Below are positions 1 through 64,000 of a stretch of DNA of 64,000 nucleotides, in pieces. The stretch lies in assembly GCA_023957755.1 (NCBI GenBank), contig JAMLGT010000001.1:124001-188000 (forward strand), in the 5' to 3' direction. The notes under the pieces are model-generated. The model saw nothing but the letters and a program-made list of their open reading frames with translations. It did not search any database and was not told the DNA's origin. The DNA is from Chitinophagaceae bacterium. Lineage in GTDB: Bacteria; Bacteroidota; Bacteroidia; Chitinophagales; Chitinophagaceae. The position numbers and the translations under genes are program-made. Numbering within the stretch: position 1 is the stretch's first letter; each line of letters begins with the position of its first letter.

Positions 1-140
1 GCTGCCGCAAACGTAATCAGCGTGAGCAGGTAGCTCGTCATAAACGAGCGCTTCACCGCAATACTCAGTAACACCAGAATTGCACCCGCAGAAAGTATTA
101 CCTCTGGTAGTATTGTTTTGAATTCGGCAAGACTAATCAT
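1..140 (-). CDS. nuoN: NADH-quinone oxidoreductase subunit N (partial, N-terminus only)
   Basis: Only the first 46 or so codons lie in the window; the gene continues past the left edge. The visible peptide starts MISLAEFKTILPEVILSAG and runs into a hydrophobic segment, as in NuoN, an antiporter-like proton-pumping membrane subunit of complex I. The ATG at 140 overlaps the end of nuoM by eight bases (ATGATTAG), which indicates translational coupling as the last gene of the nuo operon. The identity rests mostly on position after nuoM and the N-terminal pattern, so it is solid but based on a fragment. Confidence 0.85.
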   Translation of the reverse strand, partial: MISLAEFKTILPEVILSAGAILVLLSIAVKRSFMTSYLLTLITFAA

Positions 141-1707
141 GGCTTACCTCCTTTTTATTTAGTTCGGCTAAGTGCATTGTATTCAGTTGTATAACCCGGT
201 TCATTGTCTGATCTGAAGAGTTGTTATCAGGTGATGCCATTAATATTTTATCAAAAGCAGGCTGTGCAGTGTGCACGACTTTTTGCGGAAAGAAGCCCAG
301 CCCTACAATGGCTATTGTGAGGCTTCCCATCACAATCCATTCCCGCGCTGTCAGATCATAAAGGCGCGATTGATTTGCTGTATATTCTTTTTGATGAAAT
401 ACTTTTTGAAGAATGCGAAGTGAATAATTCACCGAAACAATCAATCCTAATGTGGCCAATACCGACATCGGAATATTAAACTGCCAGGCACCTGCAAGGG
501 TTAGAAACTCTGCTACAAAATTGGCCAGTCCGGGCAATCCTACCGATGCCATTATAAATACAATGGTAAATCCGCCCATATTTGACATCTTCTTCCAGAA
601 GCCTCCCATCTCGCTGAGATCAAACGAGCCCGTACGCTCACGCACAAACTCTGAAATAATGAAAAGTGCCGCTATGCTTAGCCCATGTGCCACCATCTGA
701 AGCATTACACCCTGAAGGCCCAATGCTGTGAAAGAAAATACTCCGACAAGGATAAAACCCATGTGGCTAAAACTTGAATAAGCAATCAGTCGCTTCAGGC
801 TCTTTTGGGCATAGGACAATTTTGCTCCATAAAGTATTGAAAGTCCTCCGATCAGAAGCGCCGGTACCGCAAAGGCTTTTGCGGCTTCAGGAAATAACGG
901 TATTATGAAACGAATCAATCCATAGGCTGCAGTCTTCGACATCAGCGCCGCAATAATAACACTTCCTGCAGGCGGAGCCTGCGTGTAGGCATCAGGCAGC
1001 CATGAGTGAAATGGAAGTGCGGGTAACTTCACAAAGAAGGCCAGCAGGAATCCTGACATCAGCCAGAAGGCGGCCTGCCCTCCGGGTACATTTTTAATCA
1101 ACTCAAGATAGTCAAATGTATAAGTGCCGGTCTTGCTTCCATGGATCAGATACAGTGCAATAATTGCCAGCAACATCATTAATCCGCTTATCTGAGTAAA
1201 CAGGAAAAATTTCCACCCTGCATACTTACGGTCTTCATAACCCCAGATGGCAATTACGAAATACATCGGTATCAACATTATCTCCCAGAAGAAATAGAAC
1301 ACCATCATATCCAACGCAAGGAATACACCTGTAATCCCTGCCAGCAACCATAACAGATTGAAAAAATAAAATCCTGTGTTGCGTTCTTCTTTCCATGATA
1401 CTATTACTGATATTGCTCCGAGAAACAGTGTCAGCAGCGTCATAATCAGACTGATGCCATCCAGCCCCAAATGAAAGGACATTCCCAATTGGGGTATCCA
1501 GTCATACTTAGCCGTCACCATCCAGGCGCCACCGGCGGTGAGATCCACTGTGTTAGCAGAGCCAATCCAGAAGCTTACCATCATAGACAACCCGGTCACC
1601 AGCGCAAACAGGCTTATCCACTTCGGCAATGACTTATCAAAGGCACCCGCAATCCAGGCAAGCACCCCGCCACCCATCATTATCAACAGAAGAGTAATTA
1701 ATATCAT
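133..1707 (-). CDS. nuoM: NADH-quinone oxidoreductase subunit M
   Basis: A 524-residue polytopic inner-membrane protein, the usual length for NuoM, one of the three antiporter-like proton-translocating subunits of complex I. The stretch around residues 225-265 (LPALPFHSWLPDAYTQAPP) is the characteristic proton-antiporter family signature, and the conserved membrane Glu lies in FFWEIMLIPMYF near residue 140. The start ATG overlaps the nuoL stop by four bases (ATGA) and the stop overlaps nuoN by eight, so the three genes are translationally coupled. Nothing appears missing or broken. Confidence 0.95.
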   Translation of the reverse strand: MILITLLLIMMGGGVLAWIAGAFDKSLPKWISLFALVTGLSMMVSFWIGSANTVDLTAGGAWMVTAKYDWIPQLGMSFHLGLDGISLIMTLLTLFLGAISVIVSWKEERNTGFYFFNLLWLLAGITGVFLALDMMVFYFFWEIMLIPMYFVIAIWGYEDRKYAGWKFFLFTQISGLMMLLAIIALYLIHGSKTGTYTFDYLELIKNVPGGQAAFWLMSGFLLAFFVKLPALPFHSWLPDAYTQAPPAGSVIIAALMSKTAAYGLIRFIIPLFPEAAKAFAVPALLIGGLSILYGAKLSYAQKSLKRLIAYSSFSHMGFILVGVFSFTALGLQGVMLQMVAHGLSIAALFIISEFVRERTGSFDLSEMGGFWKKMSNMGGFTIVFIMASVGLPGLANFVAEFLTLAGAWQFNIPMSVLATLGLIVSVNYSLRILQKVFHQKEYTANQSRLYDLTAREWIVMGSLTIAIVGLGFFPQKVVHTAQPAFDKILMASPDNNSSDQTMNRVIQLNTMHLAELNKKEVSHD

Positions 1708-3593
1708 AATACCAAAATCATTGTTAGAATAATAAATGCCCCCAGTCCTATTCCAAAGAGGTATAATCTCAACCGGCCATTTTGTGTTTTGCTGAATGCG
1801 GCGTTCATTGCCAGGTTAAACCGTCCCAACCCTACATAAATCCTGTCCACAAAGTCTCCCACATCTATTTTTGAAAGCCATACCAATGGATTTATAAAGA
1901 TGGTGTCATAAAGCTTGTCAAAACCCCATCCTGAATAGAAAAAGTTTGATAGCGGCGTTTCCTTTCTTGCCGTAACGGTACGCTTCACATATAACTGCCA
2001 TGCAAAGAATACACCCGCCAATGCCAACACTCCGGCAATAGCCTGCATTACAGGCTCACCAAAGGCAGGTGATGGATTAAATTGTGCTGCCGGCAAAACG
2101 GTATTAAGGAATTTACTGAAAGGCTGGAAGTGCCCGAAGCTATGCGGTAGTTCTATAAATCCTGCCACAAGAGACAATATGCCCAGAATCACCAGAGGTA
2201 CTTTTATGGCCATTCCCGGTTTGTGGGAAATCTGTGTTTTCTGCTCACCAAAGAAAGTCAGGAACACCATCCTGAATGTATATAACGAGGTGAGGAATGC
2301 AGAGATGATCGCCGCAGCCCATAGCCATACATTACCCTTGTCTCCTGCAAAAGAACTCCATATAATGGCATCTTTACTATAAAAACCTGCCGTAATCAGG
2401 GGTAGTGATGCCAGGGCTCCGGAACCAAACAAATACGTCCAGTACACCACAGGTAATTTCTTTTTCAGTCCACCCATCTTGAACATATCCTGCTCATGAT
2501 GCAATGCCAGAATCACGGCACCTGCACCAAGGAAGAGTAATGCCTTAAAGAAGGCGTGGATCATAAAGTGGAAGATGCCGGCAGACCATGCCCCAATTCC
2601 CATTGCCAGAAACATATAACCAATCTGGCTGATGGTAGAATAAGCCAGCACCCGTTTTATATCTGTCTGTACCAATGCGCTAAATGAGGCTATCAACAGT
2701 GTGGCGGCTCCTATAACGGCAACGAGCATCTGAATGGCCGGGGCCAATTCAAAAATGGTATGTGTACGTGCCAACAGATACACCCCGGCTGTCACCATTG
2801 TAGCAGCATGTATCAATGCACTCACCGGCGATGGCCCGGCCATGGCATCTGGCAACCAGGTCTGTAACGGTAACTGCGCCGACTTGCCAAGCGCCCCACC
2901 AAGTAGCAAAAAAGCTCCCCAACTCGCTTCTGTACTGTTAGTAGCCCATACATCGGGAGCCGTAGCCAGTATGGTTGATATATTGAGTGTGTTAAAGTCT
3001 TTTACCAGAAGGAAGAATCCCAGAATCATGGCTGTATCACCAATACGGGTGATCAGGAACGACTTGCGGGCGGCATATGCGTTCTCTTCTGCTTTGCTTC
3101 CTCCATAATAAAACCCGATCAGCAGGAAACTACACAAACCCACACCTTCCCATCCAAGATATAACAGCAACAGGTCGTTTGCCAATACCAGCAGCAACAT
3201 GCTGAATACAAACAGGTTCATATAGGCAAAAAACCTTGAGTAGCCTTCATCTTCTGCCATATACTCAGTCGAGAATACATGAATCAGGAAACCTACAAAG
3301 GTGATAACAAAAACGAAGGTGAGCGAAAGTGCGTCCAGATGAAGTGTGATTTCCGGTGCGAAGGTTCCTATCTGAAACCATGTCCAAAGATGCTGTTCTA
3401 CAAAAGCGCCTTCGGTAGCACCCTGAATAAATGGTATCCCGTAAATGATAGTTATCAGGGCAGAAATGCCTACAGATCCACATCCTACCATAGCCACCAT
3501 CCGTTTGGGCATCTTAATCCCAAATAGCGAGAGGCTCAGGAAGCCAAGCAGCGGAAAAAGGGGAATTGCCCAAAGCACGTTCGAAATATCCAT
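1704..3593 (-). CDS. nuoL: NADH-quinone oxidoreductase subunit L
   Basis: A 629-residue membrane protein matching NuoL, the distal antiporter-like subunit carrying the long lateral helix that spans the membrane arm of complex I. The signature segment LQTWLPDAMAGPSPVSALIH is visible near residues 240-262, with the conserved functional Lys and Glu helices around it, followed by HAFFKALLFLGAG. The C-terminal quarter (after about residue 500) holds the amphipathic lateral helix and final anchor. It lies 30 bases downstream of nuoK and overlaps nuoM by four. Length is normal for the family. Confidence 0.95.
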   Translation of the reverse strand: MDISNVLWAIPLFPLLGFLSLSLFGIKMPKRMVAMVGCGSVGISALITIIYGIPFIQGATEGAFVEQHLWTWFQIGTFAPEITLHLDALSLTFVFVITFVGFLIHVFSTEYMAEDEGYSRFFAYMNLFVFSMLLLVLANDLLLLYLGWEGVGLCSFLLIGFYYGGSKAEENAYAARKSFLITRIGDTAMILGFFLLVKDFNTLNISTILATAPDVWATNSTEASWGAFLLLGGALGKSAQLPLQTWLPDAMAGPSPVSALIHAATMVTAGVYLLARTHTIFELAPAIQMLVAVIGAATLLIASFSALVQTDIKRVLAYSTISQIGYMFLAMGIGAWSAGIFHFMIHAFFKALLFLGAGAVILALHHEQDMFKMGGLKKKLPVVYWTYLFGSGALASLPLITAGFYSKDAIIWSSFAGDKGNVWLWAAAIISAFLTSLYTFRMVFLTFFGEQKTQISHKPGMAIKVPLVILGILSLVAGFIELPHSFGHFQPFSKFLNTVLPAAQFNPSPAFGEPVMQAIAGVLALAGVFFAWQLYVKRTVTARKETPLSNFFYSGWGFDKLYDTIFINPLVWLSKIDVGDFVDRIYVGLGRFNLAMNAAFSKTQNGRLRLYLFGIGLGAFIILTMILVL

Positions 3594-3623
3594 ACAGTTT
3601 TTATTTCAAATACTTTAAAAAAA

Positions 3624-3932
3624 TCAATCTCTTAATTCGCTTAACACATCTGTGTCCACGGAATTATACTTGCGGTGCATTTGTATAATCAAAGCCAACC
3701 CGACGGCCACTTCAGCAGCAGCCATTGCCAGAATGAAAATCAGCATCACCTGACCGTCGGCCTGCCCGTTGTGCGCTCCGGCCAATACAAACGCCAGCCC
3801 TGCCGCATTAAACATAATCTCAATGCTCATTAGCATAAACAGGATGTTCCTGCGGGTAATTACCCCGACAAGTCCTGTCAAAAACAATAAAGCAGCCAGC
3901 AATAACCCGGCTTCTAAAGGCAGTTCACTCAT
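3624..3932 (-). CDS. nuoK: NADH-quinone oxidoreductase subunit K
   Basis: A 102-residue protein with three transmembrane helices, the standard size for NuoK, the small membrane-arm subunit with two buried glutamates involved in proton transfer. The conserved Glu residues are visible in MLMSIEIMFNAAG and LAMAAAEVAVGLAL. The ATG overlaps the nuoJ stop by four bases. It belongs to the nuoH-N membrane half of the operon. Confidence 0.95.
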   Translation of the reverse strand: MSELPLEAGLLLAALLFLTGLVGVITRRNILFMLMSIEIMFNAAGLAFVLAGAHNGQADGQVMLIFILAMAAAEVAVGLALIIQMHRKYNSVDTDVLSELRD

Positions 3933-4459
3933 GAATTTTCATTTGTTTGTAAATAACGATGGTATTCACGCTTCTTCTCTTTTCCTATATGATAAGCACC
4001 GACAACACCGGCCATTAACAACATACCCGTAAGTTCTACCGCCAGCATATACCCGCCAAAGAGGCTTTGCGATACTTCCTGCGGGCCAATCACTCTCAAC
4101 TCAACCGATGCTCCGTCATAATTGATAAATACATATACCAGTTCACAAAGTAATATCAGGCTCAGGATTGCAGGTATGACCCACGCATTGGGCTTAAGCA
4201 GTTTAGCCTCTTCTTTTCCGCTGTTGGCTCCAAGGTTCAACATCATGATTGCAAACACAAACAACACCAGAATGGCGCCCGCATATACAATTACCTCCAG
4301 GGCGGCCACAAATGGAGCTCCTGAAATAAAGAATATAACTGATACCGCAAGCAGTGATACAATAAGATACAATAAGGCGTGCACCGCATTTTTACGTGTA
4401 ACCACCATCACTGTGGCCACAAACGCTACAATTGCTGCGATATAAAAAATGATGTTCAT
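3929..4459 (-). CDS. nuoJ: NADH-quinone oxidoreductase subunit J
   Basis: A 176-residue protein with about five hydrophobic segments, matching NuoJ of the complex I membrane arm. The segment VIVYAGAILVLFVFAIMML near residues 56-75 is the conserved third helix that contains the pi-bulge implicated in coupling quinone reduction to proton movement. The C-terminus is charged and cytoplasmic. It follows nuoI after about 20 bases and overlaps nuoK by four bases, consistent with one polycistronic mRNA. Confidence 0.93.
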   Translation of the reverse strand: MNIIFYIAAIVAFVATVMVVTRKNAVHALLYLIVSLLAVSVIFFISGAPFVAALEVIVYAGAILVLFVFAIMMLNLGANSGKEEAKLLKPNAWVIPAILSLILLCELVYVFINYDGASVELRVIGPQEVSQSLFGGYMLAVELTGMLLMAGVVGAYHIGKEKKREYHRYLQTNENS

Positions 4460-4478
4460 GCGCTTTCTTCAAATTATT

Positions 4479-4994
4479 TTATGGTAATAAGGTTCGTACA
4501 TCCACCGGCGGATCTTCTTTTTCTCCGCCCCCTTTAGGCTTTACTCCCACTGCCACACCGGCCTGTTGATAAAAACTATATCCATGATATTTTCCCATTC
4601 CGTCGATCAGCAGGTCTTCTTTTTCATATACCAGATTCTGGCGGTTATATTCCCCCATTTCAAAATCAGGAGTCAGCTGGATCGCATAGGTCGGACAGGC
4701 ATCCTCACACAATCCGCAGAAGATACAACGTGAGAAATTTATCCTGAAAAACTCAGGATACCTCCTTCCGTTCTCATCTTCTGTAGCCTGCAGAGAGATA
4801 CAATCCACAGGGCAGGCTGCTGCACACAGATAACATGCTACACATCTCTCGTTATGATCCGGATCCCTGGAAAGAATAATCCTCCCTCTCCACCGCGGAG
4901 GCAGATAGGCTTTCTTTTCGGGATACTGAATGGTCACCTTCTTCTTGAACATTTTCAGGAAGACCATCCATAAAGTGCGCACATTACTTAACAT
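4479..4994 (-). CDS. nuoI: NADH-quinone oxidoreductase subunit I (8Fe ferredoxin)
   Basis: A 171-residue peripheral subunit with two four-cysteine [4Fe-4S] motifs: [15 protein letters not shown] around residues 52-66 and [16 protein letters not shown] around residues 91-106. These hold clusters N6a and N6b, which pass electrons from NuoG to NuoB. The C-terminal tail after residue 120 is more variable and ends with a GGGEKEDPP stretch. The gene sits between nuoH and nuoJ as in canonical fourteen-subunit type operons. Confidence 0.95.
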
Positions 4995-5008
4995 GATTCA
5001 ACAATTTT

Positions 5009-5965
5009 TTAGGCGTTTGACAATACCACTGCTCCTGTAATCAAAACATTCAACAGTGCCAAAGGCAACAACAACTTCCACCCAAACGACATCAACTGAT
5101 CATACCTTGGTCTGGCAAGAGCCGCTCTCAACAACACGAAAAACAGGATAAAAGCAAACATCTTGATCAGGAACCACACTATCGGGGGAAGGAAAGACGG
5201 CCCCAGCCACCCTCCGAAAAATAATATCGTTATCATACAGGATACCAGGGTAATCCCTAAATATTCTCCTACGAAAAACATCCCGAATTTCATCCCCGAA
5301 TATTCTGAGTGGAATCCTGCAATCAATTCACTTTCTGCTTCAGGAAGGTCAAAGGGTAACCTGTGCGTTTCTGCCACACCAGCTATCAGGAAGATAATAA
5401 ATCCGACAAACTGAGGCACTACAAACCATAATCCCTTCTGTGCATTCACAATGTCAGTCATATTGAAAGACCCTACCTGAATTACCACTCCCATCAATGA
5501 CAAACCCATAAACACCTCGTAAGAAATCATTTGAGCCGCACCACGCATACCTCCTAACAAAGAGTACTTATTGTTAGAGGCCCATCCCGCCAGCACTATC
5601 GTATAGGCTCCAAGTGATGACATGGCCAGGAAAAACAGAAGTCCTATGTTCAAATCTGCAATCACAATCCCCGGAGCAAACGGCACAATCGAAAAACTCA
5701 TCAGAATACTGAGCATAATGATTGTCGGAGCTATGATAAACACCTTCTTATCTACAAACGGCGGTATCCAGTCTTCTTTAAAAAATATCTTGACCATATC
5801 TGCCAGCACCTGAAAGATTCCAAATGGGCCTACACGGTTGGGGCCTGAACGCTGCTGCCACACGGCAAGCATTTTTCTTTCTACATAGATAAGGCCTGCT
5901 GCAATGGTTACTGTGCCCAGTAATACCCCCACTATAATCAGTATTTGCACCAAGATTTCGTTCAT
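5009..5965 (-). CDS. nuoH: NADH-quinone oxidoreductase subunit H
   Basis: A 318-residue membrane protein matching NuoH, which forms part of the quinone-binding pocket and the entry of the E-channel. Family signatures are visible: [19 protein letters not shown] near residues 29-47, FKEDWIPP, and [22 protein letters not shown] near residues 203-224, rich in the conserved acidic residues. It is slightly shorter than the Escherichia coli protein but all the conserved loops are there. It is the first membrane-arm gene after nuoG, 34 bases away. Confidence 0.95.
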
Positions 5966-5999
5966 AACCTCTTTTTAGTTTATTAGAGTTTTCTCTTTT

Positions 6000-8654
6000 T
6001 TATCCTTTGCTGATTTCTGTAAAGAAGGGGAATAACAGACCTTTCGTCTCATTAAACCCTTTAGGCAACATCAATACATTATCAGGAAGACTATTATCAA
6101 TCTTTATTTTAAACGAGTGTGCCTCACCGTCATAATTAATACTCAAACTTTCTGCCCCTTCTATTCCCGACCTTTGAAGCGCACTGCTACTAATAGAAAC
6201 AGTAGTATCCGGAATCCTCGTAGCTAACGGAGCGCTCTTTGCGCTCAGCTCGTCTCCTCCGAAGATATGATGAGAAGGGAGCACTTCAAATGTTCCGTTA
6301 TTGGTCTTATTACTTCCCGTATTCTTCAAATCACCTCCGGTGTTGTCACCTGCCTCTATCAGCCTGATACCCGGATTTCCTCCGTGCAGCGGCCCGCCTA
6401 CTTCTATCTGATATTTATTGATAGACTGTAGTGAGTTCCATCCCGGCGACCAGAAATAAGGAATTGCTTTCGAAGGCGCTTTTCCGTGATACCCTTCCAT
6501 TGTATAGGTTAGCGGTGAGTCTTCATCCAAGGGAGGTTTGGGTTCGTGTACGCTTATATTGGCGTTCATTGCGGTTCGTCCGCTATAACGGTGCGTCTCT
6601 CTTGGTATCTTCTGGGTTCCTATTCTGGAGTTTGCATCTGGTGCAAGGTCTCTGATTTTTTCCAGAATCGGATAATGAGCAATCATCTCTTCCACAATAG
6701 TATCAAAATGCCTTGCACTTTCTTTTGAATGTGTCAACTGATCTATCCACGCCCAACTACTCCTGATTTCATTTTTGGGAACAAATACTTCGTAGAATCT
6801 CTGTGCCCGGCCTTCATTATTAATTACCGTACCCGTTGATTCTGCAAAGGTGCCGGCAGGAAGTATAAAGTCGGCAAACGCTGTAGTCTCATTTTCCAAA
6901 GAATCAATCATTACTACCTGTTTGCAATTTTTCAGGAATGATTCTGCATTCTTTTTTCCAAATCGATAGGCAAGATTTGTTTCCATTACTATGGCTATCG
7001 TATCTTTTTCTGATTGTACGCGTGCCACGGCTTCATCCCAATACTTGCCTCCTATCAATGCAAGCCCCATAGAATTCACCTCAGGCACCGCAAAAGTGAG
7101 CCCTGCTTCTTTTCCGCTTACTTTAAGTGCGCGTGCGATCCCGGCGGCCGCCAGCAGAATTTCTTTGCTCATCATCCCTGTTCCTGAAACAACCAGCGGC
7201 TTTTTGCACGACAACAGCGCCTTGGCTACATCGTTCGCATAAGCATCAGTGTTATCATTTCCCCCCTGGCTTCCTGCAATTGCCGCAATGATTTTATCAG
7301 ACAGTGCGAGCAGGTGATTTGTATCTCCTGTAAATTTTTGGGTGGCAATCTCATCGAGCTTTGTGCTGCACGGAGTGGCTGTATAAAACGGCCCTGTCCT
7401 GTCTTGCACCACTTCACGGATAGCCGCATCATTCCATTTTTGTATTTTCAGTTTATATGCTTCCTCGCGTGGTTGATTCTTTGCTGCCTGGCGCAAAGCC
7501 AGTGCGATCATGGGTGCCGTATTGGTCACATCTTCTCCCAACACCAGCACTGCATCATAGGTTTCTATTTCGCTCAGTGAAGGTGTCTTCACGCCCACCG
7601 TGCGAAGCAGATTAAATGCTGTCTCTGCCAGTTGGGCTTCGTGTTGGGGAATACCCTGATAGAAGTTCTCTTCTCCCACCAGTTGCTTCAGCATGAAGTT
7701 AGATTCAAGGGAGGCACGTGGAGAGCCAATCCCTATCATGCGTGGTTTGCTGCCTACCAGATTCTTCACTGAGGCAAAGGCATCTGTATCGGAAGTGGCT
7801 TTCTGGGCAACCTTCGTCAGGCGCTTATCATCATTTACATATTCATATCCAAAGCGACCGCGATCGCACAGGAAGTATCCATTCACATCTCCGTTGTATC
7901 GTGAAAGAATTCTACGTAGTCCCCCATACCTTTCGGATGCCAATGTATTACACCCTACCGAACATTGGTGGCAGATCGATGGAGCACTGGTAAGATCCCA
8001 TTTACGCGTATAATGTTTTCTCAGTGTCTTATCGGTAAACACACCTGTCGGGCAAATCTCCACCAGGTTGCCACTGAATTCATTCTCCAGAGTACCACTT
8101 TCGCTTCTTCCGAAATATACCCTGCCGCTCGAGGCAAATACCCCAAAATCCTTTCCTCCCGCATAATCATTATAGAATCTCACACAGCGATAACACTGAA
8201 TGCAACGATTCATTTCATGATAGACAAATGGCCCCAGATCCTGGTTTACGTGTGTACGTTTATTAAACCTGTACCGTCTGTAATTATGGCCACTCATCAC
8301 CGTCATATCCTGCAAATGACACTCTCCTCCTTCGTCACACACCGGACAATCGTGAGGGTGATTGAGCATCAGCGACTCGATATTACCTGCCCTGAAATCC
8401 TTTCCTTTCTGATCTTGCAACGAAATACGCGTACCGTTCACCGCATCCACCATACATGACATCACAATCTTGCCTCTTGTATCATTCTCATCGCGATATT
8501 GAATCACTGCACACTGACGGCAGGCGCCTACAGAATGCATGGCCGGATGCCAGCAAAAATAGGTCAGGTCCATACCCAGCGAGAGACACACTTCCAGCAT
8601 GTTTTTCCCGTCAGGCACTTCGTATTCGACATTATCAATTATAACTTTAGCCAT
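6000..8654 (-). CDS. nuoG: NADH-quinone oxidoreductase subunit G
   Basis: An 884-residue protein. The N-terminus is a plant-type [2Fe-2S] domain (CWHPAMHSVGACRQC), followed by the His/Cys NuoG domain (CPVCDEGGECHLQDM), a [4Fe-4S] pair (CIQCYRC and downstream EICPTG) and a CxxCxxxC motif near residue 228 (CHQCSVGC), then a long molybdopterin-oxidoreductase-like domain. In complex I it hands electrons from NuoE/F to NuoI. The C-terminal 200 residues are diverged, including GGDLKNTGSNKTNNGT, a low-complexity linker before a final beta-rich domain. Long plus-strand open frames inside this gene are antisense shadows. Confidence 0.93.
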   Translation of the reverse strand: MAKVIIDNVEYEVPDGKNMLEVCLSLGMDLTYFCWHPAMHSVGACRQCAVIQYRDENDTRGKIVMSCMVDAVNGTRISLQDQKGKDFRAGNIESLMLNHPHDCPVCDEGGECHLQDMTVMSGHNYRRYRFNKRTHVNQDLGPFVYHEMNRCIQCYRCVRFYNDYAGGKDFGVFASSGRVYFGRSESGTLENEFSGNLVEICPTGVFTDKTLRKHYTRKWDLTSAPSICHQCSVGCNTLASERYGGLRRILSRYNGDVNGYFLCDRGRFGYEYVNDDKRLTKVAQKATSDTDAFASVKNLVGSKPRMIGIGSPRASLESNFMLKQLVGEENFYQGIPQHEAQLAETAFNLLRTVGVKTPSLSEIETYDAVLVLGEDVTNTAPMIALALRQAAKNQPREEAYKLKIQKWNDAAIREVVQDRTGPFYTATPCSTKLDEIATQKFTGDTNHLLALSDKIIAAIAGSQGGNDNTDAYANDVAKALLSCKKPLVVSGTGMMSKEILLAAAGIARALKVSGKEAGLTFAVPEVNSMGLALIGGKYWDEAVARVQSEKDTIAIVMETNLAYRFGKKNAESFLKNCKQVVMIDSLENETTAFADFILPAGTFAESTGTVINNEGRAQRFYEVFVPKNEIRSSWAWIDQLTHSKESARHFDTIVEEMIAHYPILEKIRDLAPDANSRIGTQKIPRETHRYSGRTAMNANISVHEPKPPLDEDSPLTYTMEGYHGKAPSKAIPYFWSPGWNSLQSINKYQIEVGGPLHGGNPGIRLIEAGDNTGGDLKNTGSNKTNNGTFEVLPSHHIFGGDELSAKSAPLATRIPDTTVSISSSALQRSGIEGAESLSINYDGEAHSFKIKIDNSLPDNVLMLPKGFNETKGLLFPFFTEISKG

Positions 8655-8674
8655 AATCTTTTTATTTGTTCTCT

Positions 8675-9955
8675 TTAATGCCGGTGATATTTACAACTGT
8701 GGTTGTGAATATGTTCATCAAAGTCTTCTCTGAAATACTTCAATGCACTTTGCAGCGGTTCCATCGCACCCGGTGCCAGTGCACAAAAAGTATTTCCCGG
8801 AGCATTATAATGAGTCTGGAATGTAAGATGATCGATATCCTCGGGTTTCCCTCTCCCTTCTTCCAATGCCAGCAAAATCTTCGCAGTCCACGGTAGCCCT
8901 TCACGGCATGGCGTACACCATCCGCATGATTCCTGTGCAAAAAATTGCTCCAGATTGAGACACATCCCAACAGGGCATGTCTTATCATCCAGCACGATGA
9001 TGGTTCCTGTTCCCATACGACTACCGGCTTTGCCCACTTCTTCAAAATCCATCTTGATATTCATGTGATCCGGTGTGAGAAAGTCGGTAGAGGCCCCCCC
9101 GGGTAATAAGCCTCTGAGTTTATACCCATCGAGCATCCCTCCTGCATGTTCTTCTATGATTTCGCCAAGAGTAGTCCCCAGTGGAAGTTCCCATATAGCA
9201 GGATTCTTCACTCGACCGCTCGCACCGTATAGTTTGGTGCCCCCTCCTCCTTCTGATTTGCTGATGGAGATATACCACTGTGCCCCTTTGGCCAAAATAT
9301 GGGGCACATTGCAATAGGTCTCCACATTATTCACAATAGTAGGCTTGCCAAATAATCCACTCACTTGTGGAAATGGAGGTTTGTTTCTCGGGTTAGCCCG
9401 TTTCCCTTCGAGTGCATTGAGCAATGCCGTTTCCTCACCACATATATATCTGCCCACACTGGTGTGCAGATCCATTTCAAGTTCGAAGCCGCTTCCTAAT
9501 ATATCCTTTCCAAGATATCCGGCCCTGTAAGCCTCATCGAGTGCTAATAATACCCTATTGGCCGCTTCATGATAAGCCCACCTGAGGAAGATATAACTCA
9601 TACTGGCTCCGATAGCATAGGCGCTGATAATCATCCCTTCAATCAACTGATGCGGATTTCTTTCTATCAGCAGCCGATCCTTGAAAGTTCCGGGTTCCAT
9701 CTCATCACCATTGGCTACCAGATACTTTGGCTGGGGTACATCATCTCCCATTGGTACAAAACTCCATTTCAGGCCGGTGGGAAAACCAGCACCTCCTCTT
9801 CCCCGAAGTTTCGAATCCTTCACCACACCCATCACTTCGGCAGGTGTCATCTTTAGCGCTGCCCTCAGTCCCTGATAACCGCCTACTGCTTCATACTCCT
9901 TCAGGGTGAGTGCTGTACCGTCTTTCTTAATATGTTCTGTTAATGGTCTTTCCAT
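8675..9955 (-). CDS. nuoF: NADH-quinone oxidoreductase subunit F (NADH- and FMN-binding)
   Basis: A 426-residue flavoprotein that oxidises NADH and passes electrons to iron-sulfur clusters. Seen: the NAD/FMN-binding stretch GRGGAGFPTGLKWSF near residues 52-66, YICGEETALLNALEG near residue 170, and the C-terminal [4Fe-4S] N3 motif ESCGWCTPCREG near residue 345 with the fourth Cys in FCALAPGA. It lies six bases downstream of nuoE, as expected for subunits that form the NADH dehydrogenase module together. The C-terminus ends in a His-rich HIHNHSCKYHRH. Confidence 0.96.
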   Translation of the reverse strand: MERPLTEHIKKDGTALTLKEYEAVGGYQGLRAALKMTPAEVMGVVKDSKLRGRGGAGFPTGLKWSFVPMGDDVPQPKYLVANGDEMEPGTFKDRLLIERNPHQLIEGMIISAYAIGASMSYIFLRWAYHEAANRVLLALDEAYRAGYLGKDILGSGFELEMDLHTSVGRYICGEETALLNALEGKRANPRNKPPFPQVSGLFGKPTIVNNVETYCNVPHILAKGAQWYISISKSEGGGGTKLYGASGRVKNPAIWELPLGTTLGEIIEEHAGGMLDGYKLRGLLPGGASTDFLTPDHMNIKMDFEEVGKAGSRMGTGTIIVLDDKTCPVGMCLNLEQFFAQESCGWCTPCREGLPWTAKILLALEEGRGKPEDIDHLTFQTHYNAPGNTFCALAPGAMEPLQSALKYFREDFDEHIHNHSCKYHRH

Positions 9956-9961
9956 TTCTAT

Positions 9962-10453
9962 TTATTCATATTTAGCCAATATTTCATCCAGAATTTCCGG
10001 AGTGAGGTCTTCGTATAAGTCTTCGTCCACAATCATGGATGGCGCATGGTCACAATTTCCCAGGCAAGGTATAGGCAAAAAAGTGAAACGATCGTCTTTG
10101 GTGGTCATCCCAAAATCTATCTGTAACTTCTCTTTCAGCGCATTGCGAATGCCTTCATAACCCATAATCCAGCAGCTTACACTGTTACAAAGAAAAATCA
10201 CATGCCTCCCTACAGGTTTTCTAAAGATAATATTGTAAAATGTAGCAATACTGTCTATTTCGTGAGGTGTCATCTCCAGAATAGGACCCAGCTCCACCAA
10301 TGCCTGGTCTGATACCCAGCGATTATGTTTCTGTACAATTTTTAAAGCGTCAATACAAGCGGCCTGCTTCTTCGGCAGGTGATGAAACAGCGCTTCTATC
10401 TCTTTTCTTGCTTCGTCTGATATTACTTGTTCTGTTGCCATTCCAAAATTCAT
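9962..10453 (-). CDS. nuoE: NADH-quinone oxidoreductase subunit E
   Basis: A 163-residue thioredoxin-like ferredoxin that carries the [2Fe-2S] cluster N1a. The four ligands are visible as CNSVSC around residues 95-100 and CLGNC around residue 133. The N-terminal helical region (KKQAACIDALKIVQKHNRW) is typical. It is placed between nuoCD (three bases upstream) and nuoF (six bases downstream), so the NADH module genes are contiguous. Confidence 0.94.
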   Translation of the reverse strand: MNFGMATEQVISDEARKEIEALFHHLPKKQAACIDALKIVQKHNRWVSDQALVELGPILEMTPHEIDSIATFYNIIFRKPVGRHVIFLCNSVSCWIMGYEGIRNALKEKLQIDFGMTTKDDRFTFLPIPCLGNCDHAPSMIVDEDLYEDLTPEILDEILAKYE

Positions 10454-10456
10454 TTT

Positions 10457-12208
10457 TTATCGGTCAAGGTCTGATAACACAAAGTCCACACTACCCAGTA
10501 TTGCCATCAGGTCAGCAATGGTATATCCCTTACTGTAGTAAGGAACAAACTGGATATGAGGAAAGCTCGGAGTCCGGATTCTGGTACGATACGACATCGT
10601 ACTGCCATCACTCACCAAATAATATCCGTTGTGTCCCTTGCTGGACTCTACTCCACAATAAGACTCATTGGGTGGTAATACCGGCCCCCATGATACATTG
10701 ACAAAGTGATTGATCAGGGTTTCAATATCATACATTGTATATTTCTTATCCGGCGGTGTAGTCAGCGGGTGGTGCGATTTATAAGGCCCTTCAGGCATGT
10801 TATCCAAACATTGCTGAATGATGCGAAGACTCTGGCGAATCTCTTCGGATCGTAACACTGCGCGGTCGTAGCAATCACCGTTTACTGCCACCGGCACGTC
10901 AAACTCAAACTGATCGAACCCTGAATAAGGTTGTTTCTTTCTGAAATCCCAGTCGAATCCTGTAGCACGTAATCCCGGGCCTGTAACTCCCCATTCTATT
11001 GCTTCCTCTGTATTATATACGCCGATCCCTTTGGTACGGGCTTTGAAAATCCGGTTTTTCATGATCATCTTGTCGTACTCCTTCAGCCTTCCGGGCATAT
11101 AATCCAGAAACTCCTTCACAAGGCCCTGCCATCCGTTAGGAAGATCCTGAGCTACACCGCCGATACGGAACCAGTTAGGATGCATACGGTCTCCGCAGAT
11201 GGCCTCGATAACAGTAAAGAGCCGCTCTCTGTCATAAAACATCAGGAATACGGGTGTCATCATTCCCAGATCCTGGGCAAAAGTGCCATACCAAACCAGA
11301 TGACTTGAAATACGGAACAGCTCACTCAGCATGATCCGGATTACCTTAGCCCTGTCGGGTACATCAATCCCTCCCAACTGCTCCACAGCCATTACATAGG
11401 GGAAGTTGTTCATCACACCGCTCAGGTATTCCACCCGGTCGGTGTAGGGTATATAAGTATGCCACGACTGGCGTTCTCCCATCTTTTCGGCCCCGCGATG
11501 GTGAAATCCTATATCCGGTACTATATTCACTATAGACTCTCCGTCCATCTGCAAAATCAGGCGTAGAATACCGTGGGTGCCAGGGTGCTGAGGCCCCAGA
11601 TTGAGGAACATAAAGTCTTCATTATCTTTTCCTTCGGAAGATAACCCCCACTCTTCGGGCTTAAACTGTAACAAATCCTGCTCTGCAAGCATTCGCTCTT
11701 CAGGCATCTTAAACTGCCCCATCTCGGTGGCCCTGGCAGGATGTGCTTTTTGCAGCGGATGGCCTTGCCAGTATTGGGGCATCAGAATTCTTCGAAGGCA
11801 CGGATGGCCTTCGAAGTGGATACCAAACATGTCATACACCTCTCTCTCGTACCAATTGGCATTAGCCCACACTGTAGATGCAGTGGGTACCGAAGGTTTT
11901 TCTTCAGGACAGGCCACTTTAAGCCTTAGGAACTGATTTCTTGAGAAAGACAGCAGATGATAGAAAACAGTAAATCTGCTTTCCGGCTGTGCGCCCCTGT
12001 TTTGGCGCGCCTGTTCGTCGATGGCGCTCAGATCATACAGAAACTTAAACTGAAGGCCGGGAGCTGTTTTTAAAAATCCCAATACCGGAATGATGTAATC
12101 CTTACTTATCCAGTAAGTTGGAAAAACATCCCTGGTCTGCTGTACATATACTACAGCTTCCGGAAATTTGGTTCTGATCTCCTGTTCTATATCTACGAGG
12201 TCTTCCAT
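10457..12208 (-). CDS. nuoCD: NADH-quinone oxidoreductase fused subunits C and D
   Basis: A 583-residue protein whose first 170 residues are a 30-kDa NuoC domain ([18 protein letters not shown] near residues 117-134) and whose remainder is a 49-kDa NuoD domain starting about residue 195 ([13 protein letters not shown]). The NuoD part contains the quinone-site His and Tyr region and ends [19 protein letters not shown], the family's usual C-terminus. The two are joined by a Gln/Glu-rich linker without an internal stop. The fusion is known from enterobacteria and some Bacteroidota; other Bacteroidota keep them separate. Confidence 0.95.
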
Positions 12209-12246
12209 ATATACGTTCTATTCAACTAATGTTTGACTAAAAATAA

Positions 12247-12882
12247 TCAGACTTCGTCCGGAGGCCGGATTTCTGTCATCTTTTGCCTTTCGGGCCGTTT
12301 AAGTTCACGCATCGCCGGCATTTGAGGCTTGATAATCCCCTGGGGCCCGATGGTCCAGCTCAGCGGGCGTTTTTCCTGCCCTACCTTATCACGCAGCATC
12401 ACAATTCCTTCCAGGAAGGCATCCGGACGCGGAGGGCACCCCGGCACATACACATCTACCGGCATAAACTTATCAACCCCCTGTACCACACTATAGATAT
12501 CATACATTCCCCCGGACGAGGCACAGGCCCCCATAGCAATAATCCATCTGGGCGCCATCATCTGTTCGTACAAATTGCGAATAATAGGCGCCATCTTAAT
12601 AAATACCGTTCCGGCCACAATCATCATATCGGCCTCTCTTGGTGTACCGCGAATCACTTCTGCACCAAATCGCGAAACGTCGTATTTACTTGTAATACTG
12701 GTGGCCATCTCCACATAACAACAGGAAAGCCCGAAGTTAAAAGGCCAGATAGAGTTTTTTCTTCCCCAGCTTACCATAGAATCCATAGTTGTAAGCACTA
12801 CAGATTGCTTTACAGCCTCCTCCATCGAGAAAGTGCCATCTATCTTTTGCTGATCATCCGCACGGGTAGTCCACCATTTCAT
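12247..12882 (-). CDS. nuoB: NADH-quinone oxidoreductase subunit B
   Basis: A 211-residue subunit holding the terminal [4Fe-4S] cluster N2, which reduces quinone. The tandem cysteines ([10 protein letters not shown], residues near 53), [10 protein letters not shown] (near 117) and PGCPPRPDA (near 147) provide the four ligands. Slightly extended N- and C-termini (about 30 charged residues after the core) are present. Located between nuoA and nuoCD with short gaps. A 204-codon open frame on the opposite strand is an artefact of its codon use. Confidence 0.95.
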
Positions 12883-12893
12883 TTCTTCAGAAT

Positions 12894-13349
12894 TTAATTT
12901 TCAACTTTTGAATCAGCTACCACTTCAGGATTGCTCCTGAACTTCTCATGGTAACTCTTTAATATCTTTTTACCTGACGGGCCAAAATCAAGTGCACCCA
13001 TCCTCCATTCATATATTAATACAGCCACCAACAGTCCTATAAATATAGATATGGCTATATATCCGGCCCACCCCAATGCCTTGGCATGAATGGCCCAGGC
13101 TACCACAAACACTACTTCGAGGTCAAATATTACGAAAAGCATTGCCAGGATGTAAAAATGAACCGGAAAACGAAACCGGGCATCCCCCGTAACCTTGATA
13201 CCCGACTCATAGGGCCTGTCTGTTACGGTTTCTTTATGCCTCTCACCCAAAAAATGGGAGGCCGTCAACATGATGGTTACTAACAAAACCACACCTCCTG
13301 CATAAACTAAGAGTGGCCATAATGATGAGAGGGACTCTGTTTCCTGCAT
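12894..13349 (-). CDS. nuoA: NADH-quinone oxidoreductase subunit A
   Basis: A three-helix membrane subunit, first gene of the nuo operon. I place the start at the ATG at 13349, giving 151 residues beginning [19 protein letters not shown]; an in-frame GTG at 13385 would add 12 residues that look like leader sequence rather than protein. The segment RPYESGIK and the acidic helix [15 protein letters not shown] near residues 75-95 are NuoA signatures. The C-terminal tail is hydrophilic. No strong ribosome binding site is seen at either start, which is usual for this phylum. Confidence 0.9.
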
Positions 13350-13864
13350 AGTATTTAGAAGATTTTTAATAGGTCTGGCCAGCACTAAAGAATACGCAAC
13401 GGTGCACCCTGTTATAGAAAACTCCCATAAAACTAGTCTTTTGGCAAAAATCCGGGGACAACAACAGGAGTTTTAAGTAACCGGGAGATTAGGTTAGACG
13501 AATTCTTTTAACCGAATCTGGGTTTATTTCTTAATCGGCGACTAAATTAAGTAATAAAGAAGGAGAAAAATCAGATAGAGAAAAAAAATATTACTGAATA
13601 CGTAACTGAAAAATGCTGAAAATCATTACCATAAATGGTTTGGCGAACTTTTTCGCAATTTTTATCTCAGAATTTTTGCTGATAATAATGTGGGTTCTAC
13701 TTTTTCAAACACGCTTTCTTTCGGAATCTACCAAAAATACTGTGCTGGCGCGGGTTTCGACGAAAAATCATAAAACAAATGTGGATAACTTTCGTTAATT
13801 TATATTAGAAATCGGAACGGTTTTTGCCTATTATAGGCAAGACTTTTATTACTTAGAAAAACCA
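13350..13864. other. 515-bp divergent intergenic region between nuoA and the secreted esterase
   Basis: This gap must hold the nuo operon promoter (minus strand) and the promoter of the esterase (plus strand). I found no full TTTG-N19-TAnnTTTG match for either. It contains an A/T-rich stretch at about 13540-13640, one exact DnaA-box match (TGTGGATAA, 13780-13788) and a 17-nt hyphenated palindrome at 13824-13840. A 61-codon hydrophobic open frame at 13613-13798 has no supporting evidence and is not called a gene. Confidence 0.5.
13824..13840. promoter_or_regulatory. Inverted repeat upstream of the esterase (possible operator)
   Basis: TTGCCTA (13824-13830), three bases TTA, then TAGGCAA (13834-13840): a perfect 7-bp dyad 24 bases before the esterase ATG. 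It could be a protein-binding operator or a small mRNA hairpin. No T-run follows, so it is not a terminator. Function is a guess from position. Confidence 0.35.
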
Positions 13865-15211
13865 ATGTCTATGAAAAAACCAAGTTGCTTCGCAGCTCTC
13901 TTAGGGCTGTGCTTTTTCTTAATTGCAAAAACACCTGCTTACTCTCAAACCTTTACGGCAAAACCATCTGTTTCTATTAATACGAATGTTGGTGGTTTTT
14001 ATGAATACCTGCCGGTTAACTACCAAAGTGGCAAAACAAAGTATCCGCTGATCATTTTCGTTCACGGATTGGGCGAACTGGGAGATGGTACATCAGGCCA
14101 ATTGTCAAAAGTGCTGGCAAATGGTACACCTAAACAGATGAATAACGGAACCTTTCCGGCTACTTTTCAGGTAAACGGTAATACCTACAGCTTCCTGGCT
14201 ATCATTCCCCAGTTCAAGAAATGGCCGGCACCGGCAGAAATCAACAGTATTATCGACTATGCGATCCAGAACTACCGTGTGGATACCGACAGGATTTATC
14301 TTACCGGTTTAAGTATGGGTGGTGGTGTAGTCTGGGATTATGTAGGGGCAAACAAAACCTATGCAGACCGGATTGCCGCTATCCTTCCTATTTGTGGTGC
14401 CTCGAGTCCGACAACTGTTAAATGCGAAAACATTGCGCAGGCAAATATCGCAGTATGGGCCACACACAACAGTGGCGACGGCACCGTATCGGTAAACAAT
14501 ACCAATGGATATGTCAGCGGAATCAACTCGCTGCCTGATGCCCCTAACCCTCTGGCAAAGAAATCAATCTTCAGCAGCAGTTCTCACGATGCCTGGTCAA
14601 AGACCTATGACCTGAATTTTAAAGAAGACGGACTGAATGCGTATGAGTGGATGCTTACTTTTCAGAGAAATAACTTCGGTACGCTGCCTGATGAAGACCT
14701 CTCTCTCATAGTAAGAAAGTCTTCATACCACTCTGTACTGGAATGGACATACACCGGCGATGAGACATACAGTGGTTTCTACATTGAAAGAAGTAAGGAT
14801 GGAAAAAGTTTCGACTCCATCGGATATGTCAGCACCGCTTCCGGTACGCTAAAGAGTTTCAAATTTGAAGACATGACTCCCTACGAAGGAAGAAACTATT
14901 ACAGGGTTAAAGGGCTGAAAAACAATGGAAGGTTCCTATACAGTAAAGTGAAGAATATCATACTGCAGACAGGGGTAACCTTTAAACTGTATCCTAACCC
15001 GGTTGCCGAAGTGTTCAACATTAATACTACCTATGAAATGAATGGTGTGCAACTCGTTGTGACAGACATGGCCGGCAGACGGGTGATGGAAAAAACCATT
15101 TCCGGATCCGGTAATTTCACTATTCCCATTCAGCTTCCCAAGGGTATTTACTCGGCCGCAATCGTGGAAAAAGGAGATATGATTTACCGGCAGTCATTTG
15201 TGAAACAATAA
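13865..15211 (+). CDS. Secreted esterase/PHB-depolymerase-like alpha/beta hydrolase with T9SS sorting domain
   Basis: A 448-residue exported protein. Residues 1-29 are a signal peptide (hydrophobic core CFAALLGLCFFLIA, cleavage around AYSQ). The hydrolase domain spans about residues 35-270: oxyanion region FVHGLGELGDG, nucleophile elbow GLSMGGG, and a candidate catalytic His in SSSHDAW. A fibronectin-like segment follows, then a C-terminal T9SS type A domain of about 75 residues beginning KLYPNPVAEVFNI and ending in a basic FVKQ. In the phospholipase/carboxylesterase and LpqC/PHB depolymerase group, substrates include polyesters and feruloyl esters; the actual substrate cannot be told. It is monocistronic. 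A second ATG two codons in is an equally good start. Confidence 0.85.
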   Translation: MSMKKPSCFAALLGLCFFLIAKTPAYSQTFTAKPSVSINTNVGGFYEYLPVNYQSGKTKYPLIIFVHGLGELGDGTSGQLSKVLANGTPKQMNNGTFPATFQVNGNTYSFLAIIPQFKKWPAPAEINSIIDYAIQNYRVDTDRIYLTGLSMGGGVVWDYVGANKTYADRIAAILPICGASSPTTVKCENIAQANIAVWATHNSGDGTVSVNNTNGYVSGINSLPDAPNPLAKKSIFSSSSHDAWSKTYDLNFKEDGLNAYEWMLTFQRNNFGTLPDEDLSLIVRKSSYHSVLEWTYTGDETYSGFYIERSKDGKSFDSIGYVSTASGTLKSFKFEDMTPYEGRNYYRVKGLKNNGRFLYSKVKNIILQTGVTFKLYPNPVAEVFNINTTYEMNGVQLVVTDMAGRRVMEKTISGSGNFTIPIQLPKGIYSAAIVEKGDMIYRQSFVKQ

Positions 15212-15220
15212 AAGCCCGGG

Positions 15221-15259
15221 TGTAACAAACCACAATAAAAGATTTGTTACAAATTGTGG
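15221..15259 (+). terminator. Possible weak stem-loop after the esterase gene
   Basis: TGTAACAAA (15221-15229) can pair with TTTGTTACA (15243-15251) around a 13-nt loop, and CCACAA (15230-15235) with TTGTGG (15254-15259). The two stems interleave and cannot both form. The stem is A/T-rich and followed only by a loose T-rich stretch, so termination is uncertain. Confidence 0.3.
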
Positions 15260-15288
15260 CATATTTATTTTGATCGTTGGGAGATACT

Positions 15289-15296
15289 TAGTTTTG
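15289..15296 (+). promoter_or_regulatory. Bacteroidota -7 promoter box for the head-GIN lipoprotein
   Basis: TAGTTTTG matches TAnnTTTG exactly, 28 bases before the ATG at 15325. A TTTG at 15269-15272 lies 16 bases upstream, somewhat closer than the usual 19 for a -33 box. Confidence 0.5.
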
Positions 15297-15324
15297 TGCT
15301 ATCGTCTTCCAACGCTCATTTTTT

Positions 15325-15993
15325 ATGATAAAGTCAACTTCTCGTTTATCCATTCTGTTTATATTCTTAGGCGTCTTCACTTTCTCTTCCTGCAAGAAAG
15401 AATCAATAAAAGGTACAGGCGCTATCATTACCCAAACAAGGGAGGTGTCCAACTTCTATAATGTTTCTGCCTATGGCCATATAGAGGCCTCTGTCCGGTT
15501 TGGCACCCAATTCAAAGTAGAAATAAAGGGGTATGAAAACATGCTGCCTCACCTCAACACAAAGGTGGAAAATGGCACACTGATCATCCGTTTCGATTCT
15601 AAGGTAAATGTGCTGGACGATGTGGTAGAAGTAAACATTACAATGCCTTCACTAAAGGCGGTTACAGCTGTGGATGATGGTAAAATCATTGTAAAAAGTG
15701 CTTTTCCCAATATGGATAACCTTACCGCATCATCTTTCGATAAAGGCTCAGTAGAAGTGATGGACGGCTCAGCCGGACTTATTAAGGGAATACTCTCCGG
15801 CACGGGGAAAATCTCAGCTTTCGGCCTGTTTACAGAAAAAGCCCAGTTAGAGATAAATGGAGGAGGACAGATAGAAGTAAGTGTAAGAGATAATCTGAAT
15901 GTTAAGATTGACGGCAGTGGGATAGTGTATTACAAAGGAAATCCGGAATTATATACGCAGATAACAGGTGCCGGACAGGTCATCAAAAAATAG
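15325..15993 (+). CDS. Head-GIN domain (DUF2807) lipoprotein
   Basis: A 222-residue protein with a lipoprotein signal peptide: hydrophobic segment LSILFIFLGVFTFSSC, with Cys at residue 23 as the lipidation site, so it should be anchored to the inner or outer membrane. The rest is a beta-helical DUF2807 (putative auto-transporter adhesin, head GIN) domain, recognised by the repeated short strands and by VSNFYNVSAYGHIEASVRFG near the start. These are abundant in Bacteroidota; their function is not established. It has its own promoter box and precedes obg by about 50 bases on the same strand. Confidence 0.8.
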   Translation: MIKSTSRLSILFIFLGVFTFSSCKKESIKGTGAIITQTREVSNFYNVSAYGHIEASVRFGTQFKVEIKGYENMLPHLNTKVENGTLIIRFDSKVNVLDDVVEVNITMPSLKAVTAVDDGKIIVKSAFPNMDNLTASSFDKGSVEVMDGSAGLIKGILSGTGKISAFGLFTEKAQLEINGGGQIEVSVRDNLNVKIDGSGIVYYKGNPELYTQITGAGQVIKK

Positions 15994-16043
15994 AACCCCG
16001 CCCTGATTATCTATTCCTCAAAAAGTCTGGATATTTGCCGGAC

Positions 16044-17033
16044 ATGGATAACAGTAATTTTATAGATTATATTAAAGTGTTCTGCCGTAGCGGAAATGGA
16101 GGGAGTGGTAGCAGACACTTCATGCGCAATAAATTTACAGCACTCGGCGGGCCAGATGGAGGAAATGGCGGTAAAGGAGCCAGCATCATCCTCCGTGGAA
16201 ACAAAAACTTATGGACACTGCTCTCTTTGAGATATTATAAAAATATCCTTGCGGAAAATGGAGGGCCGGGGGGAGACAATAACAAAACCGGCAAAGATGG
16301 TAAAGACATCATCATAGAAGTACCTCTGGGTACCATAGCTACAAGGGAAGATACTGAAGAAACGGTGGAGATCCTCCATGAAGGAGAAGAAAAGGTATTG
16401 CTCCGGGGGGGAAGAGGCGGACTTGGAAATTCAAATTTTGCCACCCCCACCAATCAGGCGCCTACACATGCCCAGCCGGGGGAATCGGGGGAGGAGACCA
16501 TTGTAAATTTTGAGCTGAAAGTGCTCGCAGATGTAGGGCTGGTAGGCTTTCCCAATGCCGGAAAATCTACTTTACTCTCTGTGGTCACCGCAGCAAAACC
16601 CAAAATTGCTGACTACGCCTTTACTACGATCAACCCCCAGTTGGGAATAGTAAAATACAGGGACGATAAGAGCTTTTGCATAGCTGACCTTCCGGGAATA
16701 ATTGAAGGCGCCGCTGAAGGAAAGGGTATGGGACATCGCTTTCTCAGGCATATCGAACGCAACGCCGTCTTGTTGTTCCTGATTCCGGCAGACAGCGCCG
16801 ACCATGCCAGAGAGTTTGAAGTGCTGAAAAATGAACTGGAGGCCTACAACCCGGAAATGATGGACAAGAAATTTATCATTGCAGTCAGCAAATCCGATAT
16901 GCTGGACGATGAACTTACGGATGCAATCCGCAGCGAATTACCTACGGATATACCACATGTGTTTATTTCCTCTGTCACCGGCAAGGGGTTGACCCAACTT
17001 AAAGACATCCTCTGGAATACACTGAATTCTTAA
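16044..17033 (+). CDS. obg: Obg family GTPase (ribosome assembly)
   Basis: A 329-residue GTPase needed for large-subunit ribosome maturation and stress control. The N-terminal glycine-rich Obg fold (GNGGSGSRHF, GGPDGGNGGKG) covers residues 1-155. The G domain follows with G1 GFPNAGKST near residue 165, G3 DLPGIIEGA near 210 and G4 SKSD near 280. No C-terminal OCT extension is present, normal for this phylum. I use the ATG at 16044, where the family begins (NFIDY follows); an upstream TTG at 16035 is unlikely. Both flanking spacers are short. Confidence 0.95.
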   Translation: MDNSNFIDYIKVFCRSGNGGSGSRHFMRNKFTALGGPDGGNGGKGASIILRGNKNLWTLLSLRYYKNILAENGGPGGDNNKTGKDGKDIIIEVPLGTIATREDTEETVEILHEGEEKVLLRGGRGGLGNSNFATPTNQAPTHAQPGESGEETIVNFELKVLADVGLVGFPNAGKSTLLSVVTAAKPKIADYAFTTINPQLGIVKYRDDKSFCIADLPGIIEGAAEGKGMGHRFLRHIERNAVLLFLIPADSADHAREFEVLKNELEAYNPEMMDKKFIIAVSKSDMLDDELTDAIRSELPTDIPHVFISSVTGKGLTQLKDILWNTLNS

Positions 17034-17069
17034 AATGATTTTCTCTGTATATTTCCTGAAAATTAACTG

Positions 17070-17972
17070 ATGAGACGAAAGCTGCTTTTCTTTGTGAACC
17101 CCATCTCCGGAGGACGCAGCAAGGCAAGGCTCCTGGAAGATATTGCTGCCCGATGTGCAAAAGAACATGCCCTCTTTGAAATACTGGAAACAAATAAGGA
17201 AGGCAACTACGATTTTCTTCCCGAAAAAATAAAGAAAGATCATATCTCTGACGTAGTCATTTGTGGCGGAGATGGCTCCGTCCGTTCCATTGTTTCCTTT
17301 TTGTTAAGTACCAATGTTAATGTAGGAATTATTCCGCTGGGAAGCGGTAACGGCCTGGCGCGTACCGCATCCATTCCCCATTCCGTCCCTAAAGCACTGG
17401 AAACCATCTTTCACGGGCAGGCAGCATTTGTAGATGCCTTTTATGTAAACGGTAACCTGGGATGTCAGATAACCGGGCTGGGTTTCGATGCCTTTATCGC
17501 CGGCGAATTCGCCAAGGAAAGAAAACGCGGGCTAAAAACTTACACCAAACTAGCGGTAAAACATTTCTTTCGCGCCAGGCCTTATGACTTCACGGTAGAA
17601 TGGGACGACGAGCATCTTCATCTCAAAGCATTTATCCTTTGCACTTCTAACGCCAACCAGTTTGGTAACAATATGAAGATCGCCCCTAAAGCCTTATTAA
17701 ATGATGGGAAACTCGACGTAGTAGTACTTAAGAAAACCTCCAAACTAAATATCCTCGTGTCATTCGTTAATCATTTACTTTTTGCACGAAAGACCCCTGA
17801 AGGCCAGATCCAAAAAAACTCGGGCAACATCGCCTACTTCAATGTGTCTAAAATAAAAATTATAAATCACCAGATGGCCCCCATTCATATAGACGGAGAC
17901 CCGTATCCTACTGAAAAAGAATTTATAATAGAAGTGCTTCCCAATGCATACAAACTGATTCAGCCTTTATAA
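17070..17972 (+). CDS. Diacylglycerol kinase-family lipid kinase (YegS/DgkB-like)
   Basis: A 300-residue soluble lipid kinase. The start LLFFVNPISGGRSKA is the nucleotide-binding loop and CGGDGSVRSIV near residue 66 is the GGDG motif that binds ATP phosphates; IIPLGSGNGLART follows near residue 88. The C-terminal beta-sandwich domain ends with HIDGDPY. Family members phosphorylate diacylglycerol, phosphatidylglycerol or sphingoid bases. Some Bacteroidota make sphingolipids, so a sphingosine-kinase-like role is possible, but nothing here decides between substrates. It follows obg by 36 bases. Confidence 0.88.
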   Translation: MRRKLLFFVNPISGGRSKARLLEDIAARCAKEHALFEILETNKEGNYDFLPEKIKKDHISDVVICGGDGSVRSIVSFLLSTNVNVGIIPLGSGNGLARTASIPHSVPKALETIFHGQAAFVDAFYVNGNLGCQITGLGFDAFIAGEFAKERKRGLKTYTKLAVKHFFRARPYDFTVEWDDEHLHLKAFILCTSNANQFGNNMKIAPKALLNDGKLDVVVLKKTSKLNILVSFVNHLLFARKTPEGQIQKNSGNIAYFNVSKIKIINHQMAPIHIDGDPYPTEKEFIIEVLPNAYKLIQPL

Positions 17973-17998
17973 CACCCTGCCCGGATCTGGGCACGGTG
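17973..17998. terminator. Hairpin between convergent genes
   Basis: CACC-C-TGCCC pairs with GGGCA-C-GGTG around a GGATCT loop, giving nine G/C-rich base pairs interrupted by one C-C mismatch. It lies exactly between the lipid kinase stop and the patatin stop, so it could serve as a bidirectional terminator, although there is no clear T-run on either side. Confidence 0.45.
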
Positions 17999-17999
17999 C

Positions 18000-20225
18000 T
18001 TATCGGTCAGATTTGAGAATCTGTATCAAATCCTTCATTACTTCTTCATTATTTTCCCTGTATAACGAACTGGCTACCTCTTCTTTCTCTCTTGCCGTCA
18101 AATGAAAATTGAGGGGGGCTCCGGTCTGCTGTTTTTCGGGAACATACATGAAGGCAAGGCGCCTTATTGGGTCCTTCAGGAACCCTTGTGAATAGGTGAT
18201 CTCATCATTTTGATTATACTCCTGCACCTTGAACCAGTTGCTTTGCAGCATGGAAACCGGCCGGGTAACCGCATCAGCCATCGTGCTTCCTTTGTAGGGC
18301 GTGTCCCAACTACCTTTCATGGTCGAACGGAACTGAACAATCACCACGCCACTCGTGTTTTCATTAATCCAGTCTTTGAACGCATAGAGAAAACGCAGGG
18401 TAGTTTCCTCGCCGTTATTATCCCTCAATCCCGCATCCATCACATCAATGATAGGATGGGTGGGCAACCACACAGCAGGTAGCACGTAAGGGTAGGTGGC
18501 GTTCATCCTAAGCGCTGTGAGTACCCGCACATCCATGGGCGACCGCCCTCTGAATAATGCGCCAAAATCAATCGCATCAGGGCCCGAAAACTTACTGGCA
18601 CTATCGATATATGCTTCCTGCATCAGAAAACTCACCGGCTGTGTAGATAGGATCATCTTCTTCAGATCGCGCGTCACTACAGAATTGAAAATGACAAGCG
18701 GAATCTCTGCCGACGACTCGGCTTTGCTGTAAAACCCGACCGGATGATCCAGCACTCCACCGGTATTCCGGTTAAATTTTTCTTCAAAAGCATATCCGCG
18801 GTCTTTGATATAACTAAAACCATTGTACGTAAACCGTTGTGTCGGCGCAATAAAGTCCCTTGCTACCAGAGAAGAAAAAACAGGGTTCAGAAGATCTTCC
18901 GACACATTCTTCAGATATTTCTTATCCTGCAGGTTTATCTGAAAGCCTTCCTGCTTCTGTCTGTAAAGTTCTCTGAAGTAAGTAGCTGCAAGCATCCCTC
19001 CTGAAGCACCAGACATCATAAAGGCACGCCTCAGAAACTGGCCATTTGTGGCGCTATCCAGGTGCTGCAACGCGTTCATAGAAAAACTTGCGCCCCTCAG
19101 GCCCCCGCCACTAAAGTTTAACATCACGAGCAATGGCTTATCAGTCTGCTGCCGCGCTTTCCATCTGTTAAGGATTCCAATCATGTTTTCTTTGTCTGCC
19201 GCTATCTTCTCCGGTGTATTAAGCGACTGCAATGTTTCAAGTGTGTATGCCGGCCGATCACCTGAACGATAGTCCAGCCCGTACGCTCTGTTACGTGGGT
19301 CAATGATATTGTTCACATAAAGCGCATTAAGCAGGAAATAAAATAAGACGACAAATAAAAAACTCCAGCTACGCAGGAAATATCCCAATGCGGCTATTAC
19401 GGCAACCATTAGCGCAAAAAAGATAAAGATGCTCGCCCCTGCCGGAAGTTGAAAAGCTCTTCTGTCAAGAAAAAAACCTATAGAAATCAGCAGGATAAAT
19501 GCAAGAAGAATTGTAATGATGGCAGAAAAGTGATGCCGCTTAAAAATAGAGTCGAGGAAGGTAAGGCTATAATGCGATACATCCCTTGCCTTGTGAAACT
19601 TAAAGAACCCTGAGGCATAATACAATACTGGTAGCTCAAAGACAGAGGCCTCTGCGTCCTGTGTGGTCTGTCGGGCCTGATCTCCGGAAAACTTAAAAAT
19701 CCCCGGCTGTATCCGGCGTACTATACGGCGGTCGGCGGTAAAGAAATAAGCAAACGAAATTATATGGAGAAAGGTGAGTCCGCCCAGAAAAGATAATGAA
19801 ATAAGCAAAAAGCGGTCAAACGGTATAAGCTCATACTTTATGGCATAATGATATGCTTCAAAAAAATATACTATTAGAAAAATAGCAGGGATAATGGCAT
19901 TGTTCAAACAGTATTTCAGAAATGGGTTGGTGGTGGCTGCAAGAAATCTGAACCGGCTGCTGTGCAGAATGAAGGTGGCAATATTCCAGCTCATAATAAA
20001 AATACCGGCCGCAATCCCTACTATAGCCGAACCGAGTGGGTTAACCGTACCAAGATACTCCGGCGCCAGAAAAAGCCCATCTGCACCAAACAACTTCATA
20101 AAATGACCGGTAACTGTTAAAAACGGAATTGCCCAGAACAACAAAAGAGACTGCGACTTCCTTAAATGCAGCACGAGCAGCTGAATTGGGAAGGAATAAT
20201 AAAAATATTTCGCAGCTTTCTTCAT
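18000..20225 (-). CDS. Membrane-anchored patatin-like phospholipase
   Basis: A 741-residue protein with an unusual layout. The first 310 residues contain about seven to eight hydrophobic segments, so this half is a polytopic membrane domain. The C-terminal half is a patatin domain: oxyanion motif GGGLRG near residue 372, nucleophile Ser408 in GASGG, and a candidate catalytic Asp597 in the sequence MDAGLRDNNG, where families usually have DGG or DGA. Patatins hydrolyse acyl chains from phospholipids. The neighbouring ctaA gene ends... actually begins upstream on the same strand, 11 bases separating the two, so both may be co-transcribed. What the membrane half does is unknown. Confidence 0.8.
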   Translation of the reverse strand: MKKAAKYFYYSFPIQLLVLHLRKSQSLLLFWAIPFLTVTGHFMKLFGADGLFLAPEYLGTVNPLGSAIVGIAAGIFIMSWNIATFILHSSRFRFLAATTNPFLKYCLNNAIIPAIFLIVYFFEAYHYAIKYELIPFDRFLLISLSFLGGLTFLHIISFAYFFTADRRIVRRIQPGIFKFSGDQARQTTQDAEASVFELPVLYYASGFFKFHKARDVSHYSLTFLDSIFKRHHFSAIITILLAFILLISIGFFLDRRAFQLPAGASIFIFFALMVAVIAALGYFLRSWSFLFVVLFYFLLNALYVNNIIDPRNRAYGLDYRSGDRPAYTLETLQSLNTPEKIAADKENMIGILNRWKARQQTDKPLLVMLNFSGGGLRGASFSMNALQHLDSATNGQFLRRAFMMSGASGGMLAATYFRELYRQKQEGFQINLQDKKYLKNVSEDLLNPVFSSLVARDFIAPTQRFTYNGFSYIKDRGYAFEEKFNRNTGGVLDHPVGFYSKAESSAEIPLVIFNSVVTRDLKKMILSTQPVSFLMQEAYIDSASKFSGPDAIDFGALFRGRSPMDVRVLTALRMNATYPYVLPAVWLPTHPIIDVMDAGLRDNNGEETTLRFLYAFKDWINENTSGVVIVQFRSTMKGSWDTPYKGSTMADAVTRPVSMLQSNWFKVQEYNQNDEITYSQGFLKDPIRRLAFMYVPEKQQTGAPLNFHLTAREKEEVASSLYRENNEEVMKDLIQILKSDR

Positions 20226-20236
20226 AAAAGGGGTGC

Positions 20237-21310
20237 TTAGCTTCCGAAACCCACATATTTACCGGATTTCTTACGAACCAGATACATTTCAAAAACAAAA
20301 GATAACAAGAGCATTATTGCTACTGTCTGATGCGTCACTCCAAAATACAACAGATTATCCCCTTTCGGCGATAACACAACTGTAAAAATTCCAAGTATCA
20401 CCTGAGCGGTCACTAACAACATCGGTAAATTCCTGTATTTCCTGAACAACTTCCCTTCCTTCGCTTTCAGGGCTGTAACCCACCAGAAGATTGTAGCAAT
20501 AAAAATCAGGTATGCCAACGAACGGTGAACGAACTGGACCGCTATTTTATTATTAAACCAGTTGCTAATCGGTGGGTCAAGTGTGTACATATACTTCGGG
20601 ATCCACTCTCCATTAATTGTGGGCCATGTGGGGGCAGACATTGCTGCATGCATTCCGGCCATAAAAGCACCATAAATCAGCTGGAAGAAAAGCAGCACAC
20701 ATATCAGTATCGTTTCGTTTTTCAGCCACTTATTCACCACTATCTCTTTCCGTGGCACACTCAGGCTGAGGGCAAACCAGAATGTATAAACAAGCAATAT
20801 CAATGCCGCCATAAAGTGTGTGGCCAGCTCTACGTGACCTACGAAATATTTTTCGGGAACTAAACCACTTTTTACCATTACCCACCCGATAGCACCCTGA
20901 ACCGCTCCGAGCAGGAACAATAGTACGAGGGGCATTACCATCTCTTTCTTGAATTTCTTCGTGAACAGGAAGTAGAAAAAACCTACAGCAAATACCAGAC
21001 CCATAAAGCGGCCCCAATTGCGGTGAAACCACTCCCAGAAAAAAATCTTCTTGAAATCTCCAAGCGTAAAGTCTGCGTGTATATACCTGAACTGTGCCGT
21101 ATTTTTATACTTATCAAATTCCGCCTGCCAGTCGGCCTGATTCAAAGGAGGGAGCGAGCCGGTTATGGGCTTCCACTCTGTAATGCTGAGACCGCTCTCG
21201 GTCAGCCTCGTTATCCCGCCAAGCAGTATCTGCACTACTATCATAAATACACCAATATAAAGCCAGACGGCAATCTGCCGCCGCGACCTGTCCATAGTTA
21301 AATTATCCAT
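20237..21310 (-). CDS. ctaA: Heme A synthase (CtaA/COX15 family)
   Basis: A 357-residue membrane protein with eight predicted helices that oxidises heme O to heme A for aa3-type cytochrome oxidase. Visible family marks are GGITRLTESGLSITEWKP in the first periplasmic loop, FHRNWGR, GHVELATHF, the AGMHAAMSAPTWP segment and VHRSLAYL; the paired histidines bind heme. The long first loop resembles the type 2 (mitochondrial and alphaproteobacterial) form rather than the short Bacillus form. An ATG five codons in is an alternative start. Patatin follows 11 bases downstream. Confidence 0.92.
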   Translation of the reverse strand: MDNLTMDRSRRQIAVWLYIGVFMIVVQILLGGITRLTESGLSITEWKPITGSLPPLNQADWQAEFDKYKNTAQFRYIHADFTLGDFKKIFFWEWFHRNWGRFMGLVFAVGFFYFLFTKKFKKEMVMPLVLLFLLGAVQGAIGWVMVKSGLVPEKYFVGHVELATHFMAALILLVYTFWFALSLSVPRKEIVVNKWLKNETILICVLLFFQLIYGAFMAGMHAAMSAPTWPTINGEWIPKYMYTLDPPISNWFNNKIAVQFVHRSLAYLIFIATIFWWVTALKAKEGKLFRKYRNLPMLLVTAQVILGIFTVVLSPKGDNLLYFGVTHQTVAIMLLLSFVFEMYLVRKKSGKYVGFGS

Positions 21311-21392
21311 CCGGTTGGGGTTTAGAGTATCTGCGTTAGTTCAAACTGTGGATTACAAGTTATTACACTAATACCAAATAATATCTTCAGCC

Positions 21393-21400
21393 TAATTTTG
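21393..21400 (+). promoter_or_regulatory. Bacteroidota -7 promoter box upstream of rnhB
   Basis: TAATTTTG matches TAnnTTTG exactly. It overlaps the TTG at 21398, so transcription should start downstream of that codon; this favours the in-frame TTG at 21416 as the start of rnhB. No clear -33 TTTG is seen at the expected distance. Confidence 0.5.
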
Positions 21401-21415
21401 ACAAAAATAAACAGA

Positions 21416-21988
21416 TTGCTGCTACCATCTCTTCAAAGTACACTTAAAGAGGCCGGAATCGATGAGGCCGGCCGGGGATGCTATGCGGGACCTGTTTTTG
21501 CTGCGGCAGTGATCCTACCTCCTGATTTCCGCCATCCTGATATAAACGATAGTAAGAAGCTCTCTCCTGCAAAACGCGAAATGCTGCGACCCATTATCGA
21601 AAGAGAGAGCATTGCCTGGGCGGTGGCCTCTATCGATAATGAAGAGATTGATCGTATAAATATCTTACAGGCTACCTACAAAGCTATGCATCTGGCGGTG
21701 GATAGGTTAGCCACAACTCCCGGTCTATTACTCGTGGATGGAAACCGATTTAAAAAATACCCCAATATTCCACATCAGTGTATTATTCATGGCGATGGGC
21801 TTTATGCCTCCATTGCAGCGGCTGGAATTCTCGCCAAAACTCACCGTGACGAATTTATGAATCAGCTTCATAAAAAATATCCCGAATATGCATGGATACA
21901 AAATAAAGGTTATGGCACGGCCGCACACCGCGAAGCTATCAGGATACACGGTTTTTCCCCTTATCACCGGAAGAGTTTCAATATTTGA
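21416..21988 (+). CDS. rnhB: Ribonuclease HII
   Basis: A roughly 190-residue endonuclease that cuts the RNA strand of RNA-DNA hybrids and removes misincorporated ribonucleotides. The active-site motif AGIDEAGRGCYAGPV gives the first Asp and Glu; NDSKKLS and LLVDGN follow, with the second pair of acidic residues including DGLYASIAAAGILAKTHRD. The C-terminus ends PYHRKSF. There is no ATG at the right place. I choose the TTG at 21416 because family members begin about a dozen residues before the IDEAGRG motif and because a promoter box covers the upstream TTG at 21398. Confidence 0.9.
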   Translation: MLLPSLQSTLKEAGIDEAGRGCYAGPVFAAAVILPPDFRHPDINDSKKLSPAKREMLRPIIERESIAWAVASIDNEEIDRINILQATYKAMHLAVDRLATTPGLLLVDGNRFKKYPNIPHQCIIHGDGLYASIAAAGILAKTHRDEFMNQLHKKYPEYAWIQNKGYGTAAHREAIRIHGFSPYHRKSFNI

Positions 21989-22020
21989 ATGACACCGTTT
22001 TACACGAAGTGAGGGTTGAT

Positions 22021-22053
22021 GGTGGTGGTGAGTGGTGAGTGGTGGGTGGTGGG
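22021..22053. repeat. GGTG/GAGTGG-type simple repeat
   Basis: A 33-base G/T-rich run made of GGTGGTGGTGAGTGGTGAGTG-like units lies in the 247-bp gap between rnhB and the next gene. Consecutive GG and GGG tracts on the plus strand could allow a G-quadruplex, or this is only slippage-derived low complexity. Confidence 0.6.
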
Positions 22054-22175
22054 TTTGTTAAATCGCATGGCCAAACGTTAAGCTGCGGTATTCATTTCCC
22101 CTTAAATATTGGTTAATGCAATGTTACAGCCTATTTATTTTCCCCATTTTTCCGTAATCTTGAAATAACTGGGGG

Positions 22176-22183
22176 TAACTTTG
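22176..22183 (+). promoter_or_regulatory. Bacteroidota -7 promoter box
   Basis: TAACTTTG matches TAnnTTTG exactly, 52 bases before the ATG of the large exported protein at 22236. No good -33 box at 19 bases. Confidence 0.5.
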
Positions 22184-22235
22184 CAACGGAACTACGTCAG
22201 ATGTAATCTTATTCACTGTACCTGTTTGCCTGAAT

Positions 22236-24443
22236 ATGAAAATAATTTTATTCCTTCTGGGGATTTTTTCTTTCTCGATATCTCTCTTTGCGGGAGACAC
22301 TACCAATATCCCCCTGGCTCGTCAGGTATTTCACGACAGGATTGTAAAAGAACAACTCAGAGCCGACAGAGCCGACGGGCACCAGGACGGACTTATCAAA
22401 GTAGGGCCCAACTCTGATATTAACCTGCTGGTTACTGATGCGATCTTCCGAAGGGTGAATGTACTCAGAAATAATGTGGAGGATAATCCAAATCTCACCA
22501 CAAATAATGATAAAGTTAGATACCTGAGATTCCTGGAATTTCTGATCAGAGACTTCATCAGTGCCTGGAAGAATCATACACTACAACCATCTATGGCCCC
22601 TTCGCTGCTTGATTGCTTTACATCGGTATTCTATGATAATATGGAGGGCAAGAGCATGCTTCCATACATTGAACAGGCGCCTTATGAGGTGGGCAAAATT
22701 GTGGCTAACCTGTTTCAGGATAATGAAGGCTACAAGGAAAGCAGACTGGTGTTGTTCAAGAAATTTGCCACACTTTACCCGGGCGAAATACTAAGTAACA
22801 TAGGCCCTTACACTGAGGAACCTTTCGCAGATTCTCTTGTAATTGTAGCGTTTAATAACAGCCCCAGCCAGCTCTATTCTTACAGCCAGAGTACGCAGAC
22901 TAAACAGGGGAAGCTCATTGCAAGAAGCAGAGACAGCCGCATACAAACTGTTGTAAAACTCAGCCGGCAGCCGCGCGCACTATTTTACTTCCCTTTCCTT
23001 GATGACCTGATTTCGGGCAAGAAGACTATTGACGAAATCAGTAAGGTAGCAGGCACAGATGACAACACTTACGATAGCATTGGCTACTTCCGCCTGCTCG
23101 TAAAAACTGAAATAGATTATTATGGCCGGCTTATCAGGAAAGACACTCCAATTGCCATGTTTGGTGCTAATGGCCTCGTAGATATGTTACAGCGTAAGGC
23201 GATCCAGCACTTCGTTACCCCCATCAATGACCTCCATGAGATGCCAAACCCAATAAGGTTTCAGGCATTGAATCCCCTGAACGCCCAGGAACTTTATTAC
23301 ATGATGGTATTGGGCGAAAACGATATTTACACCTCGAGCTATAAGTACAGCTTTGACCGAATGTTACAGATGATGGGCCCTAACCCTCACGGAGACTCGT
23401 TACTGGTATCGTTAAACTTCGATAAGTTCAAGAAATTTATCAAAATGGCAGCGGGGTACAACAGGCTGGATGTATTTCTCAAAACAATGGCTCCGCAAAA
23501 TTCAGAGAAGCTCATGCAGGCCTTTGTGCTCAATCTGGAGAAAACAGGCTCTCTCGAAGATGCAGTGGATGTGGCTGATAGCTATGGGAGCATTACAGAT
23601 CCGGTACTACAAAAATCAATGCTGGCAAATGTAGAGTGGAACCTCGCCCGCTGCACAAAACAAAATGACGAGCGTGGCATGAAGATCTATGGCTTATTAA
23701 AAACCATCATACTCAGCGCCAACCCGGCTAACAATATTGATCTGAGTAAAGAAATAGGTATCCCTCCCATCTATACCGTGGACAATAAATACCTGGAAGA
23801 TGACAGCGGCAGAATCATAGAACAGGTATTCTTTTACGGCGATAAGGATGGTATCATGTCATATAACAGTTATCTCACCAGCTTTCCCGCTTCCGACTGG
23901 AGCATTACAGATAAAAAGCTTTGGATCGAGATTAAATCCAGAAAGGGCAAACAGGTATGGATATACGCCAATAAGCCACTCGACAACGAAGAGGGAAAAG
24001 ATGCGGAGGCTCAAAATCAGTTGCGTACCTATATGGACAACCAGGGCCTGGTGCCATCCATCATCATCCACCGCGGACATAGCTACCATCTCCAGTCCAC
24101 AATCAACCAACTCTCGGAAAGCAATAAGATAATAATGCTGGGAAGTTGTGGCGGGTATCAGAACCTGAAATCAATCCTTGACTACGCACCTGAGGCTCAT
24201 ATTATCAGTACCAAACAGACGGGAGCCATGAATGTGAACAAACCAATCATCGATGCGCTGGACAATACCCTTCGAGAGGGTAAAGACATTGATTGGAGAA
24301 AGATGTGGGACGATCTGAGTGCTCAATTTGTAAAAGCGCCCAAACAAATAAGAGAGACCTTTGAAGACTACATCCCACCACAAAAAAACCTGGGTGCACT
24401 GTTTATTAAAGCCTATCAAAAAGACGGAAATTCAGGAGAGTAG
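22236..24443 (+). CDS. Exported protein of unknown function, possible clan CD (caspase-fold) peptidase-like C-terminus
   Basis: I do not recognise this 735-residue protein as a named family. It has a signal peptide (MKIILFLLGIFSFSISLFAG) with no lipobox, so it should be periplasmic. Residues 20-560 look largely alpha-helical without repeats I can define. Near the C-terminus a hydrophobic strand ends in His (IIIHRGHSYH, His612 and His615) and the next hydrophobic strand ends in Cys (IIMLGSCGG, Cys638). That strand-His, strand-Cys order is the hallmark of clan CD peptidases (gingipain, clostripain, caspase, CHAT). Whether it is active, and what it cuts, is inference. It has its own promoter box and stands alone before ligA. 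Confidence 0.6.
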   Translation: MKIILFLLGIFSFSISLFAGDTTNIPLARQVFHDRIVKEQLRADRADGHQDGLIKVGPNSDINLLVTDAIFRRVNVLRNNVEDNPNLTTNNDKVRYLRFLEFLIRDFISAWKNHTLQPSMAPSLLDCFTSVFYDNMEGKSMLPYIEQAPYEVGKIVANLFQDNEGYKESRLVLFKKFATLYPGEILSNIGPYTEEPFADSLVIVAFNNSPSQLYSYSQSTQTKQGKLIARSRDSRIQTVVKLSRQPRALFYFPFLDDLISGKKTIDEISKVAGTDDNTYDSIGYFRLLVKTEIDYYGRLIRKDTPIAMFGANGLVDMLQRKAIQHFVTPINDLHEMPNPIRFQALNPLNAQELYYMMVLGENDIYTSSYKYSFDRMLQMMGPNPHGDSLLVSLNFDKFKKFIKMAAGYNRLDVFLKTMAPQNSEKLMQAFVLNLEKTGSLEDAVDVADSYGSITDPVLQKSMLANVEWNLARCTKQNDERGMKIYGLLKTIILSANPANNIDLSKEIGIPPIYTVDNKYLEDDSGRIIEQVFFYGDKDGIMSYNSYLTSFPASDWSITDKKLWIEIKSRKGKQVWIYANKPLDNEEGKDAEAQNQLRTYMDNQGLVPSIIIHRGHSYHLQSTINQLSESNKIIMLGSCGGYQNLKSILDYAPEAHIISTKQTGAMNVNKPIIDALDNTLREGKDIDWRKMWDDLSAQFVKAPKQIRETFEDYIPPQKNLGALFIKAYQKDGNSGE

Positions 24444-24492
24444 GTCATTCAGTACCACTCATTAAGTTTCCGGCATCAAATTTTCTATCCTT

Positions 24493-24500
24493 TACCTTTG
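24493..24500 (+). promoter_or_regulatory. Bacteroidota -7 promoter box for ligA
   Basis: TACCTTTG matches TAnnTTTG exactly. It overlaps an upstream in-frame TTG (24498) and lies 15 bases before the ATG at 24516, which supports the ATG as the real start of ligA. Confidence 0.5.
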
Positions 24501-24515
24501 GGTAAAATTGCTCTT

Positions 24516-26591
24516 ATGTATTCCAGAGAGGAAATCAGACAGTTGCTGGAGGATTCAAATACTTACCTTGATCATTCACCGGACATCGGGCGCCTCAGGG
24601 AGTTGCTCCGGTTTCACGAATACCGCTATTACGTCAAAAACGACCCCCTGCTCAGCGATGAAGCGTACGATAAGCTGTACAAAAAGCTTGAAGAAATGGA
24701 GCGGGCACATCCTGAGTGGATTACTCCGGATTCTCCCACACAGCGAATAGGGAAAGATCTCAATGATGACTTCAAGACCGTAAAACATCTCGCTCCTATG
24801 CTGAGTCTGGAGAACAGTTACAATCCGCAGGATGTCATAGAGTGGCGGCAGAGATTAAGCTCTTTTGTGAAATCGCCTCACATTCACTTTAGTGTGGAAC
24901 CCAAATATGATGGTGCAGGTATCTCACTTATATATGAAAATGATATACTCGTAAGAGGAACGACAAGGGGTGATGGGGCCGAAGGCGATGACATCACCAC
25001 CAACATCAGGCAAATCCGTTCAATTCCTCTTTCAACTACTTTTTCAAAATTCGGTATCAGGCGAATAGAGATTCGCGGGGAAATATTGCTTACAAAAGAA
25101 AACTTCAGAATATTTAACGACAGCCTCGTAAAAGAAGGGTTAGCCCCCCTGGCAAATCCCAGAAACGCCGCAGCTGGATCACTGAGAATGAAAGACCCTG
25201 CAGAAGTGGGCAGACGGCGACTGGAAGCTGTGCTTTACCATGTCAGCTTTGTTGAATATTCTGGAAAAGAAAATCCTAAACTCAATACACATTCGGGAAC
25301 TATAGAAGTGCTTAACACGCTGGGGTTCAAAACTCCGTGGGGCGATATGAAGACTTATAACACCATTGACGATGTAGTGAATTATTGCCTGGACTTTGAG
25401 AAAAAGCGCGACGAGCTCCCATACGAAATCGACGGAATGGTGGTGAAGGTCGACGAAAAAGAGTTTCAGCAGATGGCAGGGAGCACCAGCCACCATCCGA
25501 GATGGTCAATGGCCTTCAAGTTTAAGGCGCGCCAGGCTACCACCAAACTGATAGACGTAGAGTTCCAGGTAGGGCGAACCGGAGCGGTCACTCCTGTGGC
25601 CAAACTAGAGCCTGTACCAATCGGGGGTGTTACTGTCTCATCTGTTTCTCTTTTCAACGAAGGGATTATCCGGGAAAAGGATTTACGGATAGGCGATACC
25701 GTTATTGTTGAACGCGCAGGAGATGTAATTCCCTATATTGTTAAACCGCTGACAGAGTTAAGAGATGGCAGCGAACGCCACATTCATTTTCCCACACATT
25801 GCCCTGTGTGCCACGACAAGCTCTACAAACCGGAAGGGGAGGCGGTATGGCGTTGTATGAACATCAACTGCCCGGCTCAGGTTGTCGAGCGCATCATTCA
25901 TTTCGCCAGTAAAGATGCAATGGATATAAAATCACTGGGAGAGTCGAACGTAAGAAGGTTCTACGAAGAAAAAATAATTTCAGATATTCCGTCGCTCTAT
26001 GCTATCGACTTCGATAGGGTGGCCGGTCTTGAGGGGTTTGGGAAAAAATCAATTGACAACCTGAGGACCGCTATCGAGAACTCAAAAAAACAGGAACTAA
26101 ACCGCCTGATATTCGGACTCGGAATCCGTTATGTTGGAGAAGCCTCTGCCAAAGAGCTGGCCTCGTCTGTAAACAATCTTTCAGAGCTGGGGAATCTGAG
26201 CATGGAACAACTACAGGCGCTTAAAGACATAGGCCCCAGGGTAAGTGAGAGTATCTACTCCTTTTTCCATGATGCACATAACCTTAAGATGCTGAATGAG
26301 CTGGCACAGAAAGGGTTGAACATGAAAGGGATAAAGAGAATAGGCCACCCAGGCCGGCTGGCCGGAAAAACATTTTTGTTTACGGGCACCCTTGAGGGTA
26401 TGAAGAGGAATGAAGCCGAAAAACTTGCTGAAGAACAGGGTGGACGCCTTCTGTCATCGGTCAGTGCCCACCTGGACTACCTGGTAGTAGGGGAGTCGCC
26501 GGGTAGTAAACTGGAAAAAGCAAGAAAAATAAATTCAATTCAGGTAATAAATGAAAAGGAATTTTTAGATTTGATATCTCATTCCAAATAA
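24516..26591 (+). CDS. ligA: NAD-dependent DNA ligase
   Basis: About 691 residues, the normal LigA size. The order is the Ia domain that binds NMN (YYVKNDPLLSDEAYDKL), the adenylation domain with the nucleotide-accepting lysine Lys130 in EPKYDGAG, an OB fold with GRTGAVTPVAKLEPV, a four-Cys zinc finger (CPVC then CMNINCPAQ), helix-hairpin-helix repeats and a C-terminal BRCT domain starting LAGKTFLFTGTLEG. It seals nicks during replication and repair. The start at 24516 is preferred over TTG 24498, which lies in the promoter box. The NUMOD4/HNH gene begins two bases after the stop. Confidence 0.96.
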   Translation: MYSREEIRQLLEDSNTYLDHSPDIGRLRELLRFHEYRYYVKNDPLLSDEAYDKLYKKLEEMERAHPEWITPDSPTQRIGKDLNDDFKTVKHLAPMLSLENSYNPQDVIEWRQRLSSFVKSPHIHFSVEPKYDGAGISLIYENDILVRGTTRGDGAEGDDITTNIRQIRSIPLSTTFSKFGIRRIEIRGEILLTKENFRIFNDSLVKEGLAPLANPRNAAAGSLRMKDPAEVGRRRLEAVLYHVSFVEYSGKENPKLNTHSGTIEVLNTLGFKTPWGDMKTYNTIDDVVNYCLDFEKKRDELPYEIDGMVVKVDEKEFQQMAGSTSHHPRWSMAFKFKARQATTKLIDVEFQVGRTGAVTPVAKLEPVPIGGVTVSSVSLFNEGIIREKDLRIGDTVIVERAGDVIPYIVKPLTELRDGSERHIHFPTHCPVCHDKLYKPEGEAVWRCMNINCPAQVVERIIHFASKDAMDIKSLGESNVRRFYEEKIISDIPSLYAIDFDRVAGLEGFGKKSIDNLRTAIENSKKQELNRLIFGLGIRYVGEASAKELASSVNNLSELGNLSMEQLQALKDIGPRVSESIYSFFHDAHNLKMLNELAQKGLNMKGIKRIGHPGRLAGKTFLFTGTLEGMKRNEAEKLAEEQGGRLLSSVSAHLDYLVVGESPGSKLEKARKINSIQVINEKEFLDLISHSK

Positions 26592-26593
26592 TT

Positions 26594-27154
26594 ATGGTAA
26601 AAAAACTATCGGGCGAAACATGGAAGCCTTTCCGTTTCGACGGGCTTCAACAGATGCGTAATAAATATGCCATCAGCTCCAATGGCAGAATCGCAGCTTA
26701 CAAAAAAGATGTATATGAAGACGGTAGGATCCTGAAAGGCTCTGTCACTTCAGGATACAACACACTGAACATTCATGCCGGTGGACTCAGCAACACTTAC
26801 TACATCCACCGCGAAGTGGCTCGCCTCTTTTTACCCAAACCTCCTGCAAAAAAGAAAATTGTGGTGCACATCAATCACAACAGAAGTGACAACCGTGCAA
26901 AAAACCTGAAATGGGTAACACAGGAAGAAGCTATCGCACATCAGCAAAAAAGCCCACTGCGCAAAGCTTATAAGGAGGTGCAACAAAACAGGACCACCGG
27001 CCTGAAGTTGACCATCGCACAGGTAAGAGCAATGAAAAACCAGCTTAACAATCCCAAGCGCAAGATGACTAAAAAACAAATTGCCGACAAATACGGTGTC
27101 AGCGAGATGACGCTCTACAGAATTCAAAGGGGGGAAAGCTGGAAGAAGGCATAA
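26594..27154 (+). CDS. NUMOD4/HNH-like DNA-binding protein
   Basis: A 186-residue protein of three parts: an N-terminal NUMOD4 motif (WKPF...YAISSNGRI, residues 11-42), an HNH-endonuclease-like core (VVHINHNRSDNRAKNLKWVT, residues 94-113) and a C-terminal helix-turn-helix (KKQIADKYGVSEMTLYRIQRGESW, residues about 158-182). Phage and homing endonucleases share this layout. The usual tandem HH of the HNH core is VH here and the usual D after it is N, so nuclease activity may be reduced or lost. It starts two bases after ligA and probably shares its mRNA. A free-standing homing enzyme or a domesticated DNA-binding regulator are both possible. Confidence 0.75.
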   Translation: MVKKLSGETWKPFRFDGLQQMRNKYAISSNGRIAAYKKDVYEDGRILKGSVTSGYNTLNIHAGGLSNTYYIHREVARLFLPKPPAKKKIVVHINHNRSDNRAKNLKWVTQEEAIAHQQKSPLRKAYKEVQQNRTTGLKLTIAQVRAMKNQLNNPKRKMTKKQIADKYGVSEMTLYRIQRGESWKKA

Positions 27155-27186
27155 TAGTTTATACACTTCGTTAGCACACTTCTGAA

Positions 27187-27207
27187 GACGAAAAAAATCT
27201 TTTCGTC
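27187..27207. terminator. Hairpin downstream of ligA-HNH
   Basis: GACGAAAA (27187-27194) pairs perfectly with TTTTCGTC (27200-27207) around an AAATC loop, 32 bases after the HNH stop. No strong T-run follows, so termination is plausible but not typical. Confidence 0.4.
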
Positions 27208-27664
27208 AATAGCATATAATTGGGTTTAATATTTCCATGTCATTTGCATATTCAAGAGTATGCCACTCCTGGTTTGAAGGAAATAAAATGGCCGATGATA
27301 AACATCACCGGCCTTGCTTACCTCTGAAACCACAAGAAAAAAAGTTAGTGGTAAGAAATAATATTTTGAATCAACAAGTCAATGTTCACGGGATAATACG
27401 AACCAAACGGGCTACAGTAAATAATAGGAATTGAGTTTCGAACGGTTTTCGGGGGATAAGGGAAAAACTAATTCAGTGCTAAAGTAAGAATATTTTATAA
27501 TATCTGAAAAGAAAATTTATTTCTAAAACCAAATCAATAGCCTGAGCGTCAAACGGTTGACCTCATTTTGGCCCCCCTTTTTTACATTTTCGAAATCCAC
27601 CGGGATTTAATGTTTGACAACCATACCTTTCCTCTGCACAGAAAGAACGACGACAAGGATTCCT
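27208..27664. other. Intergenic region before the paa cluster
   Basis: About 460 bases with no supported gene. A 65-codon plus-strand open frame at 27237-27434 has no signal peptide, domain or ribosome binding site and is not called. The region is A/T-rich and ends in the paaE promoter box. I see no repeat or RNA structure in it that I can support. Confidence 0.5.
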
Positions 27665-27672
27665 TAATTTTG
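27665..27672 (+). promoter_or_regulatory. Bacteroidota -7 promoter box for paaE
   Basis: TAATTTTG matches TAnnTTTG exactly, 17 bases before the TTG start of paaE at 27690. A -33 TTTG at the right spacing is not seen. Confidence 0.5.
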
Positions 27673-27689
27673 AAAAAAAAGATTTCAAA

Positions 27690-28757
27690 TTGGCAAGGCA
27701 TTTTCACAGAATAAGAGTCAGGAAAATCAACAAAGAAACATCAGAGTGTGTATCGATCGAGTTTGATATTCCGGAGGATAAGAAGGATTTATTTCAGTTT
27801 AAACAAGGGCAGAATATTACCATAAAAAGCGACATCGACGGGGGTAGGAGAGCCTATTCCATCTGTAGCAGCCCTCTTGAAAACCGGTTGGCAGTAGCGG
27901 TAAAGCATATCCCCAACGGGGTTTTTAGCACTTTTGCTCTGGAAAAATTGAGAGAAGGTGATGAGCTGGAAATTATGGAGCCCGCCGGTAGCTTCTTTAC
28001 TGAGCTGGCGGTTGATCAGTCTAAATACTATGTCTTCTTCGCTGCCGGAAGCGGTATCACCCCTATAATTTCAATTATCAAAACGGTACTCGCAACAGAG
28101 AAAGATAGCCGTGTGGCATTATTCTACGGAAATAAAAGTGTCTCTACCATAATCTTCAAAGACGAACTGGAAGCACTGAAAGATCGCTATATGGAAAGGT
28201 GCTCTCTGACCTACATCCTGAGTAGAGAACAAACAGACTCTCCTCTCAATACCGGAAGAATTGATAATGAAAAATTACAACTACTCGATCCCTTATTCGA
28301 CTTCAGCAAAGGGGATGAATTTTTCGTTTGCGGCCCGGAAGCAATGATCTTTACAGTAAGAGATTATCTGAAGGAAAAAGGGGTGGCTGCTTCAAAAATT
28401 CATTTTGAACTCTTCAACACTCCGGTAGCAGAGGAAAAGAAACAGGAAGAAAAGCCGGAAACTAAAGCTACCAGTCAGGAAAGTGCCGTCTCAATCACTG
28501 TAGATGGCAGGACTTACGACCTGGATGTTCCCTACGACCGTCCTACCATACTGGATGCAGGTTTAGATATGGGAATCGATCTGCCTTATTCCTGCAAGAG
28601 TGGTGTATGCACCACCTGCCGGGCCAAACTATTGAAAGGTGAAGTAGAAATGGATTGCAACTACGGACTCGAAGACTACGAGGTGGAGCAGGGCTATATC
28701 CTTACCTGCCAGTCGCACCCCCGCACTCCTGAATGTGAGGTGGACTATGACCAATAA
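27690..28757 (+). CDS. paaE: Phenylacetyl-CoA epoxidase reductase subunit PaaE
   Basis: A 355-residue electron-transfer flavoprotein that passes electrons from NADPH to the PaaABC epoxidase. The N-terminal FAD-binding domain contains RRAYSICSSP near residue 53, the NAD(P) domain contains AAGSGITPIIS near 117 and CGPEAMIF near 216, and the C-terminal plant-type [2Fe-2S] ferredoxin domain has CKSGVCTTCRAK near 302 plus a distal Cys in ILTCQSHP. A Lys/Glu-rich linker (about residues 250-265) joins them. The start codon is TTG; no in-frame ATG lies near. The gene precedes paaABCD on the same strand. Confidence 0.92.
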   Translation: MARHFHRIRVRKINKETSECVSIEFDIPEDKKDLFQFKQGQNITIKSDIDGGRRAYSICSSPLENRLAVAVKHIPNGVFSTFALEKLREGDELEIMEPAGSFFTELAVDQSKYYVFFAAGSGITPIISIIKTVLATEKDSRVALFYGNKSVSTIIFKDELEALKDRYMERCSLTYILSREQTDSPLNTGRIDNEKLQLLDPLFDFSKGDEFFVCGPEAMIFTVRDYLKEKGVAASKIHFELFNTPVAEEKKQEEKPETKATSQESAVSITVDGRTYDLDVPYDRPTILDAGLDMGIDLPYSCKSGVCTTCRAKLLKGEVEMDCNYGLEDYEVEQGYILTCQSHPRTPECEVDYDQ

Positions 28758-28934
28758 TAAAATCAGGTGCTGTTTGGATATGGGTAAACCAATGTACTGT
28801 GCTGCAATCGATTTTTTCCTATAATGAAATTCGTCTGCTAAGGCCACTTCCATAAATACATTCTCTGCCTGACAGGTATTAGCCAAAGGCTCTCACTGAA
28901 AAATCTTACCTTGTAAGTGGAAATCGCAAATAAT

Positions 28935-29903
28935 ATGGACACAGAAGCGCTTCAGCAATCTTTTGATGAGAAGATTGATAAAGACATCAGGATAGAGCCC
29001 AAAGACTGGATGCCGGCAGACTACCGCAAGACGCTGATAAGGCAAATCAGTCAGCATGCACATAGTGAGATTGTGGGGATGCTGCCGGAGGCTAACTGGA
29101 TCACACGCGCACCCACATTGCGGCGTAAGTGTATCCTGATAGCTAAGGTACAGGATGAGGCCGGGCACGGTTTATACCTGTATTGTGCTGCGGAAACACT
29201 CAACATTACCCGCGAAGAAATGACGGAGCAGCTACTTACAGGCAAAGCAAAATACAGTTCCATCTTCAACTATCCTACCTTATCATGGGCAGACATGGGG
29301 GCTATCGGCTGGCTGGTGGACGGCGCGGCTATCATCAACCAGATTCCGCTGTGCCGCACATCTTACGGCCCTTATGCCAGAGGCATGGTGCGCATTTGCA
29401 AAGAAGAGAGTTTTCACCAACGACAGGGATTTGATATCCTCCTTTCGTTATGCCGTGGCTCAGAAGCACAAAAAGCAATGGCACAGGATGCCCTTAACCG
29501 CTGGTGGTGGCCCAGCCTGATGATGTTTGGCCCCCGCGATGCCGATTCACCACACACCATACAAAGTATGAAGTGGAAGATCAAGCGATTCACCAACGAC
29601 GAATTGCGCCAGAAGTTTGTCGATATGTGTGCCCAGCAGGTAGAGGTGCTCGGACTACAGATTCCCGACCCGGAACTGAAGTGGAATGAAGCACGCGGAC
29701 ACTATGACTTTGGTGAAATACACTGGGACGAATTCTGGAATGTAGTAAAGGGTAACGGCCCCTGCAACAAGGAAAGAATAGCGGCGAGAACCAAAGCACA
29801 TGAAGATGGTGAATGGGTAAGACGGGCTGCACTGGCATACGCACAAAAACAAAAATCAGGAATTCCTGAGAGCCAATCCGCAAAAGCAACTATAAAAGAT
29901 TAA
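28935..29903 (+). CDS. paaA: 1,2-phenylacetyl-CoA epoxidase catalytic subunit PaaA
   Basis: A 322-residue ferritin-like di-iron protein, the oxygenase subunit that epoxidises phenylacetyl-CoA. Seen are the ligand-bearing helices with Glu and His in [18 protein letters not shown] near residues 74-91 and [13 protein letters not shown] near 155-167. I start at the ATG at 28935; an in-frame GTG at 28917 would add six residues. A 177-bp gap separates it from paaE. The downstream paaB begins five bases after its stop, so paaABCD form one transcript. Confidence 0.95.
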
Positions 29904-29907
29904 ACTT

Positions 29908-30186
29908 ATGGAACAACCACTTTGGGAAGTATTTATCAGAAGCCGCCAGGGGCTCGATCATAAGCATGTGGGCAGCCTGCATGCCGCAGATGCCAAAATG
30001 GCCATCGAAAGCGCCCGCGACGTATATACCCGTCGAATGGAAGGGGTGAGCATTTGGGTAGTAGAATCTAAGCATATCCATGCATCCAATCCGGAAGAAG
30101 CAGGCAGCTTTTTCGATCCCGCCGAAGATAAAATATACCGGCATCCAACTTTTTATAAATTACCCGACGAAGTAGAATACATGTAA
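29908..30186 (+). CDS. paaB: 1,2-phenylacetyl-CoA epoxidase subunit PaaB
   Basis: A 92-residue protein, the normal length for PaaB, which bridges the PaaAC heterodimers in the epoxidase complex. The start LWEVFIRSRQGLDHKHVGSLH is highly characteristic, as are the central ARDVYTRRMEGVSIWVVES and the FDPAEDKIYRHPTFY tail. It lies five bases after paaA and seven before paaC. Confidence 0.96.
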   Translation: MEQPLWEVFIRSRQGLDHKHVGSLHAADAKMAIESARDVYTRRMEGVSIWVVESKHIHASNPEEAGSFFDPAEDKIYRHPTFYKLPDEVEYM

Positions 30187-30192
30187 TCACCT

Positions 30193-30966
30193 ATGCACGG
30201 AGACAACACAACAGACTATCTATTGTTCCTCGCCGACAGTTCGCTGATAATGGGACAACGGCTTAGCGAATGGACCGGCCACGGGCCTATGCTGGAACAG
30301 GATATCGCCATTACAAACATCTCGCTCGACACCATCGGGCAGGCCAGATATTTTTATCAGTTAGCTGCAAAAAGGCAAAATGAAAAGACCGGTAAGACCG
30401 AAATCACTGAAGACTCACTGGCTTACCTGAGAGATGCCCATCAATACAGGAACCTGCTTCTGACCGAACTGCCCAACGGCGACTGGGGACAGACCATCCT
30501 CAAAATATACCTCTATGCCAACTGGCAAAAACTGATTTATGGCAAATTGATTTACGCATCAGATAAAGACATAGCAGCTATAGCCGATAAAGCACTGAAA
30601 GAGGTGCAATACCATACAAGCTGGAGTAGCGACTGGGTGAGGCGACTGGGCGACGGCACTTCAGAAAGCCACGAAAGAATGGAAAAAGCACTCGAATACC
30701 TCTGGCCTTACACCGGAGAAATGTTCATGGAAACCGACTACGAACGCCGGCAATATGAACGAGACAAAGACTTTTCTTTAGATACTATCAGGAAGGAATG
30801 GACAGAAGAGGTGTACCACATCTTACAAGAGGCTACACTCACGCTGCCACAAGCCGATACCTTTATGCATAAAGGAGGCAAAAAGGGTGTACACACTGAG
30901 TATCTCGGATATATCCTGGCCGAAATGCAATTTTTACAAAGGGCCTATCCGGGGTGCGAATGGTAA
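30193..30966 (+). CDS. paaC: 1,2-phenylacetyl-CoA epoxidase structural subunit PaaC
   Basis: A 257-residue ferritin-like protein related to PaaA but catalytically silent; it stabilises PaaA in the complex. Family marks include LADSSLIMGQRLSEWTGHGP near residues 12-31 and the end QADTFMHKGGKKGVHTEYLGYILAEMQFLQR. Length is normal. Its stop lies about 20 bases before my preferred paaD start. Confidence 0.94.
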   Translation: MHGDNTTDYLLFLADSSLIMGQRLSEWTGHGPMLEQDIAITNISLDTIGQARYFYQLAAKRQNEKTGKTEITEDSLAYLRDAHQYRNLLLTELPNGDWGQTILKIYLYANWQKLIYGKLIYASDKDIAAIADKALKEVQYHTSWSSDWVRRLGDGTSESHERMEKALEYLWPYTGEMFMETDYERRQYERDKDFSLDTIRKEWTEEVYHILQEATLTLPQADTFMHKGGKKGVHTEYLGYILAEMQFLQRAYPGCEW

Positions 30967-30986
30967 AAGGTCAACGCAAAAGCAGG

Positions 30987-31487
30987 ATGACAATGGAAAC
31001 AGAAACACAGGATATTACTATAACAGATATACGTAAATTATTGGACGAGGTAACAGATCCCGAAATTCCCGTAATATCCATACATGATCTTGGCGTGTTG
31101 AGAGATGTAAGAAAAGAAAGGGACACCTTCGTCATCACCATCACACCCACCTACAGCGGGTGCCCTGCAATGGATATGATCACGCTCCACATTCATGGGA
31201 AACTAAGGGCTCACCATATTCCCCATTTCAGAGTAGAGACACAATTAGCCCCTGCGTGGACTACTGACTGGATGACCGATGAGGGAAAAAGAAAACTTAA
31301 GGAATTCGGGATTGCTCCCCCAATGGGAAGCAAAGGGGGTGAAGACCTGATTAATCGCCACCCGCCTTGCCCTTTCTGCAATTCAGAAAACACGGAACTT
31401 GTCAGCGCCTTTGGCTCTACTGCTTGTAAAGCCCTTTTCAGGTGCAGGGACTGTGCTGAGCCATTTGATTATTTTAAGTGTCATTAA
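30987..31487 (+). CDS. paaD: Phenylacetate degradation protein PaaD (iron-sulfur assembly factor)
   Basis: About 167 residues with a MIP18/DUF59 domain (VTDPEIPVISIHDLGVLRDV) followed by the C-terminal cysteine motif specific to PaaD: CPFCNSENTEL and CRDCAEPF. It helps mature the iron centres of the epoxidase. I use the ATG at 30987, 20 bases after the paaC stop; a GTG at 30954 would make the two genes overlap and add residues unlike the family. It is the last gene of the paa cluster; paaG, paaZ, paaJ and paaK are not in this window. Confidence 0.92.
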   Translation: MTMETETQDITITDIRKLLDEVTDPEIPVISIHDLGVLRDVRKERDTFVITITPTYSGCPAMDMITLHIHGKLRAHHIPHFRVETQLAPAWTTDWMTDEGKRKLKEFGIAPPMGSKGGEDLINRHPPCPFCNSENTELVSAFGSTACKALFRCRDCAEPFDYFKCH

Positions 31488-31577
31488 TCACCCTCAATAG
31501 TAATGCAGGCTGCCCGACTCGGAAAATGTGGAATACTTTTTATGACCTTACTCACCCTGGCCACCATGGGTTTTATG

Positions 31578-31585
31578 TAAATTTG
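31578..31585 (+). promoter_or_regulatory. Bacteroidota -7 promoter box abutting the helicase start
   Basis: TAAATTTG matches TAnnTTTG exactly and ends four bases before the ATG at 31590. If used, the transcript would be leaderless or almost so. Confidence 0.5.
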
Positions 31586-31589
31586 TCCA

Positions 31590-33893
31590 ATGCAGAACTA
31601 TTTAGAGGAGCTGAATGACGCCCAGAGAGAAGCCGTACTACACAGAGATGGACCCATTATGATTGTGGCCGGAGCCGGAAGCGGCAAAACCAAGGTACTT
31701 ACCACGCGAATTGCACACCTGTTAGCCAATGGGGTAGATGCATTCAGGATTCTGGCACTTACATTCACCAATAAAGCCGCCGCAGAAATGCGTGAGCGCG
31801 TGGAGAAAATGTTAGGCAACAACCAGGCGCGTAACCTGTATATAGGCACCTTTCACTCCGTATTTGCACGGATACTTCGGGCAGAAGCAGAAAAGTTGGG
31901 TTACCCCAAAAACTTTTCTATTTACGATACTGATGATGCCAAAAGTGTGGTTAAGACAGTTATCAAAGAAATGGGGTTAAATGATAAGACATATAAACCC
32001 TCTATCGTATATAACCGGATTTCCGGCGCTAAAAACAGCCTGATTACCCCTGAAGAGTATCAGAACGATGCCGTAATTCAAAGCCATGATGCCAAGGCTT
32101 TTCGCCCACTTCTCGGGAAGATCTATGCGGCTTATGCTGAACGTTGTTTCCGAAATGGAGCCATGGACTTCGACGATCTGCTACTCAAATTTTACCAACT
32201 GCTCACCACCTTTCCGGAGAGCCTGAGTAAATATCAGCGCAAGTTTCAATACATAATGATCGATGAGTATCAGGACACCAACAATGTACAATATCAAATC
32301 ATAAAACTGTTGGGGGCCATGCATGAAAATGTAGCCGTAGTGGGCGATGATGCACAAAGTATCTACAGCTTTCGCGGTGCTACCATAGAAAACATACTTC
32401 GCTTTCAGAAAGATTATGAAGACGCCAGGGTGGTGAAGCTGGAGCAGAATTACAGAAGCTCACAAAACATCCTCAATGCAGCCAACGTGGTGATCTCAAA
32501 AAATAAAGGACAGATTCCGAAGAAGTTGTGGACAAGCAATGTGGTGGGCGAGAAGATAAGACTGGTAGAAACAGCTAGCGACAGTGATGAAGGGAAATTC
32601 ATTGCCGATCAGATTCAGGAGCAAAAGCTGCGCAATCACTTTCTGAACAAAGACTTCGCCATACTCTACCGTACCAATGCGCAGAGCCGAAGCTTCGAGG
32701 AGAACCTCCGCAAAATGAATATCCCCTACAGGATTTACGGTGGTATCAGCTTTTATCAGAGAAAGGAAATCAAAGATTTTCTGGCATACCTGAGGGTAAT
32801 AGTCAACCCAAATGATGAAGAGTCGCTAAAACGTATTATTAATTATCCGGCTCGTGGTATCGGTAAAACTACAGTAGAGAGGGCGGTGCTCTTTGCGAAT
32901 GAAAACAATCTGTCGTTGTGGGATACACTGCGTAATTCTGCACAATCAGGATTGAAGGGTGCCTCTGCCGGTGCTATCAAAGACTTTGTGCTAATGATAG
33001 AAATGTTTGCCAGCGAGATGGCCAAAAAAGACGCCTATGATCTGGCAGTACTTGTAGGCAAGCATACAGGATTAATGAAAGAACTCTTTAGCGATAAGAC
33101 CACAGAGGGGCTTGTCCGTTATGAAAACGTACAGGAACTGATGAATGCGATTAAGGAGTTTTCCATGACACCCACCGAAGACGGAGAACTACTCGACAAG
33201 GGATTGGGGAGTTATCTGCAACAGATTACCCTGCTTACCGATGCCGACGATGATGAAGGTGACTCCAACGTAGTAAAGTTAATGACAATTCATGCGGCAA
33301 AGGGGCTTGAATTTCCCGTGGTGTTTGTTGTTGGCCTGGAAGAGAATTTGTTCCCCAGCGGAATGTCAATCAATACGCTTGAAGAGCTGGAAGAAGAACG
33401 CCGTTTATTCTATGTAGCCATCACGCGAGCCAAAACAAAGCTTTATCTAACATACGCGGACACACGTTACAGGTTCGGTAACCTGATACTCAATGATCCC
33501 AGTCGTTTTGTAGAAGAACTTCCAAAGGATCAGATAGAGCGTACCGCCTTTGGCCCCCGGCGCGAACAACCCTTCTCCCGCAGGGGGTCTTCGTATGGTG
33601 CCGCCGCTATTGCAGAACGCAGATACGGCCCGCCTCCACAAAAGGAAAAGCCGGTTTATACAGTTGCCAAACCTTCTACTAAACTTACTGAGCACGAACC
33701 CTCAGCCGGCTTTGCCCCTACCGACGTAAATCTTTTGGACGTGGGTTCGCGAATCGAACATCAGCGGTTTGGATTCGGAGAGATCACAAAACTGGAAGGC
33801 GCCCCTCACAATCGGGTTGCTACAATCCGCTTCGATTCTAACGGCGAAAAAAAGATAATGCTGAACTATGCGAAACTGATGCTCGTTCAATAA
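31590..33893 (+). CDS. UvrD/PcrA-type superfamily 1 DNA helicase
   Basis: A 767-residue SF1A 3'-5' helicase. Walker A is GAGSGKTK at residues 28-35, Walker B MIDEYQDT near 228, motif III DDAQSIYSFRGA near 255, motif IV LEQNYRSSQNI near 288, and later LMTIHAAKGLEF and VAITRAKTKL motifs. The C-terminus (after residue 710) is the Tudor-like RNA polymerase-interacting domain VGSRIEHQRFGFGEITKLEG, as in PcrA. It acts in nucleotide excision repair and clearing of stalled complexes. It lies 100 bases after paaD but with its own promoter box; GroES-like gene follows by 23 bases. Confidence 0.93.
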   Translation: MQNYLEELNDAQREAVLHRDGPIMIVAGAGSGKTKVLTTRIAHLLANGVDAFRILALTFTNKAAAEMRERVEKMLGNNQARNLYIGTFHSVFARILRAEAEKLGYPKNFSIYDTDDAKSVVKTVIKEMGLNDKTYKPSIVYNRISGAKNSLITPEEYQNDAVIQSHDAKAFRPLLGKIYAAYAERCFRNGAMDFDDLLLKFYQLLTTFPESLSKYQRKFQYIMIDEYQDTNNVQYQIIKLLGAMHENVAVVGDDAQSIYSFRGATIENILRFQKDYEDARVVKLEQNYRSSQNILNAANVVISKNKGQIPKKLWTSNVVGEKIRLVETASDSDEGKFIADQIQEQKLRNHFLNKDFAILYRTNAQSRSFEENLRKMNIPYRIYGGISFYQRKEIKDFLAYLRVIVNPNDEESLKRIINYPARGIGKTTVERAVLFANENNLSLWDTLRNSAQSGLKGASAGAIKDFVLMIEMFASEMAKKDAYDLAVLVGKHTGLMKELFSDKTTEGLVRYENVQELMNAIKEFSMTPTEDGELLDKGLGSYLQQITLLTDADDDEGDSNVVKLMTIHAAKGLEFPVVFVVGLEENLFPSGMSINTLEELEEERRLFYVAITRAKTKLYLTYADTRYRFGNLILNDPSRFVEELPKDQIERTAFGPRREQPFSRRGSSYGAAAIAERRYGPPPQKEKPVYTVAKPSTKLTEHEPSAGFAPTDVNLLDVGSRIEHQRFGFGEITKLEGAPHNRVATIRFDSNGEKKIMLNYAKLMLVQ

Positions 33894-33916
33894 TAAAATC
33901 TTTTCAACCCAAAAGC

Positions 33917-34291
33917 ATGAGAATCACACCAGACAATAAGCTTAAGCGACTCATCATAATAGGCGACAGGGTTTTGATAAGACCACACACGCCCGAAGAG
34001 CGGACATCTACCGGCCTCTATCTGCCTCCCGGTGTCTATGAAAAAGAAAAAGTACAACAAGGTTATGTATTAAAAACAGGCCCGGGATATGCAATCCCTA
34101 CCCCTGTAGAGGAGGAGGAATCATGGAAGCCAGAAGAAGAACAGGTCAAATATATTCCACTCCAGGCGCGCGAAGGCGATCTGGCCATCTTTCTTGTGAG
34201 CGGCGCCACCGAAGTGATGTACGAAGGTGATAAATATTTCATTGTACCACAGAGTGCCATACTGATGCTGGAAAGGGAAGAAGAGATGTAA
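33917..34291 (+). CDS. GroES-like co-chaperonin family protein
   Basis: A 124-residue protein with a Cpn10 fold: LIIIGDRVLIRPHTPEERTS at residues 11-30 and GDLAIFLVSGATEVMYEGDKYFIVPQSAILM at the end, where true GroES has the roof and core strands. It is about 25 residues longer than GroES because of an acidic insertion (TPVEEEESWKPEEEQV, about residues 59-75). There is no groEL beside it. It resembles the second, GroEL-unlinked, GroES-family protein seen in other Bacteroidota; whether it binds GroEL is not known. The start lies 23 bases after the helicase stop. Confidence 0.8.
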   Translation: MRITPDNKLKRLIIIGDRVLIRPHTPEERTSTGLYLPPGVYEKEKVQQGYVLKTGPGYAIPTPVEEEESWKPEEEQVKYIPLQAREGDLAIFLVSGATEVMYEGDKYFIVPQSAILMLEREEEM

Positions 34292-34815
34292 GTACTTTAA
34301 GCGTCTTCCCGATGTAATTCTTCCCCCTTCTTATTCCCGGTATTTACATGATTTATCAGGGAATTCAATTGCACAATAAATTCTTTATGAAAGTCCTGCT
34401 TAACTCCCCGGTATTGAGCACACAATCCACATAAGGCAATACAATTAACCGGGGTTGACTGTAAGAAAACTGAGTAAAGAATTGTCTGAACTTAAGGCGC
34501 CAAAATAACCTTTTAAATACGCTCTTCATAAAACAGTGCTTTCATGTTGCTTCATTGATTTTTTCCTTTGGATTAAAAGTAAAAATTAGCAACAGTTTGT
34601 TTGCCGGGTTAAAAAATCAAAGAAAAAATTTTAGATAATAAAACATTTATCTATTTTTACAACGCATCACGAACCCTTTAAATAGGTACCAACCGAGCAG
34701 TGAACGCCACGGTGGTGAACGATGCGGGCAGGAGATGCCAAAATTGTTCATACATTGTCTCTTTGACTCCGTATTGTTCCGTAATGCAGTTTATTAATAA
34801 TTTAAAAACTGTCAC
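34292..34815. other. 524-bp gap upstream of the MoxR-VWA-MetK cassette
   Basis: No gene is supported here; a 65-codon frame at 34700-34897 overlaps the next gene and lacks evidence. It contains the left copy of a short imperfect direct repeat (34404-34419), a 7-bp dyad CCCCGGT/ACCGGGG (34406-34412 and 34448-34454), and A/T-rich sequence at 34590-34660 with a near-match to the -7 box (TATTTTTA, 34652-34659). It probably carries the cassette promoter. Confidence 0.45.
34404..34419 (+). repeat. Left copy of imperfect direct repeat flanking the cassette
   Basis: CTCCCCGGTATTGAGC here and CTCCCGGATATTGAGC at 39213-39228 agree at 14 of 16 positions in the same orientation. They bracket the four-gene cassette and might be remnants of an integration site, or chance. 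Confidence 0.35.
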
Positions 34816-36270
34816 ATGGAACCCAATCAAAAAAATTATTCTCACGGTTTTCTATCAGAAATGGGCATCTTCGGTTTCGAAGAAATCGAACCATTGATTC
34901 TGTCAGCATTAGTTACAGAAGACCCTCTGTTGCTTATCGGCAAGTCTGGTACCGGAAAAACACACTTGCTTAATGGCCTTTCGGATGCCCTCGGCTTAAA
35001 GCACCGTCACTACAATGCCAGTCTCATCTCATTTGATGATCTTATTGGCTTTCCCTATCCAGCCGAAGACCGTGCAAGTATTAAGTTTCTACCCACCCCA
35101 GCCTCTGTCTGGGAAGCAGAGTCCGTACTCTTTGACGAAATCAGCCGTTGCAAACCTGAAATCCAAAACAAATTCTTTTCAATCCTCTATGAGAGAAAAA
35201 TTCTGGGTTTAACCCTTGAAAAATTAAGGTACCGATGGGCAGCCATGAATCCATCCGGGTTTGACACAAACGAAAACGGAGAAAATTACAACGGCTCAGA
35301 GCCTCTTGATCCTGCACTTGCCGATCGGTTTGCTTTTATCATAGAGGTGCCCGACTGGCGCGATCTTAAGGTTCACGAACAGGAGGCCATCATCAATTCG
35401 CTTTCCTCTTCGTCCAATACACGTATATATGAAGAGTTGAAAAACTTCATCCGGTCCACCCAACGGCGATTTGAGGAGGTGATAGCCAATCCTGATGCAG
35501 AGATTACTTCCTATTGCCGCATTGTGGCCAGTCTGATCTCAGAAGCAGACTTCCGGTTTTCTCCTCGCCGCGCTAAACAGTTGGCCCGTAATATCTCTGC
35601 TCTCCTGTGTGTAGCAGGGGAACTGGGTTACAACACTTCCGACAAAAAGAGGTACAATCTATTTAAACTGGCCCTCCGGAATAGCATACCCCAACGGTCA
35701 TACGTTGAAAGTGTTCCCGATCACATACCCAATTCAGTACACAAAGAAGCAATAAGGATGATCTCCGAAACAAACAGCACGGATCGTTGGGTCTCGGAAT
35801 TTCTGACAGATAAATCAATACCCAGGTGTATCGAAAAACTTCTTGACAAAAAGGTAGATATACACACCAAAAGTATTGCTGTTATACAATACTTAAATAA
35901 ACGGTCTGCAGAACAAAAAGCGCTGTTTTCTTTTGTACTGTTTCCGGCGGCATCTGAGTTGGGCCTATTGACCGAGGATGCATTGAGTATCATGGGAAAC
36001 ATTGCAACCGGCATTTACGAAGTCAACGGTTCCATTACATGGAATGAGACCCGGTATTCGTCAAATCATCCACAATGGTCCGAATGCCTTCAGGTTTTGA
36101 GCCGGATTCCCAATAGCGAAAAAATGAAAAAGACCAGAGCCAGACAGCTTTTCCTCCATCTTATCTCTGAAAATATTATGATTTCTCCTCCCGAATTCCT
36201 TGAAAAGCAGCTCGATGCCTGCTTTTCTAAAATGGAAGCGCTCCTAAAAACCAATGCGGAATTAAACTAA
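34816..36270 (+). CDS. MoxR-type AAA+ ATPase
   Basis: A 484-residue ATPase of the MoxR/RavA/dynein-related AAA_5 group. Walker A GKSGTGKT spans residues 42-49, Walker B VLFDEI residues 104-109 (Asp107, Glu108), sensor 1 Asn145 in AAMNPSG and the arginine-finger motif LDPALADRF residues 164-172. The last 250 residues are a helical lid and a diverged C-terminal region I cannot assign. MoxR proteins work with VWA partners to load metals, activate enzymes or remodel complexes (RavA-ViaA, NorQ-NorD, CbbQ-CbbO). The next gene starts four bases after its stop; together they look like one operon with the VWA and MetK-like genes. Confidence 0.88.
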   Translation: MEPNQKNYSHGFLSEMGIFGFEEIEPLILSALVTEDPLLLIGKSGTGKTHLLNGLSDALGLKHRHYNASLISFDDLIGFPYPAEDRASIKFLPTPASVWEAESVLFDEISRCKPEIQNKFFSILYERKILGLTLEKLRYRWAAMNPSGFDTNENGENYNGSEPLDPALADRFAFIIEVPDWRDLKVHEQEAIINSLSSSSNTRIYEELKNFIRSTQRRFEEVIANPDAEITSYCRIVASLISEADFRFSPRRAKQLARNISALLCVAGELGYNTSDKKRYNLFKLALRNSIPQRSYVESVPDHIPNSVHKEAIRMISETNSTDRWVSEFLTDKSIPRCIEKLLDKKVDIHTKSIAVIQYLNKRSAEQKALFSFVLFPAASELGLLTEDALSIMGNIATGIYEVNGSITWNETRYSSNHPQWSECLQVLSRIPNSEKMKKTRARQLFLHLISENIMISPPEFLEKQLDACFSKMEALLKTNAELN

Positions 36271-36274
36271 GGTC

Positions 36275-36739
36275 ATGACAGAAATGAACCCAAACACGGC
36301 GGGGCCGGGTTTTGTAAACTATCTCCAAAATACCGGCGCACCACAAAGCCGCGTACGGGTAGAACCTGTGAACTCCTCAATGCTAACTCCGGATATCATA
36401 CGCGGGGCACAATACACAATAAATCTGAATATTCCTGACAACATAATGGATATTGAAAAGTGGTTACTCAACAAAGCAAAACGACTTAAGCTAAGCGATT
36501 GGCAGGAAATTGCAATCAGCCTGCACGTGCCTCAATCAAGAATGATAGCATTTCCATATAAAACGGATAACCATAATGTGTATAGTGATTCAGATATTCT
36601 CTTTGCTGCTGCTATCCTGTCGCGAACCAGCGGGTGTAGTTATCTTCCGGCAACCAGGGGGGTGTTCACCAGAAAACGCCTTAACCGCTCATTAAAACTT
36701 ATCACCATCAATATTGACGCCTTCTATGAACTGGACTAA
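36275..36739 (+). CDS. Unrecognised 154-residue protein of the MoxR-VWA cassette
   Basis: I do not recognise this protein. It has no signal peptide or membrane segment. The N-terminal 45 residues look flexible and rich in Asn, Pro and Ser; the rest mixes predicted helix (IEKWLLNKAKRLKLSDWQEIA) and strand and ends KLITINIDAFYELD. It could be an adaptor between the ATPase and the VWA protein or a client. It lies four bases after moxR, and the following VWA gene starts inside its last codons (14-base overlap), so the arrangement is that of an essential partner within the operon. The function is unknown. Confidence 0.7.
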   Translation: MTEMNPNTAGPGFVNYLQNTGAPQSRVRVEPVNSSMLTPDIIRGAQYTINLNIPDNIMDIEKWLLNKAKRLKLSDWQEIAISLHVPQSRMIAFPYKTDNHNVYSDSDILFAAAILSRTSGCSYLPATRGVFTRKRLNRSLKLITINIDAFYELD

Positions 36740-38030
36740 AAAATATATAACCGATATTATTGAAGATCTTGCCGAAGAAAATGTTATTGCCTGCCGCGCA
36801 CTATTCAGGATTACAAGAATTGACTTCACCACGAATGTGCCGACCCTTGCGGTCAGCCTTTCGGAAAAGCCCACTTTGTACATTAATCAGAAATTCCTGC
36901 AAGAATATGCACATTCAGAAAACGATATAAAATGCCTGCTTCTGCATGAATTCCTACATGTCATGTTACTCCACACCGAAAAGTATCAATTGTCAAACCC
37001 TCTTTTGAATATTGCCCTTGATGCTATAATCAATAGTATAATTCATCGCGTTTATGGGCTGTCGTTGTCCGGATTCTTTAATAGGTTTTATGCCGGAACC
37101 GGAGTCGACTGTTTACTAAGACCTCAAGATCCGGCAATCAACTCTTCAAAAGAAATCAACTGGAAGGAAATTCATAATGAAATTTATTGGGGAAAATACG
37201 CTGCTGATGATTTATTCGAACTCCTGGAGTATTTGTATTTTAAAAAACTGACCGGTAACTGCCAGGGCATTACTTTAATTGGTAACCATGAAGGTCAAAA
37301 ATCGACTATCAGCCCCCAAAACAGTGCCTTACTGGATGAGATCCTCAAGAGTATGGACGGAAAAGGAATATGGAGTAAAGCAAAGGCTCGTGGAATAAGC
37401 TTTGACCATCAGGAAGACATCATTCAAATTAAAAGGCAAAAAATTGCTCAGTGGAGAAAATCTACCTGGAAGATTCTCAAAAAATGTCTTCAGCCTGATA
37501 AACGGGGAAAGACAGATATCAGACCGGACACTTCTATGATGCCTATCCTGAACAGCCACAACAGACGGGCTTTTACTCTGCTTGAAACCAGTGATATCAT
37601 CCCGTTTTACCCAATTCCTTCCTATCGAATTAAGCCAAGGGAATTAGCTACTATTTATCTTGATGTAAGTGGATCTATGGACGGAGAATTGGAACAAATA
37701 GCCGCGCTCCTTTCTTCGTTTAAGGAATCTATCCGGTTTCCAATACATGTGTTCTCAAACGAAGTGAAAGACGCAAAACTTAAAAATGGTAAATTAATTT
37801 ATGATTCTACCGGCGGAACATCAATATCCTGTGTATTCGAGCACATGAAGAAAAATAAAGTCCCCAAAAGTGTAATTGTTACCGATGGTTATACAGAATC
37901 CATTACTCCGGAAATGTTATGGGGTATTGGAGTCAATAATATCCGGGCAATTATTTCCTATGATGGAAATCCGGGCGAATTCAGTTCAAATAATATTGAA
38001 TATCATCAACTTGAAAATTTTAGAAAATGA
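36726..38030 (+). CDS. DUF2201-type protein: HExxH metallopeptidase-like domain plus VWA domain
   Basis: About 434 residues. The N-terminal half carries LLLHEFLHVMLLH, a zinc-binding HExxH motif (His74, Glu75, His78), matching the putative metallopeptidase domain DUF2201_N. The C-terminal 130 residues are a VWA-like domain with an intact MIDAS: DVSGS (Asp313, Ser315, Ser317), a downstream TGGTS threonine and the TDG aspartate near IVTDGYTE. I use the ATG at 36726; an upstream TTG would extend it by four residues. The gene overlaps the previous one by 14 bases and the next by four. DUF2201 proteins commonly pair with a MoxR ATPase, as here. Three hand-counted lines gave 66 G/C in 180 bases, apparently lower than the neighbouring nuo genes. 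Confidence 0.85.
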   Translation: MNWTKKYITDIIEDLAEENVIACRALFRITRIDFTTNVPTLAVSLSEKPTLYINQKFLQEYAHSENDIKCLLLHEFLHVMLLHTEKYQLSNPLLNIALDAIINSIIHRVYGLSLSGFFNRFYAGTGVDCLLRPQDPAINSSKEINWKEIHNEIYWGKYAADDLFELLEYLYFKKLTGNCQGITLIGNHEGQKSTISPQNSALLDEILKSMDGKGIWSKAKARGISFDHQEDIIQIKRQKIAQWRKSTWKILKKCLQPDKRGKTDIRPDTSMMPILNSHNRRAFTLLETSDIIPFYPIPSYRIKPRELATIYLDVSGSMDGELEQIAALLSSFKESIRFPIHVFSNEVKDAKLKNGKLIYDSTGGTSISCVFEHMKKNKVPKSVIVTDGYTESITPEMLWGIGVNNIRAIISYDGNPGEFSSNNIEYHQLENFRK

Positions 38031-39172
38031 AAAGATTCTCTGAAGCAGTTCTGAACGGACATCCGGATAAGTTTTGCGACCTGATAGCAGACCGAATTAT
38101 TCGCCATTTTTATAAAACGGCAAGGGATGTATATGCTCAAATAGAAGTAAGCACATGGTCTGACTATATATTCCTTACCGGCTGTGCAGTCACCCGGTCA
38201 AAAGTAAACCTGAACGTAAGGGATATTATTGTAGAATTAGGTTATGAAATCGGTTACACTCCCCATAATCACATTAATGTAGAACAATACCAAATCCGGG
38301 ATCATTTGTGCCGCATTACCGGAGACCCGGATGATTGGAACAATTTTTCAAATGATCAGTGCATCATTACTGCATACGCCGGTTACGACGACAAAACCCA
38401 TTTTCTTCCGCCCGAGCACTTTTTAGTCTGGTATTTAAGAGAATCTTTGATTCGTTCGTTTGATGGCGGCCTGCTTCAGGATCAGGGGCCGGATGGTAAA
38501 TTACTTGTAGTCATACAGGAAGATACCGAAGGTTGGCGACCGGAGAAAATCCTTGTAACGTTACAACAAGAACCGTCAATCTCATTTATAGACTTTACCA
38601 TTAATCTGAATCGGGTATTACATGAAGCCTGGGATCAGCTACGCACCCATGACAAGCGATGGAAGGGACTCTGGCATAATATCCGGGTAATCATTAATCC
38701 CAATGGCCCTTTGATAAATGGGGGAAGTGATGGGGACAATGGGCAGACCGGACGTAAATTGGTTATGGATTATTACGGTCCCCGTATTGCTTTGGGAGGT
38801 GGAGCAATCTATGGTAAGAATCTTGCTCACATCGACAGGCTGGGGGCCTTTAATGCACGCCGATATGCTATAGATCTGGTGCGCAACGGTTCAAAAGAGG
38901 CGATCGTAGAATTATGCTATGCACCGGGAATGAAGAGCCCCCTATCAATCCAAATCAAGTCAGAGAAAAGACACCCGGTACCGGGCAATCAATATTTTGA
39001 TTTTAATGAAATGAGGAAAAAGTTGGATGCTTCTGTTTTGGATTACGACCTTATTGGGTTAGGGACATTTTATAACGATAGCCTATCATTCAACCACGGA
39101 ACGGAAACTCCTATAAATGCAGGTTCCGGTCAGGATATCCCGATAATGAGTAAACCGGAAATTAGTGTTTAA
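38027..39172 (+). CDS. Diverged S-adenosylmethionine synthetase homolog
   Basis: A 381-residue protein recognisably related to MetK, which joins methionine and ATP to make SAM and releases PPi and Pi. Conserved: GHPDK (residues 11-15, with His12, Asp14, Lys15), Glu40, NDQ (Asp110), Lys158 in PDGK, NPNG (214-217), GDNGQTGRK (226-234, with Arg233, Lys234), GGGAIYGK (Lys264) and Asp270. One catalytic lysine (Escherichia coli Lys269 position) is His268, and the mobile loop and C-terminus are diverged and shortened. It overlaps the VWA gene by four bases. It is most likely a second, specialised copy; the housekeeping metK would be elsewhere. Substrate and product cannot be told from sequence. Confidence 0.8.
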   Translation: MKRFSEAVLNGHPDKFCDLIADRIIRHFYKTARDVYAQIEVSTWSDYIFLTGCAVTRSKVNLNVRDIIVELGYEIGYTPHNHINVEQYQIRDHLCRITGDPDDWNNFSNDQCIITAYAGYDDKTHFLPPEHFLVWYLRESLIRSFDGGLLQDQGPDGKLLVVIQEDTEGWRPEKILVTLQQEPSISFIDFTINLNRVLHEAWDQLRTHDKRWKGLWHNIRVIINPNGPLINGGSDGDNGQTGRKLVMDYYGPRIALGGGAIYGKNLAHIDRLGAFNARRYAIDLVRNGSKEAIVELCYAPGMKSPLSIQIKSEKRHPVPGNQYFDFNEMRKKLDASVLDYDLIGLGTFYNDSLSFNHGTETPINAGSGQDIPIMSKPEISV

Positions 39173-39212
39173 GTCATCTTTTTGAATGTGTTTGTATTGT
39201 TATGCACGATTT

Positions 39213-39228
39213 CTCCCGGATATTGAGC
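39213..39228 (+). repeat. Right copy of imperfect direct repeat flanking the cassette
   Basis: CTCCCGGATATTGAGC, matching the copy at 34404-34419 at 14 of 16 positions. It lies 41 bases after the MetK-like stop. Confidence 0.35.
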
Positions 39229-39314
39229 CAATGGGGCTGCGTAACGTATAACGGATACTTTTTCCGAATTCGGATAATCAGTCCGGATGGCTCCCATAAA
39301 CCCCGCCAATTAAT

Positions 39315-39322
39315 TATCTTTG
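39315..39322 (+). promoter_or_regulatory. Bacteroidota -7 promoter box for nfu
   Basis: TATCTTTG matches TAnnTTTG exactly, 19 bases before the ATG at 39342. This indicates nfu is transcribed independently of the upstream cassette. Confidence 0.5.
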
Positions 39323-39341
39323 CCCCTTAAACTTTTTGGTT

Positions 39342-39938
39342 ATGATTAAAACCGGTAACCCGATCATAAGCATCTATACGGAAGAGACTCCCAACCCACA
39401 GACACTGAAGTTTGTGGCTAACAAGTTGTTATATCCGGGAAAGACTGCAGACTTCCCTGACGAGACCACGGCAACCGGATCACCTCTGGCACAACAACTC
39501 TTTGCATTTCCTTTCGTAAAGTCGGTTTTTATCGCCAGCAACTTTGTAACACTGACCAGAACAGATGATATTGATAACTGGGACGATGTCGTTCCAAGTA
39601 TTAAACAGTTTCTGAAAGATTATATTGAAGAGGGTGGGATCATTATCAATGAGGATGTGCTCTCCCAGAGCAAAACAGATACAAACAATTCAATCAGTGC
39701 TGATGACGGGGATACGGTTAAGAAAATCAAAGAGGTACTAAAGAATTATGTAGCCCCCGCCGTAGAGATGGATGGCGGGGCCATTCAGTTTCAGAGCTTT
39801 CAGGACGGCATTCTGAATCTCAAAATGCTGGGAAGTTGTAGTGGCTGTCCTTCATCCATGATTACACTAAAAGCCGGAGTAGAAAAAATTATGATGCGAA
39901 TGGTGCCCGAAGTAAAAGAGGTGGTTGCTGCAAGTTGA
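39342..39938 (+). CDS. nfu: Nfu-type iron-sulfur cluster scaffold
   Basis: About 198 residues: an N-terminal Nfu domain (YTEETPNPQTLKFVANK, residues 11-27 of the longer frame) and a C-terminal NifU-like domain with the cluster-binding CSGCPSS motif near residue 165. It carries [4Fe-4S] clusters to target enzymes. The start ATG at 39342 lies just after a promoter box; an in-frame TTG at 39336 is less likely. Alone between the cassette and pnuC. Confidence 0.92.
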   Translation: MIKTGNPIISIYTEETPNPQTLKFVANKLLYPGKTADFPDETTATGSPLAQQLFAFPFVKSVFIASNFVTLTRTDDIDNWDDVVPSIKQFLKDYIEEGGIIINEDVLSQSKTDTNNSISADDGDTVKKIKEVLKNYVAPAVEMDGGAIQFQSFQDGILNLKMLGSCSGCPSSMITLKAGVEKIMMRMVPEVKEVVAAS

Positions 39939-39982
39939 TCAATAATGCCCTTACCGAATAAATTAATATCCACCCCGCTTCA

Positions 39983-40630
39983 ATGACCATACCTGAAATC
40001 TATCAACAATTTATAGCGGGACTGAAAGAAACCGGTTTTCTTGAGTTTATCGCCGTTATTTCGGGTATTATAAGTGTCTGGTTTTCCAGAAAAGAAAATA
40101 TCCTGGTGTACCCCACCGGGCTTATCAATACCACCTTCTATATATATCTCAGTATCAAGGGAAGTTTATTGGGCGAGGCTACCGTAAATCTCTATTATAC
40201 TATCATGAGTATTTACGGGTGGATACTATGGGCAAGGCGAAATGAACAAAAAGAACATATTGTTCAGATCACTTTCAGTTCCAGAAGAGAGTGGATTGGC
40301 GAAGTGGCCTTTTTCCTTTCGTTTTATTTCGCAATCTACGCGGCACTCAGCTACCTGAAACGCGATTTTGCTCCCGGTGCCATTCCGTGGGCTGATGCAT
40401 TTGCCAGTTCTACCGCCTTTACCGGAATGTGGCTGATGGCGCGCAAAAAGGTTGAAAGCTGGTATTGGTGGATTGCCACCAATATCGCTTCCATGCCGCT
40501 TTATTTCGTAAAGCATTATGTGTTTACGAGTGTTTATTATCTGATTCTTCTTATACTGGCGATAATGGGACTCGCAGAGTGGCGAAAAAGAGCCCGGCAT
40601 AACCTTCTCTTTGCTAAAGAATCCTCATGA
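39983..40630 (+). CDS. pnuC: Nicotinamide riboside/mononucleotide transporter
   Basis: A 215-residue membrane protein with seven hydrophobic segments. The motifs FIAVISGIISVWFSRKENI and YPTGLINTTFYIYLSI, then YYTIMSIYGWILW, are typical of PnuC vitamin transporters that import nicotinamide riboside. The immediately downstream NadR-like kinase overlaps by four bases (ATGA) and would phosphorylate the imported riboside, which supports this substrate over thiamine or riboflavin. Confidence 0.93.
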   Translation: MTIPEIYQQFIAGLKETGFLEFIAVISGIISVWFSRKENILVYPTGLINTTFYIYLSIKGSLLGEATVNLYYTIMSIYGWILWARRNEQKEHIVQITFSSRREWIGEVAFFLSFYFAIYAALSYLKRDFAPGAIPWADAFASSTAFTGMWLMARKKVESWYWWIATNIASMPLYFVKHYVFTSVYYLILLILAIMGLAEWRKRARHNLLFAKESS

Positions 40631-41175
40631 AGCACGTAAGGAAATATGTAGCCATCGGGCCTGAATCTACAGGTAAGAGCACGTTGTGTATGCAACTGGC
40701 AGCCCACTATCATACACGCTGGTGTCCCGAATATGCAAGAGCCTATCTAGAAACCAACGGTACTGATTATTCGTACGACGATTTGCTCACCATAGCACAG
40801 GGGCAATTAAACCTGGAGGATGATGTGACCGCGCAGACCGCAAACAGCGACGGCCCTCTTCTGCTTTTTGTAGATACAGATATGTATGTGATGAAGGTAT
40901 GGTGCGAGTTTGTATTTGGAAAATGCCATAGGTTTATTCTAGATCAGATAGCGGAAAGAAAATACGACGGTTATTTTTTGTGTAATCTGGATCTGCCCTG
41001 GCAAAAGGATAACCTCAGAGAATATCCGGACGAAAAAATCAGACAGGAGCTCTTTCATTATTATAGAGAGTTACTTACAGCCCAGGATGTACCGTGGATT
41101 GAAATAAAAGGCAACGACGAGAGTCGAACCCGGTCTGCAATCGACTGGCTGGATAACCTGTCAATCAGTTTATAG
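40627..41175 (+). CDS. NadR-like ribosylnicotinamide kinase
   Basis: A 182-residue P-loop kinase equivalent to the C-terminal domain of NadR, without the DNA-binding and adenylyltransferase domains. Walker A is GPESTGKST at residues 12-20, followed by the family motif CPEYARAYLE near 36-45. It converts nicotinamide riboside to NMN in the cytoplasm. Coupled to pnuC by a four-base overlap. Its last six bases overlap the end of the convergent carboxypeptidase gene. Confidence 0.9.
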   Translation: MKHVRKYVAIGPESTGKSTLCMQLAAHYHTRWCPEYARAYLETNGTDYSYDDLLTIAQGQLNLEDDVTAQTANSDGPLLLFVDTDMYVMKVWCEFVFGKCHRFILDQIAERKYDGYFLCNLDLPWQKDNLREYPDEKIRQELFHYYRELLTAQDVPWIEIKGNDESRTRSAIDWLDNLSISL

Positions 41176-42447
41176 TTTTGTTCTGATACCGTGCAGAAAT
41201 TTTTCCACCGCTTTTCTGATATCCTGTGCTGCCACATTGTGGTTGTTCACCAAAACAGAAAACAGTAATAATTTATTCTTCTCTGTAATTAAATACCCAC
41301 TCAGAGAAACCACACCACTGATAGTGCCCGTCTTGGCAAAAATCTTTCCTGCGTCAGCATGATACAATGACGAAAGCGTGCCTGTGCCACCTGTGGGCAG
41401 AATCACCTTCATCCTTTCCAGGCCGAATTCATCTTTCATCTTTCTCAAAATGAAAATAAAATCCTGTGGAGAAAATAGATTATAGCTGCTTAATCCCGAA
41501 CCATCAGACCATCTGGGGCGTTGCGGCATATCAGCAAAATCTGTAGAAATAATCTTCTGAATCACCTGTCTGGTGTTCATCGTTCCCAGAATTTTGTTGC
41601 TCACCATAAGTAGTGACTGTTCTGCAAAAAAATTATCGCTTCTGTGCATCATAATGGCAAGCATATTATCTAACGGTTGTGTATGTACGAAGTTGCTACC
41701 CTGCACTTTGCGGGTGGTAAGCGATACGGTTTTCTTAAGGGTATCTGACCATAAGGCTGCTACCGTATTATCATCGGGAATAAAAGGAATCTCAGCACTT
41801 TTGGATTTGCCATCAGACACGATAAATGTATTACTATCCCACGGGCGCGATACAGAAACGCCATTTTTGATATTCCCCGATAGTGTAGTACTCTGATTAA
41901 ACCAGGAGGGTGTAGCAGAAACCCGGTTATTATCCCATTTTATGGTAACATAATCTCCGTACATGGGGAAGGCACTTCTGGGAGCAGCATAGCTGTATTC
42001 ATAATCATCCCACGACCAGCCGTTACCCATAAAGGAAGAGAAGCCGCTTTGTTCTATTTCCACATTTCTAAATCCTGAAAGGAACTTTAAAACCGGCTGG
42101 TTCTTAAAGTCAGGATGCATCATAGTCGGGTCGCCCATGCCCTTTATTGCCACAGTCGACTCGTCTAATACCTGATATTGGATTCCGGTAATACTATCTC
42201 CCAAATATTTCATCGCTACATAACAGGAGGCAAGTTTAGTGTTGCTTGCGGGGGTAAAATACTTGTCGGACTGATATTCAAATATCATCTTCGAAGTAGC
42301 AGGATCGTAGATAGCAACACCTGTATGGGCTGTACTCAAATTATTATCCTTAAAGATGGTGGCCCTGGCTTCTTTACTTATCTTTTGAGAAATGGAGCAT
42401 GAGGTGAGCAGACATATAATGAAGAGGGGAAAGAATAGTTTTTTCAT
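41170..42447 (-). CDS. dacB: D-alanyl-D-alanine carboxypeptidase/endopeptidase (PBP4, peptidase S13)
   Basis: About 425 residues. The lipoprotein signal FIICLLTSC makes Cys18 the lipidation site, so it is membrane-anchored in the periplasm. The penicillin-binding motifs are SNTK (Ser68 as nucleophile, Lys71), SDN in MHRSDNFF and KTG in FAKTGTISG near the C-terminus. It trims or cleaves peptidoglycan cross-links. I start at the ATG at 42447; an upstream frame would add 17 residues before the signal peptide. The family normally has a 190-residue insert between motifs, present here. A terminator separates it from ppiD upstream. Confidence 0.9.
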   Translation of the reverse strand: MKKLFFPLFIICLLTSCSISQKISKEARATIFKDNNLSTAHTGVAIYDPATSKMIFEYQSDKYFTPASNTKLASCYVAMKYLGDSITGIQYQVLDESTVAIKGMGDPTMMHPDFKNQPVLKFLSGFRNVEIEQSGFSSFMGNGWSWDDYEYSYAAPRSAFPMYGDYVTIKWDNNRVSATPSWFNQSTTLSGNIKNGVSVSRPWDSNTFIVSDGKSKSAEIPFIPDDNTVAALWSDTLKKTVSLTTRKVQGSNFVHTQPLDNMLAIMMHRSDNFFAEQSLLMVSNKILGTMNTRQVIQKIISTDFADMPQRPRWSDGSGLSSYNLFSPQDFIFILRKMKDEFGLERMKVILPTGGTGTLSSLYHADAGKIFAKTGTISGVVSLSGYLITEKNKLLLFSVLVNNHNVAAQDIRKAVEKFLHGIRTKL

Positions 42448-42484
42448 TCCCGAAAATAAACGAAAATTTTTTAGGGCATAAAAA

Positions 42485-42507
42485 AATACCGGGCTCAACC
42501 CGGTATT
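42485..42507 (-). terminator. Rho-independent terminator after ppiD
   Basis: AATACCGGG pairs with CCCGGTATT around a CTCAA loop, a perfect nine-base stem. On the minus strand it is followed by a T-run (complement of the A-run at 42480-42486). It would end the ppiD transcript just before dacB. Confidence 0.85.
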
Positions 42508-42555
42508 CTTTTAAATTTTTATCTGAAGGGGAGGGCTGGCCTCCTGTAATTATTA

Positions 42556-44685
42556 TCAATAGAACTTACTTCTATAATCTTTGATTTTAGCCATTTTTCT
42601 AAGGCCCATGAAAGATTGTTGAAGTGCAGACTGGGCTTCCCGGCTTTGTGTAGCCTGTTCCTGTTGCTTCCACAGATCATCTGCAACCGCCTTCTTGCCG
42701 GTTGAGGTTACCTGTATTAGAAATACTCCGGTATTTCCGGCAATAGGAGCAGAAACTTTTCCACCCAGCCCTTTATCAAAAGCAGCACCGGTAACTTTTG
42801 GTTCATTTCCAATCCCATTAATAATTTGTGCATTAAAGGTGAGGGAAGAGTCTTCTCCGGCTGTAAGCACCTGTACACCGAAGGTCTGAGCCACAGCATC
42901 CAATGATGCCGGGTTGGATATCTTCTTTGTGATTACTTCAGCTTTTTTCTGATTGCGCAGGATTCCATCAATAAGTGGTGCAGCTGTTTCCACATCCATT
43001 AGTCCTTCCCGCAATCTCTTGTCCACTTTTACCACTACAAAATCATTGTCAATTGAGAAGGGTTCAGAAACCGCACCTTCCTTGGACCCATTGGCCCATC
43101 TGATAGCTTCTCTTGCATTTGAATAGCTACCCATCTGATAGTCATTTTCTCCGACAGGCATCGGTAAATCCACCTTGGAAAGTCCATTCTTTACAATGTA
43201 GTCTTCAAATGCTTTTTCGTTTGTACCGGCAGCTGCAAGCTTTACAGCTTCTGAATTTGCATGGTTAATTGTGGCGTCACTCGGGTCTATTTCGCGTGCC
43301 ATATACGCAATCTTATAGCAGGGTTCGAAATGGCTCTTAGACATTATCTCTATATAATGGTAACCAAATTCTGTTTTTACAACCTTCTTTGTTTCGCCAT
43401 TTTCGTTCAGGAGAAACTTACCAAATTCCTTTGCAAAATTGTCGCTCTGCACCGTTTTCAGGTCAAAGTTCATAACACCCTTCGTTTGCTTTGCTCCTTC
43501 ATCGGTTGAATAGACCGGCTCTAATGCATCAAAGCTGGCACCATTCTTAATTGCAGTAGCCACACTATCGGCTTTTCTCTTAGCGGTACTGTCATCCATA
43601 ATAGGCTGTTGTGTCTGGGGATTAATAGTTCCAAAGAGTATATGCCTTACTTTGAAGCTGTCGGCCATTGTCTTCTGATCTATAAGTTTCGCAATCACAT
43701 AATTCTTTGCATCCAAGTAGGGTCCATATACTCCGCCTTTGGGCAATGCAGTGATTGAAGCAATATTGGGAACCTGAATCTGCGTAGCAGGAAGGTAACC
43801 ATCAAAGAATGGAATAGTAGATCCGTTCCTGCCCAGGAAGAATTTGGCATTTGAGTCCAATTCGAATTCAGGTTTTAGTTTTTCTAACGCATTAAATACT
43901 TCAGCGCTGTCTTCCTTACTTGGGGCTGCACTGAATGATACATAAGAGAGCATCATTCCGGGCTCCTGCTTGAACATGCTTTTATGAGAGTTAATATAGT
44001 TTTTAACGTCCTGTGAAGATATCTTAATTGTACTATCGTTCACACTTGAGTAAGGTACAGCCACATAGTTCATTACCGCATAATTCGTAGCTGCTTCCTT
44101 TTCCATATTCTTTAGCCAGGTAGGCTGATTTACACTTGCGGCAATCATCGAGGTATATTTCGAATAGAGCGAATTCAAAACCATTGGATCAATAACCTGC
44201 GACACCAACGCATTGCGTTGTTCCTTATTTTTATTTTGCTTTACCTGTGTCCACCAGAGTTTAGCCTGCTCTATATCATATTGTCCGGTATTAGGATCGG
44301 TAAATGACTGTTTCAATTGTGCGGGTGCATCCTCACTAAATAATATTGTACTCAGTTCTTTGGCAGTGAAAACAAGTCCTAATTTTTCAAACTGATCATT
44401 TACAATTTTTTCGGCTACCATCTGGTCCCATGCTCCCTGCATTACACTATTCCGTTGGCTCGACTGGTTACCATACTGTTGTTCCATCTGTGTTACCTTA
44501 TCATTGAAATCCTGGTAATCTATCGATTCACCATTTACTATTCCTATAGTAGTCTCGTTACCACCACCAAATAATTTACCGGTACTGCTCATTGAGTCCA
44601 TTAAAATGAACCCGATAAGGCTTATTGCTACCAATGAAATCACAATCACCGCTCCCTTTTCACGGATCGTTTGAATTATCGACAT
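42556..44685 (-). CDS. ppiD: PpiD/SurA-type peptidyl-prolyl isomerase, periplasmic foldase
   Basis: A 709-residue protein with one N-terminal transmembrane anchor (AVIVISLVAISLIGFILMDS, residues 12-31), a SurA_N-like chaperone domain and a parvulin-type isomerase domain (FKVRHILFGTI... near residue 350, with GYHYIEI at its end). It assists folding of exported and outer-membrane proteins at the inner membrane. The C-terminal 200 residues form a second helical chaperone part. It has a clear promoter on the minus strand and a terminator just after the stop, so it is transcribed alone. Confidence 0.9.
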   Translation of the reverse strand: MSIIQTIREKGAVIVISLVAISLIGFILMDSMSSTGKLFGGGNETTIGIVNGESIDYQDFNDKVTQMEQQYGNQSSQRNSVMQGAWDQMVAEKIVNDQFEKLGLVFTAKELSTILFSEDAPAQLKQSFTDPNTGQYDIEQAKLWWTQVKQNKNKEQRNALVSQVIDPMVLNSLYSKYTSMIAASVNQPTWLKNMEKEAATNYAVMNYVAVPYSSVNDSTIKISSQDVKNYINSHKSMFKQEPGMMLSYVSFSAAPSKEDSAEVFNALEKLKPEFELDSNAKFFLGRNGSTIPFFDGYLPATQIQVPNIASITALPKGGVYGPYLDAKNYVIAKLIDQKTMADSFKVRHILFGTINPQTQQPIMDDSTAKRKADSVATAIKNGASFDALEPVYSTDEGAKQTKGVMNFDLKTVQSDNFAKEFGKFLLNENGETKKVVKTEFGYHYIEIMSKSHFEPCYKIAYMAREIDPSDATINHANSEAVKLAAAGTNEKAFEDYIVKNGLSKVDLPMPVGENDYQMGSYSNAREAIRWANGSKEGAVSEPFSIDNDFVVVKVDKRLREGLMDVETAAPLIDGILRNQKKAEVITKKISNPASLDAVAQTFGVQVLTAGEDSSLTFNAQIINGIGNEPKVTGAAFDKGLGGKVSAPIAGNTGVFLIQVTSTGKKAVADDLWKQQEQATQSREAQSALQQSFMGLRKMAKIKDYRSKFY

Positions 44686-44717
44686 GTTATTATCCTAATT
44701 TTTTGTGTTTAGGGCGG

Positions 44718-44748
44718 CAAAAATAGGTTAAATTAAAATAGCAACAAA
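44718..44748 (-). promoter_or_regulatory. Complete Bacteroidota promoter (-33 and -7) for ppiD
   Basis: On the minus strand, TTTG (44748-44745), exactly 19 bases, then TATTTTTG (44725-44718). This is a full match to TTTG-N19-TAnnTTTG. The transcript would start around 44711, giving a 5' leader of about 25 bases before the ATG at 44685. Confidence 0.8.
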
Positions 44749-45229
44749 GCTCAGAAAACAAGCTATAACAGGCAACTCCACCCCCTGTCAGCCACCTGAT
44801 ATCTATGCTAAAAACATTAGTTACTGACAGTGGTTGTTAGTAACAGAATTTTTATGTGAATAACCCTGCAAAATAAAAACATGAAAAGGGAATATCTTTT
44901 AATAACCCCTGGTTCATATAACAGGTTTTATTACTTTCTGTAAAATCTACCCAAAAAGTGAGCTGCTAATTCACAACAACCCATTCATTTTCTATTCGGA
45001 AAGTTATACAGTAAGATATTTATACACCAACGTGAATTATAAGTTGAAATATAACAATAGACAGAAGATTAGTATCTGAATTGAGTGTGAAATGTGGTGG
45101 AAAAAGTAGTATTTATGATATTACCAAAAGTCTCAAAAAGATTCTATCCACTATTCCACAGTACTACTAATAATAAAAGTCTTTTTAAAATATTATATTA
45201 TTCTTTTATTAAGTTAATAATCCACATTG
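44749..45229. other. A/T-rich gap with DnaA-box-like sites; candidate replication origin
   Basis: The gap between ppiD and the glycosyltransferase (44686-45229) has no gene. It holds one exact DnaA-box match, TGTGAATAA (44855-44863), and three single-mismatch ones: TAATTCACA (44967-44975), TTATACACC (45020-45028) and TAATCCACA (45218-45226). A nearly pure A/T tract lies at 45181-45220, like a duplex-unwinding element. Two parS sites lie 5 kb to the right. One or so single-mismatch boxes would be expected by chance in this composition, so the case is only moderate. Confidence 0.3.
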
Positions 45230-46354
45230 TCACTTTTGAAGAGTTGGCAGATCGGTATCATGCGTACTAGTCACTTTTTGGAGTGTCTGTGAAAGGGTTT
45301 CTTTGAACGCTTCAAAGTTCATTTCCGGAAGGCGGTATTGACCGCTCCTGAAAGAGGCAATGGCCTCTGATATGGAGAAGTTACTTTGGTTTCTGATAAG
45401 GAAATACTTCTTATCAGTGAGGTATGATCCCAGATATTCCTGCTCTGCCTGTCCGGGAGTGGGTATAAGAATACCCGGCACTCTGAGTTTTGCGAGATCC
45501 ATTATGGTAGAGTATCCGCATCTGCTTATTACTATATCTGAAGCACAGAGCGCTTCATTAAGTTTAATTGCAGTGAGATGATTTTCTATTATGATGGTTG
45601 AATTGACTTTCAGTGTCTTCGTTTCTCCCGGAAGTCCTCTTACCAATAGAACTTTCTTTTTATTTTTAATGGCATTTAATTGTGAGATTATCTTTTCTTC
45701 AAGAATAGTACGCTGCGGTTCCGGTCCTGAAAGAATTATACAATAGTCGTACATTTTAGGTACCTGAAGAAAGGACATTCTGGATAGTGGCCCTATAAAC
45801 TTTTGGCAGATATTCCTGGCGTAGGTGTGAGACAGGGAGCCGGAGAGTCCGTGTATTTCATCATCCGGCACCCAGCATTCATTAAATTTCTTTATTACAG
45901 TCTGGTGTAATCCGGAGGCCACTCTGTCGAATAGTGTATTACCGGTCTTTACCGTGATTTGATGAGTGATATATACAGCATATATTGATTTATGGAAGAT
46001 TCCGGGTCTATTATCAGAGATTATCAGATCAATTTTTCTTGCTTTTACAAGCTTTCTTATTTGCTTTTGCTCCTGATATTTTCGTATTATTATTTTAGGA
46101 ATCTGTGTGAATATTTTAAAAATAAATAATTTCCCATTTCTCGGATAAGTAAGATTGTAGCCCTTCAGCGAAATAAATTCCGCATTTGGAAATTCCGTTT
46201 GTAATAAATGTTTAGAAAGGCCGGAGGCTGCTATAATTATTTGCGAAGTGTATTTATATAGCTCCTTAATTATTGGAATACAGCGAGTTGCATGCCCCAG
46301 ACCCCAGTCTAAGGGAGCAATTAACACAGTGATATTCCGGCTTTCGGATGGCAT
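45230..46354 (-). CDS. Glycosyltransferase, MurG-like (GT28/GT1 C-terminal fold)
   Basis: About 374 residues beginning MPSESRNITVLIAPLDWGLGHA at the ATG at 46354; a longer frame to 46585 would overlap a plus-strand lipoprotein gene and adds no recognisable sequence. The start GLGHATRCIPI and the later SRCGYSTIMDLAKLRVPGI near residues 300-320 fit a nucleotide-sugar-dependent GT-B enzyme, similar to the archaeal MJ1255 family. The sugar, acceptor and pathway are not evident. It is alone on this strand before the 2-oxoacid oxidoreductase. Confidence 0.75.
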   Translation of the reverse strand: MPSESRNITVLIAPLDWGLGHATRCIPIIKELYKYTSQIIIAASGLSKHLLQTEFPNAEFISLKGYNLTYPRNGKLFIFKIFTQIPKIIIRKYQEQKQIRKLVKARKIDLIISDNRPGIFHKSIYAVYITHQITVKTGNTLFDRVASGLHQTVIKKFNECWVPDDEIHGLSGSLSHTYARNICQKFIGPLSRMSFLQVPKMYDYCIILSGPEPQRTILEEKIISQLNAIKNKKKVLLVRGLPGETKTLKVNSTIIIENHLTAIKLNEALCASDIVISRCGYSTIMDLAKLRVPGILIPTPGQAEQEYLGSYLTDKKYFLIRNQSNFSISEAIASFRSGQYRLPEMNFEAFKETLSQTLQKVTSTHDTDLPTLQK

Positions 46355-46426
46355 GCTTGTGTTTTCTATCAAATTTTGCAATTTTTGTGATATAAATTGT
46401 TTTAATTTGGTATTCACTTTTTTACC

Positions 46427-46434
46427 TACCTTAG
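46427..46434 (+). promoter_or_regulatory. Possible promoter box for the small lipoprotein
   Basis: TACCTTAG differs from TAnnTTTG at one base; TTTG at 46406-46409 lies 17 bases upstream. The transcript would start about 40 bases before the ATG at 46482. Confidence 0.35.
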
Positions 46435-46481
46435 AGCAGGAATGGGAAGGGTGTAAGATAAGAGGTAAAAATCCTTTAAAG

Positions 46482-46607
46482 ATGAAAAACTTTGGAAGAC
46501 TTTTTCTTGTAATGTTGGCTTTAGCGGGTATTTGTATGATGGGGTGCAGTTCATCCAAGAAATCGAACTGTGGTTGTCCAAACACACAAGGGATAATAGG
46601 CTATTAA
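46482..46607 (+). CDS. Small lipoprotein (41 residues)
   Basis: A short but well-formed gene: MKNFGRLFLVMLALAGICMMGC with Cys22 as a lipidation site after a hydrophobic signal, then CSSSKKSNCGCPNTQGIIGY containing two further cysteines. Bacteroidota genomes hold many such tiny lipoproteins whose roles are unknown. It overlaps, on the opposite strand, the extended open frame of the glycosyltransferase, which is one reason to shorten that gene. Function is unknown. Confidence 0.65.
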   Translation: MKNFGRLFLVMLALAGICMMGCSSSKKSNCGCPNTQGIIGY

Positions 46608-46619
46608 AAACCAATATAG

Positions 46620-46865
46620 ATGAAGAAATTTAACAGGGAGTTGCTGGTGTTGTTCCGAACAAAATCCAATTCGAATTTAGTCGAGCGCCAGGTTGAATCA
46701 CTACATGAGTTACTATATCATGTGGAAAAGGTAGAGAACATTGCTATTGCACATGAAGTGGTGCATGTCAAGAGTCGTAAAATCATTAAGCGCCCCAGAC
46801 AGGTATTAGGTATATTGAATGCACCTAAACTAAAGCCTTTTGTTTTTCTGAATAATTTAAACTAA
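46620..46865 (+). CDS. Small protein of unknown function (81 residues)
   Basis: Begins 12 bases after the lipoprotein stop, so probably in the same transcript. The peptide is basic (many Arg, Lys) and partly helical, with the central segment NLVERQVESLHELLYHVEKVENIAIAHE shortened here to its first part. No domain, signal peptide or membrane segment is visible. Its end overlaps by nine bases the end of the convergent 2-oxoacid oxidoreductase gene. I do not know what it does; the open frame could also be incidental, though the spacing argues otherwise. Confidence 0.45.
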   Translation: MKKFNRELLVLFRTKSNSNLVERQVESLHELLYHVEKVENIAIAHEVVHVKSRKIIKRPRQVLGILNAPKLKPFVFLNNLN

Positions 46866-47903
46866 TTCAGTCTCCTCTCTTATTTCCCAGATTTCTTTCC
46901 CCCTTAGTAAATTATCCAGATCAGCATCCTTCGCTTTTTTAGCCGTTTCAATTTGTTCCTCCATCATGTCTTCGTAGCAGGGTTTTTCTATATTATAGAA
47001 TACTCCGAATGGTCTTGGAAAATGGCCTTCCACAGTGGGGTCGTCAAAGAATCCTGCAAGGATTTGGGCTTTAGTCAGGTCTGCTGAGTCATGGATCCAG
47101 AGGTCGTTTACCGAAGTGTGTGTATCTATATCTGTAATCACAGGTTTTAACCCATCGAATCTGATTCCTTTATTTTTTTGTTCACCGAAAACAAGGGGTT
47201 GACCTTCTTCTAGAAAAATAGTGTTATCAGCTTTTGTTTTCTTATCTGTAAATATTTCAAATGCGCCATCATTAAATATGTTACAGTTTTGATAGATTTC
47301 CAGAAAGGAGGCTCCTTTGTGTTGATGGCTGCTTAAAAGAGAGAACTGCAGATGCCTGGGATCCCTGTCCATTGATCGCGCTACAAAAGTAGCTCCGGCT
47401 CCCAGCGCTAGTGATGCAGGATTAAATGGGCGGTCGATGCTGCCGTAAGGTGAACTCTTAGTGATCGACTTTACATGACTTGTAGGTGAATATTGTCCTT
47501 TAGTCAGGCCATATACTTCATTATTAAATAAAAGAATATTGACATCAAAATTGCGGCGAAGCAAATGAATAGTGTGATTACCACCGATACTCAGTGAATC
47601 GCCGTCACCGGTTACAATCCATATACTTAAATCGGGATTTGTGGCCTTAAGCCCACTGGCAATTGCTGTAGCCCTACCGTGAATACTGTGCATACCGTAG
47701 GTGTTCATATAATAAGGAAAACGGCTGCTGCATCCTATACCGGATATAATTACAAAGTTTTCTCTGGGAATCCCCAGCGTGGGAAACACTTTCTGAACCT
47801 GTGCCAGAATGGAATAATCTCCACATCCCGGACACCACCTTACCTCCTGATCTGTAACAAAATCCTTTGAAGTAAGTGCCGGTGCTGTTATTGTCTCACT
47901 CAT
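46857..47903 (-). CDS. korB: 2-oxoacid:ferredoxin oxidoreductase, beta subunit
   Basis: A 348-residue thiamine diphosphate-binding subunit. Visible are the cofactor motif GDGDSLSIGGNHTIH near residues 98-112 with NNEVYGLTKGQ, and the N-terminal WCPGCGDY whose cysteines help hold a [4Fe-4S] cluster. It oxidatively decarboxylates 2-oxoglutarate (or a related 2-oxoacid) with coenzyme A and ferredoxin. The alpha subunit, normally the adjacent upstream gene, is not in this window: the gene upstream is an unrelated cupin isomerase 78 bases away. The alpha must be elsewhere. Confidence 0.88.
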   Translation of the reverse strand: MSETITAPALTSKDFVTDQEVRWCPGCGDYSILAQVQKVFPTLGIPRENFVIISGIGCSSRFPYYMNTYGMHSIHGRATAIASGLKATNPDLSIWIVTGDGDSLSIGGNHTIHLLRRNFDVNILLFNNEVYGLTKGQYSPTSHVKSITKSSPYGSIDRPFNPASLALGAGATFVARSMDRDPRHLQFSLLSSHQHKGASFLEIYQNCNIFNDGAFEIFTDKKTKADNTIFLEEGQPLVFGEQKNKGIRFDGLKPVITDIDTHTSVNDLWIHDSADLTKAQILAGFFDDPTVEGHFPRPFGVFYNIEKPCYEDMMEEQIETAKKAKDADLDNLLRGKEIWEIREETELV

Positions 47904-47981
47904 AATAATGTAAAGTTACTGTTTAGCGATAGAGAAATGTAACAGTGTATTTTATTATTTAGGGAAAAAATATAGTGACAA

Positions 47982-48503
47982 TTATCTTCCAAAATCATCC
48001 TGGACACGGATAATATCGTCTTCATCACTTGGATGGTGTGGATGGGTATGCTGCCATATCTCTGCAATAATTCCCCACCCATCAGATCCTATTAAACGGT
48101 GCCGCTGTTCTTTTCTTAGAATGATGACATCATTAGTTTGTTTTTCTAACATATCCCTTTGTTCATCATCGTCACTTACAACAACATTAACGGTGCCGGC
48201 TATTACTTTCCAAATTTCTGCACGCCGTAGATGGTATTGCCAGCTGAGCCTTTTGTGAGGCTCTACGATAAGAATTTTAGGACTAAGTTTTTCTGAGATA
48301 TGGATGTGCGCTATATCTACATCCGGAAAGAATAAGTCAATAAACCGGTCTGTCTGTGCTTCTGAAATATAATAGAAGCCGCCCCATGGACGGTTGTCAT
48401 CCATGTGGGTTGTTTCCAATCCACAGTGAGTGATGTAGTCTTTAACCTTTTCAAACACATCTTTTTTTGAAAGATTATCCTGCAGTTGTAATTGGTCTTG
48501 CAT
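47982..48503 (-). CDS. Mannose-6-phosphate isomerase type II-like cupin
   Basis: A 173-residue cupin like the C-terminal isomerase domain of ManC/AlgA proteins. The RPWGGFYYI motif at residues 38-46, the metal-binding WQYHLRRAEIWKVIAG near 88-103 and the later HRLIG strand are diagnostic. It interconverts sugar phosphates such as mannose-6-phosphate and fructose-6-phosphate; no separate nucleotidyltransferase domain is present. It lies between korB and mnmG on the minus strand. Confidence 0.8.
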   Translation of the reverse strand: MQDQLQLQDNLSKKDVFEKVKDYITHCGLETTHMDDNRPWGGFYYISEAQTDRFIDLFFPDVDIAHIHISEKLSPKILIVEPHKRLSWQYHLRRAEIWKVIAGTVNVVVSDDDEQRDMLEKQTNDVIILRKEQRHRLIGSDGWGIIAEIWQHTHPHHPSDEDDIIRVQDDFGR

Positions 48504-48538
48504 TTTAATTATAACTATTATGATTATACGTAATTATT

Positions 48539-50395
48539 TTATCTTCCCATATACACCATCAGTATCTGCACATCACTTGGATTGACTCCACTGATGCGGC
48601 TCGCCTGTCCTAACGTCTGAGGTTTTATTTTATTGAATTTCTGCCGGGCTTCTGTGCTGAGTGAGGTAAGCTTATCATAATTGAATGAAGAAGGGATTAT
48701 GAGATCTTCAAGCGTACTGAGTTTTGCGGCCAGCTCTTCCTCTTTCTTAATATACACTTCGTACTTAATTGCTATTTCCGCTTCTTTAAGGGCTTCATCA
48801 GAAAAGTTATTGAGCATTTTCAGTTCAGGTAAGGCATCTATCATTTGCCTGATTCCCAGGGCGGGACGAAGCAGTATTTGCGCTGCCTTTGTTTTTTGAC
48901 TCAGTGGTGCAGAACCAATCGACTCCAGCAATGAGGTGGCAGACTCAAATATTGAGATTTCCCTGAGTAGCTTTTCAATTTCCCCGATTTCTTCTTTTTT
49001 CTTTCTCACCCTGTTCATTCGCTGTTGGCTAGCCAGCCCCATACGGTAGCTTTTTTCAGTAAGCCTGATATCTGCATTGTCCTGCCGAAGGAGGGTTCGA
49101 TATTCCGCTCTGCTGGTAAACATTCTGTATGGTTCATCGGTTCCTTTATTGATAAGGTCGTCTATCAGTACGCCAATGTATGCTTCATTCCGCTTCAGTG
49201 TAAATGGATCCTGTTCGTTGACAGACAGGTGAGCGTTCATCCCTGCAATGATCCCCTGGCAGGCGGCCTCTTCGTAGCCGGTAGTTCCATTGATTTGACC
49301 AGCAAAAAACAGATTTTTTACGAGTTTGGTTTCAAGGCTGAACTTAAGTTGTGTAGGAGGAAAGTAATCATATTCTATAGCATAACCAGGGCGAAACATT
49401 TTACAGTTTTCAAACCCGGGAATCTGACTAAGAGCCTGATACTGAACTTTTTCTGGTAGTGATGAGGAAAAGCCATTTACATATACTTCATAGGTATTCC
49501 AACCTTCGGGCTCCACGAATATCTGGTGACGTTCTCTCTCGGCAAACCGATTGATTTTATCTTCAATACTGGGGCAGTATCTTGGCCCGGTACCTTTGAT
49601 TCTCCCCTGAAACATGGGGCTTTCATCGAATCCGGTTTTAAGAGTTTCGTGTACTTGTTTGTTAGTATAAGTAATCCAGCAGCTTCTTTGCTTTTTGGGT
49701 AATTGGGTATCCAGATATGAGAAGCCTGTAATTTCTTCATCACCTCGCTGTTCCTCCATCTTGGAATAGTCAAGGGAACGGCCATCCACCCGGGGTGGTG
49801 TTCCTGTTTTGAGCCGGTCGCTCTCGAACCCCCATGCTACCAGGTTTTCGGTAATACCGGATACTGACTTTTCGGCTACTCTGCCCCCTTTGCTTTGCTT
49901 TGTACCTATATGTATGACCCCGTTGAGGAAGGTTCCATTGGTTAATACTACTGCTTTGGCTTCAATGTGATGGCCGAGCCCTGTCCTAACGCCAGTAACT
50001 GCATCATCCTTTCTGGTGAGACCCACTACGGTATCCTGGTAAAAGTCTAGATTTTCTATATTTTCCAAAGCTTGTCTCCATCGCATAGAGAATAACATCC
50101 GATCGTTTTGTGCGCGTGGGCTCCACATGGCCGGCCCTTTGCTTTTGTTAAGCATTCTGAACTGAATGGTGGTTTCGTCCGTAACGATTCCGGAATAACC
50201 ACCCAGCGCATCTATTTCACGGATAATTTGCCCCTTTCCAATACCTCCCATGGCGGGGTTACAGCTCATTTGGGCCATGTTCTGCATATTCATGGTAATA
50301 AGCAGCGTTTTACTACCCATGTTTGCAGCTGCCGCGGCGGCCTCACAACCGGCATGCCCTGCACCTACAACGATTACATCATATTTTGGAAACAT
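48539..50395 (-). CDS. mnmG: tRNA uridine 5-carboxymethylaminomethyl modification enzyme, FAD subunit
   Basis: About 618 residues, the usual MnmG (GidA) length. The start YDVIVVGAGHAGCEAAAAAANMG is the FAD-binding loop; GGIGKGQIIREIDALGG and SGRVYF-like glycine-rich motifs follow, and the C-terminal helical domain recruits tRNA. With MnmE it modifies wobble uridine 34. I start at the ATG at 50395; an upstream frame to 50437 adds residues unlike the family. A promoter box lies directly before the ATG, and two parS-like sites lie 100-160 bases upstream. Confidence 0.95.
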   Translation of the reverse strand: MFPKYDVIVVGAGHAGCEAAAAAANMGSKTLLITMNMQNMAQMSCNPAMGGIGKGQIIREIDALGGYSGIVTDETTIQFRMLNKSKGPAMWSPRAQNDRMLFSMRWRQALENIENLDFYQDTVVGLTRKDDAVTGVRTGLGHHIEAKAVVLTNGTFLNGVIHIGTKQSKGGRVAEKSVSGITENLVAWGFESDRLKTGTPPRVDGRSLDYSKMEEQRGDEEITGFSYLDTQLPKKQRSCWITYTNKQVHETLKTGFDESPMFQGRIKGTGPRYCPSIEDKINRFAERERHQIFVEPEGWNTYEVYVNGFSSSLPEKVQYQALSQIPGFENCKMFRPGYAIEYDYFPPTQLKFSLETKLVKNLFFAGQINGTTGYEEAACQGIIAGMNAHLSVNEQDPFTLKRNEAYIGVLIDDLINKGTDEPYRMFTSRAEYRTLLRQDNADIRLTEKSYRMGLASQQRMNRVRKKKEEIGEIEKLLREISIFESATSLLESIGSAPLSQKTKAAQILLRPALGIRQMIDALPELKMLNNFSDEALKEAEIAIKYEVYIKKEEELAAKLSTLEDLIIPSSFNYDKLTSLSTEARQKFNKIKPQTLGQASRISGVNPSDVQILMVYMGR

Positions 50396-50399
50396 GCTG

Positions 50400-50407
50400 C
50401 AAAAGTA
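50400..50407 (-). promoter_or_regulatory. Bacteroidota -7 promoter box abutting mnmG
   Basis: On the minus strand TACTTTTG matches TAnnTTTG exactly and ends four bases before the mnmG ATG, implying a leaderless or very short-leader transcript. Confidence 0.45.
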
Positions 50408-50491
50408 CACTAATGCAGAATTTCCGGCAGGTGCCACTGTTTTTTTAGCATTTGTGTAATGTGGCTTGTGTAGGCCCGGGATTGAATGGTT

Positions 50492-50507
50492 TGTTTCACG
50501 TGGAACA
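50492..50507. promoter_or_regulatory. parS site (ParB/Spo0J binding), exact consensus
   Basis: TGTTTCACGTGGAACA; its complement TGTTCCACGTGAAACA is the classical parS sequence of Bacillus subtilis. ParB loads here and organises the origin region for segregation. It lies in the gap upstream of mnmG. Confidence 0.85.
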
Positions 50508-50538
50508 TTGAGGGTTTCAGCAATGACACCGTATGTGA

Positions 50539-50554
50539 AGTTTCACGTGGAACA
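50539..50554. promoter_or_regulatory. parS-like site, 15 of 16 match
   Basis: AGTTTCACGTGGAACA differs from the first site only at its first base and lies 47 bases to its right, directly after the ybeY stop. Paired sites strengthen the parS call. Confidence 0.8.
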
Positions 50555-50555
50555 T

Positions 50556-51029
50556 TTACCTCTTACCAAGGTAATAGTCTTCCTTTGATCGCATGTGCTT
50601 TTTCTGTTTAGGGGTGCCATCTTCATACCCGCAGAGGTGGAGAAGCCCATGAATCATTACCCTGTGCAGTTCTGTTTCAAAAGAAACACCATACTTTCCG
50701 GCATTTTCCCTAACCCTTTCTACACTAATATAGATTTCTGAGGTGATAGCCTCTCCGACCGGGGAAAGGGTGAAGGTGAGGATATCTGTAAAGGTGTTGT
50801 GATTTAGATAGGCTCGGTTTAATTCGATCAGATAAGCGTCCACACAGAATATATAGTCAACCCTTTCCACTTCGGCCCCCTCTTCTATCATTACACTATC
50901 CAGAAGAGACTGAGTGGGTAGCGATTCTTTGGGGATACGCGGCACCTGATGAAAGTTGAAGAAAAAATGCTTTTTGTTACGAGTAGCCAAAATAGATGGT
51001 TTATTAATGTGGAGACTTACCTTTGCCAT
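50556..51029 (-). CDS. ybeY: Endoribonuclease YbeY (rRNA maturation)
   Basis: A 157-residue zinc metalloprotein. The core LNHNTFTDILTFTL and the zinc motif HGLLHLCGYED near residues 126-136 identify it; the third ligand position, His in Escherichia coli, is Asp as commonly seen in this phylum. It processes 16S rRNA ends. The annotated ATG at 51029 gives about 20 residues more than the family usually has at its N-terminus; an in-frame TTG at 50990 is an alternative. Its start lies three bases from the divergent feoA start. Confidence 0.88.
   Translation of the reverse strand: MAKVSLHINKPSILATRNKKHFFFNFHQVPRIPKESLPTQSLLDSVMIEEGAEVERVDYIFCVDAYLIELNRAYLNHNTFTDILTFTLSPVGEAITSEIYISVERVRENAGKYGVSFETELHRVMIHGLLHLCGYEDGTPKQKKHMRSKEDYYLGKR
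51018..51025 (+). promoter_or_regulatory. Bacteroidota -7 promoter box for feoA
   Basis: TACCTTTG matches TAnnTTTG exactly, seven bases before the feoA ATG at 51033. It sits inside the first codons of the divergent ybeY frame. Confidence 0.5.
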
Positions 51030-51032
51030 AAG

Positions 51033-51278
51033 ATGAATCTTTCAGAAGCAAAAGTTGGGTCAAAAGTAAAAATTCTATCCCTTACTAATGGAGACCTCGC
51101 TCTTAAATTAATGGAAATGGGCTGTTTGCCCGGAGAAGAAGTAGTGGTTTGGAAAAAAGCGCCGCTAGGAGATCCTATTTATATCCTGGTTGCAGGATAT
51201 TCCCTGAGCCTGAGACTGAACGAGGCGGCCGCGATCGAGGTGGAAACCCTATTACAGCACAGCCCCATTAATAAATGA
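51033..51278 (+). CDS. feoA: FeoA-like SH3 protein
   Basis: About 81 residues starting MNLSEAKVGSKVKIL at 51033, after trimming a 28-residue extension with no homology. The FeoA SH3-like fold is seen in LKLMEMGCLPGEEVVV and IYILVAGYSLSLRLNEAAAIEV. FeoA helps the FeoB ferrous-iron transporter, but no feoB is near; the gene overlaps nadD by four bases (ATGA). Stand-alone FeoA-like proteins occur; a role other than iron transport is possible. Confidence 0.8.
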   Translation: MNLSEAKVGSKVKILSLTNGDLALKLMEMGCLPGEEVVVWKKAPLGDPIYILVAGYSLSLRLNEAAAIEVETLLQHSPINK

Positions 51279-51847
51279 AAATCGGTCTTTATTTTGGATC
51301 CTTTAACCCCGTCCATCACGGCCATCTGATAATAGCCAGCCACATGGTGAACTTTACCGACCTGCAGCGAGTGTGGTTTGTGGTCTCCCCCCAGAACCCC
51401 TTTAAGCAGTCAGCCTCTCTGTTAAACGAGCGCCACAGAAAACACCTGGTAGATCTGGCAGTTGAGGATGATATAAATCTCAAGACCTGCGACATTGAAT
51501 TTAAACTGCCAAGGCCGTCATATACCATTGATACCCTCATTCACCTAGAAGAGCGGTATCCCCAACATGAGTTTACCGTGATTATGGGAAGTGATAGTTT
51601 TCAGAATATTAAAAAATGGAAAAACGGTGACCTGCTCATTAAGAATTATCCCATAAAAATTTATTTACGCTCTGGTTTTGCGGTTGACCCCGCTATGCTA
51701 AAACACAGAATTGAGGTGGTGGAAGCCCCTATTTTGCAGATATCAGGAACACTAATCAGAAAACTTATCAAAGACCGCAAATCAATTCGCTATCTGGTTC
51801 CTGAGCAAGTACGGGAAGAAATTGAAAACCAGCAATTTTACTTCTGA
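51275..51847 (+). CDS. nadD: Nicotinate-nucleotide adenylyltransferase
   Basis: A 190-residue nucleotidyltransferase that makes deamido-NAD. The (H/T)xGH motif appears in GSFNPVHHGHLIIASH at residues 8-23, with SPQNPFK next and the ISGTLIRKLIKD (ISxxxxR) motif near the C-terminus. Length and order fit the family. Coupled to feoA by a four-base overlap. Confidence 0.94.
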   Translation: MKIGLYFGSFNPVHHGHLIIASHMVNFTDLQRVWFVVSPQNPFKQSASLLNERHRKHLVDLAVEDDINLKTCDIEFKLPRPSYTIDTLIHLEERYPQHEFTVIMGSDSFQNIKKWKNGDLLIKNYPIKIYLRSGFAVDPAMLKHRIEVVEAPILQISGTLIRKLIKDRKSIRYLVPEQVREEIENQQFYF

Positions 51848-51902
51848 TAAAGATGGCCACAAATACAATTATCTGATAATCAGCACATTACAAACAATCT
51901 GC

Positions 51903-52235
51903 TTAATTTAGTTCTTCTTTATTATCGTCCTCTGTGAGTTCGTTCAATCGCTTCTCGTTATGCGTCCAGGTGTAATGTGTGACCAGGAAACCACATACAA
52001 TAGAAAGAGTAATAAAGATGTGAATCAGATATGGGCCTCCGGTTTTCCAGAGATTGGTCAGCAGTTTAGATAAGAAAAATAATATAAAGAAGGTGACAAT
52101 AGCCCAACCAATTATGTAGGTGATATAATATCCTGCCCTGGAACCCTTTCTCTGGTCTTTCCAATACTCAATAAAACGCCTGTCTTCAGCCTTCATTTGT
52201 AAAAAATAGATTCTTTTAAAGAGGTAATAGCTCAT
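51903..52235 (-). CDS. Small membrane protein of unknown function
   Basis: A 110-residue protein with two transmembrane segments (YITYIIGWAIVTFFILFFLS about residues 38-57, and LIHIFITLSIVCGFLVTHYT about 70-89) and charged ends. No family is recognised. The ATG overlaps the stop of the upstream E1 dehydrogenase gene by four bases, so it should be co-translated with it; a second ATG 13 codons in is also possible. Its role is unknown. Confidence 0.65.
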   Translation of the reverse strand: MSYYLFKRIYFLQMKAEDRRFIEYWKDQRKGSRAGYYITYIIGWAIVTFFILFFLSKLLTNLWKTGGPYLIHIFITLSIVCGFLVTHYTWTHNEKRLNELTEDDNKEELN

Positions 52236-54622
52236 TCTTTCATCATTTCCAATACTGTGTGGATGATTTGTTCTGTATTAGGCTTGCTAAAGTAATCACC
52301 GTCTGTTCCATAACCCGGCCTGTGATCTTTGCCTGTCAAGGTTCTCGGAGTACAATCCAACCATCTGTATCCTCCCTGCTCTTCCATTACCTTATTAAAC
52401 ATATAACCGGCAGCACCACCCGGCACGTCTTCATCGACGAAGAGAATCCTGCTTGTCTTTTTGAGGGAAGCGAGTATTGCATGGTGAATATCAAAAGGAA
52501 TCAGGGTTTGCACATCCACCACTTCGCAACTGATTCCGTGTTTTTCGAGGGCGATTGCAGCCTTAGTAATGTTTCTGAGAACCGACCCGTATGAAACAAT
52601 GGTAATGTCTGTCCCCTCCCTTAATACTTCGGGGGTGCCCAGCGGAACCCTGTATTCATCAAGGTTCGAAATCAATTTTTCCTTCAGCCGATACCCGTTG
52701 AGACATTCAATTACCAATGCCGGATCATTGCTCTCCATCAGAGTATTATACATACCTGCCGCCCGGGTCATGTCTCTGGGTACACAAATATACATGCCTC
52801 GTAAAGAGTTGATAATCATACCCATAGGTGAACCACTATGCCAGATACCCTCCAAACGGTGGCCTCTGGTACGAATAATTACCGGTACGCTTTGTTTTCC
52901 GAAGGTTCTGTAGTGTGTGGTAGCCACATCGTCGCTCAGGGTCGTAATTGCATATAGGAGATAGTCGAGATATTGTATTTCGGCTATGGGCCTTAATCCT
53001 CTAAAAGCCAGTCCTAATCCCTGGCCGGCAATTGTATTCTCTCTTATTCCGGTATCAAATATCCTGCCCTCCCCAAATTTCTTTTGTAAACCGCTAAAGC
53101 CCTGATTTACATCACCTATATATCCTACGTCTTCTCCGAAAGCCACCACTTTCTTGTTTCGTGTGAATAACGCGTCAAAATACTTATTTAAAACCTCGTA
53201 ACCGTTGATTAGTGGTGCATTTGTGTCGTATTCGGGCGCTACGGCCTGTATATTCAATGCTGATTTGGGCCCTTCATTATATAAGTGAGTATTGAAGAGT
53301 GTAACGCTTTCCTGTCGCAGTTGATCAAAATAAGCCCTTACGTCGGCCGCAGCCGGTTCGTTTGTGTCGGGATGGGTGAGATAAGCGGAGAGGGCCTTCA
53401 TCACATTCTTGCGGTTGGGTTCGCGCAATGAAGTCAGTTCGGCCGATATCTCTGCCGCTGCTTTATGGTTGCTGGCAGCCCCCGCTTTTTCAAGTAGTGC
53501 CACGGTTTGCTGTACCTGTTCTCTGATTGGGTTTTGGTATTTTTCCCAGGCGATGTTACGGCTGTCTTTTACAAATTGTTTTGCTTCAAGCTCCAGCCTG
53601 TCCAACTCTTCCTCATTTGCGAGTGAATTCACCAGAATCCACTCGCGCATCTGAGCCTTGCAGTCCCACTTCCTTTCCCAATCGAGCCGCACTCTGGATT
53701 TGTAACGCTCATGGCTCCCGGAGGTGCTATGGCCCTGTGGCTGGGTGATTTCCTGAACGTGAAAAAGTGCAGGAGTATGTGTTTCTCGTATATGCTGGAT
53801 AGCAGGCTCCAGGATTTCGCACATTCCCGCATAATCCCAGCCTTTTAGTTGATAGATATTGATTCCGTTTGTATCATCCGTTTTTTGAAAACCTGCCAAA
53901 GCCTCTGATATTGAGGCCTTTACCGTCTGATACTCTTTGGGTACCGAGATTCCATAACCGTCGTCCCATACGAATACAGCCAGGGGTACCTGCATTACGG
54001 CGGCTGCATTCAGCGTTTCCCAGAAAGGGCCTTCTGAGGTGGCGCTATCGCCAATAGTGGCAAAGCAGACCTCGTTGCCATTATGGCTAAGCCCGGTAAG
54101 CTCCTGTAATTCAGCATTATTTCTGAATAATTTGGATGCCTGTGCCAAGCCCAGCGCTCTCGCCATTTGTCCGGACGTAGGCGCAATATCTGAAGCGGTA
54201 TTTTTCATATCTGCCAGATCAAGCCAGTTGCCTTCGGCGTCGGTATTGGGGGTGGCAAAGTGCGAATTCATCTGCCTCCCGGCACTAAAAGGATCATTAT
54301 TTATATCGGGGTCTGCGTATAATTGTGAAAAAAACTGTGCAACCGTACCCATTCCGGCAGCGAAGGTAAACGTCTGGTCGCGGTAGTATCCCGAACGGAC
54401 GTCGCCGGGTTTGAAGAATTTGGCCATGGCTACCTGAGCTACCTCCTTACCATCTCCAAAAATGCCGAACTTAGCCTTGCCCGTCAGCACTTCCTTACGC
54501 GCCAGCAAACTAGCCTCCCTGCTGATGCAAACCATCTTATAGTCTGCCAGTACCGTAGAAATGAAATTGTCGAATGACAGGTTTTCCAAAAGGTCTTTTT
54601 CGGCGTGTGTCTCTGGGCCCAT
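52232..54622 (-). CDS. 2-oxoacid dehydrogenase E1 component, fused alpha and beta subunits
   Basis: A 796-residue fusion. Residues 1-400 are the alpha part with the thiamine diphosphate motif (GDSATSEGPFWETLNAAAV near 194-212); residues about 470-796 are the beta part (FGEDVGYIGDVNQGFSGL near 500). Branched-chain 2-oxoacid and pyruvate dehydrogenases use this chemistry and hand the acyl group to a lipoyl E2, which is not in the window. The single-chain form is known in Bacteroidota. The substrate, branched-chain or pyruvate, cannot be decided here. Confidence 0.88.
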   Translation of the reverse strand: MGPETHAEKDLLENLSFDNFISTVLADYKMVCISREASLLARKEVLTGKAKFGIFGDGKEVAQVAMAKFFKPGDVRSGYYRDQTFTFAAGMGTVAQFFSQLYADPDINNDPFSAGRQMNSHFATPNTDAEGNWLDLADMKNTASDIAPTSGQMARALGLAQASKLFRNNAELQELTGLSHNGNEVCFATIGDSATSEGPFWETLNAAAVMQVPLAVFVWDDGYGISVPKEYQTVKASISEALAGFQKTDDTNGINIYQLKGWDYAGMCEILEPAIQHIRETHTPALFHVQEITQPQGHSTSGSHERYKSRVRLDWERKWDCKAQMREWILVNSLANEEELDRLELEAKQFVKDSRNIAWEKYQNPIREQVQQTVALLEKAGAASNHKAAAEISAELTSLREPNRKNVMKALSAYLTHPDTNEPAAADVRAYFDQLRQESVTLFNTHLYNEGPKSALNIQAVAPEYDTNAPLINGYEVLNKYFDALFTRNKKVVAFGEDVGYIGDVNQGFSGLQKKFGEGRIFDTGIRENTIAGQGLGLAFRGLRPIAEIQYLDYLLYAITTLSDDVATTHYRTFGKQSVPVIIRTRGHRLEGIWHSGSPMGMIINSLRGMYICVPRDMTRAAGMYNTLMESNDPALVIECLNGYRLKEKLISNLDEYRVPLGTPEVLREGTDITIVSYGSVLRNITKAAIALEKHGISCEVVDVQTLIPFDIHHAILASLKKTSRILFVDEDVPGGAAGYMFNKVMEEQGGYRWLDCTPRTLTGKDHRPGYGTDGDYFSKPNTEQIIHTVLEMMKE

Positions 54623-54703
54623 GAAGCAAAAATATTAATTGTTGACCACGATAGTTAAAATCCTACATAAACGGGCAATTTGCAACCATTTATTCCGTTT
54701 TAC

Positions 54704-54711
54704 TATCTTTG
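54704..54711 (+). promoter_or_regulatory. Bacteroidota promoter for the DUF1573 pair
   Basis: TATCTTTG matches TAnnTTTG exactly and a TTTG (54679-54682) lies 21 bases upstream. The start ATG is at 54736. Confidence 0.6.
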
Positions 54712-54735
54712 ATAACTGAATAAAAGTACGAAAAA

Positions 54736-55209
54736 ATGAGGATTTGGCTGGCGATAATAGGAATATTTACCATTTCCAATACTTGTCTGGCTCAGGAAAG
54801 GGCAATATCACCGAACGCAAAGGTTGTGGAGCAAAAAGCAGTGCCGGCAGAGGTGATAAAGTTTGACAAGACAACATTTGATTTTGGCAAAATTCCCCAG
54901 GGTAAGCCCGTCACCACAGTTTTTGAGTTTAAGAATACCGGGACTACTCCTATTGCACTGGATAACGTACAGGCGGCCTGTGGTTGCACCACACCTGAGT
55001 GGAATAAGGATACAATTGCCCCCGGCGGTAAATCAAAGATTGTGGTGGGTTATAATTCAGCAGCAATCGGATCTTTTGCCAAACCGATAACAGTATATTA
55101 TAATGGAAACCAACACATACAACTGTTAATTTCAGGAGAAGTATGGGAAACACCCGTAACTTCGGCTCCGGAGAATAACGCAATTAGTCAATTTAAAAAG
55201 AATCAATAA
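54736..55209 (+). CDS. DUF1573 exported protein
   Basis: A 157-residue protein with a signal peptide (MRIWLAIIGIFTISNTCLAQ) and one DUF1573 immunoglobulin-like domain from about residue 42: FDFGKIPQGKPV and CGCTTPEW are the family marks. These small beta-domain proteins are common in Bacteroidota and of unknown function. The gene lies two bases before a paralog. Confidence 0.85.
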   Translation: MRIWLAIIGIFTISNTCLAQERAISPNAKVVEQKAVPAEVIKFDKTTFDFGKIPQGKPVTTVFEFKNTGTTPIALDNVQAACGCTTPEWNKDTIAPGGKSKIVVGYNSAAIGSFAKPITVYYNGNQHIQLLISGEVWETPVTSAPENNAISQFKKNQ

Positions 55210-55210
55210 A

Positions 55211-55633
55211 ATGAAAGTAGTATTTCTGGCGTTTTTTGCCCTCGTATCCACCGCACTATTCGCACAACCTAAAGCCAATGATTATGCGAAATTCAGTACA
55301 GAAAATTTTGATTTTGGGAAGATAAAACAGGGTATTCCTGTTACTGCCACCTTTACCGTTACCAACATCAGTAAAGAGCCTTTAATAATTGAGCAGGCTG
55401 CTCCTTCTTGTGGCTGCACAGTGAGTGACTACACAAAAGAACCCATCGCTCCGGGAAAAACAGGCACCATCAAGGCAGTGTTTAATGCTGCAGCACTGGG
55501 TCCTATTAATAAGACTATTACCGTGAAGTTTGCAAATGCACAGGATGTAAAATTTGTGAAACTATCAGGCGAAGTGCTGGATGCCGCTGCATACGGAAAG
55601 ATAAAGAACGATAAATCGCAGAAAAACGGATAA
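55211..55633 (+). CDS. DUF1573 exported protein (paralog)
   Basis: A 140-residue protein with a signal peptide (MKVVFLAFFALVSTALFAQ) and a DUF1573 domain (FDFGKIKQGIPV, then CGCTVSDY). It is clearly related to the preceding gene and probably arose by tandem duplication. It begins two bases after its neighbour and is followed by a terminator. Confidence 0.85.
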   Translation: MKVVFLAFFALVSTALFAQPKANDYAKFSTENFDFGKIKQGIPVTATFTVTNISKEPLIIEQAAPSCGCTVSDYTKEPIAPGKTGTIKAVFNAAALGPINKTITVKFANAQDVKFVKLSGEVLDAAAYGKIKNDKSQKNG

Positions 55634-55661
55634 GTAACTTCAGTGCGATATTTTTGATATT

Positions 55662-55688
55662 AACCACGTCCCTGGGGCGTGGTTTTTG
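55662..55688 (+). terminator. Rho-independent terminator after the DUF1573 pair
   Basis: AACCACG pairs with CGTGGTT, extended inside by TCC/GGG-type pairs, followed on the plus strand by a T-rich stretch. It lies about 29 bases after the stop. Confidence 0.8.
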
Positions 55689-55762
55689 TTTCGATAGATG
55701 AATAATTAGGGAAAAAGGAGACAATTATTTATCGACCTTTGCTTTACAGAACCGGGGATATG

Positions 55763-56659
55763 ATGGAATATAAGAAATTGGGAAAGTCGGATCTCACTAT
55801 AAGCCGTATCGGATATGGTTGTATGAGCCTGCATCCCGAACAGAAAGACTTTCTAAGCCTGATTGATAAAGCGCTGGATTTTGGTATTAATTATTTTGAC
55901 ACGGCCGATCTTTATGATAAAGGTGGAAATGAATTAATGCTGGGAAAGGCATTCAAGGGGCGGCGCGACAAAGTAATTATTGCCTCGAAAGCCGGGAACC
56001 AATGGCGTCCGGATGGTAGTGGGTGGGACTGGAACCCCCGGAAAGAATATATTTTAAAATGTGCAGAAGAAAGCCTGAAGAGGTTACAAACAGATTATCT
56101 GGATCTTTTCATGCTGCACGGCGGCACCATTCAGGACGATATTATGGAGTCTATTAGCGCTTTTGAACAGCTATTAAAAGAAGGGAAAATAAGGTATTAC
56201 GGGCTCTCTTCCATACGCCCCAATGTAATCAAAGTGCATACAGCTTATCGGAAAGTAGTGTCGTTAATGACCCAGTTCAGCTTATTGGACAGGAGGCCCG
56301 AAGAAGCCACACTTGATCTTATGCATGAAAATGATATAGGTGTTCTTGTGAGAGGCAGTGTGGCATCCGGGTTGCTGGTTGATAAACCGGCCAGGGATTA
56401 CCTTGGACACACCGCAGCACAGGTGGCAGAAGCCGCATTTTCGGTAAAGGCAGTTTCGCAAAGCAAGAGAACTCCGGCACAAACTGCGATTCAGTATGTG
56501 CTTCAACATCCTGCAGTCACCTCCGCGGTAGTGGGTATGCGCACTCCACAACAACTCGAAGAAGCCGTCGGCGCAGTAAGTGCGCCTCAAATGACATCAG
56601 AAGAAATAAAATATTTGCAGACCCACATTCCGGCTAGAAAATATGAGTCACACAGATAA
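55763..56659 (+). CDS. Aldo/keto reductase
   Basis: About 298 residues. The catalytic tetrad region is visible: [12 protein letters not shown] (Asp and Tyr near residue 50), the Lys in IIASKAG, and the active-site His in LFMLHGGT near residue 120. NADPH binding residues lie in the SGLL and [10 protein letters not shown] regions at the end. I start at MEYKKLG at 55763 after a GGGGAT sequence; a TTG upstream would add eight residues. The start of the macrodomain gene lies inside its last codons (17-base overlap). The substrate is unknown. Confidence 0.88.
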
Positions 56660-57206
56660 AAAGATCCTGGGCAGGATCGAGGTAATAAAAGGCGATATCA
56701 CTAAGATAAATGCAGATGCGATCGTGAATGCGGCTAATAGCAGCCTTATGGGTGGAGGCGGGGTAGATGGTGCCATCCATTCAAAAGGCGGAAGCGCTAT
56801 TTTAGAAGCATGTAAAGAAATCATTGCCCAAATTGGCCATTGCCCCACCGGGGAGGCGGTAATAACTACCGGAGGGAACCTGCCCGCAAAGTATGTAATT
56901 CACACCGTAGGACCCGTGTGGCAGGGAGGGAAAAACGGGGAGACCGTAAAGCTGATTCAATGCTACAAAAATTCGCTGCTTCTTGCAGCAAAACAAGGGT
57001 TTCGTGTGATAGCCTTTCCGAATATAAGTACAGGGGTGTATAATTATCCGAAGGATGAGGCAGCGGCCGTAGCTGTCCATACTACCATAGATTTCCTTCT
57101 GGATAACCCCTTCCCCGAAAAAGTTGTATTCTGTTGTTTTGACACTACCAATTACAATTGGACAGATTTTTATCTGCAAACTTATTTGAAGGAAGAATCG
57201 AAGTAG
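56643..57206 (+). CDS. Macrodomain protein, O-acetyl-ADP-ribose/ADP-ribosyl hydrolase
   Basis: A 187-residue macrodomain (MacroD/YmdB type). Ligand loops are [24 protein letters not shown] near residues 20-43 (Asn and Asp) and [11 protein letters not shown] near 130. It binds ADP-ribose and may remove it from proteins or nucleic acids. It overlaps the aldo/keto reductase end by 17 bases; the coupling is conserved-looking, but the functional link is not known. No toxin DarT homolog is adjacent. Confidence 0.9.
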
Positions 57207-57237
57207 CAGAAAAAGTGTGTTCATATCTCTAATAAAA

Positions 57238-57245
57238 TAACTTTG
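57238..57245 (+). promoter_or_regulatory. Bacteroidota -7 promoter box for the gnd-zwf-pgl operon
   Basis: TAACTTTG matches TAnnTTTG exactly. The gnd ATG at 57354 would have a leader of about 100 bases. Confidence 0.5.
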
Positions 57246-57353
57246 GTTAGGTTTTTGTGAAAAGAGGTTTCCGAAAAGAATGATAGAGACCGGTTAAAAG
57301 CGGGTAGGTAATGCGGGTTCTGTCAATTAAGTAAATATTAAATAAACATTTTT

Positions 57354-58763
57354 ATGGAGAAGGGTGGATATGATTTCGGAATGGTGGGTCTTGGTGTAAT
57401 GGGTAGTAACCTGTTGCTCAATATGGCAGACCATGGTTATGCAGTAGCCGGATTCGATCTGAATGAAGAGAAGGCAAAGAAATTCGAAGCATCCGGACAG
57501 CAAGGCCAAAAGCTAAAGGGGGTAAATACTTTGCAGGATCTGGTAGATTGCCTGGACAAGCCACGCAAGATTATGATGCTGGTGCCGGCGGGCAAGGCCG
57601 TAGATAGTGTGATCAATCAACTAAAACCACTGCTTGACAATGGGGATATAATTATCGATGGGGGCAACTCACATTATACCGATACTATCGAAAGAATAAA
57701 CAGGCTGAAAGACAGCGGAGTCCATTTTATGGGTGTGGGGATTTCCGGAGGAGAAGAGGGCGCGCGCCGCGGGCCCAGTATTATGCCCGGCGGTGATAAG
57801 GAGGCGTATAAAGTAGTGGGGCCGATTCTGGAAGCTGTTTCTGCCAAAGTTCATGGCGAACCCTGTGTGGGATACCTGGGCAATGATGCTGCGGGACATT
57901 ATGTGAAAATGGTACACAATGGGATTGAGTATTCCATAATGCAGTTGATTTCAGAGTGTTACGATCTTATGAAACATGGGCTGGGGCTTTCCAATCCACA
58001 GCTCTCAGAAGTGTTTGGCAGGTGGAATTCGGGAGAGATGGAGTCTTTTCTATTGGAGATTACTGCTGAGATATTCAAGAAAAAAGACCCGCAAACCGGT
58101 GGTTTTCTTATCGATTATATATCTGACAGGGCGGGTGCTAAAGGAACAGGAAAATGGACTTCTCAATCGGGGCTTGATTTGCCGATGCCTGTGCCCAATA
58201 TTGATGTAGCGGTGATGGCGCGGAACCTTTCCGGCCTTCTGGAAGAGAGAAAAGAAGCAGCTCCGCTTTATGGCACTCGGGAACAGCGTATTGCGCTTGA
58301 AGAAGAGAATCTTGAATCGCTGATAAAAGACAGTCTTCATTTTGCCACCCTGATTAGTTATGTGCAGGGGCTGGCCATGATAACGGCAGCTTCACATGAA
58401 TTAAATATGGAAATTCCCCTGGAAGATGTAGTGAAAGTGTGGAGAGGGGGCTGTATTATTCGTGCTGCATCGCTGGAAGTGTTTGCAGGAATATACCACA
58501 AGCAACCCGGCCTTAAGAACCTGATGCTCGATAAAGACTTCGCCGGCGTTTTAGAAGAAAAGCTACCGGCAATCAAAAAGGTAGTGTCTCTGGCTGCCGG
58601 AAATAATTATCCGACACCCGGACTTATGGCGGCGTTGTGTTATTTTAACGCATATCGAAGAAGCTATCTGCCGACCAACCTGGTACAGGCACAGCGGGAT
58701 TTCTTTGGAGCGCATACTTATGAAAGAGTTGACAGAGATGGCATATTTCATACAGAATGGTAA
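57354..58763 (+). CDS. gnd: 6-phosphogluconate dehydrogenase (decarboxylating)
   Basis: A 469-residue NADP-dependent enzyme that makes ribulose-5-phosphate and CO2. The N-terminal GLGVMGSNLLLN is the cofactor loop, GVGISGGEEGARRGPSIMPGG near residues 125-145 is the substrate motif, and the catalytic Lys lies in VKMVHNGIEY near 182. It is the first gene of the oxidative pentose phosphate operon; zwf follows after 38 bases. Confidence 0.96.
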   Translation: MEKGGYDFGMVGLGVMGSNLLLNMADHGYAVAGFDLNEEKAKKFEASGQQGQKLKGVNTLQDLVDCLDKPRKIMMLVPAGKAVDSVINQLKPLLDNGDIIIDGGNSHYTDTIERINRLKDSGVHFMGVGISGGEEGARRGPSIMPGGDKEAYKVVGPILEAVSAKVHGEPCVGYLGNDAAGHYVKMVHNGIEYSIMQLISECYDLMKHGLGLSNPQLSEVFGRWNSGEMESFLLEITAEIFKKKDPQTGGFLIDYISDRAGAKGTGKWTSQSGLDLPMPVPNIDVAVMARNLSGLLEERKEAAPLYGTREQRIALEEENLESLIKDSLHFATLISYVQGLAMITAASHELNMEIPLEDVVKVWRGGCIIRAASLEVFAGIYHKQPGLKNLMLDKDFAGVLEEKLPAIKKVVSLAAGNNYPTPGLMAALCYFNAYRRSYLPTNLVQAQRDFFGAHTYERVDRDGIFHTEW

Positions 58764-58801
58764 AATATTACAGATTCATTTTTCAGATTAAACGTTAATA
58801 A

Positions 58802-60301
58802 ATGTTAGATTACAAAAAACTTTCTTCTACTATAATTTTCATTTTTGGTGGTAGTGGCGATTTGAATTTCCGCAAACTCACGCCGGCGCTTTATAATTTA
58901 TTCCTGGATGATGCGCTTCCTGAAAAATTTAATATTGTGGGTGTGAGCCGGACAGATTATACAGATGCTGCATATAAGAAACACTTGTTGGAAGGCGTGA
59001 GCCAGTTCTCAAGGAATAAGCCCGGAGAGGAAAGTTGGGCTGCATTTTCGAAGCATATCTCCTACATAAAAATGGATATCAATGAAAAGAGCCATTATGA
59101 GCAGTTAGAGAAGATTGTAGATGCCCATAAGCAAAAATATAATGAGACACCCAGTGTGGTATTTTATATGGCGGTAGCGCCCCAACTGGTGCCGGTAATT
59201 ATAAAACCGCTGAGCGAGCTAAAGTTCTGCCACGAAGTACGTACAACCAGGCTAGTTATAGAAAAGCCATTTGGCCATGATCTCGATAGCGCACGCGAGA
59301 TGAACTCAATTCTTACCAAATACTTTGACGAAGATCAGATATACAGGATAGACCACTACCTGGGGAAAGAAACAGTGCAGAATATACTTGCATTACGTTT
59401 TGCCAACGCACTTTTTGAGCCGATATGGAATCGCAACTACATAGACCATGTACAGATTTCCGCCACAGAAACAGTGGGTGTAGAAGGAAGGGGGGGGTAT
59501 TATGAAAATGCAGGTGCGCTGCGCGATATGATCCAGAACCATATTCTGCAATTATTGTGTATGGTGGCAATGGAACCGCCGGTGAGCTTTAATGCCAATG
59601 AAATAAGAAACAAGAAAGTGGATGTGCTCAAGGCCGTGCGTAGGATTGACAAGTCGAATGTGCAGGATTATGCCGCCCGCGGACAGTATCGTAAAGGATG
59701 GCTGAAAGGTCAGGAGGTAGAAGGCTACAGGAATGAGAAAGATGTAAATCCTGATTCAGAAACTGAGACTTTCGCCGCTGCAAAGTTTTTTATTGACAAC
59801 TGGAGGTGGGAAGGGGTACCGTTTTATGTAAGGACGGGGAAACGCATGCATGTAAAATCAACAGAGATTACAATTCAGTTTAAACGCGCACCCGACTATG
59901 CATTTCCGAAAGAAGCCGCAGATACATGGAGGCCCAACAGGCTTTCTATAGGAATATCTCCGGAAATGGATGTATGTCTCAGGTTTCAGGCTAAGCGGCC
60001 CGGTCAATCAATGATTTTGAATCCTGTGGATATGGTTTTTAATTATAAAGATTCTTACGAGGGCGAGGAACCCGAAGCCTATGAGACATTGTTATACGAT
60101 GTAATGGATGGAGATGCCACGTTATTTATGAGAGCTGATCAGGTGGAGGCGGCATGGGAAATTGTGATGCCAATACTGGAGGTCTGGAAACAACGCAAGC
60201 CTGTAGGCTTTCCTAATTATTCGCCCGACTCATGGGGTCCCGAAGATTCAGAAGCATTAATAGCGCGTGACGGGCATAACTGGGTATCTCATTTTAACTA
60301 A
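58802..60301 (+). CDS. zwf: Glucose-6-phosphate 1-dehydrogenase
   Basis: A 499-residue enzyme that oxidises glucose-6-phosphate with NADP. IIFIFGGSGDLNFRKLTPAL near residues 12-31 is the cofactor fold; the active-site RIDHYLGKETVQN lies near 182-194. Length is normal. Second gene of the operon, followed by pgl after six bases. Confidence 0.96.
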   Translation: MLDYKKLSSTIIFIFGGSGDLNFRKLTPALYNLFLDDALPEKFNIVGVSRTDYTDAAYKKHLLEGVSQFSRNKPGEESWAAFSKHISYIKMDINEKSHYEQLEKIVDAHKQKYNETPSVVFYMAVAPQLVPVIIKPLSELKFCHEVRTTRLVIEKPFGHDLDSAREMNSILTKYFDEDQIYRIDHYLGKETVQNILALRFANALFEPIWNRNYIDHVQISATETVGVEGRGGYYENAGALRDMIQNHILQLLCMVAMEPPVSFNANEIRNKKVDVLKAVRRIDKSNVQDYAARGQYRKGWLKGQEVEGYRNEKDVNPDSETETFAAAKFFIDNWRWEGVPFYVRTGKRMHVKSTEITIQFKRAPDYAFPKEAADTWRPNRLSIGISPEMDVCLRFQAKRPGQSMILNPVDMVFNYKDSYEGEEPEAYETLLYDVMDGDATLFMRADQVEAAWEIVMPILEVWKQRKPVGFPNYSPDSWGPEDSEALIARDGHNWVSHFN

Positions 60302-60307
60302 TAAACA

Positions 60308-61024
60308 ATGGGATTACATATATATAAGAATAAAGAGCTCCTTGCCGAAGGGCTTGCCGGCTGGATAGTGGGGAACATGACTCATGTACTCAAGGCGCAG
60401 AAAAGATATTCCTTTGTTTTGTCGGGAGGCCATACTCCAAAGCAGTTGTATCACATACTATCCGCGAAGTATAAACGTGCAGTTGACTGGAACCGGGTGG
60501 ATTTCTTTTGGGGAGATGAGCGTTATGTGCCCTTTACGGACGACCGCAATAATGCCCGCATGGCGTATGAGTGTTTATTAACCCCCTTAGGCATACCCTC
60601 TGAAAACATATTTGTGATGCCAACGGATCCCACACCGCAGGAGGCAGCTCTTCAATATGAAATCACACTAAAAAAGTATTTTGGCGAATCCGCGGCCAGA
60701 TTTGATCTTGTATTGTTGGGAATGGGTGCCGATGGTCATACGTTATCCTTGTTTCCCGGATCTGATCTTATTGATTACACAGGACAGGAATGGGTGAAAG
60801 ATACCGTCAACCAAAAAGAGCATCTACCCCGGATTACATTGATGCCTTCGTTGATAAATGCTTCAGAAAATGTGTTGTTCTGCATTTCGGGAGCCGAGAA
60901 AGCAGCACCGGCGTACCAGGTACTAAAAGGTTCGTATAACCCTTCTGTTTATCCATCGCAACTCATCCGGCCGGAGTCAGGGGCGATGTGGTTTATGGAT
61001 TTGGATGCTGCGGAGAAATTATAG
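60308..61024 (+). CDS. pgl: 6-phosphogluconolactonase
   Basis: A 238-residue DevB/SOL-type lactonase. The motifs SGGHTPKQLY near residues 38-47, FFWGDERYVPFTDDRNN near 62-78 and GMGADGHTLSLFPGS near 138-152 identify it. It hydrolyses the lactone made by Zwf, completing the oxidative branch with Gnd. Last gene of the operon. Confidence 0.94.
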   Translation: MGLHIYKNKELLAEGLAGWIVGNMTHVLKAQKRYSFVLSGGHTPKQLYHILSAKYKRAVDWNRVDFFWGDERYVPFTDDRNNARMAYECLLTPLGIPSENIFVMPTDPTPQEAALQYEITLKKYFGESAARFDLVLLGMGADGHTLSLFPGSDLIDYTGQEWVKDTVNQKEHLPRITLMPSLINASENVLFCISGAEKAAPAYQVLKGSYNPSVYPSQLIRPESGAMWFMDLDAAEKL

Positions 61025-61073
61025 TGGGATAAGTAAGGAAAAGGAGGCTTTCTTTGGTATTACTGGAGAGGCT

Positions 61074-61697
61074 TTATTTAAACTTTGCAGCTATCTCTGC
61101 CCGGGAGTGGATGTTTAATTTATTATAGATATTCTTGGTGTGACTAAAAAGCGTTTGAATGCTGATGGAACATTCGTCGGCAATCTGCTTATAAGACTTT
61201 CCGCCAATCAGCATTTGAAGAATTTCTTTTTCTCGCTTTGTCAGGTTGTACGAGCTAAGTTCTTTTTGCCTGGCAGCTTCCTTTCCGTTAAAGTAGTCGA
61301 GCATTTTTCTGGCTACAATACCACTGATGACGCTTTCTCCCCTGTAAACCGCTTCAATGGCATCGATGATTTTTTCCGGAGAATCTTTCTTGAGAAGATA
61401 CCCATCGGCGCCCGATTTTATAGAGTTGAAAATCTTGTCTTCGTCCTCAAATACTGTCAGCATAAAAATACCCGTTTCAGGAAGGCTGTCCTTTATTATT
61501 CTTGCGCCTTCAATTCCATTTTTTCCCGGAAGATCGATATCAAGAATAGCGATGTCGGGCCCGGAGTGTATGAGTGTGGTAATATCTTTCAGGCTTTCTG
61601 CGGTATAAACAATAAGTAAGTTCGGACAGCTGCCCAGCAAGACTTGCATTGCTTTCATATACGAAGCGTTATCTTCTATAATGGCCACTCTTATCAC
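61074..61697 (-). CDS. NarL/LuxR-family response regulator
   Basis: About 207 residues. The receiver domain begins VIRVAIIEDN, with the phosphorylated Asp in AILDIDLPGKNG near residue 54 and the conserved Lys in LLKKDSPEK. A C-terminal helix-turn-helix (LTKREKEILQMLIGGKSYKQIADECSISIQTLFSHTKNI, shown partly) of the GerE type binds DNA. I start at the GTG at 61697 because the 29-residue extension is hydrophobic and overlaps the sensor gene. It is encoded just downstream of its likely partner kinase. Confidence 0.9.
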   Translation of the reverse strand: MIRVAIIEDNASYMKAMQVLLGSCPNLLIVYTAESLKDITTLIHSGPDIAILDIDLPGKNGIEGARIIKDSLPETGIFMLTVFEDEDKIFNSIKSGADGYLLKKDSPEKIIDAIEAVYRGESVISGIVARKMLDYFNGKEAARQKELSSYNLTKREKEILQMLIGGKSYKQIADECSISIQTLFSHTKNIYNKLNIHSRAEIAAKFK

Positions 61698-61746
61698 AAG
61701 GGTAAATTTAAGAGGGTTGGTAATACAAAAAAATACCAGTTTTATG

Positions 61747-64000
61747 TTAGTGCGCAGGCAGCTTGATGACAGTTCTGGTTCCACCTCCGGAAACAGAGTC
61801 GATACTCAGGCCCCATTTCATTTCGTCGGCCCTTTGCCTTAGATTGTGCAACCCGTTGCGATGAGAAAAAGTTGTGTCGTGATCAAACCCCCTTCCATCG
61901 TCTGAAATTGTAACCAGCAAATCGTTATTCACCTTTTCAAAAGAAGCATACACATTGCGACACCCTGAGTGTTTCATCGCATTATTCAGCAGTTCTTTTG
62001 ACATTAAAAAAAGATGATGCTTTGCTTCTCCACGTAGTTGGTAGGTTTTGATTTCTTCGTTTGCGCCGATATGCAGCACGATATTTTTTGCTTTTGCAGT
62101 AGGCTCTGCATACGACGCCAGCCGGTAGATGACGCTGCCCAGGTTATCGTACCTGGGATTTATTTTCCATACCAGGTCGTCGAGTTTTCCAACGACATCC
62201 GCAATATTGTTTCCAATGACCTCAAGATATGAGTTTTTGTTTTCATCTTTCTGTGCCAGACTCGTGTATATGTTTATGCTGCTCAGGGTGGAACCAATCT
62301 CATCGTGCAGGTCGGAAGAAATCCTTTGACGTTCGTATTGTATGGCAAGTTCTTTCTCCAGCTCGTGCTTTTGTTTTTGCAATTTATATCGGTATATAGT
62401 TCGGCTGATACCCAAAAGCAACATTGCCATGAAAATCCCTGCAAATATTTTAAACCACCATGTTTGCCACCATGCAGGCCTTATAGTGAATGGTAAATAT
62501 GAAAAATTACCCCAGATACCAAGATAGTTCATGCCCCTTACTTTAAAGGTGTAATCACCGGGTTGCAGATTTACAAAAGTGACGGATGTCTTGCCGGTAA
62601 GTACTTCCGGGTTTTTACTGAGGCCATCAAGCAGAAACTGGTATTTAAGGTCTTGGGGACGAAAAGTAGCGATTCCCGCAAAGTCGATACTCACATAATT
62701 GTCGCGATAATCCAGGCTTATATCTTCCGGGACCCCGGTCCATCTTCTCAAATTAGTAAATCTGAATCCTCTGAGTTCAATTTTACTGTTGAATATAATT
62801 GAGGTATCCCGCTTATATCTCAGGGTGTTCCAATCGACGGCCTCGTCTCCTATTTTAAATGCTGTGATCCGGGTAACCGGAGCATTGGCCTCGGGCAACT
62901 CATTCTCAGAATTAAAGAGTGTGACCCCCTTATCTGTTCCTATACAAATTTGGTGTTGATGAGTCTCTGTTAATGACTGTTTTCCGTTTCCGATTCCGAG
63001 AAAGTTCTCATAATAGCCATAGTTCAGAAAGAACACATCATCTACTCTCCTGCCGCCATTCCGGATTTGACGCCATAACAGTTCGCGCTGTCGTGGTGTT
63101 AATTTGCTTAACCCACCGCGGGTGCTAAACCACATATTATCCTCGTGATCCCGGAGAATACCGGTTACGTTATTATTTATCAGCCCTGCTTTTTCGTTTA
63201 TTGTAAAGAGGTCGGTACCGTCGTACACCCTGATGCCATCTGTAGTGCCAAGCCAGAGGTTTTTATTCTTATCTTCTGACACAGATTGTACCGGTGCATC
63301 TTGTAGATTATTCAGGTGATACCACCGATTTGCTTTTGACCGAAACAGCCCCCCGGACGTGCAGAGTAAAATGTTACCACTCTGGTCTTGTCGGGTTAGA
63401 TATACTGCCGTAGTGTGGGTTTCCTGAGAGAAATAATTTGTAAACGATTTCTTGTCAAATTTAGATAATCCTTTCTCTGTTCCAATCCACAGGTTTCCCG
63501 CACTGTCTTCAAACAAGTCGTTTACATCATTATTCACAAGCCCCGTGCTCTCGTCAAAAATGGTAAAGTATCGTCCGTCATATTTTACTATGCCCTTGTA
63601 GGTGGCAAACCACAGGTTGCCGTCTGCATCTTGTATGGTGCACCTTACGTCATCAACGGGCAGCCCTTGTTTACGTGTGAAGGTTTCGAATTTGCCTCCG
63701 TCAAACTTCGTTACCCCACCTCTCCATGTGCCGAACCACAGGTTTTGATTTTTGTCTTCAAACGTACTAAACACAAAGTTCCTGGGCAACCCCTCGTTTT
63801 CAGTTATGTGGTAGAAAGATCCGGGTGAATATTTTAACACACCGCCTCCGCCGGTACCGATCCAGATATTTCCGGCCATATCCTGAAGCAGACAATATAT
63901 ATTCGAGCTTGTTAATCCATCATCTTCAGTATAACTGAGAAATGTTTTTCCGTTAAACTTCGTAAGCCCCGACCTTGTACCAATCCAGATATTGCCACCT
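61747..64000 (-). CDS. Propeller/Y_Y_Y-domain sensor histidine kinase (partial at its N-terminus)
   Basis: The gene runs off the right edge; more than 740 residues are visible, starting inside a beta-propeller repeat array (motifs such as NLWIGTxxGL repeat about every 40 residues). After it come a Y_Y_Y domain (TFKVRGMNYLGIWG near visible residue 455), one transmembrane helix (WFKIFAGIFMAMLLLGISRTIY) and a HisKA_3 kinase with His in SSDLHDEIGSTLS and an ATPase domain ending DGRGFD. It lacks the DNA-binding domain of hybrid sensors and pairs with the downstream LuxR-type regulator. Such systems in Bacteroidota often sense glycans, but the ligand here is unknown. Confidence 0.88.
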   Translation of the reverse strand, partial: GGNIWIGTRSGLTKFNGKTFLSYTEDDGLTSSNIYCLLQDMAGNIWIGTGGGGVLKYSPGSFYHITENEGLPRNFVFSTFEDKNQNLWFGTWRGGVTKFDGGKFETFTRKQGLPVDDVRCTIQDADGNLWFATYKGIVKYDGRYFTIFDESTGLVNNDVNDLFEDSAGNLWIGTEKGLSKFDKKSFTNYFSQETHTTAVYLTRQDQSGNILLCTSGGLFRSKANRWYHLNNLQDAPVQSVSEDKNKNLWLGTTDGIRVYDGTDLFTINEKAGLINNNVTGILRDHEDNMWFSTRGGLSKLTPRQRELLWRQIRNGGRRVDDVFFLNYGYYENFLGIGNGKQSLTETHQHQICIGTDKGVTLFNSENELPEANAPVTRITAFKIGDEAVDWNTLRYKRDTSIIFNSKIELRGFRFTNLRRWTGVPEDISLDYRDNYVSIDFAGIATFRPQDLKYQFLLDGLSKNPEVLTGKTSVTFVNLQPGDYTFKVRGMNYLGIWGNFSYLPFTIRPAWWQTWWFKIFAGIFMAMLLLGISRTIYRYKLQKQKHELEKELAIQYERQRISSDLHDEIGSTLSSINIYTSLAQKDENKNSYLEVIGNNIADVVGKLDDLVWKINPRYDNLGSVIYRLASYAEPTAKAKNIVLHIGANEEIKTYQLRGEAKHHLFLMSKELLNNAMKHSGCRNVYASFEKVNNDLLVTISDDGRGFDHDTTFSHRNGLHNLRQRADEMKWGLSIDSVSGGGTRTVIKLPAH

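What the first reader, a model, noticed from the sequence alone, without database searches (positions are those of the whole stretch)
34816..39172. Four-gene MoxR ATPase, unknown protein, HExxH-VWA protein and SAM-synthetase-like enzyme in one operon
MoxR-VWA pairs are known to activate or remodel client enzymes (RavA-ViaA, NorQ-NorD, CbbQ-CbbO, magnesium chelatase I-D). Here the pair is joined by overlapping starts (4, 14 and 4 bases) to a diverged MetK and an unrecognised 154-residue protein. The coupling of an ATP-driven MoxR-VWA machine to a SAM-synthetase-like enzyme is not one I recognise from described systems. It sits between housekeeping genes, has its own long upstream gap, and its VWA gene looks A/T-richer than neighbours. 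Possible roles (inferred): regulated SAM or SAM-analogue production, maturation of the MetK-like enzyme by the ATPase, or a stress or phage-defence module.
Basis: partly seen in the sequence, partly recalled or inferred. Interest (0 to 1): 0.85.

Follow-up and report, generated by a model that had tools for sequence, protein, structure and literature searches.

The report
MoxR–VWA machine with variant SAM synthetase
A rare, apparently mobile four-gene bacterial cassette pairs an ATP-driven protein-remodelling machine with an altered relative of the enzyme that makes S-adenosylmethionine, and the pairing recurs in several bacterial phyla, so it looks like an undescribed system that may activate an unusual adenosyl-transfer enzyme.

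Summary
Four co-directional genes (34816-39172) encode a MoxR ATPase, small protein X, an HExxH-VWA protein and a diverged MetK; the first junction is a 4-base gap, not an overlap. The MetK is not the housekeeping gene: the genome has another. One GTDB contig scan found 22 loci with this MetK clade, in several phyla by title. In 20 of 20 with enough flank, moxR, vwa and metK keep their order; X was identified in 19. The clade keeps the ATP/ribose/metal residues but lost methionine-side Glu55 (22 of 22), Lys269 and Ile302 (21 of 21 readable). In 21 of 22 host genomes an ordinary metK lies elsewhere. Searches not keyed on MetK gave nine trio loci (two among the 22): six have a MetK-family gene beside the trio (two of them an extra ordinary metK, two a second variant), two have none, one is cut. 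Window genes are under purifying selection; two congeners lack the cassette at this site. I read it as a dedicated MoxR-VWA remodelling machine for a MetK-family client with a changed second substrate. Defence genes flank 5 of 21 loci, but the control also has hits. Function is inferred; no paper found describes it.

The parts
34816..36270 (+). MoxR-type AAA+ ATPase, 484 aa (P0001)
   Evidence: Pfam AAA_5 38.6 bits over cut-off 22; G42, G45-T49, D107-E108, R171 and S249-R252 invariant in 18 of 18 aligned cassette MoxRs
36275..36739 (+). protein X, 154 aa, no known family
   Evidence: no Pfam, NCBIfam, PADLOC or PHROG match; alignment of 19 sequences, the window's included, with N-terminal motif near N-x-GGP-x-SR and C-terminal RLxR..Y; model pLDDT 80, no clear PDB fold match
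36726..38030 (+). HExxH + VWA (MIDAS) protein, 434 aa from ATG (alternative TTG at 36714)
   Evidence: DUF2201_N and DUF2201 matches below cut-offs; HEFLH and D313, S315, S317, T365, D387 invariant in 20 of 20 rows; best Foldseek match is NorD in the NorQD complex 9qhe, E 4.6e-4
38027..39172 (+). variant MetK (methionine adenosyltransferase family), 381 aa
   Evidence: Pfam N and C domains over cut-off, TIGR01034 132.6 bits against cut-off 309.4; separate clade with support 100/100; altered methionine-side residues
34292..34815 (.). 524-base upstream intergenic region, presumed promoter region
   Evidence: position only; not analysed further

Best explanation
The cassette is an accessory, probably horizontally exchanged system in which a MoxR ATPase, protein X and an HExxH-VWA protein form an ATP-driven remodelling machine (works like NorQ-NorD or CbbQ-CbbO) whose dedicated client is the MetK-family enzyme encoded with it. 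In most copies the client is a variant MetK that should still bind the nucleotide triphosphate and metals but has lost the residues that hold methionine's amino and carboxyl groups in ordinary enzymes, so it probably transfers adenosine to a different acceptor, or handles methionine differently. Shown: gene order, conservation, residue changes, presence of a separate housekeeping metK, repeated linkage of the trio to MetK-family genes. Inferred: that the trio acts on the MetK protein, that the acceptor differs, and what the product is for.
For: Same order of moxR, vwa and metK in 20 of 20 loci with room (X identified in 19 of these). Nine trio loci found without MetK as query (two of them, G159 and G323, are also among the 22): a MetK-family gene beside the trio in 6, absent in 2, not visible in 1. 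Two of the six carry an extra ordinary metK upstream and no variant; two carry a second variant MetK downstream. Extra full-length ordinary metK also upstream of the cassette in L026 and L030, with an overlapping-gene chain in L030. Cassette MetKs: H14, D16, E42, D118, D163, K165, D238, R244, K245 in 22 of 22, but E55 in 0 of 22 against 18 of 18 ordinary; K269 is H in 20 and Y in 1 of 21 readable; I302 is P in 21 of 21 readable. Roles of E55, Q98, K269, D238: PMC3853416 section 8, PMC1282579 passage. Distances of the four proteins correlate over 16 loci, r 0.755-0.920. VWA model's best Foldseek match is NorD bound to NorQ. Purifying selection.
Against: No physical interaction or activity is shown. 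Two trio loci lack a MetK nearby: G563, whose genome has only an ordinary metK, and L079. In G482 the contig ends inside vwa and only an ordinary metK was found in the genome, so it may be a third. The trio can therefore exist without this client, or those copies are decayed. Archaeal MATs also lack the E55, Q98 and K269 equivalents and bind methionine with other residues, one of them a histidine, so these losses do not prove a new substrate; Q98 is 0 of 22 but lies in a poorly aligned loop and 6 of 22 have a Gln within 3 columns. Ordinary MetKs in L092 and L093 show that the trio can go with an unaltered enzyme. The correlation of distances would also arise from simple co-inheritance. The NorD match has low TM-scores (0.23/0.36) and many other VWA domains match about as well.
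Confidence: 0.52

Rival explanations
1. Accessory SAM synthetase: the variant MetK still makes SAM from methionine with a rebuilt pocket (as archaeal MATs do), and the trio is an activase that relieves inhibition, giving the cell a second SAM supply under stress.
For: L092 and L093 pair the trio with an ordinary MetK with the methionine residues E55, Q98, K269 and I302; extra ordinary metK near L026 and L030; diverged MTA/SAH-nucleosidase-like genes near L020 and L026 and a homoserine O-succinyltransferase family gene (279.7 bits, cut-off 27) after the L094 MetK point to methionine/SAM metabolism.
Against: E55 lost in 22 of 22, I302 to P and K269 to H or Y in 21 of 21 readable, adenine-stacking F230 to L in 17 of 22; TIGR01034 score far below its cut-off; 21 of 22 hosts already have an ordinary metK.
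Confidence: 0.2
2. Defence or stress module: the trio senses a trigger and switches on the variant MetK, which makes a nucleotide signal or drains ATP.
For: Restriction or candidate defence genes flank 5 of 21 loci: L016, L020 (McrC), L025, L026 (Hhe-like), L032 (DUF1156 methylase and PLD helicase); sparse distribution and absence from the site in two congeners; MoxR-vWA ternary conflict systems exist (passages of PMC7159879, and PMC8195603).
Against: Control flanks of 10 ordinary-metK loci also gave PADLOC hits at the same threshold; the window, L014, L019 and L024 sit among genes that look like core genes; no PADLOC match for X, VWA or MetK; no tblastn match on PLSDB plasmids or INPHARED phages with the queries tried.
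Confidence: 0.17
3. Hetero-subunit model: the variant MetK pairs with the housekeeping MetK, lending the nucleotide half of an active site while the ordinary subunit lends the methionine half, and the trio builds or dissolves these mixed oligomers.
For: The lost residues E55, Q98 and K269 are all contributed by the second monomer in E. coli MAT (PMC3853416 section 8), and an ordinary MetK is present in 21 of 22 host genomes, sometimes next door.
Against: F230 (nucleotide half) is changed in 18 of 22 and R229 in all 22, though R229 also varies among ordinary MetKs; no structure of a mixed dimer was computed.
Confidence: 0.08
4. Chance neighbours or an assembly artefact.
For: None beyond the rarity of the cassette.
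Against: 20 of 20 loci with room keep moxR, vwa and metK in order across many assemblies, including one titled as a strain rather than a MAG (Cnuella takakiae, L034).
Confidence: 0.01

Closest known systems
NorQ-NorD (and CbbQ-CbbO): MoxR ATPase plus VWA partner that activates a client enzyme
   Same: MoxR ATPase gene with a downstream VWA protein in one operon; VWA model's best Foldseek match is NorD in the NorQD complex (9qhe, E 4.6e-4); an enzyme is encoded with the pair
   Different: The enzyme is of the MetK family; VWA protein has an N-terminal HExxH region; extra protein X; no known client of such pairs recognised by eye in the flanks
Ordinary bacterial MetK (methionine adenosyltransferase, TIGR01034)
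   Same: Same family and similar length, N and C domains over Pfam cut-offs, ATP, ribose and metal residues kept
   Different: Separate clade (100/100), mostly 26-33% identical to E. coli MetK over the aligned part, TIGR01034 score below half of its cut-off, methionine-side residues E55, K269 and I302 replaced
MoxR-vWA ternary conflict systems of Kaur et al. 2020 (PMC7159879; passages seen)
   Same: MoxR plus vWA core with a third component
   Different: bpMoxR match below cut-off (21.6 against 27); no fused effector domain seen; the paper's main text does not hold the phrase SAM synthetase
DUF2201 (VWA-like) and DUF2201_N (putative metallopeptidase) proteins
   Same: Same domain order, HExxH and MIDAS motifs
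   Different: Scores 20.1 and 18.5 bits, below cut-offs 26.4 and 23.2
Phage families phrog_1314, phrog_1297 and phrog_1569
   Same: Window VWA, MoxR and MetK match them at E 1.9e-21, 4.3e-12 and 5.3e-39
   Different: No phrog for X; phrog_1569 has no function given; I did not test whether the three occur together in phages

Membership tests
MoxR AAA+ ATPase | AAA_5 domain over curated cut-off | tested here: met
   AAA_5 38.6 bits, cut-off 22; the related AAA_3 model scored 24.6, below its cut-off 27
MoxR AAA+ ATPase | Walker A, Walker B DE, arginine and sensor motifs conserved | tested here: met
   G42, G45-T49, D107-E108, R171, R251-R252 invariant in 18 of 18; naming of the motifs is recalled
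NorQ-NorD / CbbQ-CbbO activases | VWA partner with the fold of NorD | tested here: inconclusive
   Foldseek 9qhe_G E 4.6e-4, prob 1.00, but TM 0.23/0.36; many other VWA domains match about as well
NorQ-NorD / CbbQ-CbbO activases | ATP-dependent activation of the client enzyme | not testable with these tools
   needs protein
GvpN (NCBIfam TIGR02640, a MoxR relative) | equivalog cut-off | tested here: not met
   29.5 bits against 266.8
DUF2201 family (PF09967, PF13203) | score over curated cut-off | tested here: not met
   20.1 against 26.4 and 18.5 against 23.2 bits
DUF2201 family (PF09967, PF13203) | HExxH and VWA MIDAS motifs | tested here: met
   H74-E75, H78, D313, S315, S317, T365, D387 invariant in 20 of 20 rows
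Methionine adenosyltransferase MetK (TIGR01034) | equivalog cut-off | tested here: not met
   132.6 bits against 309.4
Methionine adenosyltransferase MetK (TIGR01034) | ATP, ribose and metal residues (H14, D16, D163, K165, D238, K245) | tested here: met
   22 of 22
Methionine adenosyltransferase MetK (TIGR01034) | methionine-binding E55, Q98, K269 | tested here: not met
   E55 0 of 22; K269 replaced in 21 of 21 readable (H 20, Y 1); Q98 0 of 22 in the alignment but that loop is uncertain
MoxR-vWA ternary conflict systems | third component VMAP, iSTAND or beta-propeller and a fused effector | tested here: not met
   no such Pfam match in the four proteins; bpMoxR below cut-off
Known anti-phage defence system (PADLOC-DB 2.0.0) | match of the system's proteins | tested here: not met
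   only weak generic ATPase matches for MoxR (best E 2e-4), none for the other three at E up to 1
RavA-ViaA | ViaA-type partner and LdcI-binding region | not tested
   no model run

The most novel reading that the evidence does not exclude
A previously undescribed family of systems in which a dedicated AAA+-VWA machine switches on a MetK-fold enzyme that no longer uses methionine and makes a new adenosyl compound, perhaps a signal or defence metabolite; the same kind of machine is found with three kinds of MetK-family enzyme (two variant types and an ordinary one).
Probability: 0.33. Interest if true: 0.88.

Novelty: new variant of a known kind. Interest (0 to 1): 0.74.

Why it matters
MoxR-VWA pairs are known for a handful of clients, mostly metalloenzymes and Rubisco (recalled); a client from the SAM synthetase family would extend the principle to one of the central enzymes of metabolism. 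A MetK-family clade stripped of its methionine-side residues, yet conserved across phyla, makes a concrete prediction of a new adenosyl-transfer reaction that a single purified enzyme can test. It also gives a defined client with which to study what VWA and HExxH partners of MoxR ATPases do.

Tried and rejected
Housekeeping explanation: rejected, since the genome has a separate ordinary metK and 21 of 22 host genomes do too (G577/L015 showed only the cassette copy, perhaps an incomplete genome).

Mobile-plasmid or phage cassette: tblastn with the window VWA found nothing on PLSDB plasmids, a cassette MoxR nothing on plasmids, the window MoxR and the L079 VWA nothing in phages. The plasmid hits of the MetK query were all under 60% identity; the 40 of 166 listed were 24-30% identical and mostly annotated as metK. 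In viral contigs the MetK scan gave 6 MetKs of 30-32% identity that keep E55, the VWA scan none, the MoxR scan one (L079), a contig with MoxR, an X-like and a short VWA-like protein but no MetK in 11.8 kb. PHROGs profiles do match the window's MoxR, VWA and MetK, so distant phage relatives exist; not pursued.

Defence-island test: 123 flank proteins of 130 aa or more from the loci L015-L035 (L014, nearly identical to the window, left out; short loci gave few or none) against 100 from the 10 ordinary-metK loci L036-L045. PADLOC hits at 1e-20 occur in both; 27 families on the cassette side, 53 in the control, of which 25 each are listed. The control's listed hits were GajB, PD-T4-6, RTasHel and mad6 models; the cassette side has Hhe, DUF1156_MTase, PLD_Helicase and PDC models, but the tally does not give per-protein counts, so I call this inconclusive.

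Fold of X: no PDB match (Foldseek best E 0.44; one VIA row, Z 2.1); this does not show a new fold. The VIA listing for the VWA protein covers mainly residues 303-434, so the HExxH region was barely tested.

Dropped rows: L029 (frame of metK and X unclear) left out of the residue counts, of the X alignment and of the MetK alignment A6; L034, L044, L051 left out of the trees because broken or short. L034, whose MetK reading frame changes near residue 258, was in the residue counts; it gives the gaps at 265-271, and its letter at 302 lies beyond the change, so I count 21 readable there. L022 and L035 are the same contigs as the query rows from G159 and G323 (equal lengths and sequence), so 20 of the 22 scan loci were new.
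Full report
OBSERVATION. The window carries four co-directional ORFs at 34816-36270, 36275-36739, 36726-38030 (ATG) and 38027-39172. The first junction is a 4-base gap, the next two overlap by 14 and 4 bases. The upstream gap is 524 bases. By eye the neighbours are a UvrD-type helicase and a GroES-like protein upstream and NifU-like, PnuC-like and NadR-like proteins downstream (names recalled, not run against a library).

THE PROTEINS. MoxR matches AAA_5 over its cut-off. X matches nothing in Pfam, NCBIfam, PADLOC or PHROGs. The VWA protein matches DUF2201_N and DUF2201 below their cut-offs. The MetK-like protein has the MetK N and C domains over cut-off but scores 132.6 bits against a cut-off of 309.4 in the MetK equivalog. 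MoxR, VWA and MetK also match phage families phrog_1297, phrog_1314 (labelled HNH endonuclease) and phrog_1569. The window's genome has a separate ordinary metK (G000:C34).

DISTRIBUTION. X was found in 2 of 195 genomes of the family sample, own included. The window VWA alone matched 7 of 395 genomes of the phylum sample, three of them only at E 2e-4 to 8e-4; the MoxR profile matched 4 of 395, own included, and 5 of 288 of the phylum of G589, the host of L027, itself included. The one scan of GTDB contigs with an alignment of three MetKs returned 32 loci: 22 (L014-L035) at 42-96% identity and 10 (L036-L045) at 26-29%. The 22 are titled as Bacteroidota groups (including Chitinophagaceae, Flavobacteriales, Saprospiraceae, Rhodothermales), a delta-proteobacterium, Myxococcota, Proteobacteria, Verrucomicrobiales, Roseibacillus, Lentisphaerae, Spirochaetales and Methylococcaceae, one only as uncultured bacterium; nearly all are MAGs, whose titles may err. 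In 20 of the 22 there is room to look: moxR, vwa and metK lie in that order on one strand in all 20. X was seen by tblastn in 15 of 20, as ORFs similar to it in three more (L026-L028), and in L032 by place and motif; in L029 it is unresolved. L025 and L035 are cut at the contig edge just inside vwa. None of L036-L051 showed MoxR or VWA by tblastn within the 6-21 kb held.

THE TRIO WITHOUT MetK AS BAIT. Nine trio loci were found with X, VWA or MoxR as query; two of them (G159 = L022, G323 = L035) are also among the 22. Six have a MetK-family gene beside the trio: G159 and G323 (variant metK downstream, the latter split over two contigs that share the end of vwa), G757 and G737 (an ordinary metK upstream, 30 bases and about 0.9 kb or more away, no variant metK in the genome, and a further ordinary metK elsewhere), G774 (L094) and G876 (L095 and L096, split over two contigs), where a second variant MetK follows a diverged trio. 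Two lack one: G563, where vwa is followed by an HTH-like gene and the genome has only an ordinary metK, and viral contig L079. In G482 vwa runs off the contig and only an ordinary metK was found in the genome. In L094 the MetK is followed by a homoserine O-succinyltransferase family protein (PF04204, 279.7 bits) and an N-formylglutamate amidohydrolase family protein (PF05013, 190 bits); PF05013 relatives also lie near L029 and L032, and a weak one near L030.

RESIDUES. Twenty-two cassette MetKs (window and L014-L035 without L029) were aligned with 18 ordinary ones. Kept in 22 of 22: H14, D16, E42, D118, D163, K165, Q188, D238, R244, K245 (E. coli numbering without the first Met); K17 is K in 20 and R in 2; K265 and D271 in 21 of 21 readable. 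Lost: E55 (A 10, G 7, S 3, C 2; ordinary 18 of 18 E), K269 (H 20, Y 1 of 21 readable), I302 (P 21 of 21 readable), F230 (L 17, I 1, F kept in 4). Q98 is Q in none of 22, but the loop is uncertain and 6 of 22 have a Q within 3 columns; E55 has no E within 2 columns in any. In E. coli MAT, D238 and E55* hold the amino group of methionine, Q98* and K269* its carboxyl group, F230 stacks on adenine, and starred residues come from the second monomer (PMC3853416, section 8 read; PMC1282579, one passage). The role of I302 near the methionine side is recalled. Archaeal MATs bind methionine without these, so the change predicts, but does not prove, another acceptor. The MetKs of L092 and L093 keep E55, Q98, K269 and I302; that of L094 has R, E, K and P there.

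EVOLUTION. The cassette MetKs form one clade with support 100/100 in a 37-row tree and 100/99 in a 42-row tree. Pairwise distances of the four proteins over 16 loci correlate at r 0.755-0.920, with 0 of 2000 permutations reaching each value; co-inheritance alone would also do this. The window's MetK groups with L014, L015, L019, L021 and L024 rather than with L022 of its own family, with modest support (91/81 and 89/83). dN/dS between the window and L014 is 0.12, 0.28, 0.20 and 0.13 for moxR, X, vwa and metK, higher than in four flanking genes (0.01-0.09). Congener G134 has the GroES-like and NifU-like genes separated by another 223-codon open frame, and congener G045 has the UvrD and NifU-like genes adjacent, so the cassette is absent from this site in both. 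In 21 of 22 host genomes an ordinary metK lies elsewhere.

NEIGHBOURS. A full-length extra ordinary metK lies upstream on the same strand in L026 and L030, whose genomes hold two further ordinary ones each; in L030 it is linked to moxR by a chain of overlapping genes (overlaps 34, 4, 4 bases). In L021 an internally deleted metK ORF lies just upstream. Diverged nucleosidases of the MTA/SAH type, below their family cut-offs, lie near L020 and L026, and related CBS-domain genes near L016 and L020. Restriction or candidate defence genes flank L016, L020, L025, L026 and L032, 5 of 21 loci. The control also shows PADLOC hits, so enrichment is not shown.

MECHANISM. Shown: the trio and MetK-family genes travel together, in more than one arrangement and with more than one MetK type. 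Inferred: the trio acts on the MetK protein as NorQ-NorD acts on its client; the VWA model's best Foldseek match is NorD in the NorQD complex (E 4.6e-4, low TM). Inferred: the variant enzyme uses a different acceptor. Unknown: the product and the benefit.

LITERATURE. Ten searches of the held open-access library were used. Papers holding MoxR together with SAM synthetase terms were few and, from their listings, not about such a cassette; passages were seen in PMC3893208 (in E. coli, metK is among 7 genes whose mRNA changes both on loss and on increase of RavA-ViaA), PMC8503589 (hits in the reference list only), PMC7159879, PMC10910872 and PMC8195603. Most subscription papers and all bioRxiv preprints are outside the library. 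So 'not in print' holds only for this library and these terms.

CHANGES AFTER CHECKING. Counts at K269 and I302 now leave out L034; the NorD fold test is now inconclusive; the PHROGs matches, the weak VWA hits and the G482 genome result were added.

Noticed in passing
L094:12027-13710: Homoserine O-succinyltransferase family and N-formylglutamate amidohydrolase family genes follow the variant MetK, hinting at a longer methionine-related pathway.
   Followed up: partly
L030:4217-11065: Ordinary metK and two further genes overlap one another and moxR, making a seven-gene run with both MetK types.
   Followed up: partly
L021:6222-6617: Internally deleted remnant of an ordinary metK directly upstream of the cassette.
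   Followed up: no
L034:10001-11049: Reading frame of the cassette metK changes near residue 258 in Cnuella takakiae; real decay or draft error.
   Followed up: no
L079:1322-4316: A viral contig carries MoxR, X-like and a short HExxH protein without a recognisable MIDAS part and without MetK.
   Followed up: partly
L092:6351-6758 and L027:6086-6394: Small related proteins (49% over 70 aa) stand just upstream of metK (L092) or moxR (L027); by eye like the arm-binding part of integrases.
   Followed up: no
L026:3171-6793: Cysteine/histidine-rich genes, two of them paralogous, between an ordinary metK and moxR.
   Followed up: no
window 34816-39172 against L014:6790-11146: Synonymous divergence is 0.08-0.16 in the cassette and 0.17-0.37 in four flanking genes, which may point to recent exchange of the cassette.
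   Followed up: no
L005:121-2206: Tyrosine recombinase and transposase-like ORFs downstream of the G159 cassette (names by eye).
   Followed up: no
PMC3893208: In E. coli, metK mRNA responds to both loss and increase of the MoxR-VWA pair RavA-ViaA, a possible unrelated hint of a MoxR-SAM link (passage).
   Followed up: no
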